A DNA stretch of 64,000 bases from Armatimonadota bacterium (GTDB lineage: Bacteria > Armatimonadota > Chthonomonadetes > Chthonomonadales > Chthonomonadaceae): contig JAGWMJ010000006.1 in assembly GCA_028871815.1 (NCBI GenBank), positions 62,001-126,000 on the forward strand, in the 5' to 3' direction. The position numbers were made by a program, and so were the translations under genes. Below are positions 1-64,000 of this stretch, piece by piece. The notes under the pieces are model-generated. The model was not told the DNA's origin and ran no database searches. It saw only the letters and a program-made list of their open reading frames with translations. Position 1 is the first letter of the stretch. Each line of letters opens with the position of its first letter.

Positions 1-1
1 G

Positions 2-565
2 GACCGACACTGGCCGGCACAGTATCGCTTCTTCCGGCGCCGTGGCTTGCGGGCTGAAGAGGCGGAGGATCTGGCCGGCGAAACTCTTCTTGCGGCGTTT
101 GCCAACCTGCATCAGTTTGAGGGGCGCGGCCGCGGCCAGTTTGAGGGGCGCTCGTGCTCCGTGGAAACCTGGCTGGGCTCCATTGCACGTCGAAAACTGG
201 CGGCGTACCTCGCCGGGAGATCCCGGCTGGTGACGATCGACTCGGTCGATGGCGCCGGAGTAATCGACGCCGGCCATCGCGGTTCAGGCGCGGGCGACCA
301 TGATCGATTGCCGGGGGATTCGGCCAATGAGCCGATCCGCGCGCTGCTCAAGCGCGAGCTGGCGGAAGAGACGTGCGACGCGTTAATATCGGTTGGGATG
401 CGCTCCGAAACGCAATTCGCTGCGCTATTGCTGCACTATTGCTGCGACCTTTCGCACAAGGATATTGCTGAGTTGTGGCACGTAGACAGCAAAACCGTGA
501 ACTCACGCCTGCAGGAAGGTCGCAAGAGTTTGAAGCGGGCGATCGCTGCGCCGCTTGATGGATGA
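2..565 (+). CDS. RNA polymerase sigma factor, ECF-like (5' end outside window)
   Basis: The open frame runs in from the window edge, so the start is missing; about 187 residues are visible. The first part matches sigma-70 region 2: FFRRRG followed by EEAEDLAGETLLAAF, the usual 'DAEDLxQExFL' helix. The last 65 residues look like region 4, an HTH with the pattern LSHKDIAELWHVDSKTV. Sigma factors of this type direct RNA polymerase to a small regulon. No anti-sigma factor with an obvious zinc finger or membrane segment follows. The next genes, at 623 and 1381, lie on the same strand and are probably co-transcribed. A TTG at 47 could initiate, but region 2 begins upstream of it, so I reject that start. 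The family is fairly sure; the target genes are unknown. Confidence 0.75.
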   Translation, partial: DRHWPAQYRFFRRRGLRAEEAEDLAGETLLAAFANLHQFEGRGRGQFEGRSCSVETWLGSIARRKLAAYLAGRSRLVTIDSVDGAGVIDAGHRGSGAGDHDRLPGDSANEPIRALLKRELAEETCDALISVGMRSETQFAALLLHYCCDLSHKDIAELWHVDSKTVNSRLQEGRKSLKRAIAAPLDG

Positions 566-622
566 ACGTGGAAATCGCCACTGGCGACGGATTGGCCATT
601 TTGTGACGCGAGGAGACTCTGC

Positions 623-1384
623 TTGAGGCATCGAGCGCCGACAGCCTGGAGGAGCGACGATAAGAGTGGAGCAGAGGTCACGAATCACGCCACGGGACCC
701 GAAGCCTCTCTGCTCTTCTATACCGGTCTTGTGCGCGCTCCACTGTGGTTGGGTGTGCCTCATGTGGAGGGGATTTCACGCTACAGGTTTTCCATCGACG
801 CGCCGCCGGGCGCCGGTCTGCTGGCGCCGCAGCAGTTGATGCGCACCGACCTGAGAACCAGTTCTGTTCCCGTACGGCATCTCGACCTGCAGCCCGGCGG
901 TTTTTACCAGTGGTGTGTGGAAGGAAGTCGCCGGACGAGTTCGCCGTGGTCTCAACTGGCGTCCGGCCTCTTCTGGATGCTGGATTCCGACGGGCTCGTA
1001 GCGTACGACGGTATCCGAACTGCGCTCACGCGGGCGCCGGATCTTGAGTTTGCGGCGCTTGCCGGCAGTATGCTGCTTTCGCGCATTGGATTGTACAACG
1101 ACTCCGTAGCGCTGATCTGCCGCCGTACCGGCGAACCGGTTCAAGCCGGGCGCGAGCGGTTGCGACATATGGCGCTGGCGTTGGTCTACAAGAACATGAC
1201 CGCGAACCTGCAAGCCCTGTGCGCCTCGGGAGACCATTCCAGGGTGATACCGCCGGAGTTCGTCGCGTGGAGTATGGCGCGTGCGGACCGCCATAGGGCT
1301 CTGGCTGGTGGCGCCACGACGGACTTATGCACCGTTTCTGTACCCGGTGAAAGCGAAATACCGGAGCGCACGATGAGCTCATGA
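623..1384 (+). CDS. unknown 253-aa protein between sigma factor and XRE-TPR regulator
   Basis: I do not recognise this protein. It begins at a TTG preceded by a GAGGAG-type ribosome site, 57 bases after the sigma factor. It ends in an ATGA overlap with the XRE-TPR gene at 1381, so the two are probably translationally coupled. It has no signal peptide or membrane segment. It holds about four scattered cysteines without a clear zinc motif. The N-terminal half is rich in beta-type sequence and the C-terminal half looks helical. By position it could be a sigma partner such as a cytoplasmic anti-sigma or adaptor protein, but nothing in the sequence proves that. Confidence 0.6.
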   Translation: MRHRAPTAWRSDDKSGAEVTNHATGPEASLLFYTGLVRAPLWLGVPHVEGISRYRFSIDAPPGAGLLAPQQLMRTDLRTSSVPVRHLDLQPGGFYQWCVEGSRRTSSPWSQLASGLFWMLDSDGLVAYDGIRTALTRAPDLEFAALAGSMLLSRIGLYNDSVALICRRTGEPVQAGRERLRHMALALVYKNMTANLQALCASGDHSRVIPPEFVAWSMARADRHRALAGGATTDLCTVSVPGESEIPERTMSS

Positions 1385-3375
1385 TGAAGAATGCTCACCT
1401 TGAAAACGGCAGCCGTCCGCAGAGTCCGCAGCGACGCGCGCGCATGGGCGAGCGCATCAAGATGGCCTCAACACATGCCGGGCTCAGCCTGAAAGACCTG
1501 GCGAACAGGCTGGGCGTTAAGCCCGACACCGTGTACCAGTATGTGCGAGGCATTACAACAACGCCGGTTCGCACTCTGGAACAGATCGCCAGCATCACCG
1601 GTCTGCCGGCCAGCTACTTCGACCCGGATGTTCCGGTTACCGAGGTAGGTACGCCGGATCCGGCGCCCGCGCCCGGCGGCGGAGCGCGAAGTGGGCCGGC
1701 GATTGCACTGCCCGATCGCATCCAATTGGAAATGGGGCACCTCCAGAGCCTCGCGCAGGCTCAGAACTTCCCCAAGCGTGACCGTGCGGCCTATATGTCG
1801 TCGTTGGAGCAGTTGTTGGCGTTGGCCCGCGCGATTCAGAACAAGGATCAGGAGGCATGGAGCCTCTGGATGCTCGGATGCGCGCAAATGGAAGATAACA
1901 ACCTGGAGAAGGCGCGGGAGCTGACCGACCATGCCGTCCAGTTGTTCGAGGAAGCCGGCTTATCCAACTACCGCGACCTTGCGTCACTCGACCTGTCGCT
2001 GATACTCGTTCATGCCGGTGAACTGGAAATTGCGAAAGAGGTGCTCGGTCCAGCTCGCCAAAACGAGATGGCGAACGTAAGGTGGCGTGCCGAGTGTACG
2101 TTGGGCAGCATCTGGTTTCGGGAACAAAACCACGGCGAGGCCATTCGATGCTATGGGCGGGCTGCACAGATCAGCAGCGAACTTGATCCCGAAGTCCGGC
2201 AGCGCGATTGCATTCCGCAGCTGATGTCTCACGTTGCGGACGTGGTTCGCGCCACCGGACACGACGATCAAGCGCTGATGCTCTGGGCGCAGTGCCTGCA
2301 GCAGGCAGCCGGATCTCGAAATGCCGGTTTGTTCCTCGAGGCTCTGATGGAGGCTGCCCAGTGTTCGTTCAACGTGGGCAATCTGGGCGAAGCAAAACAG
2401 CGGCTGGAGATGGCTGTGGTGCTTGCCAGCTTCCTGTTTGAGGACGAGGCGCGGCTAAGCATAGCGCGGTCACTGCTGGCGCAGGTGCAGGTGGCGATTG
2501 GAGCGGTGCCTGAGGCGGCCGAAAGCGCGCGCCAGGCTGTACGCGTGGCTTCCCGGACGCGAAACACGCGGAGCGTGATAATTGCCACGATGATGGAGGC
2601 TGAGGCCAGCCTGGCGGGTGGCGACTGGCGAGGAGCCATTGTGCGGTCGACGGACGCGCTGGAAACGGCCGCCAGTAGTGGGAGAACGCGAGAGGTCTCA
2701 AACATTCGCGAACTGCGGGCGCGAGCGTGGCTGTGCGCGCACGAGGCAGCAGTTGCCTCCGGCGATCGTGCGGCCGCCGTTGAGGCGCGGGCGAGCGCGC
2801 TATCCGAAGCCCAGCAGGCGCTGGCTGTTGCCGACAGCACCGACACGGTTCGCGAGGCGGTTGCGGCACACGTCACGCTGGCGCGGATCTATGGGGCGTC
2901 CGGAGACTCAGCGATGGCAGAGGAGCATGCGCGTGCGGCGATCGAAACCTCGAATGCCGGCGCAGTTGGACTCCAGCGACTGCTGGGACAGGACGTGGAC
3001 GAGACGACGCGTCTGCTGCGCCTGGCTGGCATGGAAGCGCCGGAGCTGTTTCGTGGCCGTAAGGTGTCACTGCCGATGTTGGAGTGGCAGGCGCACTATA
3101 TCGCGGGCGAATCCAGAGCGGCGCAATTGGGTCCCGGTGAAGCGTTTGAGGATATGCGCGCGGCAGCCGAAGCCATCGACCTGATTACATCCAGCCTGAC
3201 ACGGCGGGAGGCACACAAATTCCAGGCCGCGCATCAGGACGCCAGGCAGGTTTTTCAAAAGCTGGCCGCGTTCGCGATTACCGATGGCGAGCAGAAAGAG
3301 GCGGCACGCCTCCTCCGCAGGGCGCACTGGGCAAGCGATGACGGCGGGCCGAAAGCAATATCAGGGTCCAGCTGA
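1381..3375 (+). CDS. XRE-family HTH regulator with long TPR array
   Basis: The 664-aa protein has a Cro/C1-type HTH at about residues 22-75, with the core LSLKDLANRLGV followed by TVYQYVRG. A Pro/Gly/Ala linker near 90-105 leads to a long helical region from about 110 to 650 built of TPR-like pairs, for example ARELTDHAVQLFEEAG. This is the layout of peptide-sensing RRNPP-type regulators, although those are usually only 280-420 aa. The start overlaps the previous stop as ATGA; a second ATG follows directly at 1384. A strong hairpin at 3416-3449 follows the gene. A small secreted tandem-repeat peptide gene lies convergent to it at 3548-3799. Regulator identity is firm; the peptide ligand is my inference. 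Confidence 0.8.
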   Translation: MMKNAHLENGSRPQSPQRRARMGERIKMASTHAGLSLKDLANRLGVKPDTVYQYVRGITTTPVRTLEQIASITGLPASYFDPDVPVTEVGTPDPAPAPGGGARSGPAIALPDRIQLEMGHLQSLAQAQNFPKRDRAAYMSSLEQLLALARAIQNKDQEAWSLWMLGCAQMEDNNLEKARELTDHAVQLFEEAGLSNYRDLASLDLSLILVHAGELEIAKEVLGPARQNEMANVRWRAECTLGSIWFREQNHGEAIRCYGRAAQISSELDPEVRQRDCIPQLMSHVADVVRATGHDDQALMLWAQCLQQAAGSRNAGLFLEALMEAAQCSFNVGNLGEAKQRLEMAVVLASFLFEDEARLSIARSLLAQVQVAIGAVPEAAESARQAVRVASRTRNTRSVIIATMMEAEASLAGGDWRGAIVRSTDALETAASSGRTREVSNIRELRARAWLCAHEAAVASGDRAAAVEARASALSEAQQALAVADSTDTVREAVAAHVTLARIYGASGDSAMAEEHARAAIETSNAGAVGLQRLLGQDVDETTRLLRLAGMEAPELFRGRKVSLPMLEWQAHYIAGESRAAQLGPGEAFEDMRAAAEAIDLITSSLTRREAHKFQAAHQDARQVFQKLAAFAITDGEQKEAARLLRRAHWASDDGGPKAISGSS

Positions 3376-3415
3376 TTGCCGTGGCGGTTCTTCGGACGGA
3401 CAACCCGACGAGAAA

Positions 3416-3449
3416 GCAGCCGGCGGAAGGAGAACCTTCAGCCGGCTGC
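3416..3449. terminator. hairpin between convergent regulator and peptide genes
   Basis: GCAGCCGGC and GCCGGCTGC pair perfectly, and GAAGG/CCTTC extends the stem towards a short loop. There is no T-run, so it is a probable but not classic terminator. It could serve transcripts from both sides. Confidence 0.5.
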
Positions 3450-3547
3450 ACAGCATATATGCCCAGCCCGGAGTACGCTTCGGCATCGGTCCGCAGCGCG
3501 TTCATACCGCTAGGCCATACGCTCGAGGCTCGAGCCCGTCGCGATTC

Positions 3548-3799
3548 CTAGAGCGGCGGTGGCGGTGCGCCTCCGCTGCCAACGCCACCACCCTCAACCA
3601 TTGCTGCGAGTTTGGGCGGTGGAGCGCCTCCGCTACCAACGCCGCCACCCTCAACCATTGCCGAGAGCTTGGGCGGTGGAGCGCCTCCGCTGCCAACGCC
3701 GCCGCCCTCTGCTTTGGCCGAAGCCGCGCCGCAGAGCAGCATGGCTGCGAAGGCCGCGGCGGCCAAAAGGCAGTTGAGGCGGAGAACAAAACTCTTCAT
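3548..3799 (-). CDS. small secreted tandem-repeat peptide precursor
   Basis: The 83-aa product starts at ATG 3799, just after an excellent ribosome site (AAGGAGG, about 7-8 nt away). Residues 1-30 form a signal peptide: basic N-terminus (MKSFVLRLN), an Ala/Leu-rich core and an AKA cleavage site. The predicted mature part starts exactly at the first repeat: EGGGVGSGGAPPPKLSAMV, then the same 19-mer with A for S, then a shortened EGGGVGSGGAPPPPL. Nothing else is in the mature protein. A pre-peptide made only of signal plus identical units resembles multi-copy pheromone precursors. It lies convergent to an HTH-TPR regulator. It could instead be a structural cell-surface peptide. The longer upstream frame to 3946 lacks these start signals. 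Confidence 0.7.
   Translation of the reverse strand: MKSFVLRLNCLLAAAAFAAMLLCGAASAKAEGGGVGSGGAPPPKLSAMVEGGGVGSGGAPPPKLAAMVEGGGVGSGGAPPPPL
3551..3709 (-). repeat. 57-bp coding tandem repeat (2.8 copies)
   Basis: Two full 57-bp units and a third shortened one encode the 19-aa peptide repeat. The copies are nearly identical also at silent positions, which suggests recent expansion or homogenisation. Confidence 0.8.
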
Positions 3800-3823
3800 C
3801 CTGACTTCCTCCTTCGAGAACGA

Positions 3824-3898
3824 GCGGCACACCGTGCCGCCCAGCCGAAAGACATGCCATCCGCGGTTGCCTCGACAGGCGCCGACCGGACATGCCAT
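3824..3898 (-). promoter_or_regulatory. leader hairpin and direct-repeat pair upstream of peptide gene
   Basis: Reading towards the peptide gene, two exact copies of ATGGCATGTC lie at 3889-3898 and 3851-3860, 38 bp apart. They are followed by a perfect 7-bp hairpin (GCGGCAC/GTGCCGC, 3824-3840) before the ribosome site. The direct repeats could be operator half-sites, for example for the HTH-TPR regulator. That is inference from position only. A possible -10 (TAGAAT on the minus strand) lies near 3970. Confidence 0.4.
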
Positions 3899-4085
3899 AG
3901 TCCCGCCCCGCAGCGCAAAGTCGGCTAGCCGAACTCGCGAGGCCAATGGGCAGAGACATTTGCTGCAATTCTATTAGAGCGAGTACGTGGAGGAATCTAG
4001 GGTAGTCTGCGAAAAAGTTTGTGCCGGCGCGCCGAGCAGCGCATGTATTGCATTGGCAAATTGGCCACCAAAAGGCGGTTGAACC

Positions 4086-4994
4086 ATGCTAGAGGAGCAG
4101 ACCGAGTCCGGGAACAGGCGCGCTGAGCATCTGATCGAACCGGCAGAACTGGCGGAGCGCATCCGCGCAGGCAGTGCCGGCCTACGAATTGCGGACATGC
4201 GTGGTGAGGTTCGCCTTACAGAAACTCCGTCCGGCGATCAGAAGGCCGAGTATCTGGGAAACCGGGATGCCTGGCTCAACGGCCACATTCCCGGCGCAAT
4301 CTACCTGGACTGGACGCGCGATATAGCGGACGAAAACGATCCGATCCCAGCACAGGTCGCATCGCCGGCGAAGCTTCAGGCCGTGTTCGGCGCAGCCGGC
4401 GTGGATGACAGCACCGAGGTCGTGGCATACGATGCGCACCCGGCATCCCAGTTCGCCACACGGTTGTGGTGGGTGCTTCGGTACTGCGGCCACAGCCGTG
4501 TGCGCGTGCTAAACGGCGGCTGGAATCGCTGGGTCGCCGAGGGGTATCCGGTTGAGCGGTCCATTCCGGCGCCGGACCCGAGGGTTTTTCCGGTTCACCT
4601 GCACCCGGAGTGGCGAAGCACGGCGGACGATGTGCGAGCTTCACTGGGCCAAACCGGCGTGGTTCTGGTGGATGCTCGCGACAGCGGCCAGTACGCCGGT
4701 ACGATCCGCCGCGATGGTCGGGCCGGCCACATCCCCGGCGCCCGGAGCTTGCCGCGTGAAAGGCTTACCGATGATCGTGGTTGTTTCCGATCTGAGGCCG
4801 AACTGCGGGAGGCGGTGCGGCATGCCGGCATTGATACGCAGCACCGCATTATCGCGTATTGCAATGGAGGTATCGCGGCAACCGCGGCCCTATTTGCCCT
4901 TTCTATGCTCGGCGCCCACAACCTCTCCGACTACGACGGATCCTGGAACGAGTGGGGCGCTCGCGAAGAGTTGCCGGTGGAGGGGCCAGGCTAG
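4086..4994 (+). CDS. sulfurtransferase with two rhodanese domains
   Basis: A 302-aa protein of the thiosulfate/3-mercaptopyruvate sulfurtransferase type. The N-terminal rhodanese domain (about 10-145) contains the structural signature NGHIPGAIYLDW but has Asp in VVAYD where the cysteine would be, as usual for the inactive half. The C-terminal domain (about 160-295) has GHIPGARSLP and the active loop YCNGGIAAT with the catalytic Cys near 260. The enzyme moves sulfane sulfur from thiosulfate or mercaptopyruvate to an acceptor such as cyanide or a thiol. No signal peptide is seen, so it is cytoplasmic. The 286-base gap to 3799 holds the divergent promoters. Confidence 0.88.
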   Translation: MLEEQTESGNRRAEHLIEPAELAERIRAGSAGLRIADMRGEVRLTETPSGDQKAEYLGNRDAWLNGHIPGAIYLDWTRDIADENDPIPAQVASPAKLQAVFGAAGVDDSTEVVAYDAHPASQFATRLWWVLRYCGHSRVRVLNGGWNRWVAEGYPVERSIPAPDPRVFPVHLHPEWRSTADDVRASLGQTGVVLVDARDSGQYAGTIRRDGRAGHIPGARSLPRERLTDDRGCFRSEAELREAVRHAGIDTQHRIIAYCNGGIAATAALFALSMLGAHNLSDYDGSWNEWGAREELPVEGPG

Positions 4995-5006
4995 CTGCGA
5001 CTGTAG

Positions 5007-6455
<1,449 letters not shown>

Positions 6456-6465
6456 TCAGACGGTG

Positions 6466-6735
6466 ATGGATGCATCGTACGACGACGAGTATCGGCTATA
6501 CCTCGACGGCTGTCGCCGGTTGGGCGAAAAAGCGATGGATGCGGCGGAATTCGCGCAACAGTGGGAGGAATGGCGCCGCCACGCGGAGAAACTGACGGAG
6601 ATGGCTGACTCTGCACCCGGCCAGGCGGTTTCAATCGAGCAGCGCGCTGCCATGCTGCGGCGATTCCGCAGTGACCGGTTGGTACGTGTTGTTCTGGCAG
6701 GCATGGCAACCGATGACGCAACTGACAGCCGGTAA
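6466..6735 (+). CDS. small hypothetical protein between eno and ftsB-like gene
   Basis: An 89-aa, charged, mostly helical protein (MDASYDDEYRLYLDG...). It starts 10 bases after the enolase stop and overlaps the FtsB-like gene by 23 bases. GTG 6463 is an alternative start. No known domain is recognised and no membrane segment is present. Its tight packing supports a real gene co-expressed with eno. Confidence 0.5.
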   Translation: MDASYDDEYRLYLDGCRRLGEKAMDAAEFAQQWEEWRRHAEKLTEMADSAPGQAVSIEQRAAMLRRFRSDRLVRVVLAGMATDDATDSR

Positions 6736-7021
6736 GCCCGGCGACTACAAAACGGAAATACGACGCGCTATTGGCGCCGTGCTCACCGTGGCGTTTTGCG
6801 CGTCGTTCGGAGTGTGGGCCAGAGAGCCGTACCTGGGTTCCGGCTTGCGGCGCCAACAGAACGCGCAAATCGAGCGCCAAGTGTACGCTGTGCAGGCCAA
6901 GATTCAAGCCGCAACGCGTCTCATCGACGAAGAGAAATCTGCCCACGGCGCGGCGATCATGCTGCGCATGCAGCATTTCGTGAAACCGGGTGAGCACCTG
7001 CTGGTAATATCGCAACATTAG
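6713..7021 (+). CDS. ftsB: FtsB/DivIC-like septum formation initiator protein
   Basis: The 102-aa protein begins at ATG 6713 inside the preceding gene. It has one membrane segment (about residues 19-36, AIGAVLTVAFCASFGVW). A coiled coil rich in Gln, Ala and Ile follows, and the C-terminus HFVKPGEHLLVIS matches the 'GLVKPGE' ending of FtsB/DivIC proteins. Those proteins join FtsL and FtsQ/DivIB in the divisome. Its position downstream of eno is the common bacterial arrangement. The sequence is short and divergent, so the exact subfamily is uncertain. A GTG at 6671 would add 14 residues. Confidence 0.65.
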   Translation: MTQLTAGKPGDYKTEIRRAIGAVLTVAFCASFGVWAREPYLGSGLRRQQNAQIERQVYAVQAKIQAATRLIDEEKSAHGAAIMLRMQHFVKPGEHLLVISQH

Positions 7022-7044
7022 CCACCGCAAGGTTTGGATCGAAT

Positions 7045-7061
7045 GTCTCGCTGCGCGAGAC
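7045..7061 (+). terminator. short hairpin downstream of ftsB-like gene
   Basis: Perfect 7-bp stem GTCTCGC/GCGAGAC with a 3-base loop, 24 bases after the stop. No T-run follows, so termination is only likely. Confidence 0.4.
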
Positions 7062-7152
7062 GGTGTGACCCGTTAGCGCCTCCGGCCAACGCCCCCCAAC
7101 CGTCCAGGTCCGCCCCCGGCATACGCTGCGGACTGTGTGGAAAGGAAGATTG

Positions 7153-9009
7153 ATGCGAGGCCGTTATTTAGCTGGCAGTGCCCTTCTTCTGTTGGGTCTG
7201 GCGGCGGTCATGACTTTTTGCGAAGGCTGCGGCGGCGCACTTTCGAAGACCGCAGCCGCGACCAGTGCACGCGTCAAAATCACTCTCAACTGGTCGGCCC
7301 GCAGCCGCGCGGTCACCGCGCCGTCCTCCGCACTCTCCGCCAATGTGACGCTGAAGAAGGCGAATTTCGACGGCAGCGACTTCTTCTTCATTATCAATCG
7401 CGATGCCAGCCCCTCTGCGTTTACCCGGCTGTACACGTCCGCCAACGAAGCTCAAACCGGCAAGTGGAGACTGGTGGTTACGTTTTATGCGCAGGCGAAT
7501 GGCACTGGGAGCGTGGTGGGTATCGCCACGGCGGTGGTAACCATCGCCGGAGATGGCAGCGGCATCGGCACCGTTTCGACCCAGAATACAGTCACGGCAT
7601 GTTCGATCAACACAACACCACCGCCGGTGATTCAGGCGACTCAAGAGGGTGACTTGACGGTGACGGCCTATGACGCCGCCAAAAACATCGTCGCCGTTAC
7701 ACCAGGCTCGATTTTCTATACGGTGACGTCCGGCGCATCGAACCTCGCGGTGGACCCCACCACCGGTAAACTTCACGGCATTGCACCCGGCGCAGCGTCG
7801 GTTACCGCCAGCGTAGACGGCGTGACGTCGGCGCCTGTGACGGTAACCGTTGTACCCACCATTGCCATCAACATTTCTCCGACCACGGTTACTGTTCTTC
7901 AAAGCGGTACACAGCAGTTCATGTCTACGGTTACGGGCACGAGTAATGCAGCCGTTCAGTGGAGCGTGGAGCAGTCAACCGGCGGCACAATAACGCCGAC
8001 CGGGTTCTATACCGCGCCTGCAAGCGCCGGCATGTTCACGGTTGTCGCGACTTCGGCCGCAGATCCAACCAAGCATGCCACGGCGCAAGTGACGGTACCG
8101 GCCGTTCAGGCCAGTTCAATCTTCGTTGCCGACAACATTCGTGACGACATCACGCGAACTGTGGATATGGCGGGTGACGCAGCGCAGGTATATGGCAGTA
8201 CCAGCGGCGCCGCGTCCCTTCCGGGCGCGTCGAGTGTTGCTCTGGACGCCAGTGGGCGGATCTACATCACGGAGTCAACCAGTAACGGCTCCGACGGTAA
8301 CCACATCGTGAGGATCGATAGTATCACCGGTGGTGAGCGCCTTGAGTTTGGCGCTAGCCACGGCAGCGGTGTGGGTCAGTTCGAGGGTCCGACATGTGTC
8401 GCCATTGGTCCCATCGATGGCCGGGTATATGTGGCCGATAAGGGTAACAACCGCATCGTGTCGTTTGACCCGACATTCGACAATATCACGGGATGGCAGT
8501 CGATCTCCGGGCCGCCGGCCGGCGTCTCTGGGCCAGGCTTTAGCAACCCAACCGGCGTGTACGTAGACAGCCAGGGCAAGATCTGGGTTGCAGATAGCGG
8601 CAACAATCGCATCGTTCGGATGGACGACATCACCGGCACGAACTGGGTGGCATACGGCAAGCTCGGTGATCTGAATTCAACCGGGTTCCATAATCCAACC
8701 GGCGTGTGCGCGATTGGGGGATTCGTGTATGTGGCCGACCAGGAAAACTCACGAGTGTGCCGAATGGCGGATGACGCAACCTTGTCGGGAGCGGGCTTTA
8801 CGTGGTATACTGGGTCGGGTTCGCTTCTGCTGGCCGGGCCCTCCGGCGTTTGGTCCACGTCGGACGGTTACATCTACATCGCCGATACCGGCAATCAGCG
8901 GATCGAGCGAATACGCGATATCCAGGGTGATAACGCATCGGTCTACGGTACCAACGGCGCCCAGCTGCCGGGTGAGTTCAAGTCGCCGGTGTTTGTTCTG
9001 GCCCGGTAG
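7153..9009 (+). CDS. exported NHL-repeat beta-propeller with Ig-like domain
   Basis: I start at ATG 7153, preceded by AAGGAAG, rather than the GTG at 7135; this gives 618 aa. An export signal with a Leu-rich core ends near a Cys-Gly-Gly, probably a lipoprotein or Sec signal. Residues about 35-150 form a domain shared with the protein at 10461. A bacterial Ig-like region follows (about 150-320; PTIAINISPTTVTVLQSG). The rest is an NHL propeller with repeated GRVYVADKGNNRIV-type blades. Such propellers bind ligands or partners outside the membrane. It is the first of three adjacent exported proteins. The substrate is unknown. Confidence 0.8.
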   Translation: MRGRYLAGSALLLLGLAAVMTFCEGCGGALSKTAAATSARVKITLNWSARSRAVTAPSSALSANVTLKKANFDGSDFFFIINRDASPSAFTRLYTSANEAQTGKWRLVVTFYAQANGTGSVVGIATAVVTIAGDGSGIGTVSTQNTVTACSINTTPPPVIQATQEGDLTVTAYDAAKNIVAVTPGSIFYTVTSGASNLAVDPTTGKLHGIAPGAASVTASVDGVTSAPVTVTVVPTIAINISPTTVTVLQSGTQQFMSTVTGTSNAAVQWSVEQSTGGTITPTGFYTAPASAGMFTVVATSAADPTKHATAQVTVPAVQASSIFVADNIRDDITRTVDMAGDAAQVYGSTSGAASLPGASSVALDASGRIYITESTSNGSDGNHIVRIDSITGGERLEFGASHGSGVGQFEGPTCVAIGPIDGRVYVADKGNNRIVSFDPTFDNITGWQSISGPPAGVSGPGFSNPTGVYVDSQGKIWVADSGNNRIVRMDDITGTNWVAYGKLGDLNSTGFHNPTGVCAIGGFVYVADQENSRVCRMADDATLSGAGFTWYTGSGSLLLAGPSGVWSTSDGYIYIADTGNQRIERIRDIQGDNASVYGTNGAQLPGEFKSPVFVLAR

Positions 9010-9218
9010 TGAGGATCAGGTCCGCCAGCCACTCTCAACATCGTGATTCATTTTGTTTGAATGGATCGCGTCGGCAGCACGCAGGAAGCGAACTCGCACC
9101 GAACGACCTGTTCTCGTTCTGTCAGATTGGCCGCCGGCGACGGTGGCTCCGACGAATTGGCGCAGTAACCAGCATCTCCCGCAGCGGATTGGATTGAACG
9201 CTCAGGTGAGGAGTTACG

Positions 9219-10448
9219 ATGATGCATAAGTCGCAATGCACCGCAGCCAGAATTGCCTTAGCCTGCGCATTTCTGGCAGCTGGGCTTGCGGGATGTGGTG
9301 GAGGTGGTAGTTCCGCCGGCCCCGCGATAAACCCCAGCATTCCAAGAAGCAGCAACGTGGTGGTGCTGCCCGCAGGAACAGTAGTGACGCCGTCCGGCAA
9401 TGGTGGGCTCAACAATGTTGGGCTCGCCGGCGGTAACCTGCCGACACTGGCCGCCGGCGTTGTCGTAGCTTCAGGACCGCTCGCCGGCGCGCCGAACGGT
9501 ATGCTTCGGCAGGTCGATTCAGTGAGTGGCTCCTCCTTCACCTCACACCCGGTTTCGCTTGAGGACGTGTTTTTGCGGGCGCAGCTCCAGGTTCATCAGC
9601 AGTTGGACAGCAGTAATCTCACGTCCCGCAGCGTTCGACCCGGCGTGCGCGTGGCCGTTGGCGCAAATTCACGTGGCGGCGGCGGGCCCGTGGTAGTCTC
9701 ACTCGATACGGTACTTTCCGGCACCGGCGCCACCGCGGTTACGCTCAGTGGCACCGCCAGCATCACCGCCTCGATGGACGTGAGCATCAACATCGACGCG
9801 AACGGCGTGGCAAGCCTCAGTGTGGTACCTACGGTCACGTCACAGGTGCAGGCGAAGCTCAACAGCACAGAGTCTGCAAGCGGCCTCAATGCCAGTGTGC
9901 TTATCGCGCAGCTTACAACCATCAAGCCAATTGTTGAGTACCTTGGCCCGGTTCCCGTGGTGTTTACACCAATCATTGATGTGTACGCCAAGCTGAACGG
10001 CGCGGCGAAACCGGGGCTCGCGTTTACTTACAGCGGCAATTCCAGCGTTGGAGCCGGTGTGCAGTACGTACGTGGTGGCGGCTGGACAGCAGTACCCTCC
10101 TTCTCGCACTCCGCGGACAAGCTCGTACAGACCAACAATCCGTACGCTGCGTTTACCGGTTCTGCAACACCGTACCAGCCGGATATGACGATAGAGTTGT
10201 ATGGCGTTCCGATCGCTACGGCAAACTACAGCGCCGCGGCGCTCAACTATACGTTCACTCGTCCAACGCCCCCGCCCGGCACCAACCTGGTGGTCGATGC
10301 GGCTTTTATGGGGTCTATCGCTGCCACGGGGTCGCCAATTGGTGTCGAGGTACCGGCGATCTCGTTCAACAGCACGATCAACACCAGCTTCCACCTGTTC
10401 AACCAATTCTTGCCGGACAACGGTCAGGTGCTGGTCGGAATCCAGTAG
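9219..10448 (+). CDS. lipoprotein of unknown function
   Basis: The 409-aa product has a clear lipobox (LAAGLAGC) followed by GGGG, so it is a membrane-anchored lipoprotein. GAGGAG precedes the ATG. The mature part is rich in Val, Thr, Ser and Gly with alternating beta-type sequence. A long stretch near 175-270 resembles a porin-like or Ig-like beta sandwich. I recognise no family. It sits 12 bases ahead of the PQQ-propeller lipoprotein, so the two are probably one transcript and may work together. Confidence 0.7.
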   Translation: MMHKSQCTAARIALACAFLAAGLAGCGGGGSSAGPAINPSIPRSSNVVVLPAGTVVTPSGNGGLNNVGLAGGNLPTLAAGVVVASGPLAGAPNGMLRQVDSVSGSSFTSHPVSLEDVFLRAQLQVHQQLDSSNLTSRSVRPGVRVAVGANSRGGGGPVVVSLDTVLSGTGATAVTLSGTASITASMDVSINIDANGVASLSVVPTVTSQVQAKLNSTESASGLNASVLIAQLTTIKPIVEYLGPVPVVFTPIIDVYAKLNGAAKPGLAFTYSGNSSVGAGVQYVRGGGWTAVPSFSHSADKLVQTNNPYAAFTGSATPYQPDMTIELYGVPIATANYSAAALNYTFTRPTPPPGTNLVVDAAFMGSIAATGSPIGVEVPAISFNSTINTSFHLFNQFLPDNGQVLVGIQ

Positions 10449-10460
10449 AGGAGCCGAACC

Positions 10461-12221
10461 ATGAAGAAAATCTCTCTCTGCCTCCTTTTGCTTGCCGTTG
10501 TTGTGCTGATGGCCGCTTCAGGCTGCGGTGGTGGCTCAAGCGCCGTCTCGCGCAGCGCGCGGCGCTCGGTGGTGATTACCATCCACTGGCCGGCAAACAC
10601 GCGCGTTATACCGGCCGCGGCGCAGAGCATCACCGTCGCCATATCGCAGACCGGGCAGCAAACGCAAACCAAGACTGCCATCCGGCCCACCGGCAGCAAC
10701 TCATCGTCGTTGAGCTTTAACAATCTGGCGGTCGGCGCGGCTACGATCACTGCCACGGCCTATCCCAATTCCAACGGAACCGGGGTGGCGCAGGGCGTTG
10801 GTACCGGCATCGTGCAGGTGCAGCCAAACACCTCCGTCACCGCGTCGCTCACCATGGCCAGCACAATCACGCAGTTGAAGCTGGTAGGCGCCGCGCCAAG
10901 TGGATCGGTGGGTTTGCCGATCGCGCTCGCCGTGTCGGCGCTGGATGCCTCGAACAACGTGGTTATCACGGGCCTTAGCGACTGGAAGTGGCAGGCGCCC
11001 GCCACGGGAGCGCTCACACCCACCGGCAGCACCGCACAGTTTGAGGCTTTTGCCGGCGGAAACGTCAGCATAACCGCTACAGAGACCGATTCGGGCAAGA
11101 GTGTTTTGATTCCGGTAACCGTTTCGCCGGGCACTCCCGCCCTTGCGGCCACGGGTTGGCCGAAGTTCCACGGCGACGTGCTCAATTCGGGCCGATCCGC
11201 CGGCGTAGGTGGCTCGGGATCGGTATCGTGGCAGTTCCACGCGGGCGGATCCATTCAATCTCCGCCGGCCGTAAGTTTCAATGGTGACATAGTCTTCGCG
11301 TGCGAAGACGGCTACTTCTACGACCTGAACCGGGATGGCACGCTTCACTGGAAGACGCTGCTTGGTGGCGTGAGCCAGAGTGGGCCTGCTGTCGCCGGTA
11401 CCGGGGTGGTATACGTTGGCGCCAACGATGGCAAACTCTATGCTCTCAACGCCTTCACCGGCGCGATCCGGTGGACGTTCCAGGCGAACGACAAGATCAT
11501 CGGCCCGGTGAACGTTGGTCCGGATGGCACGATCTACTTCGGCGCCGGCACGGCAGACAGGCACCTGTACGCGCTTACACCGGCGGGCGTCAAGAAGTGG
11601 GCGGCGCCTGTGGGCAATAGCGTTCGCGGTGGCGCTCTCATCGACGCAAACGGGAATCTCTACTTTGGAAGTGATGATGGCTCGCTCTACGCTCTGAACT
11701 CCTCTGGGGTGCAGTTGTGGGCATTCAAGACCGGTGGCGCCGTAGAGGATACACCGGCCTGGAACAGCACCACGGGCGACGTGGTATTTGGCAGCGATGA
11801 CGGCTTCCTGTATTCGGTGACGCCGGGCGGCACGCTGGCATGGAAGTTCCAGACGGGCGACGCCAACTCGGCAAGCCCGGCAATAGGCCCGCATGGCGAT
11901 GTGTATGCCGGCTCAGCCGATCACAATATCTACGCGGTTTCTGCCACGGGCGCTTCCGAGTGGCAAACGCTCACCGGAGATGTGGTCACCTGCTCACCGG
12001 CCGTCGATGGCGCCGGCAACATCTACGTTGCCAGTGACGACCACATTCTCTACGCTCTCAATCCCTCGGGCGTGGTGATGTGGAAGGTGGTCTGCGGCGA
12101 TCTGGATACCTCATCGCCGGCGATCGGCGCGGACGGCACCGTCTACGTTGGCACCGATTCGCCCGACCTGGGTGAGCCCAATACCACCGGCGTATCGAAT
12201 ACGCTGTTCGCCATCCACTGA
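10461..12221 (+). CDS. PQQ-type beta-propeller lipoprotein
   Basis: The 586-aa protein carries a lipobox at Cys22 (AASGC) after MKKISLCLLLL. Residues about 35-130 resemble the N-terminal domain of the NHL protein at 7153 (both have ITxxW near the start, then an 'ANGTG/SNGTG' stretch). A short Ig-like segment follows. From about 230 on there are seven or so blades with the pattern DGTIYFG / LYALN / GxxxWxF, as in BamB-like and PQQ-like propellers. There is no dehydrogenase active site, so it is a binding or scaffold protein. GAGGAG lies before the ATG. Confidence 0.83.
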   Translation: MKKISLCLLLLAVVVLMAASGCGGGSSAVSRSARRSVVITIHWPANTRVIPAAAQSITVAISQTGQQTQTKTAIRPTGSNSSSLSFNNLAVGAATITATAYPNSNGTGVAQGVGTGIVQVQPNTSVTASLTMASTITQLKLVGAAPSGSVGLPIALAVSALDASNNVVITGLSDWKWQAPATGALTPTGSTAQFEAFAGGNVSITATETDSGKSVLIPVTVSPGTPALAATGWPKFHGDVLNSGRSAGVGGSGSVSWQFHAGGSIQSPPAVSFNGDIVFACEDGYFYDLNRDGTLHWKTLLGGVSQSGPAVAGTGVVYVGANDGKLYALNAFTGAIRWTFQANDKIIGPVNVGPDGTIYFGAGTADRHLYALTPAGVKKWAAPVGNSVRGGALIDANGNLYFGSDDGSLYALNSSGVQLWAFKTGGAVEDTPAWNSTTGDVVFGSDDGFLYSVTPGGTLAWKFQTGDANSASPAIGPHGDVYAGSADHNIYAVSATGASEWQTLTGDVVTCSPAVDGAGNIYVASDDHILYALNPSGVVMWKVVCGDLDTSSPAIGADGTVYVGTDSPDLGEPNTTGVSNTLFAIH

Positions 12222-12309
12222 ACTTGCAAAGTGGCGGCGCTGCAGCGCGGCCCAAATCGCGACCTCCGGCTGCGCGTCAGACGGGGGTCGCTTCTGTGTT
12301 CGGCTGCGC

Positions 12310-13167
12310 ATGACACCCCTCGACTATCTGCTGCTATTTGCCGCCGCATTCGCGGGCGGAGCGGTCAACGCCGTCGCGGGTGGCGGAACGCTGCTTACGT
12401 TTCCGTCACTGTTATGGGCCGGTCTGCCTGCCCGAGTGGCCAATGCAGTGAGCACGGCCGCGTTGTGGCCGGGTCAGCTAAGTTCGCTGTGGGGCTACCG
12501 AAAGCAGCTTCGGGGCGCCGGGCTGGCCGTCGCGGTGATGTTTCTGCCCTCCATGATCGGTGGGGCGGCCGGCGCGCTGCTGCTCATCAAGACATCAAAT
12601 GGCGCGTTCGAGCGGATTGTGCCGTGGTTGATCTTGCTGGCAACATGTCTGTTCCTGGCGCAGGAGCCGATAAGCCGGGCCGTATTGCGACGGCGCGCTA
12701 CCAACGCTGCCGACGGTTCTGAACCATCGGATGCGCCGCGCCCGTCAGTGCGGTGGCTGATGGTCGCGGTTTTTCAGGTGTTTGTAGCAACCTATGGCGG
12801 CTATTTCGGCGCCGGCATCGGCATCGTGATGCTGGCGGTTCTGGCGCTCATGGGGCTTCAGAATATTCATCAGATGAACGGCGTCAAGGCCGTGAACGCG
12901 CTAACGATCAACGCCGTGGCAACGTGCCTGTTTATCAGTCAGGGCCTGATTAACTGGAGGCTGGCGGCCTGGATGGCGGTGGGCAGCATACTTGGCGGCT
13001 ATCTGGGCGCTGGGCTGGCGCAGCGCGCCGGGCAGCGAGCTGTACGGCGCACAATTATCGTCATTGGGTTAGGTTTGGCGGTGGCGCTTTTTGTACAGAG
13101 CGCTTATAATGGTGCCCATGGCGTCGACAGAAAGCAGCACACGTCAAAACCGTCCGGTCGGGGCTGA
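12310..13167 (+). CDS. TauE/SafE-family membrane permease
   Basis: The 285-aa protein starts at ATG 12310; the longer frame reads back into the previous gene. It shows the family's opening motif [23 protein letters not shown] and the second-half repeat [14 protein letters not shown]. About eight hydrophobic segments are visible. Members carry sulfite, sulfoacetate or other small anions across the membrane; the substrate here cannot be read from the sequence. Its last 50 bases overlap the inositol oxygenase gene in another frame. Confidence 0.85.
13105..13110 (+). promoter_or_regulatory. TATAAT box 7 nt before MIOX start
   Basis: A perfect -10 hexamer inside the end of the permease gene. It lies 7 bases before ATG 13118, where no ribosome site is seen. 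This fits a leaderless transcript. No good -35 is present. Confidence 0.45.
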
Positions 13168-13978
13168 CTTCTCGCCGGCGACAGAGGGTCAAATCGCCTC
13201 GTCGGCACGCCAGGATGGGTTTCGCGACTACGCGGCTGAGGCGCGTGCCTCAGTCCGTGAGTTCTACCGTGCCAATCACCAGTTCCAAACGCTGGAGTTT
13301 GTGCTCCGGAAGAAGGCGGCGTTTTTGCCACCACGCCGCAGACGAATGAGCGTTTGGGAGGCGATGGAGTTTTTAGATACGCTGGTGGACGACAGCGATC
13401 CCGACACCGAACTGAGTCAGATCGCCCACCTGATGCAGACGGCCGAGGCAATACGCAATGACGGGCATCCGCGCTGGTTTGTGCTCACCGGTCTGATTCA
13501 CGACCTCGGCAAGGTTTTGTGCCTGTTTGGTGAGCCGCAGTGGGCGGTGGTTGGCGATACATTTCCTGTCGGCTGCGCATTCTCGCCCGCGGTGATCTAC
13601 CACGAGTTCTTCGCAGATAATCCCGACGCGACGGATGAGCGGTACAACACGGAACTCGGCATCTACCAGGCTGGATGCGGTCTGGATCAGGTCCATCTGT
13701 CGTGGGGTCACGACGAGTACCTCTATCAGGTGGTCAAGGGTCACCTACCGGAGCCTGCGCTGGCAATGATCCGGTACCACTCCTTCTACGCGGCCCATAA
13801 AGAGGGAGCCTACACAGCTTTGATGTCGCCGCACGATTTGCGAAACATGGACTGCGTACGGGCCTTCAACAGCTATGACCTGTACAGCAAAAGCGCCGAG
13901 CCTCCGGACGTGGAGCGGCTGCGACCGTGGTACCAGCAGTTGATCGCAGAGTACTTTCCGGAGCCGATCGATTGGTAG
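13118..13978 (+). CDS. myo-inositol oxygenase (MIOX family)
   Basis: The 286-aa protein matches animal and plant MIOX across its length. It is a cytoplasmic HD-type di-iron enzyme that cleaves myo-inositol to D-glucuronate with O2. All six iron ligands are visible: His104 (IAHLMQ), His128-Asp129 (LIHDLGK), His198 (SWGHDEY), His221 (RYHSFY) and Asp254 (NSYDLYSK). Lys132 follows the HD pair as in the family. ATG 13118 is preferred; ATG 13109 lies within the TATAAT box. The gene overlaps the permease by 50 bases and ends within a TTGGTAG overlap with the next gene. MIOX is well known in eukaryotes and rare in bacteria. Confidence 0.92.
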
Positions 13979-14532
13979 AGGCGGGCGCGCGAGGCGTTGG
14001 CGCAACGCCGTTTGAACAGTTGGTGGATTGGTATCGCGGCGCGTTCATCAGCAGCCTGCGCGCGGTGGAGCGAAGCGTGCTGCGCGATGAATACCGCAAG
14101 GAGCTGGCATCCACGCCGGCGGTTGCGCTGAACGCGGTATGGATCGCCCTCGACGGCGGCACGACGGCCGAGCAGATGGCCGCGCGCGATGCTGTGATGG
14201 TTCTATGCAAATGCCACGCCTACGCCGCACTTCTGCGAGGCCTGCAGGAATGTCGGACACATGAGGCGCGCATGCACCTGATGCGCCTTCTTCCCCAGAC
14301 GGGCGCCGCGAACGCTCTCCGTGCCCTGGCGGTGCTTGAGCAGCGATTCGCCATTGAGGATTGGGAGCTGGCCCGTGAGACGCGGCGTGCACGTCTGGTG
14401 ATTGAACGGCTCAGCCGCGCATCCGACAGCCGTACACTGCCTCGCGCCGTCACCACCATAGGCGACGAGGACCTGGTCCGTTTTACAGAGAGTGCAGATC
14501 GGGACCGGCTGGAATCGCTGCGAGCCGTTTAG
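13972..14532 (+). CDS. unknown helical protein downstream of MIOX
   Basis: A 186-aa protein from TTG 13972, which overlaps the MIOX stop; the frame extends back to GTG 13927. It is almost all helix, rich in Arg, Ala, Leu and Glu, and may contain short HEAT-like repeats ([17 protein letters not shown]). No signal or membrane segment is seen. Coupling to MIOX suggests a shared regulon. I do not recognise the family. Confidence 0.5.
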
Positions 14533-14577
14533 CAGTTAAACGCCTGGCCCGGTCCGAGGCGGCGACGGTAACCCAGC

Positions 14578-16251
14578 CTACTCCAGCATCCGAAACCGTT
14601 CGGCAATCCCGTCATCCGCCGTATCTTCCATAAACCGCTCTGCAAACTGCAGGCGCTTTGCTGCTTCGGCGTTCCCGGGGTCCGCCGCCAATACCTTTTT
14701 GAACTGAAACACCGCTTGCGGGTATTCGCGGGCATCATAGGCTTGCATTCCGGCGGCAAGCTCGCGGGCAATGACGGCTCGAAGCAGCCGTTGCGCGCGA
14801 CCCTCCGTATACACCACGCTCTGTGCCCGGTTCAGCGCGTCCACCTCAGCGGCGTGGTCGCCGGACGCCGTGGCCGCATCGGCCTCGGCTTCGGCTGCAT
14901 CCGCAGCCTCCTGGCGTACTGTGGCGAGGCGGATGCGCCACTCCGGATTGAGCGGCTCTGCCGATACAGCCAGCAGCAGCAGGGCATCGGCAGTCGCAGG
15001 GCTTACGGCGGCACACTCGGCAAGGCGCAGAGCCAGCTCCTTCCGAAGTTGCGCGATCTGCTCAGACAGCGCGGTCGGGGCGAGAGCCTCGCGCTCCAGC
15101 ACCGCCAGCTTACCTACGCAGAGCTGGAGAGCATCGGGCTCGGTTGCAGCACGGCACTCTGCCCGCACCGAATCCAGCCAACGCTCCTGCACATCCTCAA
15201 TCTGACGGCATAGCGGCGCCTGGGTGGGGTGCTGACCCAGGGCTGCCGATAGAATCGCGAGAGCCCCACGATAGTCCTGTTTTGCCGCGGCCGATCGCGC
15301 GCTTTCGGCGGCCTCTTGCGGCGAGGTGGCGCCGGCAGGGGTTCCCGCGGCAGACTGGATGCGCAGAAGGGAGACCGCGCTGCTGCGCAGCGAGAAGGCT
15401 GCCCATCCACCGCCTGGAGCCAGCGAGATACCCGTCACAGCAGAATCCACGGGATGATCCCACAGGGAACGGCCGGAGGAATCGAGACACACAAGCCGAT
15501 GCGCTCCGTCGGAAGAAACGCATGCGGCAAGGCACATGCCGCCGTCATCGGTCAGACACAATGCTACCGGCTGTGCAGAGAGCTCCGCGGTCCATCGGCG
15601 TGATCCCTCGCCATCGATGAGGCCAAGTGATCCCGTGAGCGTCATGTAGGCTGTAAATGCCCCGCCTGCAGCTACGGCCAGCGCTCCAACCGGCAGTGCG
15701 CACTCGAAGCGCCAAATCTCGTCGCGAGAAGCCGTGTAGAGGTTCACACAGCCCGACTCCGCGCCGGATGCGGCGTGGCTGCCGTCGGGTGAAATGGCGA
15801 CCGCGGTCAGGTGCTCCTCCACGTCGTCTACCCACATCGGCTCGGCGTCGGACCCGGCCATTGCCGTGGCGTAGCTGGCGCCGGAGAAGTCGGAGAAACA
15901 GACGACAAGCTGCCCACCCTCGCGCGCGAGCGCCATATCTCTGAATTCGGCTCGTCGGTCCGGCAGAAAACGCTGCTTCACGCCGCTGCGCACGGTATAG
16001 AGGTCGGTAGCGGTCATGCCGGCCACGACCTGGGCGTTGGCGGAGATCTCCACTTTAACCAGTGTCTGGCTGGAAAACGACCCGTTCACCGTCACGCCGC
16101 CGTCGCACGTCAACAACGCCTGGTTCCACGTTCGCGCCTGCAGTGGCTTGGGAATGGCGGCGGCAAGGGACCCGTCGTCGGAGAGTGCGAATCGCGAAAC
16201 GGGATACGCGCCCCGGAACTTCTGCTGCCATATCAGTGTGGTCTGGAGCAT
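14578..16251 (-). CDS. cytoplasmic beta-propeller plus TPR protein
   Basis: The 557-aa protein has no export signal. Residues about 15-310 show WD40/PQQ-like blades (AVAISPDGSHAASGAESG, LAPGGGWAAFSL). Residues about 320-557 are helical and TPR-like, with a good TPR near the end (YPQAVFQFKKVLAADPGNAEA). This looks like a scaffold or monitoring protein. The gene is monocistronic, facing the MIOX group. The exact function is unknown. Confidence 0.7.
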   Translation of the reverse strand: MLQTTLIWQQKFRGAYPVSRFALSDDGSLAAAIPKPLQARTWNQALLTCDGGVTVNGSFSSQTLVKVEISANAQVVAGMTATDLYTVRSGVKQRFLPDRRAEFRDMALAREGGQLVVCFSDFSGASYATAMAGSDAEPMWVDDVEEHLTAVAISPDGSHAASGAESGCVNLYTASRDEIWRFECALPVGALAVAAGGAFTAYMTLTGSLGLIDGEGSRRWTAELSAQPVALCLTDDGGMCLAACVSSDGAHRLVCLDSSGRSLWDHPVDSAVTGISLAPGGGWAAFSLRSSAVSLLRIQSAAGTPAGATSPQEAAESARSAAAKQDYRGALAILSAALGQHPTQAPLCRQIEDVQERWLDSVRAECRAATEPDALQLCVGKLAVLEREALAPTALSEQIAQLRKELALRLAECAAVSPATADALLLLAVSAEPLNPEWRIRLATVRQEAADAAEAEADAATASGDHAAEVDALNRAQSVVYTEGRAQRLLRAVIARELAAGMQAYDAREYPQAVFQFKKVLAADPGNAEAAKRLQFAERFMEDTADDGIAERFRMLE

Positions 16252-16812
16252 CGGTGGTGGTCCGCGATGCGCCCGCAGGCCAAAGGCATCGCAAGCGCCA
16301 GTTTACCGCAATCGTTCGCCGTGCGACTGCGGCTCCGGCTTGGCGCAATCCGCCCGCCTTCCGCTCCGCAATCAACGCCACGCCGTTCTCATTTACAACA
16401 CGAAGCCAGGCTTAGGTTCCGGCTCCGGCATAAGCCTCATTGGCCGCATTTCAGCAAGCGCCCCACAGTGGGGTACGCGCTAACCAGATGGGACCAATGC
16501 GACATATAGTTTCAAACACCCGCTTTCGGCCCCGGCTAAAATGTGAACCTGTGTGCGGTCGAATTCCGACAAAGTTGCTGTACCTTTTTTGTCCAATAGC
16601 CTCCACTGCATGCAAAAGGCGTTGTAAAATGATTAACGTCATCAGGGCTAACAGGGTGTGTTGGCAATCCGCCAAGCGAACTATGGGCAACCATTGACAG
16701 TACCCACTGTACTGACGGCTGACAGGTGCAGTTTGTCGTGACCGCAACGGAAACGCACGGCAGGCGATCCTTCGGCCAAGCTGCAGGGAGTGTACGGCGG
16801 TGAAGGGCTAGC
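16252..16812. other. 561-bp intergenic region with small palindrome
   Basis: No convincing gene is seen. It separates divergent genes. It includes a T-run (around 16570) and a perfect palindrome CAGTAC-N5-GTACTG at 16698-16714. That palindrome overlaps a TTGACA hexamer (16694-16699), which could be an operator over a -35 box for the gene at 16813. No matching -10 is obvious. Confidence 0.35.
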
Positions 16813-18123
16813 GTGGTACCAATGAGGGCTGAACAGCCGGTAGTGGCAGGCGCGGGGTGTCAACTGCTTTTAGCGCTTGTTATCGTCATAACCGCGTTGG
16901 CATGCCGCGGGCAGGCCGTCCCGAAGAACGTACTCACTCGCGCGTCGGAGGCCCTGCGTGAAGTGGCTGCTGCGAGCGGCCGGGCGCGCCGGCACGTGTC
17001 TGGCACAAAGCTTATTCTGGCACCTGCGATACTGGCTTTCGGGAAGCCTGGCTGGTCCGTCTCGGACGCGGGAACAGGGACCAGGATGCTCATTGACGCT
17101 GAAACCGGCATTGTGCGGCAATTCAACGCCGGGCCGGCATCCGACACGCTCAGGAGCCAGCCGCCACACGCTAAGGGTTATTTGTCTCCCGCCGCTTCCT
17201 CCCAGCTTGCATGGCGCTATCTGCGCGCGCTAACCGGCCGCGCCGGCTCGTTCGGACTGGTACTGAACCAGCTCCACGGCACGGCGCACCGGGGCGGAGC
17301 CGACGCTCCCGTCTGGGATGCGCTGTACCGGCGGGTCAGCGGAGGCGTGCCCTGGTACGATGCCGATTTTGCTAACATCGTAATTGATGGCGTGTCTGGG
17401 CGCCTCCTCCGCGCTACGTGCCTTTTCGAGCCATTTCACCCTGCGGCAGGTGGCGTTTGGGTATCACAGCTGCGAGCTGTCGCCGTGGCACGCAGGATCC
17501 TCGCCGAGCACAAGCCCGGCTGCGTGCTTACCGGGCCGCCATGGGCGGAGCTCTATTTCGTCCTTGCTCGCGAACGGGATGCGCGTGGCAGGCTGTCCGG
17601 ATACAGGCCGCCACGGCTCGCCTGGGTTGTGAAATATCCTGCCAGCTTCGGCGATGGCCCGGACCGGCAGTCCGGGTATGTGGAGGTTTGGGTGGCGGCT
17701 GGGAGTGCGCAGATTATCGAGCGGACAGAGGGACGCCTCATGGGAGCCCCCGTGTGTCCGCCGTCGGGTGGGGACATCGGAGCACTCATTCGCGCGGCGG
17801 CGAGTGTCATCGTTTCACCGGCTGGCGGGCGGCCGAGCATTATGCTGGCGGCGGGCCGAGAGCCTCCGTACCGCTTCTTCGGATTTCTGGCCGGCGTTCG
17901 AACGGCGTCGCGGCCGAGCCATCCGTTTGCTGCGGATTTTGCGGTCACGCTGACTTCGCGTGGCGGTCAGGTGAACCACCTCTCGTACGATAGCGCAACC
18001 GGTCTGGTGAGCGGGGACCGGGAGGGATCCGGCGCCCTGGCGCACGCTGGGCCTGCATTCGAGCTGTTGTTGCGCGGCGCCGGTCGCCGAGCCGTGGATC
18101 GCCGGAAAGGCAACACGGGATGA
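16813..18123 (+). CDS. exported protein of unknown function
   Basis: The 436-aa protein starts at GTG 16813 or ATG 16822. A hydrophobic segment (LLLALVIVITALAC) acts as a signal or anchor. The rest has two similar-looking halves with beta-rich blocks (ARRHVSGTKLILAP..., LAWVVKYPASFGDG). These faintly recall PepSY or YcdB-type inhibitor domains, but the match is too weak to assign. It faces the phosphodiester glycosidase gene across a 214-base convergent gap with nothing visible. Confidence 0.55.
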   Translation: MVPMRAEQPVVAGAGCQLLLALVIVITALACRGQAVPKNVLTRASEALREVAAASGRARRHVSGTKLILAPAILAFGKPGWSVSDAGTGTRMLIDAETGIVRQFNAGPASDTLRSQPPHAKGYLSPAASSQLAWRYLRALTGRAGSFGLVLNQLHGTAHRGGADAPVWDALYRRVSGGVPWYDADFANIVIDGVSGRLLRATCLFEPFHPAAGGVWVSQLRAVAVARRILAEHKPGCVLTGPPWAELYFVLARERDARGRLSGYRPPRLAWVVKYPASFGDGPDRQSGYVEVWVAAGSAQIIERTEGRLMGAPVCPPSGGDIGALIRAAASVIVSPAGGRPSIMLAAGREPPYRFFGFLAGVRTASRPSHPFAADFAVTLTSRGGQVNHLSYDSATGLVSGDREGSGALAHAGPAFELLLRGAGRRAVDRRKGNTG

Positions 18124-18337
18124 ATCTGCGCGCCCATGCGTCGAATAACGTTCGCCCACCACGTGCAGTATCTCTGTGTACCGGCGCAACTCGGAGTGGT
18201 ACCTGTGCGCCCGCGGAACGGCCGGCGTGATTACCGGTGACTCCGCCAATGTGGTGAGCGACAACCTCTAAGACGCGGTTGGCGTGCCGTCGGCCATGAA
18301 CCACGTGTCGGGTGGTTGTGGCTCGGGAGCACGCGGA

Positions 18338-19471
18338 CTACGGCGCTGAAATTGTAGCGGTTACTACAAAACGACCGCCGGCAAATGTGCCGTCGACGGT
18401 GAGCGGTACCCGCTGCCCGGAATCTGCCGAGCCGCCATCCACGGTTCCGCTGCAGCGGATGGATGTGGGACCAACCGAAGTAGTTTGACCGGGTTCCGCG
18501 TGAGTGGCGTTCAGCCGTATACCCGTGAGATGCAGGCTTTGGGCGACGCGAGTACCGGTGCACCGCAGCACGATCTGGAGGAGTATCCGGCCGGTGCGTG
18601 CATCGCGCGAACCGGCGGCGCCGGCAATGGCTACCGGGTCACCGGGGCCGGCACGGTGTACCGTGGCGGCTCCGCCGTGTTCAGCGGGCGGTGGCGCACT
18701 TGTGTCGTCGTAGACAAGCAGCAGGTTTGTCAGGCTCCTGCCCGGTGAAATGATGGTTCTGCCACGGTAGTACATCGCCAGCGAGGCGCCGGCATCCAGG
18801 TTGAATGCGCTGCGGCAGCCGAGGGAGAGCATTACCTGCGCCCACTGCTGGAACGTAACCGGCCGGCGCGTGTTTACCAGGAGCATCGTTCCATCCGGGA
18901 GCAGGCCAACACCCATGCGATCTGCCGAACCCATGATGTGCGGGTCGCCAAATCCTTCGCTGCGTGGGTGAACATCGATGCGCCCGTTAAGCACCAGCGC
19001 TGGGCCACAGGCCAGTACGGTCCGGAAGCCGGTCCAATCTTCCGCATGCGCGGGTGTGACGCGCCGGATCAATGCCCGGTTTCCAGCCCCTATCGCAAGT
19101 GCGGTGCCCATCATGCCCTGGCATCGAACCACGCCATCCTCCACAACATCCCCGATTGGCGCCATGGTGGACCTGGAGAAGTAGGCCCCGTTGATTGCCG
19201 CTATGGGATGCATTCGAGCCACCATGGAGGAAAATGGCTCTGCGCCGCGCGGAAAGCCGTGTGCAAGCCCAACTTCGACGCGCACTCCCGGTGCGCGCAA
19301 ATCGACCCGGATGATTCGCACCGGCACTCCTGCCGCCTCGGTCACCTCGAAGCTGGTCGGCGGCGTAGCGGCACAGACCATCGCTGCGGAGGTCATGGCA
19401 AATATGCCTGTCGCCGCACAGATACCGGCCGACGCAGCCGCAAACGAGCGTTTCACCCGCCGGTGACCCAT
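18338..19471 (-). CDS. phosphodiester glycosidase family protein (NAGPA domain)
   Basis: I start at ATG 19471, which overlaps the end of the NHL gene by 19 bases; this gives 377 aa with a signal peptide. The NAGPA core has AAINGAYFS near the start, then MGVGLLPDGTMLL and SAFNLDAGASLAMYY, corresponding to the family's 'NLDGGGSS' loop. Relatives remove N-acetylglucosamine from phosphodiesters or act on cell-wall polymers. The extra C-terminal 110 residues look beta-rich. The loop reads DAGAS instead of DGGGS, so activity should be treated with care. Confidence 0.78.
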   Translation of the reverse strand: MGHRRVKRSFAAASAGICAATGIFAMTSAAMVCAATPPTSFEVTEAAGVPVRIIRVDLRAPGVRVEVGLAHGFPRGAEPFSSMVARMHPIAAINGAYFSRSTMAPIGDVVEDGVVRCQGMMGTALAIGAGNRALIRRVTPAHAEDWTGFRTVLACGPALVLNGRIDVHPRSEGFGDPHIMGSADRMGVGLLPDGTMLLVNTRRPVTFQQWAQVMLSLGCRSAFNLDAGASLAMYYRGRTIISPGRSLTNLLLVYDDTSAPPPAEHGGAATVHRAGPGDPVAIAGAAGSRDARTGRILLQIVLRCTGTRVAQSLHLTGIRLNATHAEPGQTTSVGPTSIRCSGTVDGGSADSGQRVPLTVDGTFAGGRFVVTATISAP

Positions 19472-20466
19472 TCGAGGCGCAGAACACGGTTGCTGCGCGT
19501 ATCGCTGACGTAGATTTCGCCCTGGGGCGATAATGCAACGCCGCAAGGCGAGTTCAGAGGGCCGAGCTTTGTTGAGGGCGTGTCGAAGACAGCGAACGAG
19601 TCGCCCTCGGGCCCGAAGACATGCAGCCGATTGGCGCCGCTTTCGGCCAGATAGATTCGCCCAGCCCCGTCAATGGCGGTTTGGCGGGGCTCATACAGGC
19701 GCCGGATCTCACCGAGCGCGTGACCGCGAAGACCAAAGTAGGAGTAGCGCGTCACATCGTTCGTCGCTCCGTCCGTTACGTACAGGTTCCGTGACCCGTC
19801 GCACGAGAGTCCGACGGGTTGCGCAATGCCGGCGGCCGCATCGATTCCACCGACTACCTCCTGCGTCTTCGGGTTGATCCGCAGCACGCGACGCTGTCCG
19901 GTATCGGCTACCCACAGCATCCCATCGACATCCACGCAAACGGCCGAGGGCTGCCGGAAGCCGGTAAAAACTCCCGCGCTCTGGCCGCTGAACCGGAAGC
20001 ACTGCACGCGGTCGTTGCCGGCCTCGGCCACGTAGAAGAACTGGCCGGAGAGATCAACGGCAACTGCTACGGGCATAAACAGGTCGCCTTGAGCGCGCCC
20101 CGGTTTGCCGTAGCACCATACATCGCCCTGGGTTATGCGCTGAATGCGGTGGTTTCCGCTGTCGGCTACGTAGAGTACGCCGTCGCGATCCACGGCAATA
20201 CCGGCTGGACCGACGAACTGGCCCGCGCCAACACCGGCTTCGCCGATCAACTCCACGGCGCGCAGGTGCATATTAGCGGAATCGATTGGCGGCGCGGGGT
20301 TCCAGCCGGTGATCGGCGCCGACTCCTCGCCGGCAAGCGGCTGCGGATACGACGCTCCGCCGGGAGACGGCTCCGGCGTGACGGGCTGCGGCGGCACGAC
20401 GCCGGCAATCGGCCGCTGCTTCACCGGAGCGTCATCAATCTCCAGAAAGTCGAATCGATCACTCAT
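19453..20466 (-). CDS. cytoplasmic NHL-repeat protein
   Basis: The 337-aa protein has an acidic, Pro-rich N-terminal tail (about 1-65) without a signal peptide. Six NHL blades follow, with motifs such as GVLYVADSGNHRIQ and GEIYVSDTRSNRVL. It lies 35 bases after the AAA ATPase gene and overlaps the glycosidase gene, so the three form an operon. NHL propellers usually bind proteins or small ligands. A client or cargo of the ATPase is a possible role, not a shown one. Confidence 0.75.
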   Translation of the reverse strand: MSDRFDFLEIDDAPVKQRPIAGVVPPQPVTPEPSPGGASYPQPLAGEESAPITGWNPAPPIDSANMHLRAVELIGEAGVGAGQFVGPAGIAVDRDGVLYVADSGNHRIQRITQGDVWCYGKPGRAQGDLFMPVAVAVDLSGQFFYVAEAGNDRVQCFRFSGQSAGVFTGFRQPSAVCVDVDGMLWVADTGQRRVLRINPKTQEVVGGIDAAAGIAQPVGLSCDGSRNLYVTDGATNDVTRYSYFGLRGHALGEIRRLYEPRQTAIDGAGRIYLAESGANRLHVFGPEGDSFAVFDTPSTKLGPLNSPCGVALSPQGEIYVSDTRSNRVLRLEWVTGG

Positions 20467-20501
20467 GTTGGCTGATACGGCCGCGCCGAACTCCGGGGTG
20501 G

Positions 20502-22106
20502 CTACAGCTTGGGAAGGGCGGAGATGTCAACGTTTTTCAAATCCACGGGACGCGACGCGGGATCTGCCGCCTTGGCAACCACCAGCTTTTCCATAATTGT
20601 GCCCATATCTTCAGCTGCCACGCTGGATGCCTGCCGTGCGCGGGTGTTCGCCCACTCGCGCAGATCCTCAATACGCTCTCGCATGGTTACGGAGAGCGGT
20701 ACCGATTGGTGTGCCGCAAGAATGAGTGACTCGGTAGAGAGCGCTTTGTCTGGATCGTCAAATGCTTCGTACAGGCCGTCGAGCACCACCGCTTCAATCT
20801 CGGCGCCGGAGAAGCCCGGCGTTGCATCGGCGAGCAGGTCCAGGTCAAACTCATCCGGGTTCCGCTTGCGTTTGGCCAGATGGATGCGAAATATCTCCTT
20901 GCGCTCATCATGGGCGGGCAGGTCGATAAAAAAGATCTCATCGAATCGGCCCTTGCGCAATAGCTCGGGCGGGAGCGCCGTCACGTCGTTGGAGGTTGCC
21001 ACCACAAACGCCGCCGCGCGTTTATCCTGCATCCAGGTAAGAAACGTACCGAATACGCGCGACGTGGTGCCGCCGTCGGATATCCCTGAGCTTTGCGTAC
21101 CGGCGAACCCCTTCTCGAGCTCATCCAGCCACAAGATGCATGGCGCCACCGACTCGGCGACCCGAATCGCTTTGCGGATATTCTCCTCGGATGAGCCGAC
21201 TAACCCGGCAAAGATGCGCCCTACGTCCAGCCTCAGCAGTGGCAGACGCCATAGTGAGCCGATCGCTTTTGCCGATAGGCTCTTTCCGCAGCCCTGCACG
21301 CCCAGCAGCAGCACGCCACGAGGCGAGGGCAAGCCAAACTCCCGTGCCTTTTCGGTGAAAGCTACCGTCCGCTTCTGCATCCAATCCTTCAGCAGATCCA
21401 GCCCGCCCACGTCCTCAATGTTCTCGTTGAACGGGTAGTACTCCAGAATGCCCGATTTGCGGACGATCTGCTCCTTCTCGGTGAGGATGACGTCCACATC
21501 GAACTTGTGCTTCTCAACCAGGGATTTTGCGAAGACGTTTTCGGCCTCGAACGCGGTAAGGCCCATCGCGGCCTTCAGCACCTGGTCACGCTCGGTGTCG
21601 GAAAGCTTTGTATCCACCTGCGCGTTGTCCTTCACAGACTGGATGATGTTTTCCAGCAGCACATCCAGGTCTTCCACGCCGGGCATTCCAAAATCTACAA
21701 CCGTGATCTCCTTCTCCAATTCGGCCGGCAGCTTCAGGATAGGCGCCAGGATGATCAGCGTTTTATAGCTCATCTTCAGAGCGCTGGTAAGGTCCCGAAG
21801 GCGGCGCGTTACGGTGACGTCGCTGATAAATGCGTGGTAATCCTTGAGAACAAAGAGCGCCTGCTCTTTGGAATCCATCACGAAGTCCAGCGCGGCAATG
21901 GGGTCACGCGTGGCGCTGTCACGGTGGTTTGCGTTAAGGACCATACCCTGCGTGATGGTCCAGAAGAAGATCCTCTTGCCTCGATCACGCGCAATCTCGC
22001 GCAGCGCGTCTTCCACGCGCTTCTCCTCCCACGATACAATATAGATAATGGGATACCGCGACCGGATCAGGGTTTCCAGCTCGGTAATAATGCCCGATGA
22101 ACTCAC
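20502..22106 (-). CDS. Ycf46-like AAA ATPase
   Basis: The 534-aa protein begins at a GTG after a GGAGGT ribosome site. Residues 1-225 match the N-terminal part of the chloroplast/cyanobacterial Ycf46 family (RSRYPIIYIVSWEEKRVE). The AAA domain has Walker A GVQGCGKS (269-276), Walker B ILWLDE (324-329), sensor VATSND and an Arg-finger region LRKGRFDEIFFIDLP. No protease or membrane domain follows. It is a cytoplasmic remodelling ATPase. Cyanobacterial relatives affect carbon uptake, but no such role can be read here. Confidence 0.88.
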   Translation of the reverse strand: MSSSGIITELETLIRSRYPIIYIVSWEEKRVEDALREIARDRGKRIFFWTITQGMVLNANHRDSATRDPIAALDFVMDSKEQALFVLKDYHAFISDVTVTRRLRDLTSALKMSYKTLIILAPILKLPAELEKEITVVDFGMPGVEDLDVLLENIIQSVKDNAQVDTKLSDTERDQVLKAAMGLTAFEAENVFAKSLVEKHKFDVDVILTEKEQIVRKSGILEYYPFNENIEDVGGLDLLKDWMQKRTVAFTEKAREFGLPSPRGVLLLGVQGCGKSLSAKAIGSLWRLPLLRLDVGRIFAGLVGSSEENIRKAIRVAESVAPCILWLDELEKGFAGTQSSGISDGGTTSRVFGTFLTWMQDKRAAAFVVATSNDVTALPPELLRKGRFDEIFFIDLPAHDERKEIFRIHLAKRKRNPDEFDLDLLADATPGFSGAEIEAVVLDGLYEAFDDPDKALSTESLILAAHQSVPLSVTMRERIEDLREWANTRARQASSVAAEDMGTIMEKLVVAKAADPASRPVDLKNVDISALPKL

Positions 22107-22171
22107 CAGGCGACCTCCGGAGTGGGAATGAGCGCGGTCAAAGCGCGCGCAAGGGGTGATTCTACGGGGCC

Positions 22172-22201
22172 ATTATAGGGGAAAACGGTTCGTGCCGTCA
22201 A
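22172..22201 (-). promoter_or_regulatory. sigma-70-type promoter of AAA-NHL-glycosidase operon
   Basis: On the minus strand TTGACG and TATAAT are 18 bp apart, about 65 bases before the GTG at 22106. This is the best classical promoter in the window. Confidence 0.65.
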
Positions 22202-22398
22202 TGGCGGGGTTGCGGGAAAGCGTGACCGGGTGGCCTATGTCGCAACATATCGTAATGGCGCCGACCCGGACTGGCCGTCGCACGACGTACGGCAAGCTTC
22301 GTGGTGTGATACGCCGGTTCCGACGCCGGCGCCGCATACCGGGTTCACCGCGAATGTGTTAGAATCGCTCGATCATTTGGCGTCACGGGTGCACTATC

Positions 22399-23133
22399 AT
22401 GGATCTGGAACCGGCTCTTGAAGTTGCGGCGAGGGGCTTTGCTGAGCTGCGGAGCGTCACCCATCCCTATCTCGTCGACCGGGTTCGCGGCGTCTTGCGG
22501 CTTCACGACGCGCCGCGCAAGGGCTACATGCGCTGCGAAGAGTACTTTGCTACATGCAAGACGGCGCTGGAGTTGGACGGCATTGCGCGCGAGTACTCCG
22601 AAGCCCACTACCGGCTTTGCCTCGCGCATGGTCCGGAGGAGTCGGATGCCGGTATCCGCAGCGACTTCCGTAACCTGAAGTACCGCCTGAGGGGCACGGA
22701 GGCTGTGTTTGCCCACGGGTTGACGCGTATCGAACCGGCGGAAGGCCCGCTGCCGATTCTGCGCGTCACCACCCCGGAACTGGAAGCCGCGCAGCGGAAG
22801 GCTGCCGGAAGCCGGATGATGCGGCCGGAGTATATAACCGACGGTCCCGCGCCGGTTCGCATGTGGGCTGCCTTCGACGGCGACATGCCGGTCGGTTGGG
22901 TACTGAGCGTGGAAGCGGCTGGGGCAGCATCATGCCTCAGCATGTTTGTTCAAGAGGCGTATCGGCGCCGCGGCATAGCGCGGGCGCTGCTCGGGCGAAT
23001 GCTCGCCTTTGATCGGGATGCCGGGGCCGTGGCCAACGTGCTGCTGGCCAGTCGCGAGGGCGCCAAACTCTACCCAACGGTCGGCTATCGGCACCTCGGC
23101 GACTTGATGGTGTACACACCGCCGCGTGGTTGA
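22399..23133 (+). CDS. GNAT-family N-acetyltransferase
   Basis: The 244-aa protein has an unknown helical N-terminal half. The C-terminal GNAT fold carries the acetyl-CoA loop VQEAYRRRGIARALL and the late strand LYPTVGYRHLG. It would transfer an acetyl group from acetyl-CoA to an amine; the substrate is unknown. It is divergent from the AAA operon and probably has its own promoter near TTAGAAT (about 22358). Confidence 0.82.
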   Translation: MDLEPALEVAARGFAELRSVTHPYLVDRVRGVLRLHDAPRKGYMRCEEYFATCKTALELDGIAREYSEAHYRLCLAHGPEESDAGIRSDFRNLKYRLRGTEAVFAHGLTRIEPAEGPLPILRVTTPELEAAQRKAAGSRMMRPEYITDGPAPVRMWAAFDGDMPVGWVLSVEAAGAASCLSMFVQEAYRRRGIARALLGRMLAFDRDAGAVANVLLASREGAKLYPTVGYRHLGDLMVYTPPRG

Positions 23134-23259
23134 GGCCGGGATGTTGCTCTGAAGCGAAGTCGGAGCAAAGCTCGATCCAACCGGTGGCTTTCTGCAGGCT
23201 GGAGACGTGCTTTCGCTCACCCCGGTTCACGGTCGATGCGGACGTACAGTCGCTTACCA

Positions 23260-24303
23260 CTAATAGTGGCCGGAATCGTCGCTCGTCGCAACGCGGCCGC
23301 GAAACTGGCGGAAGAGATTGGCGAAGTAGATCGTCACCAGTACGAACGAAGCCGGCCACCACCACAGCCCGGAAAGCAGACTAATCGAGCCGGCGGCCGC
23401 TGCGCCGGCATTGATGTCCCAGACGGGTGACACGCGGGAGATCAGCAGATGCGGATACAGGCCAGCGCATCCCGCCGCCAGCATGCAGGCAAGAAACGCA
23501 CAGGATGCGAGAAACGCCCATAGATCGTGCCGGCGGCGGGCCTGCGCGTAAGCGTAGGCTGGTGCCGCGATTGCAATAAATTCCAGTGGCCACGCCAGCG
23601 GCCGGCGCAGCATTGCGCCAAACAGAACAGGCTGAACGCGTATCGTGGCCGCCGTTACCAGCACGGCCAAAAGCGCTTGCCAGGGAAGCAGCCTCACCGC
23701 GGCCTCGCGGGATCGGCTAGCCACGGGCTCAGCGGTTTTGCATGCCAGAAACAGCCCGCCATGTACCGCCAGGGCGATAGCCGTGAAGATGCCGACGAGA
23801 ACGGTATACCAATCCAGGACGCCCGGCCGGCGGCTTACCAGAAAGTTTGTAAACAGGGGCGTCGAGAACCAGCGGCCGGCCAGGCCAACGCCCCGAATGA
23901 CGTTGGCGAATGCCGCGCCGAGCAGGATCGCAAGACCGACGGAGGCCAGAGCCAGGACGGCATCCCAAAAGCTGCGCCACAGCGGGCTGGTATCCCGAGA
24001 CCGCACCTCCATGGCCATGCCACGTGCAATGAGGATCCATAGCACCAGCATCAGCGGCAGGTAGAAACCGGCGAATGCGGCCGCGTAGGCTCTCGGGAAG
24101 GCGAACACCAGCACACCGCCTGCCGCCAGTAACCATACCTCGTTGCCATCCCAATAGGGCCCTATGGCCTGCAGCACGCTGCGACGCTCGGGGTCGGACC
24201 TGGCCACAAACAGATGCAGGATCGCGGCGCCGATATCGAAGCCATCCAGGACCACGTAGATCGCCAGCATCAGCGATAGCGCGCCGAACCAGAACGCCGT
24301 CAT
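23260..24303 (-). CDS. cydB: cytochrome bd ubiquinol oxidase subunit II
   Basis: The 347-aa membrane protein has the family's opening VVLDGFDIGAAILHLF and the motif GPYWDGNEVWLLAAGG. Eight or so hydrophobic segments are present. With CydA it forms the quinol-oxidising, oxygen-reducing bd oxidase used at low oxygen. It overlaps cydA by 4 bases (ATGA). No cydX-type small subunit is visible between the genes. Confidence 0.95.
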   Translation of the reverse strand: MTAFWFGALSLMLAIYVVLDGFDIGAAILHLFVARSDPERRSVLQAIGPYWDGNEVWLLAAGGVLVFAFPRAYAAAFAGFYLPLMLVLWILIARGMAMEVRSRDTSPLWRSFWDAVLALASVGLAILLGAAFANVIRGVGLAGRWFSTPLFTNFLVSRRPGVLDWYTVLVGIFTAIALAVHGGLFLACKTAEPVASRSREAAVRLLPWQALLAVLVTAATIRVQPVLFGAMLRRPLAWPLEFIAIAAPAYAYAQARRRHDLWAFLASCAFLACMLAAGCAGLYPHLLISRVSPVWDINAGAAAAGSISLLSGLWWWPASFVLVTIYFANLFRQFRGRVATSDDSGHY

Positions 24304-25643
24304 TGTGCCTCCTCACGCCCTGTTGCGCGCTCTACCGGCCCGTGCCGCAGCTCGCGCCCGAGTAAAAACAGGAACAGCACGAAAAGCACACTATACAGGC
24401 CCAGGAAGCCGAGTGACGTGAAGGCGGCATCTCCGCTGCTGACAGCCGGCGACGCGGAATTGGCGGTGCGCTGAACACCCCATACCACCCACGGCTGCCG
24501 GCCGAGTTCCGCCGAAAGCCACCCGGCGGTTGTGGCGATAAAGGGAAATGGAAATGCCAGCATCAACAGCCACAGCATCGGCTGGCACGATTCCAGCCGT
24601 CTGCGCAGCAGCAGCCAGGCGGCCGCGCCCATAATCGCGATGAAGAGCGTTCCAAGGCCCACCATGATATGGTAAGCGTAGTAGAGTAGCACCACATTGT
24701 CCGGTTGATCCGCACCCGGAACGTCGTCCAGGCCGGTCACTTTATGTCCAAATGATCCATACGCCAGATAGCTGAGAACTCGAGGAACGGCAATTGGGTT
24801 CTCCAGTCGGCGCCGCGATGGATCGGGCTGGCCGATAATGATGAGGTCGGCGTTGGACTCGGTCTTGAACCGACCCTCCATGCCGGCCAGTGCCCCAGGC
24901 TGGTACCGCGCCACCAGTTTTCCCTGCCGGTCGCCGGTTGGGAAAAGCTGCAGCAGGCATGCTGCAAAAGCAAGCGGGATGACGACTTTGAGGCAGGATA
25001 TACCGTGCTTCGGGAATGACGCGGAGAGGATCCACCATGCGGCAACGGACGAAACCGCAAACGCGCCGGTGATAACGGCCGCCGACATGGTGTGTGCGTA
25101 CTCCCAAAATGCCCACCGGTTGAACAGATAGATGAGCGGATGAGCCAGGCGGAGCCGCCCGTCGGCCATCATTGCGTACCCAACCGGATGCTGCATAAAG
25201 GCGTTGGTAGCCACGATAAAGTATCCCGACAGCCAGGACCCGGCGAAAACCATCACGGCGCTCATCAAATGTTTCCGCTGGCCCAGTCGCTCCTCACCAA
25301 ACAGGAACAGGCCGAGGAAGGCGGACTCTGCAAAGAAGGCAAACATTCCCTCCATGGCGAGAGTCATGCCGACCACGCCACCGCTTCGATCGGCAAAACC
25401 GGCCCAATTGGTGCCGAACTGAAACTCGAGCGGGATGCCGGTAACCACGCCCATTACAAAGTTGAGTCCAAACAGGCGTGCAAAAAACCGCGCGGCGTCG
25501 TTCAACTTTGGATCGCCATGGCGGAGCGCCAGCCACTTGAACAGCACAATGATGAGCGCCAGGCCCATCGTCAACTGCGGAAAGAGGTAGTGGAAGGTTA
25601 CGGTAAAGCCGAACTGAAATCGATCCCACATCACGGCACTCAT
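24300..25643 (-). CDS. cydA: cytochrome bd ubiquinol oxidase subunit I
   Basis: The 447-aa heme-carrying subunit. The N-terminal FGFTVTFHYLFPQLTMG contains a heme ligand His. The NRWAFWEYAHTM helix holds a second His, and AELGRQPWVVWG is the signature. The region between helices 6 and 7 is short, as in the short-Q-loop (CIO) group. A GGAGG site precedes the ATG. The promoter is not obvious in the 108-base gap to 25752. Confidence 0.95.
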   Translation of the reverse strand: MSAVMWDRFQFGFTVTFHYLFPQLTMGLALIIVLFKWLALRHGDPKLNDAARFFARLFGLNFVMGVVTGIPLEFQFGTNWAGFADRSGGVVGMTLAMEGMFAFFAESAFLGLFLFGEERLGQRKHLMSAVMVFAGSWLSGYFIVATNAFMQHPVGYAMMADGRLRLAHPLIYLFNRWAFWEYAHTMSAAVITGAFAVSSVAAWWILSASFPKHGISCLKVVIPLAFAACLLQLFPTGDRQGKLVARYQPGALAGMEGRFKTESNADLIIIGQPDPSRRRLENPIAVPRVLSYLAYGSFGHKVTGLDDVPGADQPDNVVLLYYAYHIMVGLGTLFIAIMGAAAWLLLRRRLESCQPMLWLLMLAFPFPFIATTAGWLSAELGRQPWVVWGVQRTANSASPAVSSGDAAFTSLGFLGLYSVLFVLFLFLLGRELRHGPVERATGREEAQ

Positions 25644-25751
25644 CGGCTCAGCCTCCAGTTCGGCAGCCGGTCGTCACCAGAATGTAGAGTACCTTCAGTG
25701 GCCTTGAAGGTCGCGGCGGATCCCTTGAATGAAGGGGCGCCGGCGAATGCA

Positions 25752-28700
25752 TTAGTGCTCTATAGTAATGGCAGCAATTTTAATGCCCGGCGCGCGCGGC
25801 AGCTTGATCGCCACCAGCCTGCGTGGGTCGTGGATGGTGATCACGTAGTGGTACAAGTGCAGGGCCCCGGTATGCACGCCCGTGCGGCTGTGATAAACAG
25901 GGCAGCTGTAACCAATCTCCTCGCCGTTCAGCGGGGCGCCATCCCACGGGCTCACGGTAAACGCGTACAGATCTTCCGATTGCTCCGTAGGCTCTTGAAA
26001 GACCAGCTCCAGGTTGTTCAGCGCCGCGGTATCGGTTCCTGCGGCCAGGATGTGCAGCCGCGAGCACTTTGCGGCTGACTTGCCCAGGAGAATCTCCTGA
26101 CCGACGCAGACCACAAAGTCCTTTGTCTTCGGTCCCTTCTGGCCCCAGCGGAAGCTGATGCGGCGCGGTGAGTCGGGGCCGGTCGGCACTCCCGACATAA
26201 AGACACCGGAGGGTGTGACGTCGGCGTTGGCGTACGGCGGTATGAGGCTGGTGGGAAAGCTGCGACCCGAGCCATCGAAATCGCCTGAGGCAAAGTTATC
26301 GTCGGCCGTGGCGCCCTTCAGGTTGTAACTGGTGGTCAAATCCACAAAGGTCAACCGCCCATCCACGACGTGAACAAGATGCACCGTCTCATCAAAGACC
26401 CGGGTGGATGAGCTGGTTGACGCCCAGTCGCTGCCGAACTTCACATCCCAGACCAGATAGTAGTACCCGTCACACGGCGGCGCGGTAATCCACGCGAGCA
26501 GGTCGTTGACGCTGCCTCCGGGCGCAACGTTCTGCTCGATCGGCGTGGTTTCGTCCTCCCACAGAAACTCCGATCCATCCAGGTAGTACCAGTGGTATCC
26601 AACGCGCACCTGGCCCTGCTTCCACGTTTGCGGCCCCACATTGCGAATGCTCAACTGGATGGGCAGGCGGTGATCGGCGGGCAGACTGTTTGGCGTGCCG
26701 TCGGCGATGAACTGGACGCCGAAATCAAAATCGACCATGGTAAAGGGCACCGGCGCGGAGATAGCGCCTTGCGGCATCTCGGGCGACGTCAACTGCCATC
26801 GCATTGCCCATGCCCGGGTACCCGCCGGGTTTGCAGGGCGCAGCGCGTCGCCGGCGGGATCGGCAAACGGAACTAAAACGCGCTCGTCCACTTCCTGCCC
26901 AGGCGCCACGGCGGCTCCCAGCGCAGCTGTGGCCCCGGCCGTGGGCACGGCGCGTTCCGCCACGAAGGGCGGACGGGTGCTGTAGCGCGACATCACTGCT
27001 GCCAGTTGTGCGCCGGCGGGCCACGCCGCAGCGCCATCGTTGCGCACCACTACATTCACGGAATAGAGGCCGCCGGCTTCGGGCATAAGGTGCATGTCGG
27101 TAGATACCAGCGTAACGCCGGTCTGGGAAGGCTCGGCGGCTGCAACAACCACGCTGGTATGCGCGGTTGCGCCGGAGTTTGTTTCATCGATCCACTGTTC
27201 CGGACCACCCGGGCGTGCCTGCCAGACAACGCCGATCTCCAGCTGGTAACTGCCCGGAGGCAAAGAGCCGCCACTGCCACCGGAGGCCGTAATGGTTAGC
27301 GTGGATTCCGAGCGCATACCAGGCGCTATCGCACCGCGGAATGGTATGACAGGTCCGGTTGCCACCAACTGACCATTCTGAAGCCAGCGATACGAGAGCC
27401 CGGCGGTGATCGCGTCCGGGCCGGTTGCGAGGCTCCAGACTACGGAGCCTGTGTTGACACATCGAACGTGGACCGTGGCTGCCTCACCAGGAATCATGGT
27501 TGATGGAGCGTTCTGCCACAAGATGCGGTCACTGGCTTTGGCGGCGCCATCAAACATTCGTGTGAATACGCGCGTCAGGTCGTCGGACGTGTATCCGTTC
27601 TCGATGGTGGGCGCAACTTCGCTGCCGTTGGAGTAATCGTTCCAACTGTCGATAATTGCCCAGTCGGGCTGCGCCGCGATGGCAGACGCCCAGTTTGCCC
27701 GGTAGGTGTCGCCTTCGCGGCGGGCAAGGATTGCGGGATGCGCCGGATCTTCAAGCGAGGTATCGGTACCCGGTTTAATAGTAGCAACAGATACCATTCC
27801 ATCGTGATTCACAGCGAATCCGGCTGGTCCTTCGCCTGGTAGATAGCCGTTCAACGCCGCGCGGCCTTTGAAGGTTGCGGCGCCAAGGATCACCAGGTCA
27901 CGCCCGGCGAAATCCCCGGCGAACCTCTGTCGCAGCTGCGAAGCCAGGTCTGCCGGAATCCGCGTGAAGGGCGTTGAGTCGGAAAGGATGACCACGCAGG
28001 CCGGGTGGCCGCCGGAAGCATCCGGCATGGTTGTCAGATAGCGGAACGGATCGGGGACCCTGAAGTAGAAATCGCGGATCATGCCATAAAGTGCGTCGAT
28101 CCCGGCGGGTGAGCCGAGGTCTGCAGCGTCCGGCTGGCCGGCGACGGCGGAACGCGTATCGAGATACATCGCAACCTGCGGATAGTCATGGCCCGCGCTA
28201 CGCAGCCATTGCAGCGCTTCGGTCATTACCGTGAGGCCCTTGTCTGCCGCGCCGCCGCCATCCAGCGGCTCACCAAGATACTGAACCAGGGCCACGTCCA
28301 CACCGGCATGCGCCATCTCCTGCAGCTGCAGGCGGGCGTCATCGGCGCGATCGTAGCTGAACCACGGTCCCGAGCCTCCGTACGGGTGGTGCACCAGCAG
28401 GCTGCCTCCTGAAGGCGTGATTACGCCAGCCAACGGAGCTCTACGCCTGGGGTCGGCCTGGTAGTGATAGTCGTACAGAGCCATCACAGCGCGGCCGGCC
28501 TTGCCGGATGTGGGCGGGACCAATGCAGAGGCCGCCGAATGCGGAACCGGCACCGGCGCGGCCGGTGGCAGCGGCTTCCACGCCGGCTCCGATCGGGAGC
28601 CGATCGTCAGGGCCAGCGCTCCGGCGCCACCACCCGCCCCGGCCGCCTCAGCGCCAAATGCGTAAGAAGAGAGCACATCCCACTCTCCAGACGATAGCAC

Positions 28701-29480
28701 ACCGTCGATGACGGGCTTGCTGGTTACAACGCGCGGCGCAGCGATCAGCGTTGGTGTTGGCGCCAGCGGTGAGTCGCTCATCACCATCTCCCCCCACTTC
28801 GAGGGATCATCGGTGTCGGCTAGCGAACGGACCTGGGGCGAAAGGCTCTGCAGTGCGGGACTATCCGGCGTGATACTGCGGGCGGCCACATTGAAGCCGA
28901 TGTGGGTGCCCGCGGCCGGTTTGCCGCCCAGATCGCTCCATGGAATCGCGGCCTCAACCGTATAGCCTGGCGCCGGAGACCCGTCAACGCGGGGTGATCC
29001 GCCACTGTGGACCTGAAACTTTACGATGGAAGCCAGCAGCGCTGTACGTTTCAACTCCTGCTGGGCAGGATCGCTGATCTTTGCGATATCGTTCAACTGC
29101 GTATCGATATCGCTGAGTCCTTTGAACAGTGGCGTTCCGGTGGCGCCACGGTATAACTGCGCTCCCCCAACGGCGCTGGCTGCGAAGAGCGCCGAGCTGA
29201 CCGTACGCTGCGTGCTGCGGTGGTCGTTATCCATCTGCAGCGAAACGATCACGCAATCGTCCTGGAGTGGATCGCTGAATCCGGCGGTGTTCTTGCCGGA
29301 GAGCGTTGGTTTGTTGATCTGAAAAGCGAGGTATAGGTAGTCGCTGTCCCAGGCGGTGTAGCCCACAATACGATTGGCCGCGGTTGGCGCGGATGGGGCC
29401 GCGCCGGCAGTCTGCGCGGTTGAGTGTGGCGCGGCCGTCATGAGCGCCGCCAACAGGAGGAGGGGGATGCCGATGCGCAT
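25752..29480 (-). CDS. giant exported CBM9-like / GH99-like / Ig-domain protein
   Basis: I start at ATG 29480 after AAGGAGCG, giving 1242 aa with a 23-aa signal peptide. Residues about 30-210 resemble a CBM9/DOMON-like domain (YTAWDSDYLYLAFQIN), and a second partial copy lies near 245-300. Residues about 325-645 look like a GH99/GH71-like TIM barrel: AVMALYDYHYQ, HHPYGGSGPW, and the loop WAIIDSWNDYSNGSEVAP, which matches the family's 'WNEWxEGxxIEP'. From about 660 on there are NBR1/Ig-like beta domains. It probably binds and may cleave a polysaccharide outside the cell. The loop differs from the usual one (no Glu after Trp-Asn), so activity is uncertain. Confidence 0.7.
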   Translation of the reverse strand: MRIGIPLLLLAALMTAAPHSTAQTAGAAPSAPTAANRIVGYTAWDSDYLYLAFQINKPTLSGKNTAGFSDPLQDDCVIVSLQMDNDHRSTQRTVSSALFAASAVGGAQLYRGATGTPLFKGLSDIDTQLNDIAKISDPAQQELKRTALLASIVKFQVHSGGSPRVDGSPAPGYTVEAAIPWSDLGGKPAAGTHIGFNVAARSITPDSPALQSLSPQVRSLADTDDPSKWGEMVMSDSPLAPTPTLIAAPRVVTSKPVIDGVLSSGEWDVLSSYAFGAEAAGAGGGAGALALTIGSRSEPAWKPLPPAAPVPVPHSAASALVPPTSGKAGRAVMALYDYHYQADPRRRAPLAGVITPSGGSLLVHHPYGGSGPWFSYDRADDARLQLQEMAHAGVDVALVQYLGEPLDGGGAADKGLTVMTEALQWLRSAGHDYPQVAMYLDTRSAVAGQPDAADLGSPAGIDALYGMIRDFYFRVPDPFRYLTTMPDASGGHPACVVILSDSTPFTRIPADLASQLRQRFAGDFAGRDLVILGAATFKGRAALNGYLPGEGPAGFAVNHDGMVSVATIKPGTDTSLEDPAHPAILARREGDTYRANWASAIAAQPDWAIIDSWNDYSNGSEVAPTIENGYTSDDLTRVFTRMFDGAAKASDRILWQNAPSTMIPGEAATVHVRCVNTGSVVWSLATGPDAITAGLSYRWLQNGQLVATGPVIPFRGAIAPGMRSESTLTITASGGSGGSLPPGSYQLEIGVVWQARPGGPEQWIDETNSGATAHTSVVVAAAEPSQTGVTLVSTDMHLMPEAGGLYSVNVVVRNDGAAAWPAGAQLAAVMSRYSTRPPFVAERAVPTAGATAALGAAVAPGQEVDERVLVPFADPAGDALRPANPAGTRAWAMRWQLTSPEMPQGAISAPVPFTMVDFDFGVQFIADGTPNSLPADHRLPIQLSIRNVGPQTWKQGQVRVGYHWYYLDGSEFLWEDETTPIEQNVAPGGSVNDLLAWITAPPCDGYYYLVWDVKFGSDWASTSSSTRVFDETVHLVHVVDGRLTFVDLTTSYNLKGATADDNFASGDFDGSGRSFPTSLIPPYANADVTPSGVFMSGVPTGPDSPRRISFRWGQKGPKTKDFVVCVGQEILLGKSAAKCSRLHILAAGTDTAALNNLELVFQEPTEQSEDLYAFTVSPWDGAPLNGEEIGYSCPVYHSRTGVHTGALHLYHYVITIHDPRRLVAIKLPRAPGIKIAAITIEH

Positions 29481-29771
29481 TACGCGCTCCTTGTCAATCC
29501 GGGCTGCGGCCACATTGCCGGCGCACGGTTGGGAGGCGCCTTGCCGGAGGGAAGTGATGGCAGCGGTTACGAAAAAGGTCTGCCCGGAACGATTGGTAAA
29601 CGGTATGATGATTTCCGCGCAGTCAGGTTACACCACAGCCGCGGCGGAGGCGCGCGAGGCGCAACCAAGCGGGAGATAGTAGCACAGCCGAATCGGGCAA
29701 GTCAATCGCGGGGTCCACGTCGCTGCGCCTGCGCAGCCGGGCGCGAGCCGCCAGCGACGAAGCCCGTGCGG

Positions 29772-29777
29772 TATAAT
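29772..29777 (+). promoter_or_regulatory. possible -10 box before TlpA fusion gene
   Basis: TATAAT stands 69 bases before the ATG at 29847. No convincing -35 is seen at the right spacing. Confidence 0.35.
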
Positions 29778-29846
29778 TGCCGTAATATTGGTACGCTGCG
29801 GCGGCGCGGCAAGCACGGGGCGCAAGGTGCCCTGGGAGAAGTGATA

Positions 29847-31106
29847 ATGAGACGATGGATCGCGCAGTTCGCGGCGGCAGGCCTGTGCGCGTTTGCGCTG
29901 AGTTCGGCCGGTGCTCAGACGCTCAAATTAACCTGGGTCGGATCCGGCGCCATGAAGCTCCGCGGCTACTATATGCCCAACCCGTTGGCGCTTGGTCCAG
30001 ACAAGCCGGTTGGCCTATCGGTTGAGCCTGCCGGGCTGCTCCAACCGCTCTACGGAACGCTTCAGTTTGGCGGAAAGAGCTATGCGGTGCTGGTAGACGC
30101 TCCGACGGCCGGTCCGGACCGAATCTGGATCGACGCAAATCGCGACGGCAATCTGCTGAACGACCCGCCGGTGAAGTGGGAGTCGCACACGTTCAGCGCG
30201 CAGGGCAAGTCGTGGAAGGTCTATGAAGGCAGCGTGGTTTTGAATCTGGGTAGTGAATCAAGGCCCCAGCCGGCTACCGTAGCGTTTTACATTTTCGGTG
30301 CGGGCTATCCGGGCGAGGCACAGGTTAAAGACAAGCTCTTTTTCTACTCCGACTACGCCTGGACAGGAACTGCGACGCTGCACGGCAAGGCGTACCACGT
30401 GCTGATCTCGGACGAAAGCTGTTCCGGCTCGTTCAAGGCGAAAGATAGTGGCGGCCGGCCCGCCGTGCAGTTTCTGATCGATCGCAACGGTAACGGCCGT
30501 TTCGATGCGCCAAGCGAGGTGTATGACGCTTCCAAGCCATTCAACATCGGCGGCACTTCCTGGCGGCTCGCAATGGCCAAACCTGGCGGCGCCGGAATGC
30601 GCATCGTGAAGTCGGCGATCGCCGTGGCCGAAGTTCCAATGGCGCCGAACCTGACCGCAGGTGCGCGAATCCTGCCATTCACAGCGGCGACACTCGATGG
30701 CGCCACCGTCCATTTTCCTCAGGATTACCGCGGCAAACTGGTGCTGCTGGACTTCTGGGCAACCTGGTGCGGACCGTGTCGCGGCGAAATCCCCAACGTG
30801 GTCAAGGCCTATGACCAGTATCATGGTCGCGGTTTCGACGTACTCGGCGTAAGCCTGGATCAGAAGGACCAGGCGGCCCAGGTAAAGCAGTTCACGGCCC
30901 AGAACAGCATGCCGTGGCCGCAGGTGTACGACGGCGGCTTCTGGAAGGCGCGCATTCCCGTAATGTACGGAATCAATGCTATTCCTCAGGCTTACCTGGT
31001 GGATGGTAGTACGGGGCGCATTATCGCTGAGGGTGACGCGCTTCGTGGCGCCGGCTTCCCCGCACTGGTAGGAAAGGCTCTGGCAAAGAGCGGCTCTACG
31101 CGGTAA
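29847..31106 (+). CDS. exported TlpA-type thioredoxin with novel N-terminal domain
   Basis: The 419-aa protein starts at ATG 29847 after GGGAGAAG and has a signal peptide ending at AGAQ. Residues about 25-270 are beta-rich and hold two calcium-type loops, DANRDG (96-101) and DRNGNG (212-217). The redoxin domain starts near 280 with the catalytic WCGPC at 307-311 and IPQAYLVDGSTG, which contains the cis-Pro. TlpA proteins reduce disulfides outside the cytoplasm. The N-terminal domain is unusual and its job unknown. A strong terminator follows. Confidence 0.85.
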   Translation: MRRWIAQFAAAGLCAFALSSAGAQTLKLTWVGSGAMKLRGYYMPNPLALGPDKPVGLSVEPAGLLQPLYGTLQFGGKSYAVLVDAPTAGPDRIWIDANRDGNLLNDPPVKWESHTFSAQGKSWKVYEGSVVLNLGSESRPQPATVAFYIFGAGYPGEAQVKDKLFFYSDYAWTGTATLHGKAYHVLISDESCSGSFKAKDSGGRPAVQFLIDRNGNGRFDAPSEVYDASKPFNIGGTSWRLAMAKPGGAGMRIVKSAIAVAEVPMAPNLTAGARILPFTAATLDGATVHFPQDYRGKLVLLDFWATWCGPCRGEIPNVVKAYDQYHGRGFDVLGVSLDQKDQAAQVKQFTAQNSMPWPQVYDGGFWKARIPVMYGINAIPQAYLVDGSTGRIIAEGDALRGAGFPALVGKALAKSGSTR

Positions 31107-31126
31107 AGCACACTACGGTTCCCGTA

Positions 31127-31178
31127 GAGGGCCGTGCGGCGCCACCATTTGACGGCGCGGCACGGCCCTCCGTTTTTG
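31127..31178 (+). terminator. Rho-independent terminator after TlpA fusion gene
   Basis: GAGGGCCGTGC pairs with GCACGGCCCTC (31127-31137 and 31160-31170). The T-run CGTTTTT follows at once. This is the clearest terminator in the window. Confidence 0.85.
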
Positions 31179-31375
31179 TCTATACCTGGCGCGGCCATCC
31201 GTAGTTGTGGCGATTGATGCGCACAGTCCGGTTCTGGATGCACGCGTATGAACACGCATGCACTTTGAGTTTGAACGCAGGGCGCTTCCCACTGGTGACA
31301 CAGCGAGGCATCGCGTAGCATGTTTCATCGGCTGTAGTCCAACGACGGCGTACAGCGGATCGAGGTGAGTTTAGC

Positions 31376-33340
31376 TTGATTGGTTTCGGAGCCAGATCAG
31401 CGCACGGTGCGCCGGACGTTGCCGGTGGCGCCAAATCCAGCAGTCCGGCCAGAAAGCATGCGTTCGAGCGCTGCTTCCGCGCTATCGGCTCCTACGCGGC
31501 CGCTGCTCTATTGACGCTGGTCGCAGTCGCCATCTCTCTGATTGAACAGCGGTGGACACAGGGGCACCTCGCCTATCTGTGGTTTCTACCGGCCGTGCTG
31601 GTAAGTTCGCTCTATTGTGGCTTTGGCGCGGGATTCGCCGCGGCCCTCGGCGGCGGCCTTGCGGGACTGCTGATTGAGACGCGCGGATTGGCGCTTCTGC
31701 AGCACCGGCTGAGTATGGTTCTGGAATTTGTGTTTTACATGGGCGCGGCGCTTATTGTGGCGGCAATAGCCGATCTGCAGCGCCGCACCGCGATGGATGT
31801 GGCTGCCAGCGAAGCGGCCGCGCGCCAACAGGAGGATCTGGCACAGGCAGGCGCACGACGCCTGCAGTTAATGCTCGAGTCGATCGGCGATGGCGTGGTT
31901 GAGGTGGATGCACACGGGGTCGTCACCTATCTCAATCCGGCTGCCGAGCGGCTTACCGGATGGACGAGTTCAGCCGCGCTCGGCAAGCCTTTTGCGGTTA
32001 TCTGCCCACTGGAGCCCGATCCTCGCACCGGCGGTCTTGATAATCTCGCCGACGAGGTTCTGCAGAAGCACGAGCCGCAGTTCAGTAGTGGGCGCAAGCT
32101 CTTGGCGGCTTCGGAGATCCGTTGGGTGGATTGCTCCGCATGGCCCATGGAGAGCGACACCGCAAGCGCGCCCGGCTGCCTGACCGTCTTGCGTGATGTT
32201 TCGCACGAGCGCGATGCGGCCGCCTCTCATGCACGATTGCGGGCGATGGCGGATGCGACGGATGACGCCATCCTCGCGCTCGCGCCGGATGGCGTCATTA
32301 CGGCGTGGAACCGCGGCGCGGAGATACTGTTCGGCTATTCCGCCGCACAGGTTTTGGGTCAATCGGTCGACCTGCTGATACCCGAGTCGCACCGCATCGA
32401 GGCGGAGCGCATGCGAAGCACGGTAGCCGACGGAGGGCGCATCCACCAGCACGAAACCGTACGGATCACGCGGGCCGGTGATCGGCTTGACGTTTGGGCA
32501 TCACTGTATCCGATTGTGGAGATTGATGGCAGTGTGAGCGGCATCTCAGTGATTGAGCGCAACGTGACGGCGTGGAAGAGCGCTCAGGCCGAGCTCAAGA
32601 CTATGAATGCCACATTGGAGAGCCGGGTTCATGAACGCACCCTTGCGCTAGAGAATGCCAACCGCGATCTGGAGATCTACGCCGATTCCATCTCGCACGA
32701 CCTGCGGGCGCCACTACGCCGAACAGGCGCCTTCGCGCAGCTGCTCCGGGATGACTTCGGTGCTCATTTGCCGCCGGAAGGGCAGCGCTACGTTGACCGG
32801 ATCATGGTCAACAGCGCCGAGATGATGCAGATGGTCGATGGCCTGCTGGAAATCTCGCGGACGACCAGGCACGAGATGGAGCGCCAGGAGGTGGATTTGG
32901 CGTCGCTAGCCACCTCAATCGTGGAGGCCATACGCAGCGCCAACCCCGACCGGGTGATCGAGTGGGCCATAGAGCCGGAGATGAAGGTATGGGCGGACCG
33001 GCGGCTGATGACCCTGGTGATGGAGAACCTGCTTCAAAACGCCGCAAAGTTTTCGCGAGGGCGCAATCCGGCAACGATTGCAGTTGGCACGCAGCGAGAT
33101 GACTCCGGTGAAATCCGGTACTTCGTGCGCGATAATGGCGCGGGATTCAACCCCAAGTATAGCGGCAAGCTATTCTCAGCCTTCCAGCGCCTGCACCTCC
33201 CGTCCGAGTTTGAGGGCACCGGCATCGGCCTGGCTACGGCGCGCCGCATCATCGACCGGCATGGCGGCCGTATCTGGGCCGAATCTCAGCCGGATTGTGG
33301 CGCGACCTTCTCGTTTACGCTGGGTTCCGGTACAGACTGA
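31376..33340 (+). CDS. membrane-bound PAS sensor histidine kinase
   Basis: The 654-aa protein starts at TTG 31376 after a GAGGTGAG site. Residues about 38-135 carry three or four membrane segments in a DUF4118-like layout. Two PAS domains follow (about 155-285 and 285-400; GVVTYLNPAAERLTG, GVITAWNRGAEILFG). The kinase core has the H-box SISHDLRAPLR (about 440), N-box ENLLQNAAKFS, G1 VRDNGAGF and G2 GTGIGLATARRI. Such kinases sense redox, light or small ligands through PAS pockets. No response regulator is next to it, so the partner lies elsewhere. Confidence 0.9.
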   Translation: MIGFGARSAHGAPDVAGGAKSSSPARKHAFERCFRAIGSYAAAALLTLVAVAISLIEQRWTQGHLAYLWFLPAVLVSSLYCGFGAGFAAALGGGLAGLLIETRGLALLQHRLSMVLEFVFYMGAALIVAAIADLQRRTAMDVAASEAAARQQEDLAQAGARRLQLMLESIGDGVVEVDAHGVVTYLNPAAERLTGWTSSAALGKPFAVICPLEPDPRTGGLDNLADEVLQKHEPQFSSGRKLLAASEIRWVDCSAWPMESDTASAPGCLTVLRDVSHERDAAASHARLRAMADATDDAILALAPDGVITAWNRGAEILFGYSAAQVLGQSVDLLIPESHRIEAERMRSTVADGGRIHQHETVRITRAGDRLDVWASLYPIVEIDGSVSGISVIERNVTAWKSAQAELKTMNATLESRVHERTLALENANRDLEIYADSISHDLRAPLRRTGAFAQLLRDDFGAHLPPEGQRYVDRIMVNSAEMMQMVDGLLEISRTTRHEMERQEVDLASLATSIVEAIRSANPDRVIEWAIEPEMKVWADRRLMTLVMENLLQNAAKFSRGRNPATIAVGTQRDDSGEIRYFVRDNGAGFNPKYSGKLFSAFQRLHLPSEFEGTGIGLATARRIIDRHGGRIWAESQPDCGATFSFTLGSGTD

Positions 33341-33748
33341 CACCGACTGCGAATAGCAGAACTCGTGTTAGCGACCGATTGCCACGGTGATCCGCGTGTC
33401 GGTCGGATCGGTATCTCGCCCGCACGAAGCCGGCAGCGGCGCGGACCGTTCGCGGGTCAAATCGGCGGTTTCCGAGCATTGGCTGCCACCGTCCCGACCG
33501 GAATGCATTTTTTGATCCTATTGCATTTAAACTGAAGGAATCGGACCCGGATCGGCGGAATTGAACCGATGCCGAAGGCGTAGGTCACAATACGGCCATC
33601 ACCTCGCTATCCAGTCGACCCTAAAGCTCTCAACCTGAAGTGGTTCGTGATGTTCGGCGAAACACCCCGGCCTGTGCTTGGCATTACAACGTGCGATCCG
33701 AGAATGTGCTCGGCATTTGGGGCCGTTGGCCCCACTAGGAGAAACAAC
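33341..33748 (+). other. 408-bp intergenic region
   Basis: No gene or RNA is recognised. An AT-rich stretch with a T-run around 33510-33535 contains TTGATC and is the likely promoter of the HAF gene at 33749. Confidence 0.3.
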
Positions 33749-35089
33749 GTGAATCCAATCAAGATGAACCGTTGCGGATGGGCTGCGTTCGCTGCCGTGT
33801 CTTTAGGCATGATATCAGCGCGGTCTACAGCTCAGACGCGGCTGTCCGTAATCAACCTCGGGCCCAGCGACCCCACTATAACCGCGACAGCAGTCAACGA
33901 CGACTATCAAGTGACGGGCAACTATGTGGATAACTCCTTCGTTCAGCACGGGTTTTTCTGGCAGCCGGGTCTGGTTGCCGAGAATATCACGAATGCTGTC
34001 GAGCTCAACGCTATAAACAACCTCGGCATGTTGGCCGGCGCTATAAGCAGTTCGGGCGCTGACGCTGATATCTGGTATCCGTCGACGCCTTACTCAGGCA
34101 CGTTTACAGCCGTTGCACCGTTCGTTACCACACCCTCCAGCTTTAACGGCGCAGGTGACGACCAGGTGTTTTGTGGTTGGGACGGATCCGGCGGTGTACC
34201 ATTCTGGGACACGTTAGATCCTACGCGCACTGCACAGGGCTATGATTACGGGTCGGCCGCAGGAACCGCGCTTGGAATCGTACAGGGATTGGATGATATG
34301 GTTGGGTATTCCGATTCCGGCGCTACGCGCGCGGCGGCAATGTGGCAATATGGCGCCTCCAGTGTGCCGGCCCAACTGCTCGCCGTCGTCAGCGGTTTCG
34401 GCAACCCGTCGGCGGTCACCGCCAGCGACGAAGGGCTCGATATGGTTGGATATGCCACCAGCACGGCATTTCCAACGCCGCTTCAGCCAATGGCCTTCAC
34501 CTACACAGGCGCGGCTTCCACGGCACTAGCCCTGCTGCCGCGCACCATCACGGGCGAGGCGCTGGCAATAAACGGGGCCGCGATCCTCATCGGTGGTTAC
34601 TGTAATACGGAGGCGACCGTCTGGTTTCCAAGCGGCGGGAATTATGGCTACAACAATCCCGTCGACTTGAACTCTCTGACCGGGCCAACCAGCCAGTGGC
34701 ATCTGCAGACAGTCACGGGCATCAACGACTACGGCGCCTTCGTCGGCGCGGGTCTGTTCGGGCAGAAGCATGTGGCATATCTGGCGATTCCCGTCACGTT
34801 GTCTGGCTTGACGCTCAGCAGTAACCAGGTCGTTGGAGCCACGTCGGTTATCGGTACTGTAACCATCGGCAGCCCGGCGCCGTTCGACATGACGGTATCG
34901 CTGAGCAGCTTCCTCGCCAACGCTACCTTCACAAATGGGTCGCACAGTTCATCCGTGGTCATCGCGCAGGGGACAACGGATGCGGACTTTCAGCTGAATG
35001 TCGCAAATCCAAGCATCAGAAGCCAGGCGTATATCCGCGCCAACTACGGCGGATGGGACGTCTATTCGAAGCTGGTGTCGGTGCCGTAG
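33749..35089 (+). CDS. exported HAF-repeat protein, first paralogue
   Basis: I start at GTG 33749, 8 bases after AGGAGA; this gives 446 aa with a signal peptide ending near RSTAQ. About six HAF-type repeats follow (TAVNDDYQVTG...HGFFW; ITGEALAINGA), the motif of secreted propeller-like repeat proteins. The last 100 residues form a separate beta domain. It is 673 bases upstream of a close paralogue. A 13-bp perfect hairpin follows. The function of HAF proteins is unknown; surface binding is likely. Confidence 0.8.
   Translation: MNPIKMNRCGWAAFAAVSLGMISARSTAQTRLSVINLGPSDPTITATAVNDDYQVTGNYVDNSFVQHGFFWQPGLVAENITNAVELNAINNLGMLAGAISSSGADADIWYPSTPYSGTFTAVAPFVTTPSSFNGAGDDQVFCGWDGSGGVPFWDTLDPTRTAQGYDYGSAAGTALGIVQGLDDMVGYSDSGATRAAAMWQYGASSVPAQLLAVVSGFGNPSAVTASDEGLDMVGYATSTAFPTPLQPMAFTYTGAASTALALLPRTITGEALAINGAAILIGGYCNTEATVWFPSGGNYGYNNPVDLNSLTGPTSQWHLQTVTGINDYGAFVGAGLFGQKHVAYLAIPVTLSGLTLSSNQVVGATSVIGTVTIGSPAPFDMTVSLSSFLANATFTNGSHSSSVVIAQGTTDADFQLNVANPSIRSQAYIRANYGGWDVYSKLVSVP
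34681..35089 (+). repeat. near-identical 3' segment of HAF pair, copy 1
   Basis: This 409-bp segment and 36681-37090 differ at only about 20 positions, including silent sites. The 5' two thirds of the two genes have diverged much more. Confidence 0.75.
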
Positions 35090-35173
35090 GCGTCGCCACC
35101 CGCACTCGGATGCGTGGCGTCCGGATGGCGCGCAGGCGCCAGAGGTCCCGCCGCATTCGCGCTTATCGTGGCG

Positions 35174-35209
35174 CACCGGGGCTGCCGACATTCCGCGGCA
35201 GCCCCGGTG
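35174..35209 (+). terminator. hairpin after first HAF gene
   Basis: A perfect 13-bp stem (CACCGGGGCTGCC / GGCAGCCCCGGTG) with a 10-base loop. No T-run follows, so it may end transcription or protect the mRNA end. Confidence 0.5.
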
Positions 35210-35301
35210 GAGCACTCATTAACTAACCCCTCGTGCGGGCGATGGTTTCGCGCCGCTCATCGAGACAGGTTCGACCCCTCGGTTTCCGTGACTCGATCGA
35301 G

Positions 35302-35410
35302 TTGACACGCGGGGACCGACTGCGCGGGAGCCCCGCGGGTAACTGCAAAGCCGGGTCAGCCTTCTGGCTAAGTACGTACCTTGGGGCTGCAGGTAGTTCG
35401 GCTGGTTTGC
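35302..35410 (+). other. structured stretch between HAF genes
   Basis: Several nested pairings can be drawn. GCGGGG/CCCCGC spans 35309-35336. GCAA plus AGCCG (35345-35353) pairs with CGGCT and TTGC near 35399-35410. Two small hairpins lie inside. No known riboswitch consensus fits. The rest of the 672-base gap holds no gene. Confidence 0.25.
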
Positions 35411-35761
35411 GGTGGTGGCTGTGGCAGAACCTTGCTCTTGACGCTCACTGCCGGGCGCTCCGTCTGATCACCGGCACTAGCTCATGCCACGGGCGGCGAC
35501 GCGCCCGTAAATCGCCCTTATTGCTTCGTTAACCGCAGTCATGAAGGACTCTGCCCGCGATCCGAAGAATGTAACGGACGGAGGTAGCACGGGCCATGAT
35601 GCGGTCACCGCCTTACCTCTCAGTCTGCAGGAACGCATGCCGCCAACGGGTGTTTGCGTTGAAGTAACGGTGTGGACGGTGCCCGGCTTGTACTCCCGCT
35701 CTGTGGCACGATGTGCTGCTATTCAATCGGAGCCATAATTGGTCCAATCAGGAGGAATCAG

Positions 35762-37090
35762 GTGAGTTCCATGAAATCTACTATCTGTGCATTGGCTGTT
35801 GTCGCCGTTATCGCTTTGGCCACGATGTCCGTTTCGTCGACAGCCCAGACAAGGCTCTCGGTGATCAACCTCGGGCCAACCGGCCCAGCCGCCACGGCGA
35901 CCGCTGTGAACGACGACTATCAGGTGACCGGCACCTGGCTCGATAGCTCTTATGCTTCGCACGGATTCTTCTGGCAGCCCGGTTTGACCGCTCAGAATCT
36001 TACGAATGCTCTCGAACTCAACGGGATTAACAACCTCGGCATTCTGGCAGGGCAGTTAAGCAGCTCGGGTTCGAAGGCCCAATTCTGGTATCCCACTTCG
36101 CCGTACTCCGGTGTGTTTACAGCGGGTACGCCGTTCGCGTCACCCTCTAACCTTACCGGCGTGGGAGACGACCTGGTCTTCTGCGGTTGGGAGGGCGCCA
36201 CGCAAACACCTTTCTGGTCGGCTACAAATGCTACGTTCACGATCGTCGATTACTCTTACGGGTCGAGCCCCGGAACCGCACTCGCAATCATGCCGGCTTT
36301 CGATGCGATGGTAGGGTATTCGGGCTCCGGCAACGCCAGTGCCGCCGCGTGGTGGCCGTATGGCAACGGAACGACGGAGGCGCTTTCCGTGGTAACCGGT
36401 TTCGGCAGTCCGTCGGCCGTTACCGCAGTCGACGCGGGGTTTGATATGGTGGGTTACGCAACCTCAACCACATTTCCGAACCCGGTACGGCCGATGGCAT
36501 TCAGCGTGAATTCTACATCCACGAACATGGGCCTACTGCCCCATACCTACACGGGCGAGGCGCTGGCAATCAACGGACCGACGGGCATGATCGGAGGATA
36601 CTGCGGCACAGAGGCGACCGTTTGGTATCCGAGCGGCGGGAATTATGCTTACTTCAATCCCACTGACCTGAACACTCTGACCGGGCCAACCAGCCAATGG
36701 CATCTCCAGTCGGTCACCGGCATCAACGACTACGGCGCCTTCGTCGGCGCAGGTCTGTTCGGGCAGAAGCATGTGGCATATCTGGCGATTCCCGTCACGT
36801 TGTCTGGACTGACGCTCAGCAGTAACCAGGTCGTTGGAACCACGTCGGTTACCGGTACTGTAACCATCGGCAGCCCGGCGCCGTTCGACATGACAGTATC
36901 GCTGAGCAGCTTCCTCGCCAATGCTACCTTCACAAACGGGTCACACAGTTCATCCGTGGTGATCGCGCAGGGGACGACGGATGCGGACTTTCAGCTGAAT
37001 GTCGCAAATCCCAGCGTCAGAAGCGAGGCGTATATCCGCGCTAACTACGGCGGATGGGACGTGTATTCGAAGCTGGTGTCGCTTCCGTAG
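35762..37090 (+). CDS. exported HAF-repeat protein, second paralogue
   Basis: GTG 35762 lies 6 bases after a perfect AGGAGG; the protein has 442 aa. It has a signal peptide, the same HAF repeats and the same C-terminal beta domain as the gene at 33749. The repeat half differs clearly between the two, while the C-terminal domain is almost identical in DNA. Both carry TAQTRLSVINLGP right after the signal. Duplicated surface proteins with a constant end and a varied binding part are the simplest reading. Confidence 0.8.
   Translation: MSSMKSTICALAVVAVIALATMSVSSTAQTRLSVINLGPTGPAATATAVNDDYQVTGTWLDSSYASHGFFWQPGLTAQNLTNALELNGINNLGILAGQLSSSGSKAQFWYPTSPYSGVFTAGTPFASPSNLTGVGDDLVFCGWEGATQTPFWSATNATFTIVDYSYGSSPGTALAIMPAFDAMVGYSGSGNASAAAWWPYGNGTTEALSVVTGFGSPSAVTAVDAGFDMVGYATSTTFPNPVRPMAFSVNSTSTNMGLLPHTYTGEALAINGPTGMIGGYCGTEATVWYPSGGNYAYFNPTDLNTLTGPTSQWHLQSVTGINDYGAFVGAGLFGQKHVAYLAIPVTLSGLTLSSNQVVGTTSVTGTVTIGSPAPFDMTVSLSSFLANATFTNGSHSSSVVIAQGTTDADFQLNVANPSVRSEAYIRANYGGWDVYSKLVSLP
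36681..37090 (+). repeat. near-identical 3' segment of HAF pair, copy 2
   Basis: Partner of 34681-35089; see that entry for the comparison. Confidence 0.75.
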
Positions 37091-37114
37091 ACAGCACGAT
37101 CAAGTGGCACCGGG

Positions 37115-37152
37115 CTGCAGATGCCGCCGCATTTGCGCGGCGGCATCTGCAG
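37115..37152. terminator. strong hairpin between convergent genes
   Basis: A perfect 16-bp stem (CTGCAGATGCCGCCGC and its complement) with a 6-base loop. It lies between the second HAF gene and the sugar isomerase and could end both transcripts. A short T-rich stretch follows on the plus side. Confidence 0.65.
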
Positions 37153-37192
37153 TCATCTAATTGCCTTTGGGGGCGCCGCGACGGGGAACTGC

Positions 37193-37972
37193 CTATACGC
37201 CGAGTCGATCGCGCATATAGCGGCGAGAGATCGTGACCGATTCGCGGTGAGGTAGGTCGGTCGAATCCTGTTCGGCAACAATCCACTCTGCGCCGGCCTC
37301 GCGCGCGGCGGCCATCGCAGAATCAAGGTCCACCTCACCGCGTCCCAGCTCCAGAAAGCGCGGGTGAACCTTTCCCTCTGCGTCCCTTTGCCGATTGCCA
37401 TCCTTGAAGTGATAGTAGTGCGCGCGCGCGTGGTTGGCGGCGATGAACGCGGCGGGATCGCGGTTGGCATAGTAGAGCCAGTAGACATCGAGGTTCAGAC
37501 CGACGAGGTCCGGGTCCGTTTCGGCCAGCAGCACGTCCATGCCGCAGCCGCCGTCCTGTGGCGTGAACTCCCAGGCGTGATTGTGGTAGCAGAACTGAGC
37601 GCCGGCGGCGCGCGCCATTCGACCGATGTCATTGAAGCGTGCGGCCGACGCTTTATATCCAGCGAGTGAGCCGGAGTCCGCCACGCCGGAGCACATCAGG
37701 TACCGGATGCCCAGCGCGTTCATGTAAGCAAGGTGATGTTCGATGCGCGCGTCGTCGGCAAACTCGCCATAGCCAAAATGCGCGCCACTTACGCCAAGGC
37801 CGTTCTCCGCCAGCAGATCGCGGGCAACGGGCTCCGTAAGCTGATCGAACAGGTTTCCCGCTTCGATAGCGGGAAAGCCGGCGGCTGCAATATCCTGGAG
37901 CACACCGGGAAAGTCGCTGCGGTTTCGCGAGCCAAACACGATAAGCTGAACAGCGGCTCGTGGATTCGTCAT
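37193..37972 (-). CDS. sugar phosphate isomerase/epimerase (TIM barrel)
   Basis: The 259-aa protein starts at ATG 37972; the longer frame lacks support. It has the xylose-isomerase-like TIM fold with metal-binding motifs YHNHAWEF and LDVYW, and Glu/Asp in the late strand (VAEQD). Such enzymes isomerise or epimerise sugars and polyols, including inositol derivatives. It lies 22 bases after the GH78 rhamnosidase gene, so it may process a released sugar. Confidence 0.82.
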   Translation of the reverse strand: MTNPRAAVQLIVFGSRNRSDFPGVLQDIAAAGFPAIEAGNLFDQLTEPVARDLLAENGLGVSGAHFGYGEFADDARIEHHLAYMNALGIRYLMCSGVADSGSLAGYKASAARFNDIGRMARAAGAQFCYHNHAWEFTPQDGGCGMDVLLAETDPDLVGLNLDVYWLYYANRDPAAFIAANHARAHYYHFKDGNRQRDAEGKVHPRFLELGRGEVDLDSAMAAAREAGAEWIVAEQDSTDLPHRESVTISRRYMRDRLGV

Positions 37973-37994
37973 TGTCGCCTTTCGGTTCGAGAGA

Positions 37995-40754
37995 TCATCG
38001 AGACAGCGCGCCACGGCGGTGCGTTGGAACGGTGGAGTGGAAACTCCAGCTTCCAGAGGGCACGGTGACGACCAGCGCACCGTGGGCCATGCCGATCACG
38101 TGGATCCCGGGTGCGCGCGCGATGCTGCGACGCCCCTCGGTAACTCCGGCTATCGTCTGCGCGGGAATGTGCGCTTCCGCCCACGTGTTGGCCGGAATTG
38201 TAACCTTCCAGATGAACCGGTCCTTCTCCTGCCTCCAGGCGCTGGCTACCTCGCCGTGAATCGTCTCGATTCGGCTGCTCGCGCTCCGGACACCGCCCCT
38301 TGCCAGGGGGTTCAGGATAATCTCGGCATAGCCGGGGTGGGCTGCGTCGCTCTGTATTCCGGCAACATCCTCGATGAGCCACCGGCCCACTGCGCCGAAC
38401 GCGTAGTGGTTGAACGAGTTCATGCCGGGGTCTTCAAAAGTGCCGTTCGGGCGGATGCCGTCCCAGCGCTCCCAGATGGTGGTGGCGCCGCGGGCGATTT
38501 CGTAACCCCAGGACGGGTAGGTGGTGTTCTTCACCAGGCGCCAGGCGACGTCGGCGTAACCGGCGTCGGTAAGCACCTGGCAGATCGATCCGGTGCCGAT
38601 GAATCCCGTTGAAAGGTGCCAGCCACGCTTACGGATGGCGGCCACAAGATCTGCCGCTGCTTGCCGCCGAGCGGCCGGCGGCAGCAGGTGAAACTGCAGC
38701 GCTATCACGTACGAGGTCTGTGTTCCGCCCGAGATCGCACCATCTGGGAGGAGCCACTTGCGGTCGAAGGCGGCGGCTATCTGTTGGAACAGGGCATGGT
38801 ACATGGCGGCATCCCGCACCTTGCCGATCGCGCGCGCCATACGCGCCATCAAGTCGGCATCGCGCGCGAAGAAAGCTGTCGCTATCAGCGCCCGGTCTGT
38901 ATCGTCGCCAACGTTCAACCAGTCGCCAAAGTTGTTGTTGGAGCGGTTTACCCACAACAGGTCTGGGTTGGCACTGCGGATGTAGTTGAGCCACCGCACC
39001 ATCGCCGGGTAGTGGTCAGCCACCACACGCTTGTCGCCGTATGCCCGATAGAGTGTCCACGGCACAATCACGCCGGCGTCGCCCCACGCCGGCGCTCCGT
39101 CTGCTGGATCGACGAGCCGTGGCGAAACGTCGGAGAATCCGCCAGCTGCGGATTGCGCGTCGTCCACGTCATCCATCCATTTGCCGAGGAACGCGGCCAC
39201 GTTGGCGTTGTCGCATGCGGTTGGCGCAAAGACCTCGGCATCGCCCATCCAGCCCAGGCGTTCGTCGCGCTGCGGGCAATCGGTAGGCACCTCCAGATAG
39301 TTGCCACGCATTCCCCATTGAATGTTATGCTGCAGTTGGTTGACCAGGTGGTTCGTGCATTCAAACGCGCTTGCATCAGGGCGCGCTGAGCTCAGCACAA
39401 TGCCGGTTATATTGGCGCTGGTGAGCGCGCCGGGCCAGCCGGTGATTTGGGCGTAGCGGAACCCGTGGAAGGTGAATTGCGGTTCCCACTGCTGCATGGG
39501 TGCGCCGTTCAGGATCCAGACATCGGTTGCGCGCGCCCCACGCAGGTTGGTCGTGTATACCGATCCGTCCGGGTTGAGCACCTCACCAAACCGCATCGTG
39601 ACACGCTCGCCCGAGTGCCCGCCGAACGCGCGAACGTGCACCACGCCAACCATGTTCTGGCCGAAATCCACCACCCAGCCGGCGGCAGTCTCGCGTATCA
39701 CTTTTGGCGAAATCGCAGCCACGCGCTCAACCGGCCGGTCGCTTTCTGCAGTCAAAGGAATATTGCCGGGCCAATCGCAAGCCGGCGCCGGACGTGTGCC
39801 CGGCGGCTGCTTTACCGATGGTGTTGCATCAACCTGCACCGCGCCAAAATGGCGATTCCATCGCTCCATCATCACCGGCACGCACCAACCAGGCATCTCC
39901 CGCCGCGAGTCGCGCAGATCGCCCATCAAGAGGTCGGCGCCCAGCGTGGGACCGTACGCGCCGGCCCAGCCAGGGCCGGTACTTACGGTCGTCTTTGTAC
40001 CGTCACGATAGCGGACGACCAGCTGGCCATAAGCGCGTGGTGCGTTTCCATAATGAAAGCGCCGATGACCAAAGCCAACGTAGCCGGCATACCAGCCGGC
40101 GGCCAGACGGATGCCGACGGCATTCACGCCTGGTCGAAGCAGGCGGGTCACGTCCAGCGTCTGGTACGGAATGCGAAGGTGGTAGTCGGTCCACCCCGGT
40201 CGCAGCCGGCCGTTCGTCGCCGGCATGCCGTTCACTTGCAGTTGGTACAGCCCAAGGGCTGTGCCGTACCAGCGCGCAGAACGGATCCTTCCACGGAGGA
40301 TGAACGAGGTTCGCAGCAGCGCAACGGGTTCGTTTGGCGCCGCTGGATCCAGCGCCGGCATGCCGATCCATTTTGCATGCCAGTCGGACGGCCGAAGAAG
40401 GCCCATCTCAAACCTTGCCGCAGGACTGAAGGCGGATGGCTGTCCGGCGCGGTTCCATACGCGCACTTTCCACCAGGCACGGCGCTCTGAGGTGAGTGCA
40501 CGTCCGGAGTACGTGATCAGCGAGGCAGTTCCGGACGCGACGCGCCCACTGTTCCAAAGATCACCGCGATTGTGGGAGAGCAGCAGCGGCGAGGAGGCGA
40601 CCAGCACCTGCCAGGCACCCTGGAACTGGTCGCGGCGCGGTGAACTGTCTATCCAACTGAAGCGCGGGTGCGTGTCGTCGATACCGATCGGATTGTGCCG
40701 GTAATCGCACGTGAGATTAACCGGATGCAAAGCTGCAGCGGGCGGAATCAGCAT
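37995..40754 (-). CDS. alpha-L-rhamnosidase, GH78
   Basis: The 919-aa protein has the full GH78 layout: N-terminal beta domains (NPIGIDDTHPRFSW), a carbohydrate-binding-like domain and an (alpha/alpha)6 catalytic barrel. The barrel carries the acidic loop DCPQRDERLGWMGDAE and the tail motif SWGYEIARGATTIWERWDG. It removes terminal alpha-L-rhamnose from glycans or flavonoids. No signal peptide is seen, so it may act in the cytoplasm on imported oligosaccharides. It is upstream of the sugar isomerase in one transcript. Confidence 0.92.
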   Translation of the reverse strand: MLIPPAAALHPVNLTCDYRHNPIGIDDTHPRFSWIDSSPRRDQFQGAWQVLVASSPLLLSHNRGDLWNSGRVASGTASLITYSGRALTSERRAWWKVRVWNRAGQPSAFSPAARFEMGLLRPSDWHAKWIGMPALDPAAPNEPVALLRTSFILRGRIRSARWYGTALGLYQLQVNGMPATNGRLRPGWTDYHLRIPYQTLDVTRLLRPGVNAVGIRLAAGWYAGYVGFGHRRFHYGNAPRAYGQLVVRYRDGTKTTVSTGPGWAGAYGPTLGADLLMGDLRDSRREMPGWCVPVMMERWNRHFGAVQVDATPSVKQPPGTRPAPACDWPGNIPLTAESDRPVERVAAISPKVIRETAAGWVVDFGQNMVGVVHVRAFGGHSGERVTMRFGEVLNPDGSVYTTNLRGARATDVWILNGAPMQQWEPQFTFHGFRYAQITGWPGALTSANITGIVLSSARPDASAFECTNHLVNQLQHNIQWGMRGNYLEVPTDCPQRDERLGWMGDAEVFAPTACDNANVAAFLGKWMDDVDDAQSAAGGFSDVSPRLVDPADGAPAWGDAGVIVPWTLYRAYGDKRVVADHYPAMVRWLNYIRSANPDLLWVNRSNNNFGDWLNVGDDTDRALIATAFFARDADLMARMARAIGKVRDAAMYHALFQQIAAAFDRKWLLPDGAISGGTQTSYVIALQFHLLPPAARRQAAADLVAAIRKRGWHLSTGFIGTGSICQVLTDAGYADVAWRLVKNTTYPSWGYEIARGATTIWERWDGIRPNGTFEDPGMNSFNHYAFGAVGRWLIEDVAGIQSDAAHPGYAEIILNPLARGGVRSASSRIETIHGEVASAWRQEKDRFIWKVTIPANTWAEAHIPAQTIAGVTEGRRSIARAPGIHVIGMAHGALVVTVPSGSWSFHSTVPTHRRGALSR

Positions 40755-40787
40755 GGCCGGAGTGTCACTCCTTGAAGTAGTGCGGCG

Positions 40788-43700
40788 TCAGTCCTTGATC
40801 CACGATCCGGTCTTAGCCTTGAGTGGGAAAGGCGGATGGTGTGGTCGCGGTACAGGATGGGCCCTGATTTCCGCCATGATGATGCCTACGGCTTTGTCCA
40901 ACTGCGGATCATCGCCTGCCATCATCTTCGCGGGGTCCTCAGCGATTTGATAATCCGGGATGACCCCGTGCCCCTCGATATCCCAGTGGCCATCCGGCGT
41001 CCATTCGCCGTAGTTGGGCACGTTAATCACCCCGCCGTCGATCAGATGCCAGCCGCCACCGCTGCCCACCTCGCCGCCCCATGTGCGCTCACCCACCACG
41101 GGCCCAACCTTCAGCCTCTGGAATGCATCGCTGAACTCCTCGGCATTCGAGGCGCTGTTCTCATTGCACATCGCCACACTGTAACCCGGAAAGCCCCAGT
41201 CCTGCCTGGTCCACGAGACACCATATCGCGGTTTGAAATACGAGTAGGGCTTGTTCGCCATCTGAAGCAGCAGCATCGACGACACAAAGCCACCGCCGTT
41301 GTAACGGACGTCATAGATAATGCCGTCGCGGTTGAGGTAGCCGTAGTAGCGGCGCGCAAAGTCGGTAATTCCCTGGTTCTCCATGTCTCGGATGTGGAGG
41401 TAGCCGATTTTCCCGCCGGAGAGCTTGTTGACGTACGCGCGCTGATGCATCTCCCAATCGTCGTAGCGTGCTCCGAATTCGGATCCAAGCGGGCGAATTC
41501 GAATGACGCGCGCACCGGAGGATCCCGGGGCAGTGTTGACGGTGATGGCAGTCACTTGCCCAGCTGTGCCTGCCAGCAGCGCCTGTATATCCTGATCCGG
41601 CGAGACGGCAACTCCGTTGACGGCCACGATGTAGTCGCCGTTGTGCACGTTCAGGCCGGGTTGAAGGAGTGGCGAGGCGTTACCGGGGTCAAATTCGTCT
41701 GGGGTAAGGATGCGGTCGATCTTCCACGCGGCGTGCCCGGGCACCGGAGACATGTCGGCAGCCAGCCAACCGTCCTGCTCGTTCGGTGGGCTTTGCCCAC
41801 CATCGCTGCCGCCGAATACAAAGCAGTGTCCTGTATTCAGTTCCGCGAGCATGTCGGCGAGGATTTCCGTCAAATCACTCCGGTCAGCCACCGCCGGCAG
41901 CTCAGCGAGATACTTCCGGTGTACGGCGTTCCAGTCGATTCCATACAGGTTCGGGTCGTAGAAGAGGTCTCGGATAATTCGCCACGATTCATTCAGGATT
42001 TGCTTCCACTCAGCGACAGGGTCTACGTGGAGAAGGGCTCCGGCCACGCTGATCGCGCCGGCGCCGGCCGTGAATGCGCCGGTATCGGCCGCGACAAACT
42101 GCCAGCTCCTTCCCCGCTGTACAAGAAGCTTCTTGCCATCGGCGGTTACCGTGAAGTCGTCCAGCCCGGTCGTCAGTGTGGTGGTGGTCTTCTTCTTGAT
42201 ATCGTAGGCAACCAGCCTGTTGGGTTGGCCGTCGTCGGCGCCAACCATCATCAGCAGGCGCGAGCCATTCATCACCACCTTGCCGTAGTGATCGGCGCCG
42301 ATGGGCACGTCGATAATCCGGTTCTGTATTCCGGTCAGATCTACTTTCACGACTACCGGCTCAGTGGTTTTTGGCTTGACGGCAGCGGGCTTGGCGTCCG
42401 ACGCGGGTTTGCCCACAGGCTCTTCATCATCCTTGGGCAGGAATGGTGACGCGGTATCGGCCGCGAGCGGCAGCATGGATATCCGCGTGGTTTTGTCGAA
42501 ATCAAAGAAGTGGCTGGCTCCGGAGAACATGGTGTCGAACTGGCGGTCGGCTAGAAAAAGCAGGTACTTGCCGTCCGGCGAAAAGCGCGGCCCGTAACAG
42601 TTCATCACCGGATCGGTAACGCGGACTTTCTGGCCGGAGGCGATGTTGTAGAGGTAGACGCCCTGGTTCCAGTTCGCTTCAAACCGGTTGAAAGTCAGCC
42701 ACTTGCTGTCGGGACTGAACCGGTACGAGGTGTCGGTTGTATCGTACGAGCCGCTGCGGTCCGCCTGGTCAACCACGGTTGTAGCGCCGCTGGAGACGTT
42801 GACGAGCATGATCCGCATCTCGCGATCGCCGGCCGCCAGCCACTTCGAATCGGGCGACCAGACGATCTGGCTCAGCGGACCCTTATGACTCGTAGTCAGC
42901 TGTTTCGGTGATCCTGTGCCGTCGGCATTTGTCACCCATATCTCCTCTTCGCCCGAGCGGTCTGAGTCAAATGCCACCAATTTGCCATCCGGCGACCATA
43001 CGGGAAACTGTGAGCGGGATCCCGGCAGTGGGGCAAGGAGGCGTATGTCCCCGGATTTCGCCGGCGCCGATAGGAGCTGGCCACGCGCTTCAATCACCAC
43101 GCGCTTGCCCGTCGGTCCTGGAGCGACGCTATCGATCGCGCCCGCGACCGGCACGGTAAATGGCCTTGCGTGGATCCGGTCGTCACCGATATGCATCGTG
43201 AGATCGTACGCGTTTCCGGTGGCTGGATTGAACACGGCCAGTCCGTCGCCATGCTCGTAAATAATGTGCTTGCCATCGGTGGATGGGTAGCGAACCGGAT
43301 AGTCTTTGTAGAACGTAACCTGCTTTTGGTGCCTGCCGTCGCTGCTCATCCGAAACAGGTTGGCGGAGCCGCTGCGCTCCGATACGAAATAGATGGTGTT
43401 ACCAACCCAGATCGGCTCGGTGTCGATACTCAGATCGTTGGTGAGCTGGGTGAAGGCGTGGCTCTGCAGATTACAGAGCCAGATCTTGTCGGCCTGGCCA
43501 CCCTGGTATCGGAACCAGTGCTGCCACTCTGCGCTGATTGGCACGTATGCCAGCAGCGTGCCATCTGCATTGAGGGCGCCAAAATGACCTCGGGGCAGCG
43601 GAAACCGGACCGCGGGGCCGCCCGCGGCAGGTACGCGGTAGAGCGTATCCTCCGGCATCGGCAGAAAGCGTCGGCGCGCGTGGAAGATCACCGATTTGCC

Positions 43701-44072
43701 ATCCGGTGTCCAGCCGAGCACGGTGCATGGGCCGGGGAACCATGTGAGCCGCTTTGGGACGCCGCCGGCCGTCGGCATCGTGTAAACACTTTGCGGGCCG
43801 TCGTATTGCGCTGTGAAGGCGATCGTCATTCCATCCGGCGAAAACTTGGCGTCCGACTCCAGGCCGGGAGCCGAAGTGACTCGCCTGGCAGTATGCCGGC
43901 TGATGGAACCGAGCCACAGGTCGCCTTCGGCGGTGAAGACAACGGCGTCGCCGTGGATGTCGGGCTTCCGGAGAAAATGGCGATGGACCGCCTGCGCGCT
44001 ACCGTTCCTGGCGCTGATGGCGGTGAGCAGTACAAGGCAAGCAGTGGCGCGTTTGGCTGACGCAAAGATCAC
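40788..44072 (-). CDS. exported tricorn-type S41 protease
   Basis: The 1094-aa protein starts at GTG 44072 after GGAGAG and has a signal peptide (NGSAQ). The N-terminal part has WD40/TolB-like propeller blades (DAKFSPDGMTIAFTA). A PDZ domain lies near 780-870 (VHNGDYIVAVNGVAV). The protease domain has VRYNGGGFVSS and the nucleophile region NENSASNAEEF. Tricorn proteases trim peptides through the propeller tunnel. Archaeal tricorn is cytoplasmic, while this one is exported. It lies 33 bases ahead of the rhamnosidase gene. Confidence 0.9.
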   Translation of the reverse strand: MIFASAKRATACLVLLTAISARNGSAQAVHRHFLRKPDIHGDAVVFTAEGDLWLGSISRHTARRVTSAPGLESDAKFSPDGMTIAFTAQYDGPQSVYTMPTAGGVPKRLTWFPGPCTVLGWTPDGKSVIFHARRRFLPMPEDTLYRVPAAGGPAVRFPLPRGHFGALNADGTLLAYVPISAEWQHWFRYQGGQADKIWLCNLQSHAFTQLTNDLSIDTEPIWVGNTIYFVSERSGSANLFRMSSDGRHQKQVTFYKDYPVRYPSTDGKHIIYEHGDGLAVFNPATGNAYDLTMHIGDDRIHARPFTVPVAGAIDSVAPGPTGKRVVIEARGQLLSAPAKSGDIRLLAPLPGSRSQFPVWSPDGKLVAFDSDRSGEEEIWVTNADGTGSPKQLTTSHKGPLSQIVWSPDSKWLAAGDREMRIMLVNVSSGATTVVDQADRSGSYDTTDTSYRFSPDSKWLTFNRFEANWNQGVYLYNIASGQKVRVTDPVMNCYGPRFSPDGKYLLFLADRQFDTMFSGASHFFDFDKTTRISMLPLAADTASPFLPKDDEEPVGKPASDAKPAAVKPKTTEPVVVKVDLTGIQNRIIDVPIGADHYGKVVMNGSRLLMMVGADDGQPNRLVAYDIKKKTTTTLTTGLDDFTVTADGKKLLVQRGRSWQFVAADTGAFTAGAGAISVAGALLHVDPVAEWKQILNESWRIIRDLFYDPNLYGIDWNAVHRKYLAELPAVADRSDLTEILADMLAELNTGHCFVFGGSDGGQSPPNEQDGWLAADMSPVPGHAAWKIDRILTPDEFDPGNASPLLQPGLNVHNGDYIVAVNGVAVSPDQDIQALLAGTAGQVTAITVNTAPGSSGARVIRIRPLGSEFGARYDDWEMHQRAYVNKLSGGKIGYLHIRDMENQGITDFARRYYGYLNRDGIIYDVRYNGGGFVSSMLLLQMANKPYSYFKPRYGVSWTRQDWGFPGYSVAMCNENSASNAEEFSDAFQRLKVGPVVGERTWGGEVGSGGGWHLIDGGVINVPNYGEWTPDGHWDIEGHGVIPDYQIAEDPAKMMAGDDPQLDKAVGIIMAEIRAHPVPRPHHPPFPLKAKTGSWIKD

Positions 44073-44111
44073 GTTAGATACTCTCCGGGTTCAATACGCT
44101 GACCGGCCGTG

Positions 44112-44948
44112 CTATTCACGAAGCGGCCGAACAACGTGAATGCCGTCCGGCTCGATAAGCGGGCGGTTGTAGATGTATGGTGGCTCCAGCACGGCGAGCT
44201 GCGCTTCGGTAAGCTCCGACGCCCATTCCGGCAGCTCGCTGCGGTGATAACCTCCGGCAAAGTGCAGGTACTTCGGCGAGTAGCGGTACAGGAGTGCGCG
44301 CCGCTCGTGTTTTGCACGCCACGGCAGCGTGCCATGCGTGGTGGCCTCGTTGAAAATGATGAGATCACCAGCGCGTACCGAAGGATTGACCACAGCCTGC
44401 TGTTCTTCCTCCCACCGGCGGATCGCGGGTGGACAGCGGTAGTTTGCTTTGTGGCTTCCGGCGATGCAGCAGAAGCCGCCATCGCCTGGGTTCACATCTG
44501 CAAGCGTGTACTGAAACACCACCATTCCACAGCGCATGGCGCCGTTTTTGACCACGTAGTACTGCGCGCCGTCGAAGTTTTCACCCGGCCCGTGCAGCAC
44601 CAGCCCTTCGGAACCCGCTCCGCCGCAAAGAACGAACGGCTCATGATCCAACCGCCATCCCCGGCCATGCATCGCATTCAGATAGGGAATTGCCTTGGGG
44701 TGTGCCAGCAAATGACGGAACGGCTCGCACCACGGGTGGGGCCACGTGAGCATGCCGCTGAAGAATCCGCGCTTCTTGTCACCGGCCAGCGTTGATGAGC
44801 CATCGGTATTCGAGTTTGCATCCTCACCGCGCCGCTCCGCATTCGCGTCGATTGCTGCATTCAGCCGCTCGACTTCATCCCGACTGAGGAAGCCACGGAC
44901 GACGAGATACCCTTGAATATCGAACAGGTAGGTCTCTGATTCGTTCAC
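44112..44948 (-). CDS. PhyH-family Fe(II)/2-oxoglutarate dioxygenase
   Basis: The 278-aa protein starts at GTG 44948 after AGGAGCG. It fits the phytanoyl-CoA dioxygenase family: GYLVVRGFLSRDEVERL near the start and the cupin core CCIAGSHKANY. It also has DLIIFNEATTHGTLPW, which holds the distal His, and RRALLYRYSPKY with the 2-oxoglutarate Arg. In bacteria this family hydroxylates varied small molecules. The substrate is unknown. It is 40 bases ahead of the tricorn gene. Confidence 0.85.
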   Translation of the reverse strand: MNESETYLFDIQGYLVVRGFLSRDEVERLNAAIDANAERRGEDANSNTDGSSTLAGDKKRGFFSGMLTWPHPWCEPFRHLLAHPKAIPYLNAMHGRGWRLDHEPFVLCGGAGSEGLVLHGPGENFDGAQYYVVKNGAMRCGMVVFQYTLADVNPGDGGFCCIAGSHKANYRCPPAIRRWEEEQQAVVNPSVRAGDLIIFNEATTHGTLPWRAKHERRALLYRYSPKYLHFAGGYHRSELPEWASELTEAQLAVLEPPYIYNRPLIEPDGIHVVRPLRE

Positions 44949-45054
44949 GTTATGCGCTCCTGGCAGGTGCCACGCTGCGCCACTCTATTTCGCCAAACCG
45001 GCTATTACAGCCTGCACGAGCGCAACGGTCGGTGTTTGCGACAGCAGCACGGTG

Positions 45055-47082
45055 CTACCAGTTGATCGGATAGACGTTGATGCCCGTAAAGCATCCTATA
45101 AGCGTTGTAGCGCCTCCCGCAACAAAGTCACCCAGGATCAGACCGTAAAAGAAGGGCAGTGAGGCGCGGTAACCGCGCATGCCGCCGAACTTCAGGATGA
45201 GAGCCTTGGACAGCCAGGCCAGGAAGAACGGGAGCCACACCTGGTTCATCGTCGGTGTGTTCGCCATCGCATAGCCGACGGGACTGAGCATCCAGCCATC
45301 GATTCGCATCCGCGCCACCATGAGCGCCGACGTGATGAGGAAGCCGGCGGCCACAGCATAGTTCCCGCGAATGTCGGGCCGAATGGGTGACGATAGAACG
45401 GAGGACAGCTGGTCGAAGGGCAAGCGGCCCATCGAGGTGCGCCACTGCTCCGTCTTGGCTCCCGCGCCAAACCGGTACCAGATGACGAGCGCGATTGCGA
45501 AGGAGACCGCGATACCGATGCCGATGGCCAGGCTCAGCGCCACGGTGAGGCGCCGCTTGTTGACACGCATGTCATCGGCCATTTTGTAGGCGTCGAACTG
45601 GTTGGGCATCGTAAGGCACCGCAAGTCGAAACTGGCGACTGCGTTCCGTACATAAGCCATGGCCGTAAGCTCGGCCGGCGTGTAGACCAACGAACCAGAG
45701 AAGGATGTGAGCGCGTGGTAGGCATCCACTTGTGGCCCAAACAGCCATGCATTGCCGGTTTCGGCACGGATTCTCGCGGCCGCCACGATGTACATGAATG
45801 CCAGCCCGATGAGCGTGGCAGCCACCCAGCCTCTCATCCCAGCGGCCATGCACCAGGCGACGAGAAGCACGAGGCATAGGCCCAGGCCAAGAAATGCCGC
45901 GCGATACGACACGGGCTCGTTCCGGTCCGGCGCCGGGGCTCCCCTGACGCGGCGATGGAACGCCATGCGCCACACCTCGCGCAGATACCCACGGGCGAGC
46001 CACATTCCGGCGACAGTGAGCGCAAGGAATGCTCCCGCGCCCTGATGGCCGGTGTAGGGCCACTGGCTCAGGCCGCCCGAAGTGGCGCCGGCGGAGATGC
46101 CGCTTGCTGCGCCATAGACTAACTCCAGCTTCTGCACCAGCCAGAAGAACCAGCAGCTGAAGGTGGTCTCAAGTGAAAGCAGGTACGCGATACCGAGGAC
46201 GAAAGGATAGAACGAGATGGGCGTGAAGCCGATAGCGTTCCATGGTGGCCCGGCAAACAGATTCTGGATATCCGGCTGGTCGGCCGTCCGCGTCGGAAAG
46301 TACGGCACCGTCGGCATGTTGAGATGGATCGTATTCATTACATCAACACCGCACGCGATGGCGAATCCCAGCCACATCAGGCGACTGCGCATCAGGTCAC
46401 CGTTATCCTTCATCACGGCAACCGGCACGCAGGCGGTAGGAAAAGCCAGCCTTTCGCGGTCGATCCAGTGCCGGCGCAGTATCACCACAATACAGAGTGA
46501 TGCAAACGCGAGAACGACCAGAAAGCCAACCCAGGCGGTCATCTGCATGCGCCATTGCATCCACGGCACGCTTGCATTGCCGCTATAGAAGCCGCGTAGT
46601 GCAGCGTGATCCTTGAGCGCTATCCAGTTCGGAACGTATTGCCCGAACTGGTGCAGCCAGTTATTACTCGAATCGGCGTAGTAGAAAGCGGCGGTTATCG
46701 TTGGCACCACGAAATGAATGCCGCCGGAGGAGGAGATGACCGTGGAGACCGCGAGCATGGCGTAGATGACCAGAATCTCGGCCGGCGAAAACGCAAAGCG
46801 GCGCAGGAAGCGCGTCAGCAGAACATTTACGGCCACCAGCAGCAGCATCACATCGAATGCGCCGACGGGAATGCTGGTATTGGCAAGCGCCGTGTGACCG
46901 CGGTCGCCAAGCACAAGCTCTGCCCAGTGGATCCAGAGGTCGGTAAGCGCCGTGAGAATGAGGCCGAGCGTCAGAGAGCGGAAGGTAAGCCCGCTGAGCT
47001 TGCCGCGGACCGGCGGGGCTTCCCCGGGGGACGCTCGTGCGGTCGCCGGCTCAACAGCGGGTTGCGAGGCAGTCAACGACAT
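45055..47082 (-). CDS. DUF6785-type polytopic membrane protein
   Basis: A 675-aa membrane protein with about 14 hydrophobic segments. Loop motifs such as SSSGGIHFVVPTITAAFYYA and RLAFPTACVPVAVM match a family annotated as DUF6785/DUF6784, which is frequent in Armatimonadota and Planctomycetes and distantly resembles oligopeptide (OPT) transporters. No signal or enzymatic motif is present. Transport is likely; the substrate is unknown. It sits just upstream of the PhyH gene on the same strand. The 260-base gap on its other side (47083-47342) holds nothing recognisable. Confidence 0.75.
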   Translation of the reverse strand: MSLTASQPAVEPATARASPGEAPPVRGKLSGLTFRSLTLGLILTALTDLWIHWAELVLGDRGHTALANTSIPVGAFDVMLLLVAVNVLLTRFLRRFAFSPAEILVIYAMLAVSTVISSSGGIHFVVPTITAAFYYADSSNNWLHQFGQYVPNWIALKDHAALRGFYSGNASVPWMQWRMQMTAWVGFLVVLAFASLCIVVILRRHWIDRERLAFPTACVPVAVMKDNGDLMRSRLMWLGFAIACGVDVMNTIHLNMPTVPYFPTRTADQPDIQNLFAGPPWNAIGFTPISFYPFVLGIAYLLSLETTFSCWFFWLVQKLELVYGAASGISAGATSGGLSQWPYTGHQGAGAFLALTVAGMWLARGYLREVWRMAFHRRVRGAPAPDRNEPVSYRAAFLGLGLCLVLLVAWCMAAGMRGWVAATLIGLAFMYIVAAARIRAETGNAWLFGPQVDAYHALTSFSGSLVYTPAELTAMAYVRNAVASFDLRCLTMPNQFDAYKMADDMRVNKRRLTVALSLAIGIGIAVSFAIALVIWYRFGAGAKTEQWRTSMGRLPFDQLSSVLSSPIRPDIRGNYAVAAGFLITSALMVARMRIDGWMLSPVGYAMANTPTMNQVWLPFFLAWLSKALILKFGGMRGYRASLPFFYGLILGDFVAGGATTLIGCFTGINVYPINW

Positions 47083-47342
47083 ACAGCGTCTTCAACATTC
47101 CGGGTTGCAATTCAAGCGCACCCGCGACAAAAGGCGATCCACGTGCGTATTGCAGCCGGCCGGGTCGTTTTCCTGCCTGCGTTGCAGAGATCGACCGCAC
47201 AGCACACGTTTGAGCGGCAGCCGCGAGTCCGGCAGGTTGACGCGAGTGCCGGGTCCGGCCAACACGTCAAGCGCGGTGCGTTCCGGGACGAAAGCCCCAG
47301 TACGCACCGCGCTCGACATTCAAACGCCGAGTTCGACCCGAC

Positions 47343-50300
47343 TTACCGCGCGATAGGCTCCATATTCGTGGGCTGCGACGTGGTTATGAAGCCGGTCGGA
47401 GCGGCCAGCAGGCCGTTGACGCTGTAGTACACAACCGCTCCGGTGGTCTTGTTGTGGAAGATTATGGCTGGCTGGAAGGTGTGGCTGATATCCAGGAAAC
47501 CGACCAACTCCCACGGGTTGATGTTGATGCCGCCAACGAGCGTGCCCTGGCCAACGACCGAGGTACCGTTCATCAGCCAGTACACAACGCCGTTCGCCAC
47601 CGTATCCTGGAAGATCAGGTCCGGATGGCCATCGCCATTCAGATCCTCGGCGGCAACCAGGTGCTTGGTGGTGGGGATGGTCTCGGGCAGCACGGTGGTT
47701 GCGCCGGGCGTGAAGCCGGTCATGGCCGTGTACTCCACCTGACCGGTGGACTGGTTCTGCCACAGCAGATCGAGGAAGCCATCGCCATTCACGTCGGCAA
47801 ACGTTATTGGCTTCCATGCAGTGTTGCTGGAAGCGAATATCGTGCCGGTAGTGGTGGTGGTGATGCCGTTCATCTGCGCGTATTCGATGGCGCCGGTGGA
47901 TGAGTTCCAGTAGATCAGGTCAGGCAACCCATCGCCATTGAGATCGACAGCCGAAAAGAGGTGGAATCCCGCCGGCAGTGTGGTCACAGCAGATGTCGAG
48001 AGTGTGGCCGCACCGTTCAGGAACCAGCAGGAAACTGCGCCGGTGCTGGTGTTCTCCCAGATCAGATCGGGATGGGTGTCGTGGTTGAAGTCATGGTCCC
48101 AGAACTGGGTCCGGAGCCGGAAGAGTGTGCCGGCTGAGGTGGAGTTCGGTCCGCCGGTGCGGGTTGTCCCATAGAAGTCGCCGTTTGCCGCCAGGGTCAG
48201 TGGACCGGCCGGCGCGCTGCCGTCGACGGCCGAACTGAAGTTATGAGAAACGGTAAGGCCGCCGGCGCTGTCGAGCCGGTAGATGGTCCCGCCGCCTGCC
48301 GAGCCACCGGCCGGCGTTGTGCCGTACAGGTAACCGTCCGGCGCCTGCGACAGGCCCATGTCGGGATTCATACCTTCCAGCCCTGATGACGCGAAGTCGT
48401 GGAAATCGCCGAAGAACAGCGTCGTCGTTACGCGGAACACAGTGCCGTTGCCGCCGCTGCCGCCCGCGGAGGTGGCGCCGTAGAGGTAGTGGTCGGCTGC
48501 TGCAAACAGCCCGGTAACCGGGTACTCACCATCCGTACCGGCGAACGAATGCACCAGGGTGAAGCTTCCACCGGAGGTGTTGATCCGGTAGACCGTTCCC
48601 AGGTTGTTTGTGCCGCCGAATTCGGTAGTCCCATACAACCTGCCATCGGACGCCAGCAGCAGATTGCCCTCCGGAAGACCTCCATCCGTGGTGGCGCCGG
48701 TAAAGCTGTGCAGTATCGTGATTCCACCTGCCACGGGTATCTCAAATATCGTGCCGTCGCCACTCGCTCCGCCTTCGGAAGTGGTGCCAAACAGGTTGCC
48801 GGTACCATCGGTGATGAGACCCGTTGGCGCTGCGCCTTTGGTGAAGTTGAATACGCCTGGTGTGGTGAACCCGCCGGCCGGTGTGAGCGCCCAGATTCCG
48901 CCGGCGCCGCTCAGGCCAAGTTCGCCCATTCCGAACTTGGTGCCGCTTGAGTTCAGCGCGATCCGACCAACCGGGTTGTAGAGAGCTCCGCCGGCGCTTG
49001 CGAAGGAGTACGGATACGTAAGAGCGCCCTGCTCCGACGTGTCGTAGAGAACACCTGAGTTCTGCAGGCCGCCGCCGGTCGTAAGCCCAATCAGGGTGCC
49101 ATCGCTCAACAGGCTTAGCGCGCCGCTGGGTGCGCTGCCATCGGTGGAGTTATAAGCGAACTGCGCGACAACGGTCACAGCTCCGTTCACGTCACTGTTG
49201 AATACGCCACCCAGGTTGCCCGTACCACCGTTAATGGCCACCCCGTACATAAGGCCGCCGGTGGCGACACACAACCCGACGTCGGAGTTGGGGGCGCCGA
49301 AACCGCTCGAGGCCTCGTTGAATTGAACCGCGGGCAGCTCCACTCCGGCGGTGGTCACCGAGAAGAGCGTACCGACGCCGTTTGTGCCGCCAAAACCACA
49401 CACGCCGTAGAGCTTGCCATTGGTCCCAAGCACGAGACCGCTGGGCTCAAAGCCGTCGTTGGCGACCGTGCCGAACGAATAGAGAAGCGTGAATGTGTGG
49501 CCGGTGGTTACCGAGAAGAACGAGCCGTCGCCCAATGCTCCGCCGAATGCCGCAGTGCCGTACATCACGCCACCATCAATCAGCAGAGTGCCGCCCGGGT
49601 TGGAGCCATCGGCCCCCGTGAAGGAGTGGACGAGCGTTTCGGTGCCTGCGGAGCTTACGCTGTAGATCGATCCATCGCCGTTTGCGCCGCCCGAATAGGT
49701 GACGCCGTACAGATTCAGGTCGTTGGCCAGCACCACACCTCCCGAGGGATTCTGGCCATCCGTTGCGCCGGTCTTGAACGAGTAGATAACCCGGTAAGAA
49801 CCGGTGGGACTCATACTGAAGACCACGCCCTGACCGTTGGCGCCGCCGGTGGCGGCTGTGCCAACGATATTGCCTCCCGTCAGTTGGAGCAGCGCACCTT
49901 GCGGGCCCGTTCCATCTCCGCCTGTGAAGTTGTGCAGAACCTGAAATGTGCCGGAGAGACTGATCCGGAAGATGACGCCGTCGTTGTCGGAGCCGCCCGT
50001 TTGAGTTGTACCGTAGAGATAGCCGTTCCGGGCCTGGAGCAATTGGCCATCCGGCGAGCTCCCATCGAAGCCGCCGAAGGTGTGCAGAACGTTCACCGTG
50101 CCACCGGTGACCTGAAACACCGTACCCAGCCCGCCCGGTCCGCCCGCGGTGGATACGCCGTAGAAGTTGCCATCGGTCGCCTGGGTTAGGGCTACGGGAA
50201 CCGATGCGGTGGGAAACGTCTGCGTAAAGCTGTGAAGCGTGGATAGCGTCTGGCCGAGTGCAATGGTTGGCAAAACGGCTAGCGCCACTGCAGCCACGGT

Positions 50301-50360
50301 TGTGAGTGCCAATCCCGCCCTTCGGTAGCCGGTCACGGCTGATCGCTTAGAATCCATCAT
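47343..50360 (-). CDS. exported GloVer tandem-repeat protein with FG-GAP/VCBS tail
   Basis: The 1005-aa protein has a signal peptide (VAALAVLPTIALGQ). About twelve repeats of the 'choice-anchor GloVer' kind follow, each with GxLYGTTxxGG and VLHxFxGxDG. From about 765 on there are FG-GAP/VCBS repeats (DFNHDTHPDLIW, DLNGDGLPDLIYW) with calcium-type Asp/Asn loops. It is very probably a surface or secreted binding protein. No sorting signal such as PEP-CTERM is visible at the end. It is divergent from a second GloVer protein at 50818. Confidence 0.85.
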   Translation of the reverse strand: MMDSKRSAVTGYRRAGLALTTVAAVALAVLPTIALGQTLSTLHSFTQTFPTASVPVALTQATDGNFYGVSTAGGPGGLGTVFQVTGGTVNVLHTFGGFDGSSPDGQLLQARNGYLYGTTQTGGSDNDGVIFRISLSGTFQVLHNFTGGDGTGPQGALLQLTGGNIVGTAATGGANGQGVVFSMSPTGSYRVIYSFKTGATDGQNPSGGVVLANDLNLYGVTYSGGANGDGSIYSVSSAGTETLVHSFTGADGSNPGGTLLIDGGVMYGTAAFGGALGDGSFFSVTTGHTFTLLYSFGTVANDGFEPSGLVLGTNGKLYGVCGFGGTNGVGTLFSVTTAGVELPAVQFNEASSGFGAPNSDVGLCVATGGLMYGVAINGGTGNLGGVFNSDVNGAVTVVAQFAYNSTDGSAPSGALSLLSDGTLIGLTTGGGLQNSGVLYDTSEQGALTYPYSFASAGGALYNPVGRIALNSSGTKFGMGELGLSGAGGIWALTPAGGFTTPGVFNFTKGAAPTGLITDGTGNLFGTTSEGGASGDGTIFEIPVAGGITILHSFTGATTDGGLPEGNLLLASDGRLYGTTEFGGTNNLGTVYRINTSGGSFTLVHSFAGTDGEYPVTGLFAAADHYLYGATSAGGSGGNGTVFRVTTTLFFGDFHDFASSGLEGMNPDMGLSQAPDGYLYGTTPAGGSAGGGTIYRLDSAGGLTVSHNFSSAVDGSAPAGPLTLAANGDFYGTTRTGGPNSTSAGTLFRLRTQFWDHDFNHDTHPDLIWENTSTGAVSCWFLNGAATLSTSAVTTLPAGFHLFSAVDLNGDGLPDLIYWNSSTGAIEYAQMNGITTTTTGTIFASSNTAWKPITFADVNGDGFLDLLWQNQSTGQVEYTAMTGFTPGATTVLPETIPTTKHLVAAEDLNGDGHPDLIFQDTVANGVVYWLMNGTSVVGQGTLVGGININPWELVGFLDISHTFQPAIIFHNKTTGAVVYYSVNGLLAAPTGFITTSQPTNMEPIAR

Positions 50361-50817
50361 TATTCTCCAAGAACTCGCGGCGCTGACCGCGGAGATAGTA
50401 ATACGCCGATTGCAGCCGGCCGTCGGCGGGCCGGGAAATGCACGGCGAAAATGGGTCCTTTGGTCTTCCGGAGTGGCAAGACCATCCTGCCAGCAGGTTC
50501 AACGGCGTGCCGAATAATCGACGCCTGGTAAACCGTGCGCCGGGGTATTTCCATGCGCTGAGGATCGATTCCTTCTTAGGTGAAACAATCTGAGTTTTGG
50601 TCCGTTCGTATCGCCACCGAGCTGCTCTTAAGTGGATAGGAGCTGCGCGCACCGATCCGGGTCTCCGCGACCCGCGCAGCGTCGGCCCGGACTATTTGGA
50701 GGAAGCAGCCGGTAATTGGCAGGACTTTCGTAGAGACCGAGAGAACCGTTGCAGTGCGATCCGGTTTGACCGTTCGGCAACAGTTTCAGTTCAGGAATCC
50801 ACGATAGGAGTTGGACC
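50361..50817. other. 457-bp divergent promoter region
   Basis: No gene is seen. Both flanking genes belong to the same repeat family, so this region probably holds a shared control region. No clear -35/-10 pair could be chosen. GGAG (minus) and TAGGAG (plus) ribosome sites stand before the starts. Confidence 0.35.
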
Positions 50818-52824
50818 ATGAAGTCGCAACCTCTCGCCGCGGACAGCATGTCGCGCGCAGGTAGGCTGTGCTCCGGTATGCGCGCATTCGGCGGCATAAC
50901 GATCGCCTCGCTGGCGTTGGTTGCTTTTGCAACCGTAGCGGCCGGCCAGGCATTCGGCACCTATTATGACCGTCACGACTTCGGCGGCACTATTACCAAT
51001 GCCAATGGCATCAGCGGTCCCGACGGCGTTCGTCCGTCGAGCCACGTGACCTTTGACGCGGCCGGAAATATGTACGGCACCGCCGCAAGCGGCGGCGCCG
51101 CGAGTGCCGGCCTTGTTTGGGAGATAACGGCGTCTGATGCCTATAAGGACCTGCACGATTTCGGCGGTACCGTCACCAATTCGAACGGTAAAAGCGGGCC
51201 GGATGGCTCTTCGCCCTCGGCGGGAATTACGTTTGACGCGGCTGGAAATATGTACGGAACCACATCCTTCGGCGGGGCTATGAGCGACGGAGTGGTCTGG
51301 GAGATAACCTCTGCCGGTACCTACCGGGACCGGCACGATTTCGGCGGTACCATTACGAACGCCGACGGCACGAGCGGGCCGGACGGCCACTCGCCACACG
51401 CGGGTGTTACGCTCGATGCTGCTGGAAACATGTACGGGGTCACGTTGTCCGGCGGAGCCAATAACGCGACAGGTGTTTCCGGCATGGTCTGGGAGATAAC
51501 CGCCGGTGGCGCGTACCGGGACCTGCACGATTTCGGAGGTTATATCACCGAAACCAATGGAAGCCGGGGACCGGACGGCTCGAGCCCACGCGACGACGTC
51601 ACCTTTGACCCGTCTGGAAACATGTACGGCGTCGCCCCTTACGGAGGCGGTCTGAACGAGGGTCTGGTCTGGAAGATAACAACTGCCGGGGCATATTCGG
51701 ATCTTCACGACTTCGGCGGTACGGCTAACTATCCCGCGGGTGGCACCGGCCCCGATGGCTACCTCCCGGAGAGCCGCGTCACATTCGACTCAGCCGGAGA
51801 TATGTATGGATCCGCGGCGTGGGGCGGCGCGAACAGCTCCGGCACACCGGGCGGAATTGTATGGGAATTGAGTGCCGGTGGCGTATACCAGGACCTTCAC
51901 GATTTCGGTGGCACCGTTCTGAATGCCGATGGAAGCAGCGGTCCAGACGGATTTGACCCGTACGGTCCCGTAGGGTTTGATGGCGCCGGAAACCTGTACG
52001 GCGCTGCCTATTCAGGTGGGGCGCAAAACGCGAACCAGTACTCCGGCATGGCGTGGGAAATAACGGCTTCCGGCGCTTACAAGGACCTGCACGATTTCGA
52101 CGGCTCCGTCACCAACGCGAACGGTACCAGCGGTCCAGACGGCGCGACGCCGTACGGCGGTGTCACGCTGGATGCCACAGGCAACCTATACGGCTCTGCC
52201 TACGAAGGCGGAGGCAATGGCGGCGGAATAGTGTGGGAGTTGGCGCTGGTAGTTAACAACCCGGTACCAACGCTCTCCGCCATCTCGCCGGCATCGGCGC
52301 TGGTTGGCGGTCGGTCCACTGCAGTAACCGTTACCGGTACGGGCTTCATTGCGACCAGTACCGTCAAGTGGAATGGCGCAGCTCTGAGCACCACCTATGC
52401 GAGCGCCACCTCGCTGACGGCCGTGGTGCCGGCCTCCGATCTCCTGACGCCGGGTTCGTATCCCATAACGGTGGAAAACGGCACACCGGGCGGCGGGACA
52501 TCCAATGCCGTCTCGTTTGCCGTTCGGGCGTATCCCGTACATCTGGCAGGTCTGTTTATCAATCCTGCCGCAGTAACGGGCGGCTCAACCGCAACCGGCG
52601 TGATATTCCTCTCCGGCCTGGCTCCGGCGGGTGGAATCACCGTGCAGTTGACATCGTCGCGCCCCGGAGTGACATCGGTACCGCGATTTGTGGTGGTAAA
52701 GCAGGGCTCCAGTACGGCGACGTTCCGGTTGAACACACTTCCGCCAACGGCCGCGACGACCTGCCGGATCACGGCTACCTACCTGACGATCGCCCGGGCC
52801 GGATACCTGACTGTGAATCCGTAG
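50818..52824 (+). CDS. exported GloVer-like repeat protein with IPT/TIG domain
   Basis: The 668-aa protein has an export signal (ATVAAGQAF). Seven to eight repeats of about 60 residues follow, each with DLHDFGG, GPDG, FDAAGNMYG and VWEIT. An IPT/TIG domain comes next (TLSAISPASALVGG, about 480-570). The C-terminal beta domain (LFINPAAVTGGSTATG) resembles the end of the HAF proteins at 33749 and 35762. All parts point to surface binding; the ligand is unknown. Confidence 0.85.
   Translation: MKSQPLAADSMSRAGRLCSGMRAFGGITIASLALVAFATVAAGQAFGTYYDRHDFGGTITNANGISGPDGVRPSSHVTFDAAGNMYGTAASGGAASAGLVWEITASDAYKDLHDFGGTVTNSNGKSGPDGSSPSAGITFDAAGNMYGTTSFGGAMSDGVVWEITSAGTYRDRHDFGGTITNADGTSGPDGHSPHAGVTLDAAGNMYGVTLSGGANNATGVSGMVWEITAGGAYRDLHDFGGYITETNGSRGPDGSSPRDDVTFDPSGNMYGVAPYGGGLNEGLVWKITTAGAYSDLHDFGGTANYPAGGTGPDGYLPESRVTFDSAGDMYGSAAWGGANSSGTPGGIVWELSAGGVYQDLHDFGGTVLNADGSSGPDGFDPYGPVGFDGAGNLYGAAYSGGAQNANQYSGMAWEITASGAYKDLHDFDGSVTNANGTSGPDGATPYGGVTLDATGNLYGSAYEGGGNGGGIVWELALVVNNPVPTLSAISPASALVGGRSTAVTVTGTGFIATSTVKWNGAALSTTYASATSLTAVVPASDLLTPGSYPITVENGTPGGGTSNAVSFAVRAYPVHLAGLFINPAAVTGGSTATGVIFLSGLAPAGGITVQLTSSRPGVTSVPRFVVVKQGSSTATFRLNTLPPTAATTCRITATYLTIARAGYLTVNP
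50960..52250 (+). repeat. about 180-bp coding tandem repeats
   Basis: Seven or so units encode the DLHDFGG...GNMYG...VWEIT module. They are regularly spaced and similar in DNA but not identical, consistent with older internal duplication. Confidence 0.75.
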
Positions 52825-52925
52825 GATCGCGAGCCATGCGGCGCCGCGGCGCGTTGCACGCCGGCCGTGGTTTGGCTCCGCCCGCTACGTTACAGTACCG
52901 GCGTGGACGCGACTTCCGGCTCGGG

Positions 52926-53726
52926 TCACGGCCGGCCGGGCCGATCCTTCTGCCACACCCGCACATAGTCGATCTGAAACTTCTGCGGGTAGGCGGCCGG
53001 ATCCAGCCCATGCTGCCCGCCCCAGTCTCCACCGATGGCCAGATTGATGATGAGGTACATCGGTTTGTCAAACACCCAGCTTTGTGGGCCACTGTAGGGG
53101 TAGCGGAAGTAAGGCTTGCCATCCAGGGAGAAGCTGATCGCCTGCGGTGACCAGTTCATGCCGTAAACGTGCCATGCGGTGGTGCAATCCGGCGCCTGCA
53201 CGGTCCCACCCGCGCTTGCTTGCCCCTGTCCGTCCGGGTGCGGCAGATGCACCGTGCCGTGTATGCCGGCGGCGTCGAACGCCACATGCTCCATCACATC
53301 GAGTTCGCCACAACGCGGCCATCCCGTTTGACCTACATCCTCTCCCATCAGCCAGATGGCCGGCCACGTCCCGCTTCCGCCAGGGAGCTTCGCTCGTACT
53401 TCAAGCCGGCCGTACTCAAACGAAAAGGTATCGTGCGTTTGAAGGCTGGCCGATGTGAACTGCGCGCCCTTGTACGGCTCGTGGATACCCGTAATCGTGA
53501 GATGGCCATTCTCGACGCGCGCATTCGCAAGCCTGTCTTTGGTGTAGTACTCGGCCTCGTGATTGCGCAGCATGCCCACCTCCCATCCCCACTTTTTGGG
53601 GTCGGGCAGGCCGTTACCACTGAACTCGTCATGCCATATCAGGTGATACCCGGGCTCTTTGGGAACAGCGGCGGCAACCTGAAGCGCCGGCGGGCGCGCA
53701 AGGAGCACGAGCAGTAGTTGGATCAT
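52926..53726 (-). CDS. GH16 family beta-glucanase-like hydrolase
   Basis: The 266-aa protein has a short export signal. The GH16 jelly-roll shows WHDEFSGNGLPDPKKW at the start and the catalytic loop GELDVMEHV, with nucleophile Glu, assisting Asp and acid/base Glu all in place. Family enzymes cut beta-1,3 or beta-1,3/1,4 glucans and similar polymers. No Shine-Dalgarno is seen; a TAAACT box sits 6 bases before the ATG. Activity is very likely; the exact polymer is not readable. Confidence 0.93.
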   Translation of the reverse strand: MIQLLLVLLARPPALQVAAAVPKEPGYHLIWHDEFSGNGLPDPKKWGWEVGMLRNHEAEYYTKDRLANARVENGHLTITGIHEPYKGAQFTSASLQTHDTFSFEYGRLEVRAKLPGGSGTWPAIWLMGEDVGQTGWPRCGELDVMEHVAFDAAGIHGTVHLPHPDGQGQASAGGTVQAPDCTTAWHVYGMNWSPQAISFSLDGKPYFRYPYSGPQSWVFDKPMYLIINLAIGGDWGGQHGLDPAAYPQKFQIDYVRVWQKDRPGRP

Positions 53727-53778
53727 GGTGAAAGTTTACCGCGACGAAACGCGCCGTCATCCGAAACGGATTCAGCGA

Positions 53779-54123
53779 TCACGAGCTGCCTGCCAGCGAG
53801 GTGGCATAGGCAGCTCCCACGCCAAGCAACTGACGCATCTCTCGCGTTTGTGCGCTGGCGATAAGCTCCTCCGACGGCTCATATCCCTGCCAGTGCTTCA
53901 TCCAGAAGTGGCCGTAGTTGTAGATTAGCGCCTTGCGCGATGACCCCGTACGATTGTTCAGCGCTGCGTGCTGAATTCGGCCATTGAAGATGTATGCCGT
54001 GCCGGCAGGCTGCTCCATGCAGATGTGTCCCGGCATTGCGGCCGGATCCTTGTGGGAGGGCAGCACCACGTCATCGTCATCCAGGTTTTCGCCCCGCCAA
54101 CCGGGAAGCGATGCGTCGGCGCG
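53779..54123 (-). pseudogene. 3' remnant of a PhyH-family dioxygenase gene
   Basis: The last 115 codons of a PhyH gene are present: PGWRGENLDDDDVVLPSHKD, then AYIFNGRIQHAALNNRTG with the distal His, then RKALIYNYGHFWMKHW. The first 150 or so residues, with the HxD metal pair, are missing. The reading frame runs back without a start codon of quality until it meets the antiporter's TAG stop in the same frame. This suggests a deletion that joined the two genes. A GTG at 54069 could give a 96-aa fragment, which would not be an active enzyme. Confidence 0.7.
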
Positions 54124-55371
54124 CTAAGCGGCGCCGCCGGATTTCTTTGCTCGCTTCGTACTGGGAGACGCGGCTGGCTGCCTCGAAGCGCCGGCATCGT
54201 CGTTTGGCAGTCGCCGGGCGAGCGGCGCAATCGCAAAGCTCTGTACCAGCACGGAGAAGCCGGCAACGATGAACGTTACCGCCTGCACCACATTGCGGTG
54301 GGCAAGAGCGGATGGCAGCACCATCGCCAGCGCCAATGCCAGCGCTCCGCGCAAACCGCCCATAACCAGGAGGGCCTGCCCCCGCAAGGATACAGTGCGA
54401 CGCAAGCGGGCGAATGGCAGGCAGCATGCGGCAACGGCAACCGCACGCGCTGCAAGTACTACTATTACGGCAATAGAAGCAACTGCAGCCACAGAGGTGA
54501 GCGGTTCGCGCGCGCCGGCGATGCCCAGCAGCAGGAACGCGATGGAATTGGCGATGAAGGCAGCGTACTCCCAGAATCCGTCGACCGCTTCGTGCCCTGC
54601 AGGCGTGAGCCCGGAGTGCGTGCCCGCGTTGCCCATGACCAGTCCGGCGGTGAGCACGGCCACAATTCCGGAGAGGCCGAGAACGCCCGCTGTAAGGAAT
54701 GCGCCCCAGGCCGTGAGGGTGGTGAAGGTGAGCTCAACCAGGTGGTCTTGCGAGCGCCCGGCGAAGAACAGCGCCGTTATCGCGAATGCAATTCCGAGGA
54801 GCACGCTGCCGCACGTTTGAAACGTGGCGGCGCTCAGCATGGCGCGAACAGGCATCTGGTGCGCTCGCACCATGTCGGCGGCGAGAGCAAACAGAATCGC
54901 GGCGGATCCGTCATTCAAAAGGCTTTCGGCCTCCAGGATGGTCCGGAAACGTCCGCCAATCCGCATATCTTTGAGCGTAGCGATCACCGATAGCGGGTCG
55001 GTGGCGGCGATAAGGGCGCCAAACATCATGGCGGCCGGCATCGGCCAGCCGGCGAGCCACCGCATGCCTGCAGCCGTAACTGTGGCCGAAATGACTACGC
55101 CGAAGGTGGTGAGCACCAGCACGAGCGGCAGGCTATGCCGAAGGTCGGACCATCGAAGCCGGATCGCAGCATCAAAGATGATCGGCGGCAGCAGGGCATT
55201 GAAAAGGAGGGACGGTGTGAGCGTGACGCTTGGCGCCAGGCGCAAGCCACCGATCACGAGGCCGGCCGCCACAAGTCCGGCCGTGTACGGAAGTTTGAAA
55301 CGGCGAGCGATAAGAGCCACGAGGGCCGCCACCAGCAAGAGCAGGCCAAATCGCTCCATCGACTGCGTCAT
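54124..55371 (-). CDS. CPA1-type Na+/H+ antiporter
   Basis: The 415-aa protein has about 12 membrane segments. The NhaP-type core motifs ATDPLSVIATLKDM and ESLLNDGSA carry the Asp residues needed for ion exchange. It would swap Na+ (or K+) for H+ to hold internal pH and salt. No ribosome site is seen; CATAAT lies 6 bases before the ATG. The tail after the last membrane segment is short, Lys-rich and ends at the TAG shared with the PhyH remnant's frame. Confidence 0.9.
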   Translation of the reverse strand: MTQSMERFGLLLLVAALVALIARRFKLPYTAGLVAAGLVIGGLRLAPSVTLTPSLLFNALLPPIIFDAAIRLRWSDLRHSLPLVLVLTTFGVVISATVTAAGMRWLAGWPMPAAMMFGALIAATDPLSVIATLKDMRIGGRFRTILEAESLLNDGSAAILFALAADMVRAHQMPVRAMLSAATFQTCGSVLLGIAFAITALFFAGRSQDHLVELTFTTLTAWGAFLTAGVLGLSGIVAVLTAGLVMGNAGTHSGLTPAGHEAVDGFWEYAAFIANSIAFLLLGIAGAREPLTSVAAVASIAVIVVLAARAVAVAACCLPFARLRRTVSLRGQALLVMGGLRGALALALAMVLPSALAHRNVVQAVTFIVAGFSVLVQSFAIAPLARRLPNDDAGASRQPAASPSTKRAKKSGGAA

Positions 55372-55416
55372 GCCGCTATTATGACCACGAGGCGCGCTTC
55401 GACAATTGTGACCCGG

Positions 55417-56145
55417 TCAGGGAAACTCTGCCGCCACCTGAGCAAGCAAATCGGGACGGTTACTGATGACGCCATCGACTCCAATAGCCAACAGCGTCTG
55501 GATCGTGGCCGGGTTATCCACCGTCCAGCAATAGACGCTCACTCCATATTCGTGCAGCGTGGCAACCCGTTCCGCCGTCGCGAGTGGGTACTCCCAGCTG
55601 ACACCGTCGGTATTGAGGCGCTGGGCCCACGCTTCGAACGGTCCCTGGCCAGCAGGTAGTTCCGAGTGCGCGTCACGGGTTGTTGACAGCCGGAGTTCCG
55701 GCCATGCCGCACGAAACGCGGGCGCCACTTCTCGCGAAATACCGGAGATCAATGCGTGGGATGCGCCAAGTGGCCGCAGGGAATCGGCCGTGAGTTGCTC
55801 CACGCCGTGGCCGAAGACCTTCATATCGGCCATCAGCCCGCCACGACCAGCCATCTCGGAAACCAGCTCGTCCAGGGTTGGTACGCCCTCGCCGGCACCC
55901 AGTTCGAGTGCACCAAGTTCGCTGGCGGTGTGGTCGGCCACACTCCAGCGACGGCCGCTACTATCCTGAGCCTCGTCATCGTGGCACAGCACCAGCACGC
56001 CGTCTCGAGAAAGGCGCACGTCGCACTCAACGCTGCCGCAACCCAACGCGACGGCGTGCCGAAAACCGGATATCGTATTGGCCGGATAGTTTGCCGGCGC
56101 ACCGCGATGTGCGATGGTCCGCCATATCGATGCGCCGTGCATCAC
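55417..56145 (-). CDS. glycerophosphodiester phosphodiesterase
   Basis: The 242-aa protein has the GDPD signature: AHRGAPANYPANT, then VECDVRLSRDG with Glu and Asp metal ligands and VLCHDDE with the second catalytic His. The usual Glu of 'PENT' is Ala here. It cleaves glycerophosphodiesters to glycerol-3-phosphate and an alcohol. No signal peptide, so cytoplasmic. GTG 56145 is followed at once by ATG 56142. Confidence 0.9.
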   Translation of the reverse strand: MMHGASIWRTIAHRGAPANYPANTISGFRHAVALGCGSVECDVRLSRDGVLVLCHDDEAQDSSGRRWSVADHTASELGALELGAGEGVPTLDELVSEMAGRGGLMADMKVFGHGVEQLTADSLRPLGASHALISGISREVAPAFRAAWPELRLSTTRDAHSELPAGQGPFEAWAQRLNTDGVSWEYPLATAERVATLHEYGVSVYCWTVDNPATIQTLLAIGVDGVISNRPDLLAQVAAEFP

Positions 56146-56169
56146 GGATCTACGATGATAGCGTCACCG

Positions 56170-57816
56170 CTAATCCAGCAAAGGGCCGGCTGCGGCAACC
56201 GCCTCATCCACCTGAGAGCGGTAGCTTTCAAAGTTGTCGTGGAAGCGCTTCGCCAGCATGCGAGCTTGATGCGCGTACGCGGTGCCATCGGCCCAGCAGG
56301 CCTGAGCGTTCAGCAACTCACTTGGTATGCCCGGCGCCGAAACCGGCACATGGAGGCCAAACCAGGGCTCGGGCGCAAATTCAACGCGGCGCAACTGCCC
56401 ACTGAGTGCCGCTTCCACCATCGCGCGCGTGTAACCAAGGTCGATACGGTGCCCCGTACCAAATCCACCGCCGGACCATCCGGTATTCACCAGCCAGACG
56501 TCGGACTTGTGCCGGCGGATGCGCTCTGCGAGCAGGTTTGCATATACCGTGGGATTCAGGGGAAGAAATGGCAAACCGAAGCAGGCGCTGAAGGTGGCTT
56601 CCGGGTGATTTGATAGGCCTCGCTCGGTACCAGCGATTTTAGCCGTGTAGCCGCTCAAGAAGTGGTAACTTGCCTGCTCGGGCGTCAAGCGACTGATGGG
56701 CGGCAGTACGCCAAACGCGTCTGCGGTAAGGAATACAATGTGCTTTGGATGCGGGCCGATGCTTGGCGTACAGGCGTTCGGCACATGCTCCAGCGGGTAG
56801 GCTGCGCGTGAGTTTTCGGTATACAGCGCGCTGTCGTAGTCCGGCTGCCGTGTCGCGCTGTCGAATACCACGTTTTCCAGCACCGCTCCAAACCGGATGG
56901 CGTCGAATATCTCCGGCTCTTTCTCCTGACTGAGCCGGATGCACTTGGCATAGCATCCACCCTCGATGTTGAAGACGCCGCTGTCGCTCCAGCCATGCTC
57001 ATCATCGCCGATGAGGTCTCTGTCTGGGTTTGCTGAGAGAGTGGTTTTGCCCGTTCCGCTGAGGCCAAAGAAGAGGGATGTTTCGCCCGAGCTGCGTGAA
57101 ACATTCGCCGAGCAGTGCATCGAGAGGACGCCCTGCAGAGGCAGCAGGTAGTTCATCAGCGTGAAGACGCACTTCTTGATCTCGCCGGCATACTCGGTAC
57201 CGCCAATGAGCACGATGCGCCGGCCCATGTGGATCACAATGAACGTCTCCGAACGCGTGCCGTGTAGTGCGGGGTGCGCAAAACAGCTCGGCGCAACCAG
57301 TACCGTAAAACTGCGGCTGTCAGCGGGTTCGGCTGCGTCTGGGGCCAGAGCCTCCTCAACGGAAGCAATCCGGCTGGATCCCGCCGCATCCGGGCGCACC
57401 AGCAGCTGCCTTGCAAAAAGGCTGTGCCAGGCATATTCCGAGACGACCCGCACTCCTACGCGGTACCGCTCGTCGGCGCCGGCCGCCAGGGTTGCCTGGA
57501 AAAGGTCGCGCGTGGCGAGGTGTGTGCGGACCGTTTCAAGCAGGCGATCAAACGATTCTTCGCTCAGCTTCTGATTAACCGGACCCCAGTGGATGTGGTC
57601 GGAGGCGCCCGGTTCGTCCACAAAGTACTTGTCACGCGGTGATCGACCCGTAAACTTGCCGGTCCGCACCGCCAGAGCCCCGTTGGCCAGCAGGGAACCT
57701 TCTCCCTGTCGCACTGCGTACTCGATAAGTTCCGCCGGAGATGTGTTGCAATACAACTGGCGACCGGTCGACAAATTCATCTGCTCAATCGCGGTTTCAA
57801 CGCGCGTATGCGTCAT
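56170..57816 (-). CDS. pckA: phosphoenolpyruvate carboxykinase (ATP)
   Basis: The 548-aa protein starts at ATG 57816 after CAGGAGGA. It has the kinase P-loop LSGTGKTTLS and metal site LIGDDEHGWSD. TGRSPRDKYFV and the family-specific FNIEGGCYAK are also present. It turns oxaloacetate, ATP and CO2 exchange into phosphoenolpyruvate, the first step of gluconeogenesis. With enolase in the same window it supports growth on non-sugar carbon. A strong palindrome lies between it and the TlpA gene. Confidence 0.97.
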   Translation of the reverse strand: MTHTRVETAIEQMNLSTGRQLYCNTSPAELIEYAVRQGEGSLLANGALAVRTGKFTGRSPRDKYFVDEPGASDHIHWGPVNQKLSEESFDRLLETVRTHLATRDLFQATLAAGADERYRVGVRVVSEYAWHSLFARQLLVRPDAAGSSRIASVEEALAPDAAEPADSRSFTVLVAPSCFAHPALHGTRSETFIVIHMGRRIVLIGGTEYAGEIKKCVFTLMNYLLPLQGVLSMHCSANVSRSSGETSLFFGLSGTGKTTLSANPDRDLIGDDEHGWSDSGVFNIEGGCYAKCIRLSQEKEPEIFDAIRFGAVLENVVFDSATRQPDYDSALYTENSRAAYPLEHVPNACTPSIGPHPKHIVFLTADAFGVLPPISRLTPEQASYHFLSGYTAKIAGTERGLSNHPEATFSACFGLPFLPLNPTVYANLLAERIRRHKSDVWLVNTGWSGGGFGTGHRIDLGYTRAMVEAALSGQLRRVEFAPEPWFGLHVPVSAPGIPSELLNAQACWADGTAYAHQARMLAKRFHDNFESYRSQVDEAVAAAGPLLD

Positions 57817-57849
57817 TGCACACGTCCTCCTGGTCCTGTTAATACCCAC

Positions 57850-57882
57850 CACAAGCGGGTGCTACAATAGTACCCGCTTGTG
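57850..57882. promoter_or_regulatory. palindromic operator candidate between pckA and tlpA-like gene
   Basis: CACAAGCGGGT and ACCCGCTTGTG form a perfect 11-bp inverted repeat around an 11-base centre. The centre holds TACAAT, a good -10 hexamer on the plus strand. A regulator binding both arms would cover the promoter. It could alternatively be a terminator-like stem, but the position between divergent starts favours an operator. Confidence 0.5.
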
Positions 57883-57963
57883 TCGTGGTGGCAGACTAGC
57901 CGGCTGCGCGACGGCGGGCCGGACCGGCGGCACACTCGGGTGGTTTGGGACGGAGGCACTCCG

Positions 57964-58482
57964 ATGTTACGGCTGAAGCTGGTAGGCGCCTTTCTGGTTT
58001 TGGGGATCGCGCTGCTGGTGGGCTCGTGGTTCTGGCACGTGCCCCAAAGCGAGAGGGTTTCCGGCACGGCTCCCGATTTTGCGCTGCCAGCCGACGGAGC
58101 TTTGCCTGCGACGCGTCTGACAGCGCTGCGTGGACATGTGGTCCTTCTCGATTTTTGGGCGACCTGGTGTGGGCCCTGCCGTGAGGAGATCCCTGAACTG
58201 GTGGCGCTGCAGAGCAAGTACGGCTCGAAGGGTCTTGAGGTGATTGGCGTATCGCTGGACGATGCCAATACCGCAGCGGCGATACCGGATGCGCGCCAAC
58301 GGCTTGGCATCAACTACCGCGTGGCGATCGCATCACAAATCCCTGACCTGCACGGCTACGATTTTGCCTCTATCCCAACACTCTATCTAATCGGCCCGCA
58401 TGGAGCCCTCCGCGGCAAGTGGGTGGGCCTGAATGCCGATTCGGATCTGGATGAGCAGGTGCAGGAGCTACTGCCGCGGTGA
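57964..58482 (+). CDS. membrane-anchored TlpA-type thiol-disulfide protein
   Basis: The 172-aa protein starts at ATG 57964 after GGAGG. Residues 5-24 are a membrane anchor. The redoxin domain has FWATWCGPC with cysteines at 68 and 71-72 of the WCGPC motif, and SIPTLYLIGPHG with the cis-Pro. It reduces or shuffles disulfides outside the membrane, for example in cytochrome c maturation. No cytochrome genes are next to it. Confidence 0.9.
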   Translation: MLRLKLVGAFLVLGIALLVGSWFWHVPQSERVSGTAPDFALPADGALPATRLTALRGHVVLLDFWATWCGPCREEIPELVALQSKYGSKGLEVIGVSLDDANTAAAIPDARQRLGINYRVAIASQIPDLHGYDFASIPTLYLIGPHGALRGKWVGLNADSDLDEQVQELLPR

Positions 58483-58514
58483 CACCTGGCCGCGCTCGGC
58501 TGGTGCTGAGCGGC

Positions 58515-58892
58515 CTAAAGCGGTTGGCGTCCGTTGAATCCGTCATCCTCGGTGTGCCACCAGGTGATATCGTCCTCGCCATACAGCCAGCAGAGCAACA
58601 CCTCGCGGCCGGCTCGAAGGTGCGGAAAGTCCACCAGACCGCGAACCAGATCCTTGACCTGAATGCCTCGATTTTGAATGGCGCGAGCGATCTCATGCAG
58701 TTCTGCAAGCTCCGCCGCTCCCGAATTGCGCTGCAGCCCGTGCCCGTTCGATGCCGCCAGCTTCTGTTGGGCGATCGCCTGCAGCTCGTTTTGTGATAGC
58801 CGGCCGGCCAGTTCCTGCACGCGCTCGATCTGTATGCGCAGCCAGGGCAGCTCGGCGCGAGCTTCCTGCACGGTGAAACGTTTATGCTCCAT
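58515..58892 (-). CDS. DUF2203 family protein
   Basis: The 125-aa protein matches DUF2203 over its whole length: FTVQEARAELPWL at the start, a long helix, then GIQVKDLVRGLVDFPHL, and LLCWLYGEDDITWWH at the end. The family's function is not known. It is cytoplasmic. The two neighbouring transport genes are on the same strand, but a link is not evident. Confidence 0.8.
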   Translation of the reverse strand: MEHKRFTVQEARAELPWLRIQIERVQELAGRLSQNELQAIAQQKLAASNGHGLQRNSGAAELAELHEIARAIQNRGIQVKDLVRGLVDFPHLRAGREVLLCWLYGEDDITWWHTEDDGFNGRQPL

Positions 58893-58907
58893 GGGGTTCT
58901 CGGAGAG

Positions 58908-59948
58908 TCATCGAGCAGCGCGGCGCTCGCGGATCGCCGTGGTCAATACCGCGAAGAGCAGCACACCGCCCACCACGGTGCCCTCCCAGAGGGACGGTTG
59001 TGTAAGCAGCAGGTTGATAGCGCTGAGAATGGTATAGAGAAGCGTCGCGCCCAGCACCGTTCCCAGCACACTCCCCTGGCCACCAAACAGGTTGGCGCCG
59101 CCGACCACGGCTGCGGCTACCGCGTTCAGTTCGTACGACAATCCCGCCTGGGGGTCGCCCTGCCCACCATAGCCGGCATACAGGATTCCGGCGAGGCATC
59201 CGAGCAGCGCGCTGCAGGTATAGGCAAACAGCTTGACGCGGAACACATTGACTCCGCTGAGTTCGGTTGCCTGCTCGTTGCTGCCCACGCTGTACAGGTA
59301 CCGGCCCATTCGCGTTCGTGTCAGCACCGTATGCGTCACTACGGCAACCAGAATCAGCACAACGGTGGGTATGGGGAAGTGCCTGCCGATGTTGCCGTTG
59401 GCCAACCAGTTGAAGAGTGGGTACTTCACCGGGTCGAGGACGATCTGCTGGTGGTGGTTCATCACCAGCGCCTGGCTGCGCAGTACCAGAAGCGAGACCA
59501 GCGTGACCACGAACGCCGGCAGCCGGAGCTTGTGGATCAGGTTGGTGTGTATCCAGCCAAGAACCAGCGCCAGCGCTGCGGTGGCGACTATTCCCAGGAG
59601 CACAGCGGCAAGCGTGTAGAGGCGCTGGTCGAGGAGCGTCACGGTGCCGGCCAGAACCATGCCGGAAAAGCCGATCAGGGAACCCAGTGAAAGGTCGATG
59701 CCGGCTGTGATGATCACCACCGTCTCGCCGATGGAGAAGATGCCGAGCAGCGAGGTGTTCAGCAGAACGTTCTGGATGTTCCTGGCACTATAGAAGGTCT
59801 GCCTTGCGGGCGACCATACCATATACAGACCGAGCATGCCGAGCACGGCCAGAACGCTCATCTCACGTGAGCGCATCACGCCTGTCAGCCAACCCGAGCT
59901 GTTGCGGCCGGATGCCGCCGCGTCAGGTAGAGGTGAGGCCTTTTGCAT
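58908..59948 (-). CDS. sugar ABC transporter permease (RbsC-like)
   Basis: The permease starts at ATG 59948 inside the end of the binding-protein gene (26-base overlap); it has about 346 aa. Family motifs are VVIITAGIDLSLGSLIGF and NLFGGQGSVLGTVLGA. About eight to ten membrane segments are seen. It forms the channel for a ribose/xylose-type ABC importer. The ATPase subunit is not in the window. Confidence 0.9.
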   Translation of the reverse strand: MQKASPLPDAAASGRNSSGWLTGVMRSREMSVLAVLGMLGLYMVWSPARQTFYSARNIQNVLLNTSLLGIFSIGETVVIITAGIDLSLGSLIGFSGMVLAGTVTLLDQRLYTLAAVLLGIVATAALALVLGWIHTNLIHKLRLPAFVVTLVSLLVLRSQALVMNHHQQIVLDPVKYPLFNWLANGNIGRHFPIPTVVLILVAVVTHTVLTRTRMGRYLYSVGSNEQATELSGVNVFRVKLFAYTCSALLGCLAGILYAGYGGQGDPQAGLSYELNAVAAAVVGGANLFGGQGSVLGTVLGATLLYTILSAINLLLTQPSLWEGTVVGGVLLFAVLTTAIRERRAAR

Positions 59949-61074
59949 GCAGGTCCTGGATAAATGGCTTGGCATTCGCCGGGGTGATGACCTGTACGCC
60001 GGTATCGATAATCGGTCCGTTGCGCGTCATGCCCAGCTTCTTCAACTCGGGGTCGATCAGCTTCAGCGCCGCATCCAGTCCAACCCGGTTGATCTGGTAG
60101 AGCATCTCGGCAGAGAGCCGTCCAAACTGGTACGGCTTCTGGACTACGGTGACATCCACCAGGCCCGCCAGCAGGTTGTCGAGCGTGCGCGGCTCGCCAT
60201 CAAAACAGCAGATCTTGACCTTGCCAATCAGACCGGCTTTCTTGACCTCGTCAACGATGGCTGGGCCGTTATAGGAGTAGAGACCCAGGAAGCCGTTGAT
60301 TTTTGAGCCGTATTTGGTGATGGCGTCGGCAACATTGGAATGCGCCTTGCCTACAATGTCTGCGTTATCCTCGTAGGGATCCTGCAGCATCGTTATATTG
60401 TGGCCATTGATGCTATCCAGAAAGCCATTGTACCGCTGCTTTGCGTTGTCGGCGCTCATGTTGCCAACAAACGCTACCATGTTCCCTCCCTGCGGCAGCA
60501 GCTTTACCACCTGCTGGCCGAGCAGCTTGCCGCTGGCGTAGTTGTTGGTGCCTATGTAGACCAGCCTCTCGCTGGTGGGCGAGTCGGAATCGAACGTGAT
60601 CACGGGGATCCCCTTGGCGATTCCCGAGTTGATGACAGCGGAGAATGCCGCGGCATCGATGGTGGATACGGCAATGCCGTCGGCATTGGCGGCCATTGCC
60701 TGTTCAAAGGCGGTTTTTTGGCTGTCGTTATCCGTTCCCGGCGGCGCAGTCCAGCCGCTTTGCGGGCTCAACTGCAGCGCGGTGATCTCGTCTGCCAAAC
60801 CCTTGCCCATCGAGTCCCAAAACGGAGAATTGCCGTTGGTGATCACCTTTACAAGCACGGGACCGGTGGGCTTGCGTGGCTTGTTGAACGCTGCCGCGGC
60901 CGACGACATGGCTACGGCTCCCGTCCCGCCAGCCGAACCAGCCGTGGCGCCGGCCGACGTGGTCGTGCTGGGATTGGCGCCGTTTTCGCCGCCCGATTTA
61001 CTTTTGTCGCAGCCCATCGCGGCTGGAAAAGCTGCTGCCGTACCAAGAAGAAGCAAAAGCTGGCGTCGGTTCAT
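59923..61074 (-). CDS. sugar-binding lipoprotein of ABC importer (RbsB-like)
   Basis: The protein starts at ATG 61074 and has 383 aa. A lipobox (PAAMGC) anchors it. A Ser/Thr/Gly linker follows, then a periplasmic-binding-protein fold of the RbsB type (NSPFWDSMGKGLADE, ANADGIAVSTIDAA, VITFDSDSP, FLGLYSYNGPAIVDEVKKAG). It captures a sugar and passes it to the permease. The sugar cannot be read from the sequence. Confidence 0.9.
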   Translation of the reverse strand: MNRRQLLLLLGTAAAFPAAMGCDKSKSGGENGANPSTTTSAGATAGSAGGTGAVAMSSAAAAFNKPRKPTGPVLVKVITNGNSPFWDSMGKGLADEITALQLSPQSGWTAPPGTDNDSQKTAFEQAMAANADGIAVSTIDAAAFSAVINSGIAKGIPVITFDSDSPTSERLVYIGTNNYASGKLLGQQVVKLLPQGGNMVAFVGNMSADNAKQRYNGFLDSINGHNITMLQDPYEDNADIVGKAHSNVADAITKYGSKINGFLGLYSYNGPAIVDEVKKAGLIGKVKICCFDGEPRTLDNLLAGLVDVTVVQKPYQFGRLSAEMLYQINRVGLDAALKLIDPELKKLGMTRNGPIIDTGVQVITPANAKPFIQDLHAKGLTST

Positions 61075-61358
61075 GGCAATAACCTCATTGAAGTGCGCGC
61101 TACGATGCCCGTGCCGTGGGATTCCCTGAGCGGGAAGCCTTTTCCTTCCGGGCGACGGTATCAACGGCTGCGGGGTGGCCGGGCAGGGGCGGAGTCGGGT
61201 AAGTAGATACGTTCCACATATCACCCGGAAACGGGCCGGGTCGCCGGCTGCCTGCAGTCGGCGGATGAACTGCCTGCCTACCAGGAGTCACATGGCGTAC
61301 CGTCCGGTTGAGTCGCTTCACCTGTGCCAGCGTTTCTGGCGCGCCGACCGGCCTGTGC

Positions 61359-61364
61359 TATAAT
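61359..61364 (+). promoter_or_regulatory. TATAAT box 6 nt before reductase start
   Basis: A perfect -10 six bases before ATG 61371, with no ribosome site between. This suggests transcription starts at or next to the ATG. Confidence 0.5.
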
Positions 61365-61370
61365 CCGGCC

Positions 61371-62606
61371 ATGGCCCACTTTGATGCGATCGTGATCGGC
61401 TCGGGCCCCGCCGGCAGTACCGCAGCCTTTCATCTGGCGCTCGGAGGGGCTTCGGTAGCGCTGTTGGAACGCTACCGCCTGCCGCGCCACAAAACCTGCG
61501 GTGGCGGCATGCCGATGACGATGGCGGACCAGCTTGAGATTGAGCGGCTTGGCCGCTTGGCGCCCGGGAGTTTTGTTGAGGCTGAAGTGGAGTGGATGCG
61601 CCACACCTGGATGTTTGGCGATGCCTCGCTGGCGCCTCTAAACCCCAATGGCGAAAAGGGCCATCGCCTGGCACTATGGATGGTACAGCGCGCCATATTC
61701 GACGCCGCACTGGCGCGACGCGCCGCCGACGCCGGCGCGGTTTTGATCGACGAAATGGTCGTAAAGAGCGTGGAGGTGGGTGGCCCGCCGACGGTACGTG
61801 CCTGCGGACCGGGCGGTGACTGGAACGCCACCTGTGCCGTGGTGATCGGTGCGGACGGCGCCAACGGAGTTACCGCAAAGTGCACCGGCCTCCGGTCCAA
61901 GCGCGCGCTTGCGATCGGCATGGAACTCGAGGTGCCGCACCGGTGGGGCGACGGGCATGCTACTCTGCGCCGTGACGTGGCTCATCTGGAATACGGCGCC
62001 GTGCCTCGGGGATACGCCTGGGTTTTTCCAAAGGCGGAGCATCTTAATGTTGGCGCCGGCGTCTTTCGGCCGCGCCGCGCCGACGGACGTGGAGATGCCG
62101 GTGTGCGGCAAGAGCTGCAGGCGGCCATTGTGGCTTACCTGGCTGCCCTGGATTTGCCGAAGCCGGCCGGTGGGGAGCGCTGGTACGCGCACCCACTACC
62201 CATCTACAACGGTATGGACACCGTGCAGACATCGGATGGCCGCGTGCTGCTGGCTGGCGATGCGGCCGGCCTCATCAATCCCTTTTTCGGCGACGGAATC
62301 CTGCATGCCGTCAAAAGCGGTAAGCTGGCGGCCGAAGCTGTGCTAAAGGGCGCTCCTCAAATGTACGCGGCGACTGTTGATCAGGAGTTCAAGCGCAACT
62401 TCGATGCAGCGCTCCGGCTCGCTCGCTTCTTCTACCAGTTCCCGGGCATGTGTTACCGAAACGGCGTGCAGCGTCCGATGGCGACGCGCACCGCTGGAAT
62501 GCTGTTGAGCGGTGAGGTTGGGTTTCACCAAATGGCCGGGCGAGCGATGCGCCGGATGCGATCGGCCGATGGCGCCTCCGATCGAGTACCGCAGGCGCTG
62601 TCGTGA
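61371..62606 (+). CDS. geranylgeranyl-reductase-family flavoprotein
   Basis: The 411-aa protein has an FAD fold: IVIGSGPAGSTAAFHLALGG at the start, then KTCGGGMP, and GRVLLAGDAAGLINPFFGDGI, which holds the second FAD motif. This is the ChlP/GGR-type family, which reduces double bonds in isoprenoid chains such as menaquinone or lipid tails. Related halogenases and hydroxylases share the fold, so the substrate is open. It is followed 8 bases later by a polyol-dehydrogenase gene. Confidence 0.85.
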   Translation: MAHFDAIVIGSGPAGSTAAFHLALGGASVALLERYRLPRHKTCGGGMPMTMADQLEIERLGRLAPGSFVEAEVEWMRHTWMFGDASLAPLNPNGEKGHRLALWMVQRAIFDAALARRAADAGAVLIDEMVVKSVEVGGPPTVRACGPGGDWNATCAVVIGADGANGVTAKCTGLRSKRALAIGMELEVPHRWGDGHATLRRDVAHLEYGAVPRGYAWVFPKAEHLNVGAGVFRPRRADGRGDAGVRQELQAAIVAYLAALDLPKPAGGERWYAHPLPIYNGMDTVQTSDGRVLLAGDAAGLINPFFGDGILHAVKSGKLAAEAVLKGAPQMYAATVDQEFKRNFDAALRLARFFYQFPGMCYRNGVQRPMATRTAGMLLSGEVGFHQMAGRAMRRMRSADGASDRVPQALS

Positions 62607-62613
62607 TCTGGGG

Positions 62614-63783
62614 ATGAGGCGCGCGCTCGTGATCGGCGCCGGCAGCATCGGCCGCGGCTTCCTTGCCCAGCTGTTTTACGAGGCCGGTTATGCACTCACA
62701 TTTGTAGATGCCGATGCCCACCTGGTGGATGCCCTGAACCGGGCCGGCCGGTACTGCCTTCGTCTGGTCGGTGATAGCGAGCAGAGCCTGGAGATCGGTG
62801 GCTTCCGCGCCCTGCAGATCGGCCGTGCCGAGGAGGTAAGTCGGGCGGCGGCAGAGGCGGAAGTGGTATGTACCGCTGCCGGAGCCTCGGCACTCCCCTC
62901 TGTGGCCCGCATGCTTGCCGCAGGAATCGCTGCCCGTTCCGAGCCGCTGAACGTGATCCTTTGCGAGAACCTGCCGGATGCCAACCGGGCGTTTCTAACG
63001 GCGCTGACGCTGGAGCTTGAGCGGACTGGATCTGCCGATGCGGCGCCGGAGGTTGGCGGCGTGCGCGCTGTGGTAAGCCGAATGACACCGGTGGCGCCGT
63101 TTGCTGTGACGGGGTCGCTCGACCTCAAGGCAGAACCATACCGGCTATTGCCCCTGGATGCTTCCGCCATGGTTACGCGGCTCGGCCTGGTAGATGGCAT
63201 GCTCCCCGTGGCTTCCTTCGAGGCATGGATGGCGCGGAAGCTCTATACGCACAACGCCTCACACGCCGCGCTGGGATACGCGGGCGCGGCACACGGCTGC
63301 AGATTTGCCGCTGATGCCCTGGCGCTACCGCCCGTCAAGGCGCTGGTGGAGGGTGTGATGTCCGAAACCGGTCCCGCACTCTGCCGCCTGATGGGTTTCG
63401 AACCTGCGGAGCAGCGCGAGTATGAGCAACAGCTGCAGCATCGCTTTTCGAACCGCTCCCTAGGCGACACGTGTGAGCGCCTCGCGCGCGACCCCATCCG
63501 AAAGCTCGGCCATGCCGACCGTTTGGCCGGCGCGGCGCTGCTCTGTAGAAGCGCCGGAATTGAAGTCCGCTGGCTGCCTCGCGTGATGGCGCTGGCCCTG
63601 AAGTGGCGAAGCGCTGAAGACGGCGAATCGATGGAACTGGAACGGTTGGTAAATCGCTTCGGGCCGCTAAAGACGATCGCTCAGGTCTGTGCGCTTGAGC
63701 CGAACGACCCGCTGGCTGTGCAGACTGCTGCGGTGTACTCGGAGCATTCAGCGTCGAGCGGTAAGTTTGCCGGTTGGTGCTGA
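62614..63783 (+). CDS. mannitol-1-phosphate 5-dehydrogenase-like protein
   Basis: The 389-aa protein starts at ATG 62614. It has the NAD-binding loop GAGSIGRGFLAQ, the catalytic region KLYTHNASHAALGY, and ARDPIRKLGHADRL, all typical of the MtlD/mannitol dehydrogenase family. It would interconvert a sugar phosphate and a polyol phosphate using NAD. The preceding reductase gene and this one are probably one transcript. The true substrate may differ from mannitol-1-phosphate. Confidence 0.82.
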   Translation: MRRALVIGAGSIGRGFLAQLFYEAGYALTFVDADAHLVDALNRAGRYCLRLVGDSEQSLEIGGFRALQIGRAEEVSRAAAEAEVVCTAAGASALPSVARMLAAGIAARSEPLNVILCENLPDANRAFLTALTLELERTGSADAAPEVGGVRAVVSRMTPVAPFAVTGSLDLKAEPYRLLPLDASAMVTRLGLVDGMLPVASFEAWMARKLYTHNASHAALGYAGAAHGCRFAADALALPPVKALVEGVMSETGPALCRLMGFEPAEQREYEQQLQHRFSNRSLGDTCERLARDPIRKLGHADRLAGAALLCRSAGIEVRWLPRVMALALKWRSAEDGESMELERLVNRFGPLKTIAQVCALEPNDPLAVQTAAVYSEHSASSGKFAGWC

Positions 63784-63959
63784 GTAGCCCACGTAGGCCG
63801 CGCTACTGTGTCACGGGCGACGACGTCGCACGAAACCGGGCGGCAGCCGGTGAATATGACGGCTGACACACAACCGGTTGGCATACCACCCGGCGTGCAA
63901 TCGGCCTCATCGGATCCACATCTGCTTCCGCTTTAATACAATGCCGGGCGAGTAACTGG

Positions 63960-64000
63960 ATGTCGCCGAGTTTGGATGCAGCCCAGGAGTGGCTGAAGCA
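63960..64000 (+). CDS. start of a possible gene running out of the window
   Basis: ATG 63960 opens a frame MSPSLDAAQEWLK that leaves the window. TACAAT at 63937-63942 could be its -10. Too little is visible to name it. The 176 bases before it hold no gene. Confidence 0.3.
   Translation, partial: MSPSLDAAQEWLK

Follow-up and report, generated by a model that had tools for sequence, protein, structure and literature searches.

The gene pair and its encoded proteins

The window analysed here, a stretch of 64,000 nucleotides from the genome of an Armatimonadota bacterium (3.68 Mb in 22 contigs, 98.3% complete), contains two paralogous genes in tandem. The gene boundaries given in a preliminary description of this DNA are correct, as both genes are open reading frames with a ribosome-binding site in front of a GTG start codon. 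The features of the locus, numbered by window position, are the following.

33749–35089, + strand: gene 1 (HAF1), open reading frame with GTG start at 33749 and AGGAG ribosome-binding site at 33737–33741
34664–34680, + strand: junction of the diverged and the putatively homogenised parts, 2-lnL support of the one-break model
34674–35089, + strand: candidate homogenised tract of gene 1, covering the predicted last propeller blade and Ig-like domain, stop codon included
34784–35086, + strand: predicted C-terminal Ig-like β-sandwich of gene 1, from a separate AlphaFold model and Foldseek
35174–35209, + strand: hairpin after gene 1, 14-bp perfect stem, fold z-score −4.2, outside the tract
35762–37090, + strand: gene 2 (HAF2), tandem paralogue of gene 1, GTG start at 35762 and AGGAGG ribosome-binding site at 35750–35755
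36675–37090, + strand: candidate homogenised tract of gene 2, ungapped counterpart of 34674–35089
37113–37154, + strand: hairpin after gene 2, 18-bp perfect stem, fold z-score −5.0, outside the tract

The gene 1 product is predicted to comprise a signal-peptide-like N-terminus (assigned by eye), a β-propeller at residues ~30–350 and an Ig-like domain at residues ~351–446. The best of five AlphaFold models has a pLDDT of 79.2 and a pTM of 0.81; the pLDDT of the other four is 69–75. Residues ~31–349 of the model match propellers of known structure, for example PDB entry 7fh7 with a Z score of 29.5 and an RMSD of 3.2 over 302 residues. The 50 best matches of this part, which include integrin alpha and WD-repeat propellers, all have Z scores of at least 21.3. 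The N-terminal ~350 residues are thus modelled as a ring of β-sheet blades, a β-propeller. The C-terminal domain modelled alone yields a pLDDT of 90.4 and generic β-sandwich matches in Foldseek (best E 2.8e-4, TMq 0.44–0.63), which we take to be Ig/Fn3-like domains; the model accordingly depicts the C-terminus as a single Ig-like or Fn3-like β-sandwich of ~100 residues. Sialidases head the Foldseek matches of the whole gene 1 model and were rejected, with a TM score of ~0.3 and an RMSD near 18. Because the propeller and sandwich matches are generic, no function was assigned.

Distant relatives of the Ig-like module occur on other proteins of this genome. One carrier is a repeat protein encoded in the window itself (52528–52788). 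A second resembles subtilases and a third, with several copies, resembles propellers. The fourth, with two copies, is a classical HAF protein, identified by a score of 79.5 bits; the other carriers were labelled by eye.

Eleven full-length members of the family to which the two genes belong are encoded in the genome. A hydrophobic N-terminal stretch is present in all 11 members in the alignment and is read as a signal peptide, so that the proteins are probably secreted. Against the HAF repeat profile TIGR02913 (HAF_rpt), with a cut-off of 22.65 bits, gene 1 scores 9.6–10.1 and gene 2 11.2–11.3 bits, depending on the start codon, and both thus fall below it. Two of the 11 members pass (L005 with 30.5 bits and L012 with 30.3 bits), six others are below the cut-off (L006 and L008 to L011, as well as L007, which falls short by 0.15 bits) and L013 has no match. 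A Pfam search with both window proteins returned no match, DUF3466 (PF11949) included; the gathering score of that family is passed by one of the 11 members, L005, through residues 10–60. By sequence homology, the window genes are classed as HAF-like through paralogues that are homologous over their full length, not through their own TIGR02913 scores.

The 672 bases between the genes (35090–35761) contain one open frame that overlaps neither gene, of 99 codons (35233–35532). Both hairpins appear terminator-like but have no T run, and a terminator scan that requires a T run listed neither of them. A promoter scan of 33341–37250 returned one match, compared with 1.5 in shuffled sequences.

A step in divergence within the pair

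Amino acid identity between the proteins of gene 1 and gene 2 is 72% along the full length, 64% in the propeller part and 96% in the common tail. The preliminary description had reported that the last 409 bases differ at about 20 sites and that the repeat half is strongly diverged. Both observations hold; the exact count over those 409 bases is 23, with 6, 1 and 16 differences at first, second and third codon positions, respectively. A one-break model fitted to all aligned coding bases places the change at 34674, with support from 34664 to 34680 and a 2lnLR of 132.8. To the left of this position 293 of 913 aligned bases differ, compared with 23 of 413 to the right. A direct nucleotide alignment yields the same break, with 23 differences in 416 bases when the stop codon is counted.

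The step is also present at silent sites, where pS drops from 0.56 in the 5' part to 0.16 in the 3' part. In windows of 30 codons along the codon alignment, pS is 0.43–0.80 for windows starting before 34634, 0.30 for the window starting at 34634 and 0.04–0.24 from 34679 to the stop codon. This sliding-window comparison had been proposed as a check of the mosaic, with uniform silent divergence as the outcome that would speak against it; the divergence is stepped and not uniform. Among codons that encode the same residue in both genes, 81 of 168 differ to the left of alignment column 326 and 16 of 139 to the right, and none of 2000 permutations produced as strong a contrast. Fourfold-degenerate sites differ at 63 of 114 positions before 34674 and at 11 of 77 after it. 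Their best break lies at 34636 (support 34615–34660), again with no permutation in 2000 as strong. Since the breaks from silent sites only (34631 for same-residue codons and 34636 for fourfold sites) precede the all-site break by ~40 bases, the edge of the tract is not perfectly fixed.

The tract DNA occurs in two copies only in the genome. Its longest identical run is 56 bases, a length reached in 5904 of 10,000 random placements of the differences. The differences are thus scattered, as expected of one event followed by point mutation.

Probable exchange among the eleven paralogues

Besides the window pair on contig C6, the 11 members are distributed over contigs C4 and C18, with three each, and C1, C2 and C5, with one each. 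The window pair forms a deep branch of its own; in the propeller part its identity to the nine remaining members is 23–31%. The neighbourhoods of those nine look unrelated when the first residues of the neighbouring open frames are compared by eye. A sequence at one end of contig C19 (L015) looked like a twelfth member but was rejected, being the L007 gene of contig C5; the two contig ends have 149 identical bases in common inside this family member, so C19 and C5 are probably neighbours in the chromosome. Three weak matches, with E values of 0.001 to 0.23, were left out of the count, namely this contig end and two, L014 and L016, that belong to one classical HAF protein.

Outside this genome, 6 of 40 genomes of relatives contain any match at E values up to 0.001, all of them partial. 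With the source genome this set numbers 41, and none of the others is of the same genus. Within the phylum, a profile match at 1e-15 was found in 11 of 291 genomes, with the source genome counted in both numbers and up to five candidates per genome scored. Two peptide patterns derived from the family alignment gave 56 candidate stretches in a contig collection that may omit very near genomes, and none of the stretches was confirmed. A gene next to the family matched one record, an Armatimonadetes MAG, at 32% identity. Within the genomes compared, the expansion of the family looks lineage-specific. The titles and abstract openings listed for HAF repeats, DUF3466, paralogue conversion and domain shuffling, and gene conversion in Armatimonadetes contain no description of this family.

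The N-terminal and C-terminal parts of the family have conflicting trees. At the nucleotide level, the AU test rejects each tree on the data of the other part, with p 1.6e-5 for the C tree and p 9e-6 for the N tree. With protein sequences the rejection holds in one direction only, for the C tree on the N data; the N tree is not rejected on the C data (p 0.074). When all 55 paralogue pairs were scanned for silent change-points, with at most 20 of 2000 permutations as the criterion, five pairs had one. Similarity is higher in the tail than before it for the window pair (column 326) and L005/L010 (column 352), and lower in the tail for L006/L011 (column 339), L007/L010 (column 382) and L006/L010 (column 393). 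A second tandem pair, L011 and L010 on contig C18 (L059 12959–16302), with propellers 71% and tails 76% identical, is absent from the pairs with a significant silent change-point. The silent sites of the L010 tail are closest to those of the distant member L005, with a pS of 0.32.

Reversals of affinity along the alignment were sought in 990 triplet orientations, with both sides required to be below 1e-3 and orientations with too few informative sites skipped. This full scan supersedes eight triplets that had been picked after the pairwise divergences were seen. Nine orientations show a reversal, eight with a break at columns 324–389 and one at column 227. With third positions only, four of the 990 remain (columns 340–375) and those involving L012 are absent; in all four the child is L010 or L011 and the tail partner is L005. 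Thus, the clearest exchange is that of the L005 lineage with L010/L011, and the remaining reversals need all sites. In 40 alignments simulated on a single tree, generated with no indel process and overlaid with the real gaps, 39 gave no reversal and one gave a single reversal; none of the 40 gave any at third positions. The triplets have members in common and are not independent, and the nine may represent two to four exchanges.

In gene 1, residue 311 falls at column 342, and residue 347, close to where the Ig-like domain begins, at column 378. On this mapping, most breaks lie in the predicted last blade or just within the Ig-like domain. Among L005–L008 and L010–L012, columns 340–380 have the highest DNA identity (0.78, followed by 0.76 at columns 400–440) and, by a slight margin, the lowest fraction of silent differences (0.42, compared with 0.43–0.58 elsewhere). 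The high identity could promote recombination or could result from it. Taken from the sequences, exchanges seem to be recurrent among the 11 paralogues and to fall mostly near the propeller/Ig boundary.

Origin of the mosaic and its meaning

The preliminary description had suggested gene conversion of the C-terminal domain. Conversion as such is well supported by the sharp silent step, by the high silent divergence of the same tract from the other paralogues (given below) and by the tree conflict in the family. The restriction to the C-terminal domain is not borne out, as the tract starts in the last blade, ~35 residues before the Ig-like domain. We therefore favour, with a probability of about 0.82, a history in which gene conversion, or homologous replacement of an equivalent kind, homogenised the last blade and the Ig-like domain of the pair, and in which this was one of repeated exchanges between family members. 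The tandem copies of the propeller and Ig-like protein would be old, and the 3' third of one copy (~413 coding bases) would later have been overwritten from the other. The overwriting presumably proceeded by homologous recombination, as a single event with no crossing over. It would have started near the end of the propeller and run out at the stop codon, the limit of homology, and the 23 differences (16 at third codon positions) would have gathered since. Across the family, the C-terminal module would have been traded among paralogues while the propellers diverged under purifying selection.

The same mosaic would arise from the inverse history, in which the genes are younger tandem duplicates and one 5' part was replaced by a diverged homologue, such as the allele of a related species. 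The flanks bear on both histories. Comparison of the upstream, intergenic and downstream pieces of both genes gave matches at chance level only (best E 0.026), which indicates that the tract stops where homology stops. A gapped match 216–220 bases upstream of the two starts, found with permissive scoring, was rejected because standard scoring returned no collinear match. Chance-level similarity upstream is what a replaced upstream part would also give. Downstream, however, young duplicates should have sequence in common, and the best match after the two stop codons is 15 bases at 93% (35148–35162 with 37124–37138, E 0.026). Moreover, no third gene is close to either 5' part, the other nine members being as distant as noted above, and the two 5' parts are alike in GC and GC3 content (0.592/0.665 and 0.595/0.690). 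We consider the inverse history unlikely.

Diversifying selection on the propeller, which the preliminary description had offered as the other explanation in the form of selection for change in the binding part, would place the cause of the mosaic in the 5' part. The pairs compared do have a dip in amino acid identity midway along the propeller, and the dN/dS of the window pair rises there to 0.44, making this the least constrained stretch. However, 0.44 is the highest value in any window of 60 columns (0.42 in the group L006/L007/L010/L011), and no such window reaches 1. The 5' part as a whole has a pS of 0.56, a pN of 0.23 and a dN/dS of 0.27, such that its silent sites are diverged as well, and silent divergence in the middle of the propeller equals that of the rest of the 5' part. 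The window-level ratios thus give no support for selection for change and suggest propellers that diverged under purifying selection; we regard diversifying selection as the source of the 5' divergence as very improbable.

A history with no recombination, in which selection on codons or RNA structure held the 3' part back while the 5' part was free to change, could draw on the stronger constraint of the 3' part (pS 0.16, pN 0.02, dN/dS 0.11, compared with 0.27 in the 5' part). However, when the 3' part of gene 1 or gene 2 is compared with each of the nine other paralogues, all 18 pairings have a pS of 0.58–0.70, near saturation. The low silent divergence is thus peculiar to the pair and not a property of the region. 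The abruptness of the step also argues against such selection, as does an Rfam search of the window, including the 672-base intergenic gap, and of the nine other paralogue loci, which found no family at gathering score. This history has hardly any chance of being correct. That the tract is an assembly error, produced by repeats that were collapsed or joined as chimeras, is scarcely credible. One could point to the meeting of contigs C19 and C5 within another family member, but a collapse would give identity and the tract retains its 23 spread differences, 16 of them at third positions.

Interlocus gene conversion in multigene families produces a step in silent divergence, an edge at the limit of homology and purifying selection on both sides. 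The window pair exhibits the same step, edge and selection; in addition, several breaks in this family lie near one domain boundary.

A closer parallel is provided by mtrA-1 and mtrA-2 of methanogens. According to PMC4632066, these paralogues lie in a single operon; gene conversion has homogenised one of their domains, and the other part differs through domain shuffling and gene fusion, with conversion argued across many species. Both systems are neighbouring paralogues with one domain homogenised and the remainder different. The window pair differs from the methanogen genes in being homologous along both parts, in belonging to an 11-member, mostly dispersed family and in having been compared within one genome. 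Domain-limited conversion between adjacent paralogues is thus of a kind already published (PMC4632066). The only somewhat unusual point here is that the breaks recur near a single domain boundary across a HAF-like family that has expanded.

A bolder proposal is that the 11 genes constitute a diversification system, in which a recombination-prone stretch at the domain boundary lets the members swap C-terminal modules, either the Ig-like domain by itself or that domain plus the last blade. Such cassette-like shuffling of largely dispersed, secreted propellers would create new pairs of ligand-binding faces and attachment modules. Both secretion and any ligand-binding role are presumed in this proposal, which we put forward tentatively and think rather doubtful.

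The gene pair, read as a product of gene conversion, shows domain-wise concerted evolution within clean limits. It also cautions that separate histories are blended in whole-gene trees of repeat-protein families of this type. If the exchange of modules is adaptive, the family would be a natural example of bacteria recombining the binding and attachment parts of secreted proteins.
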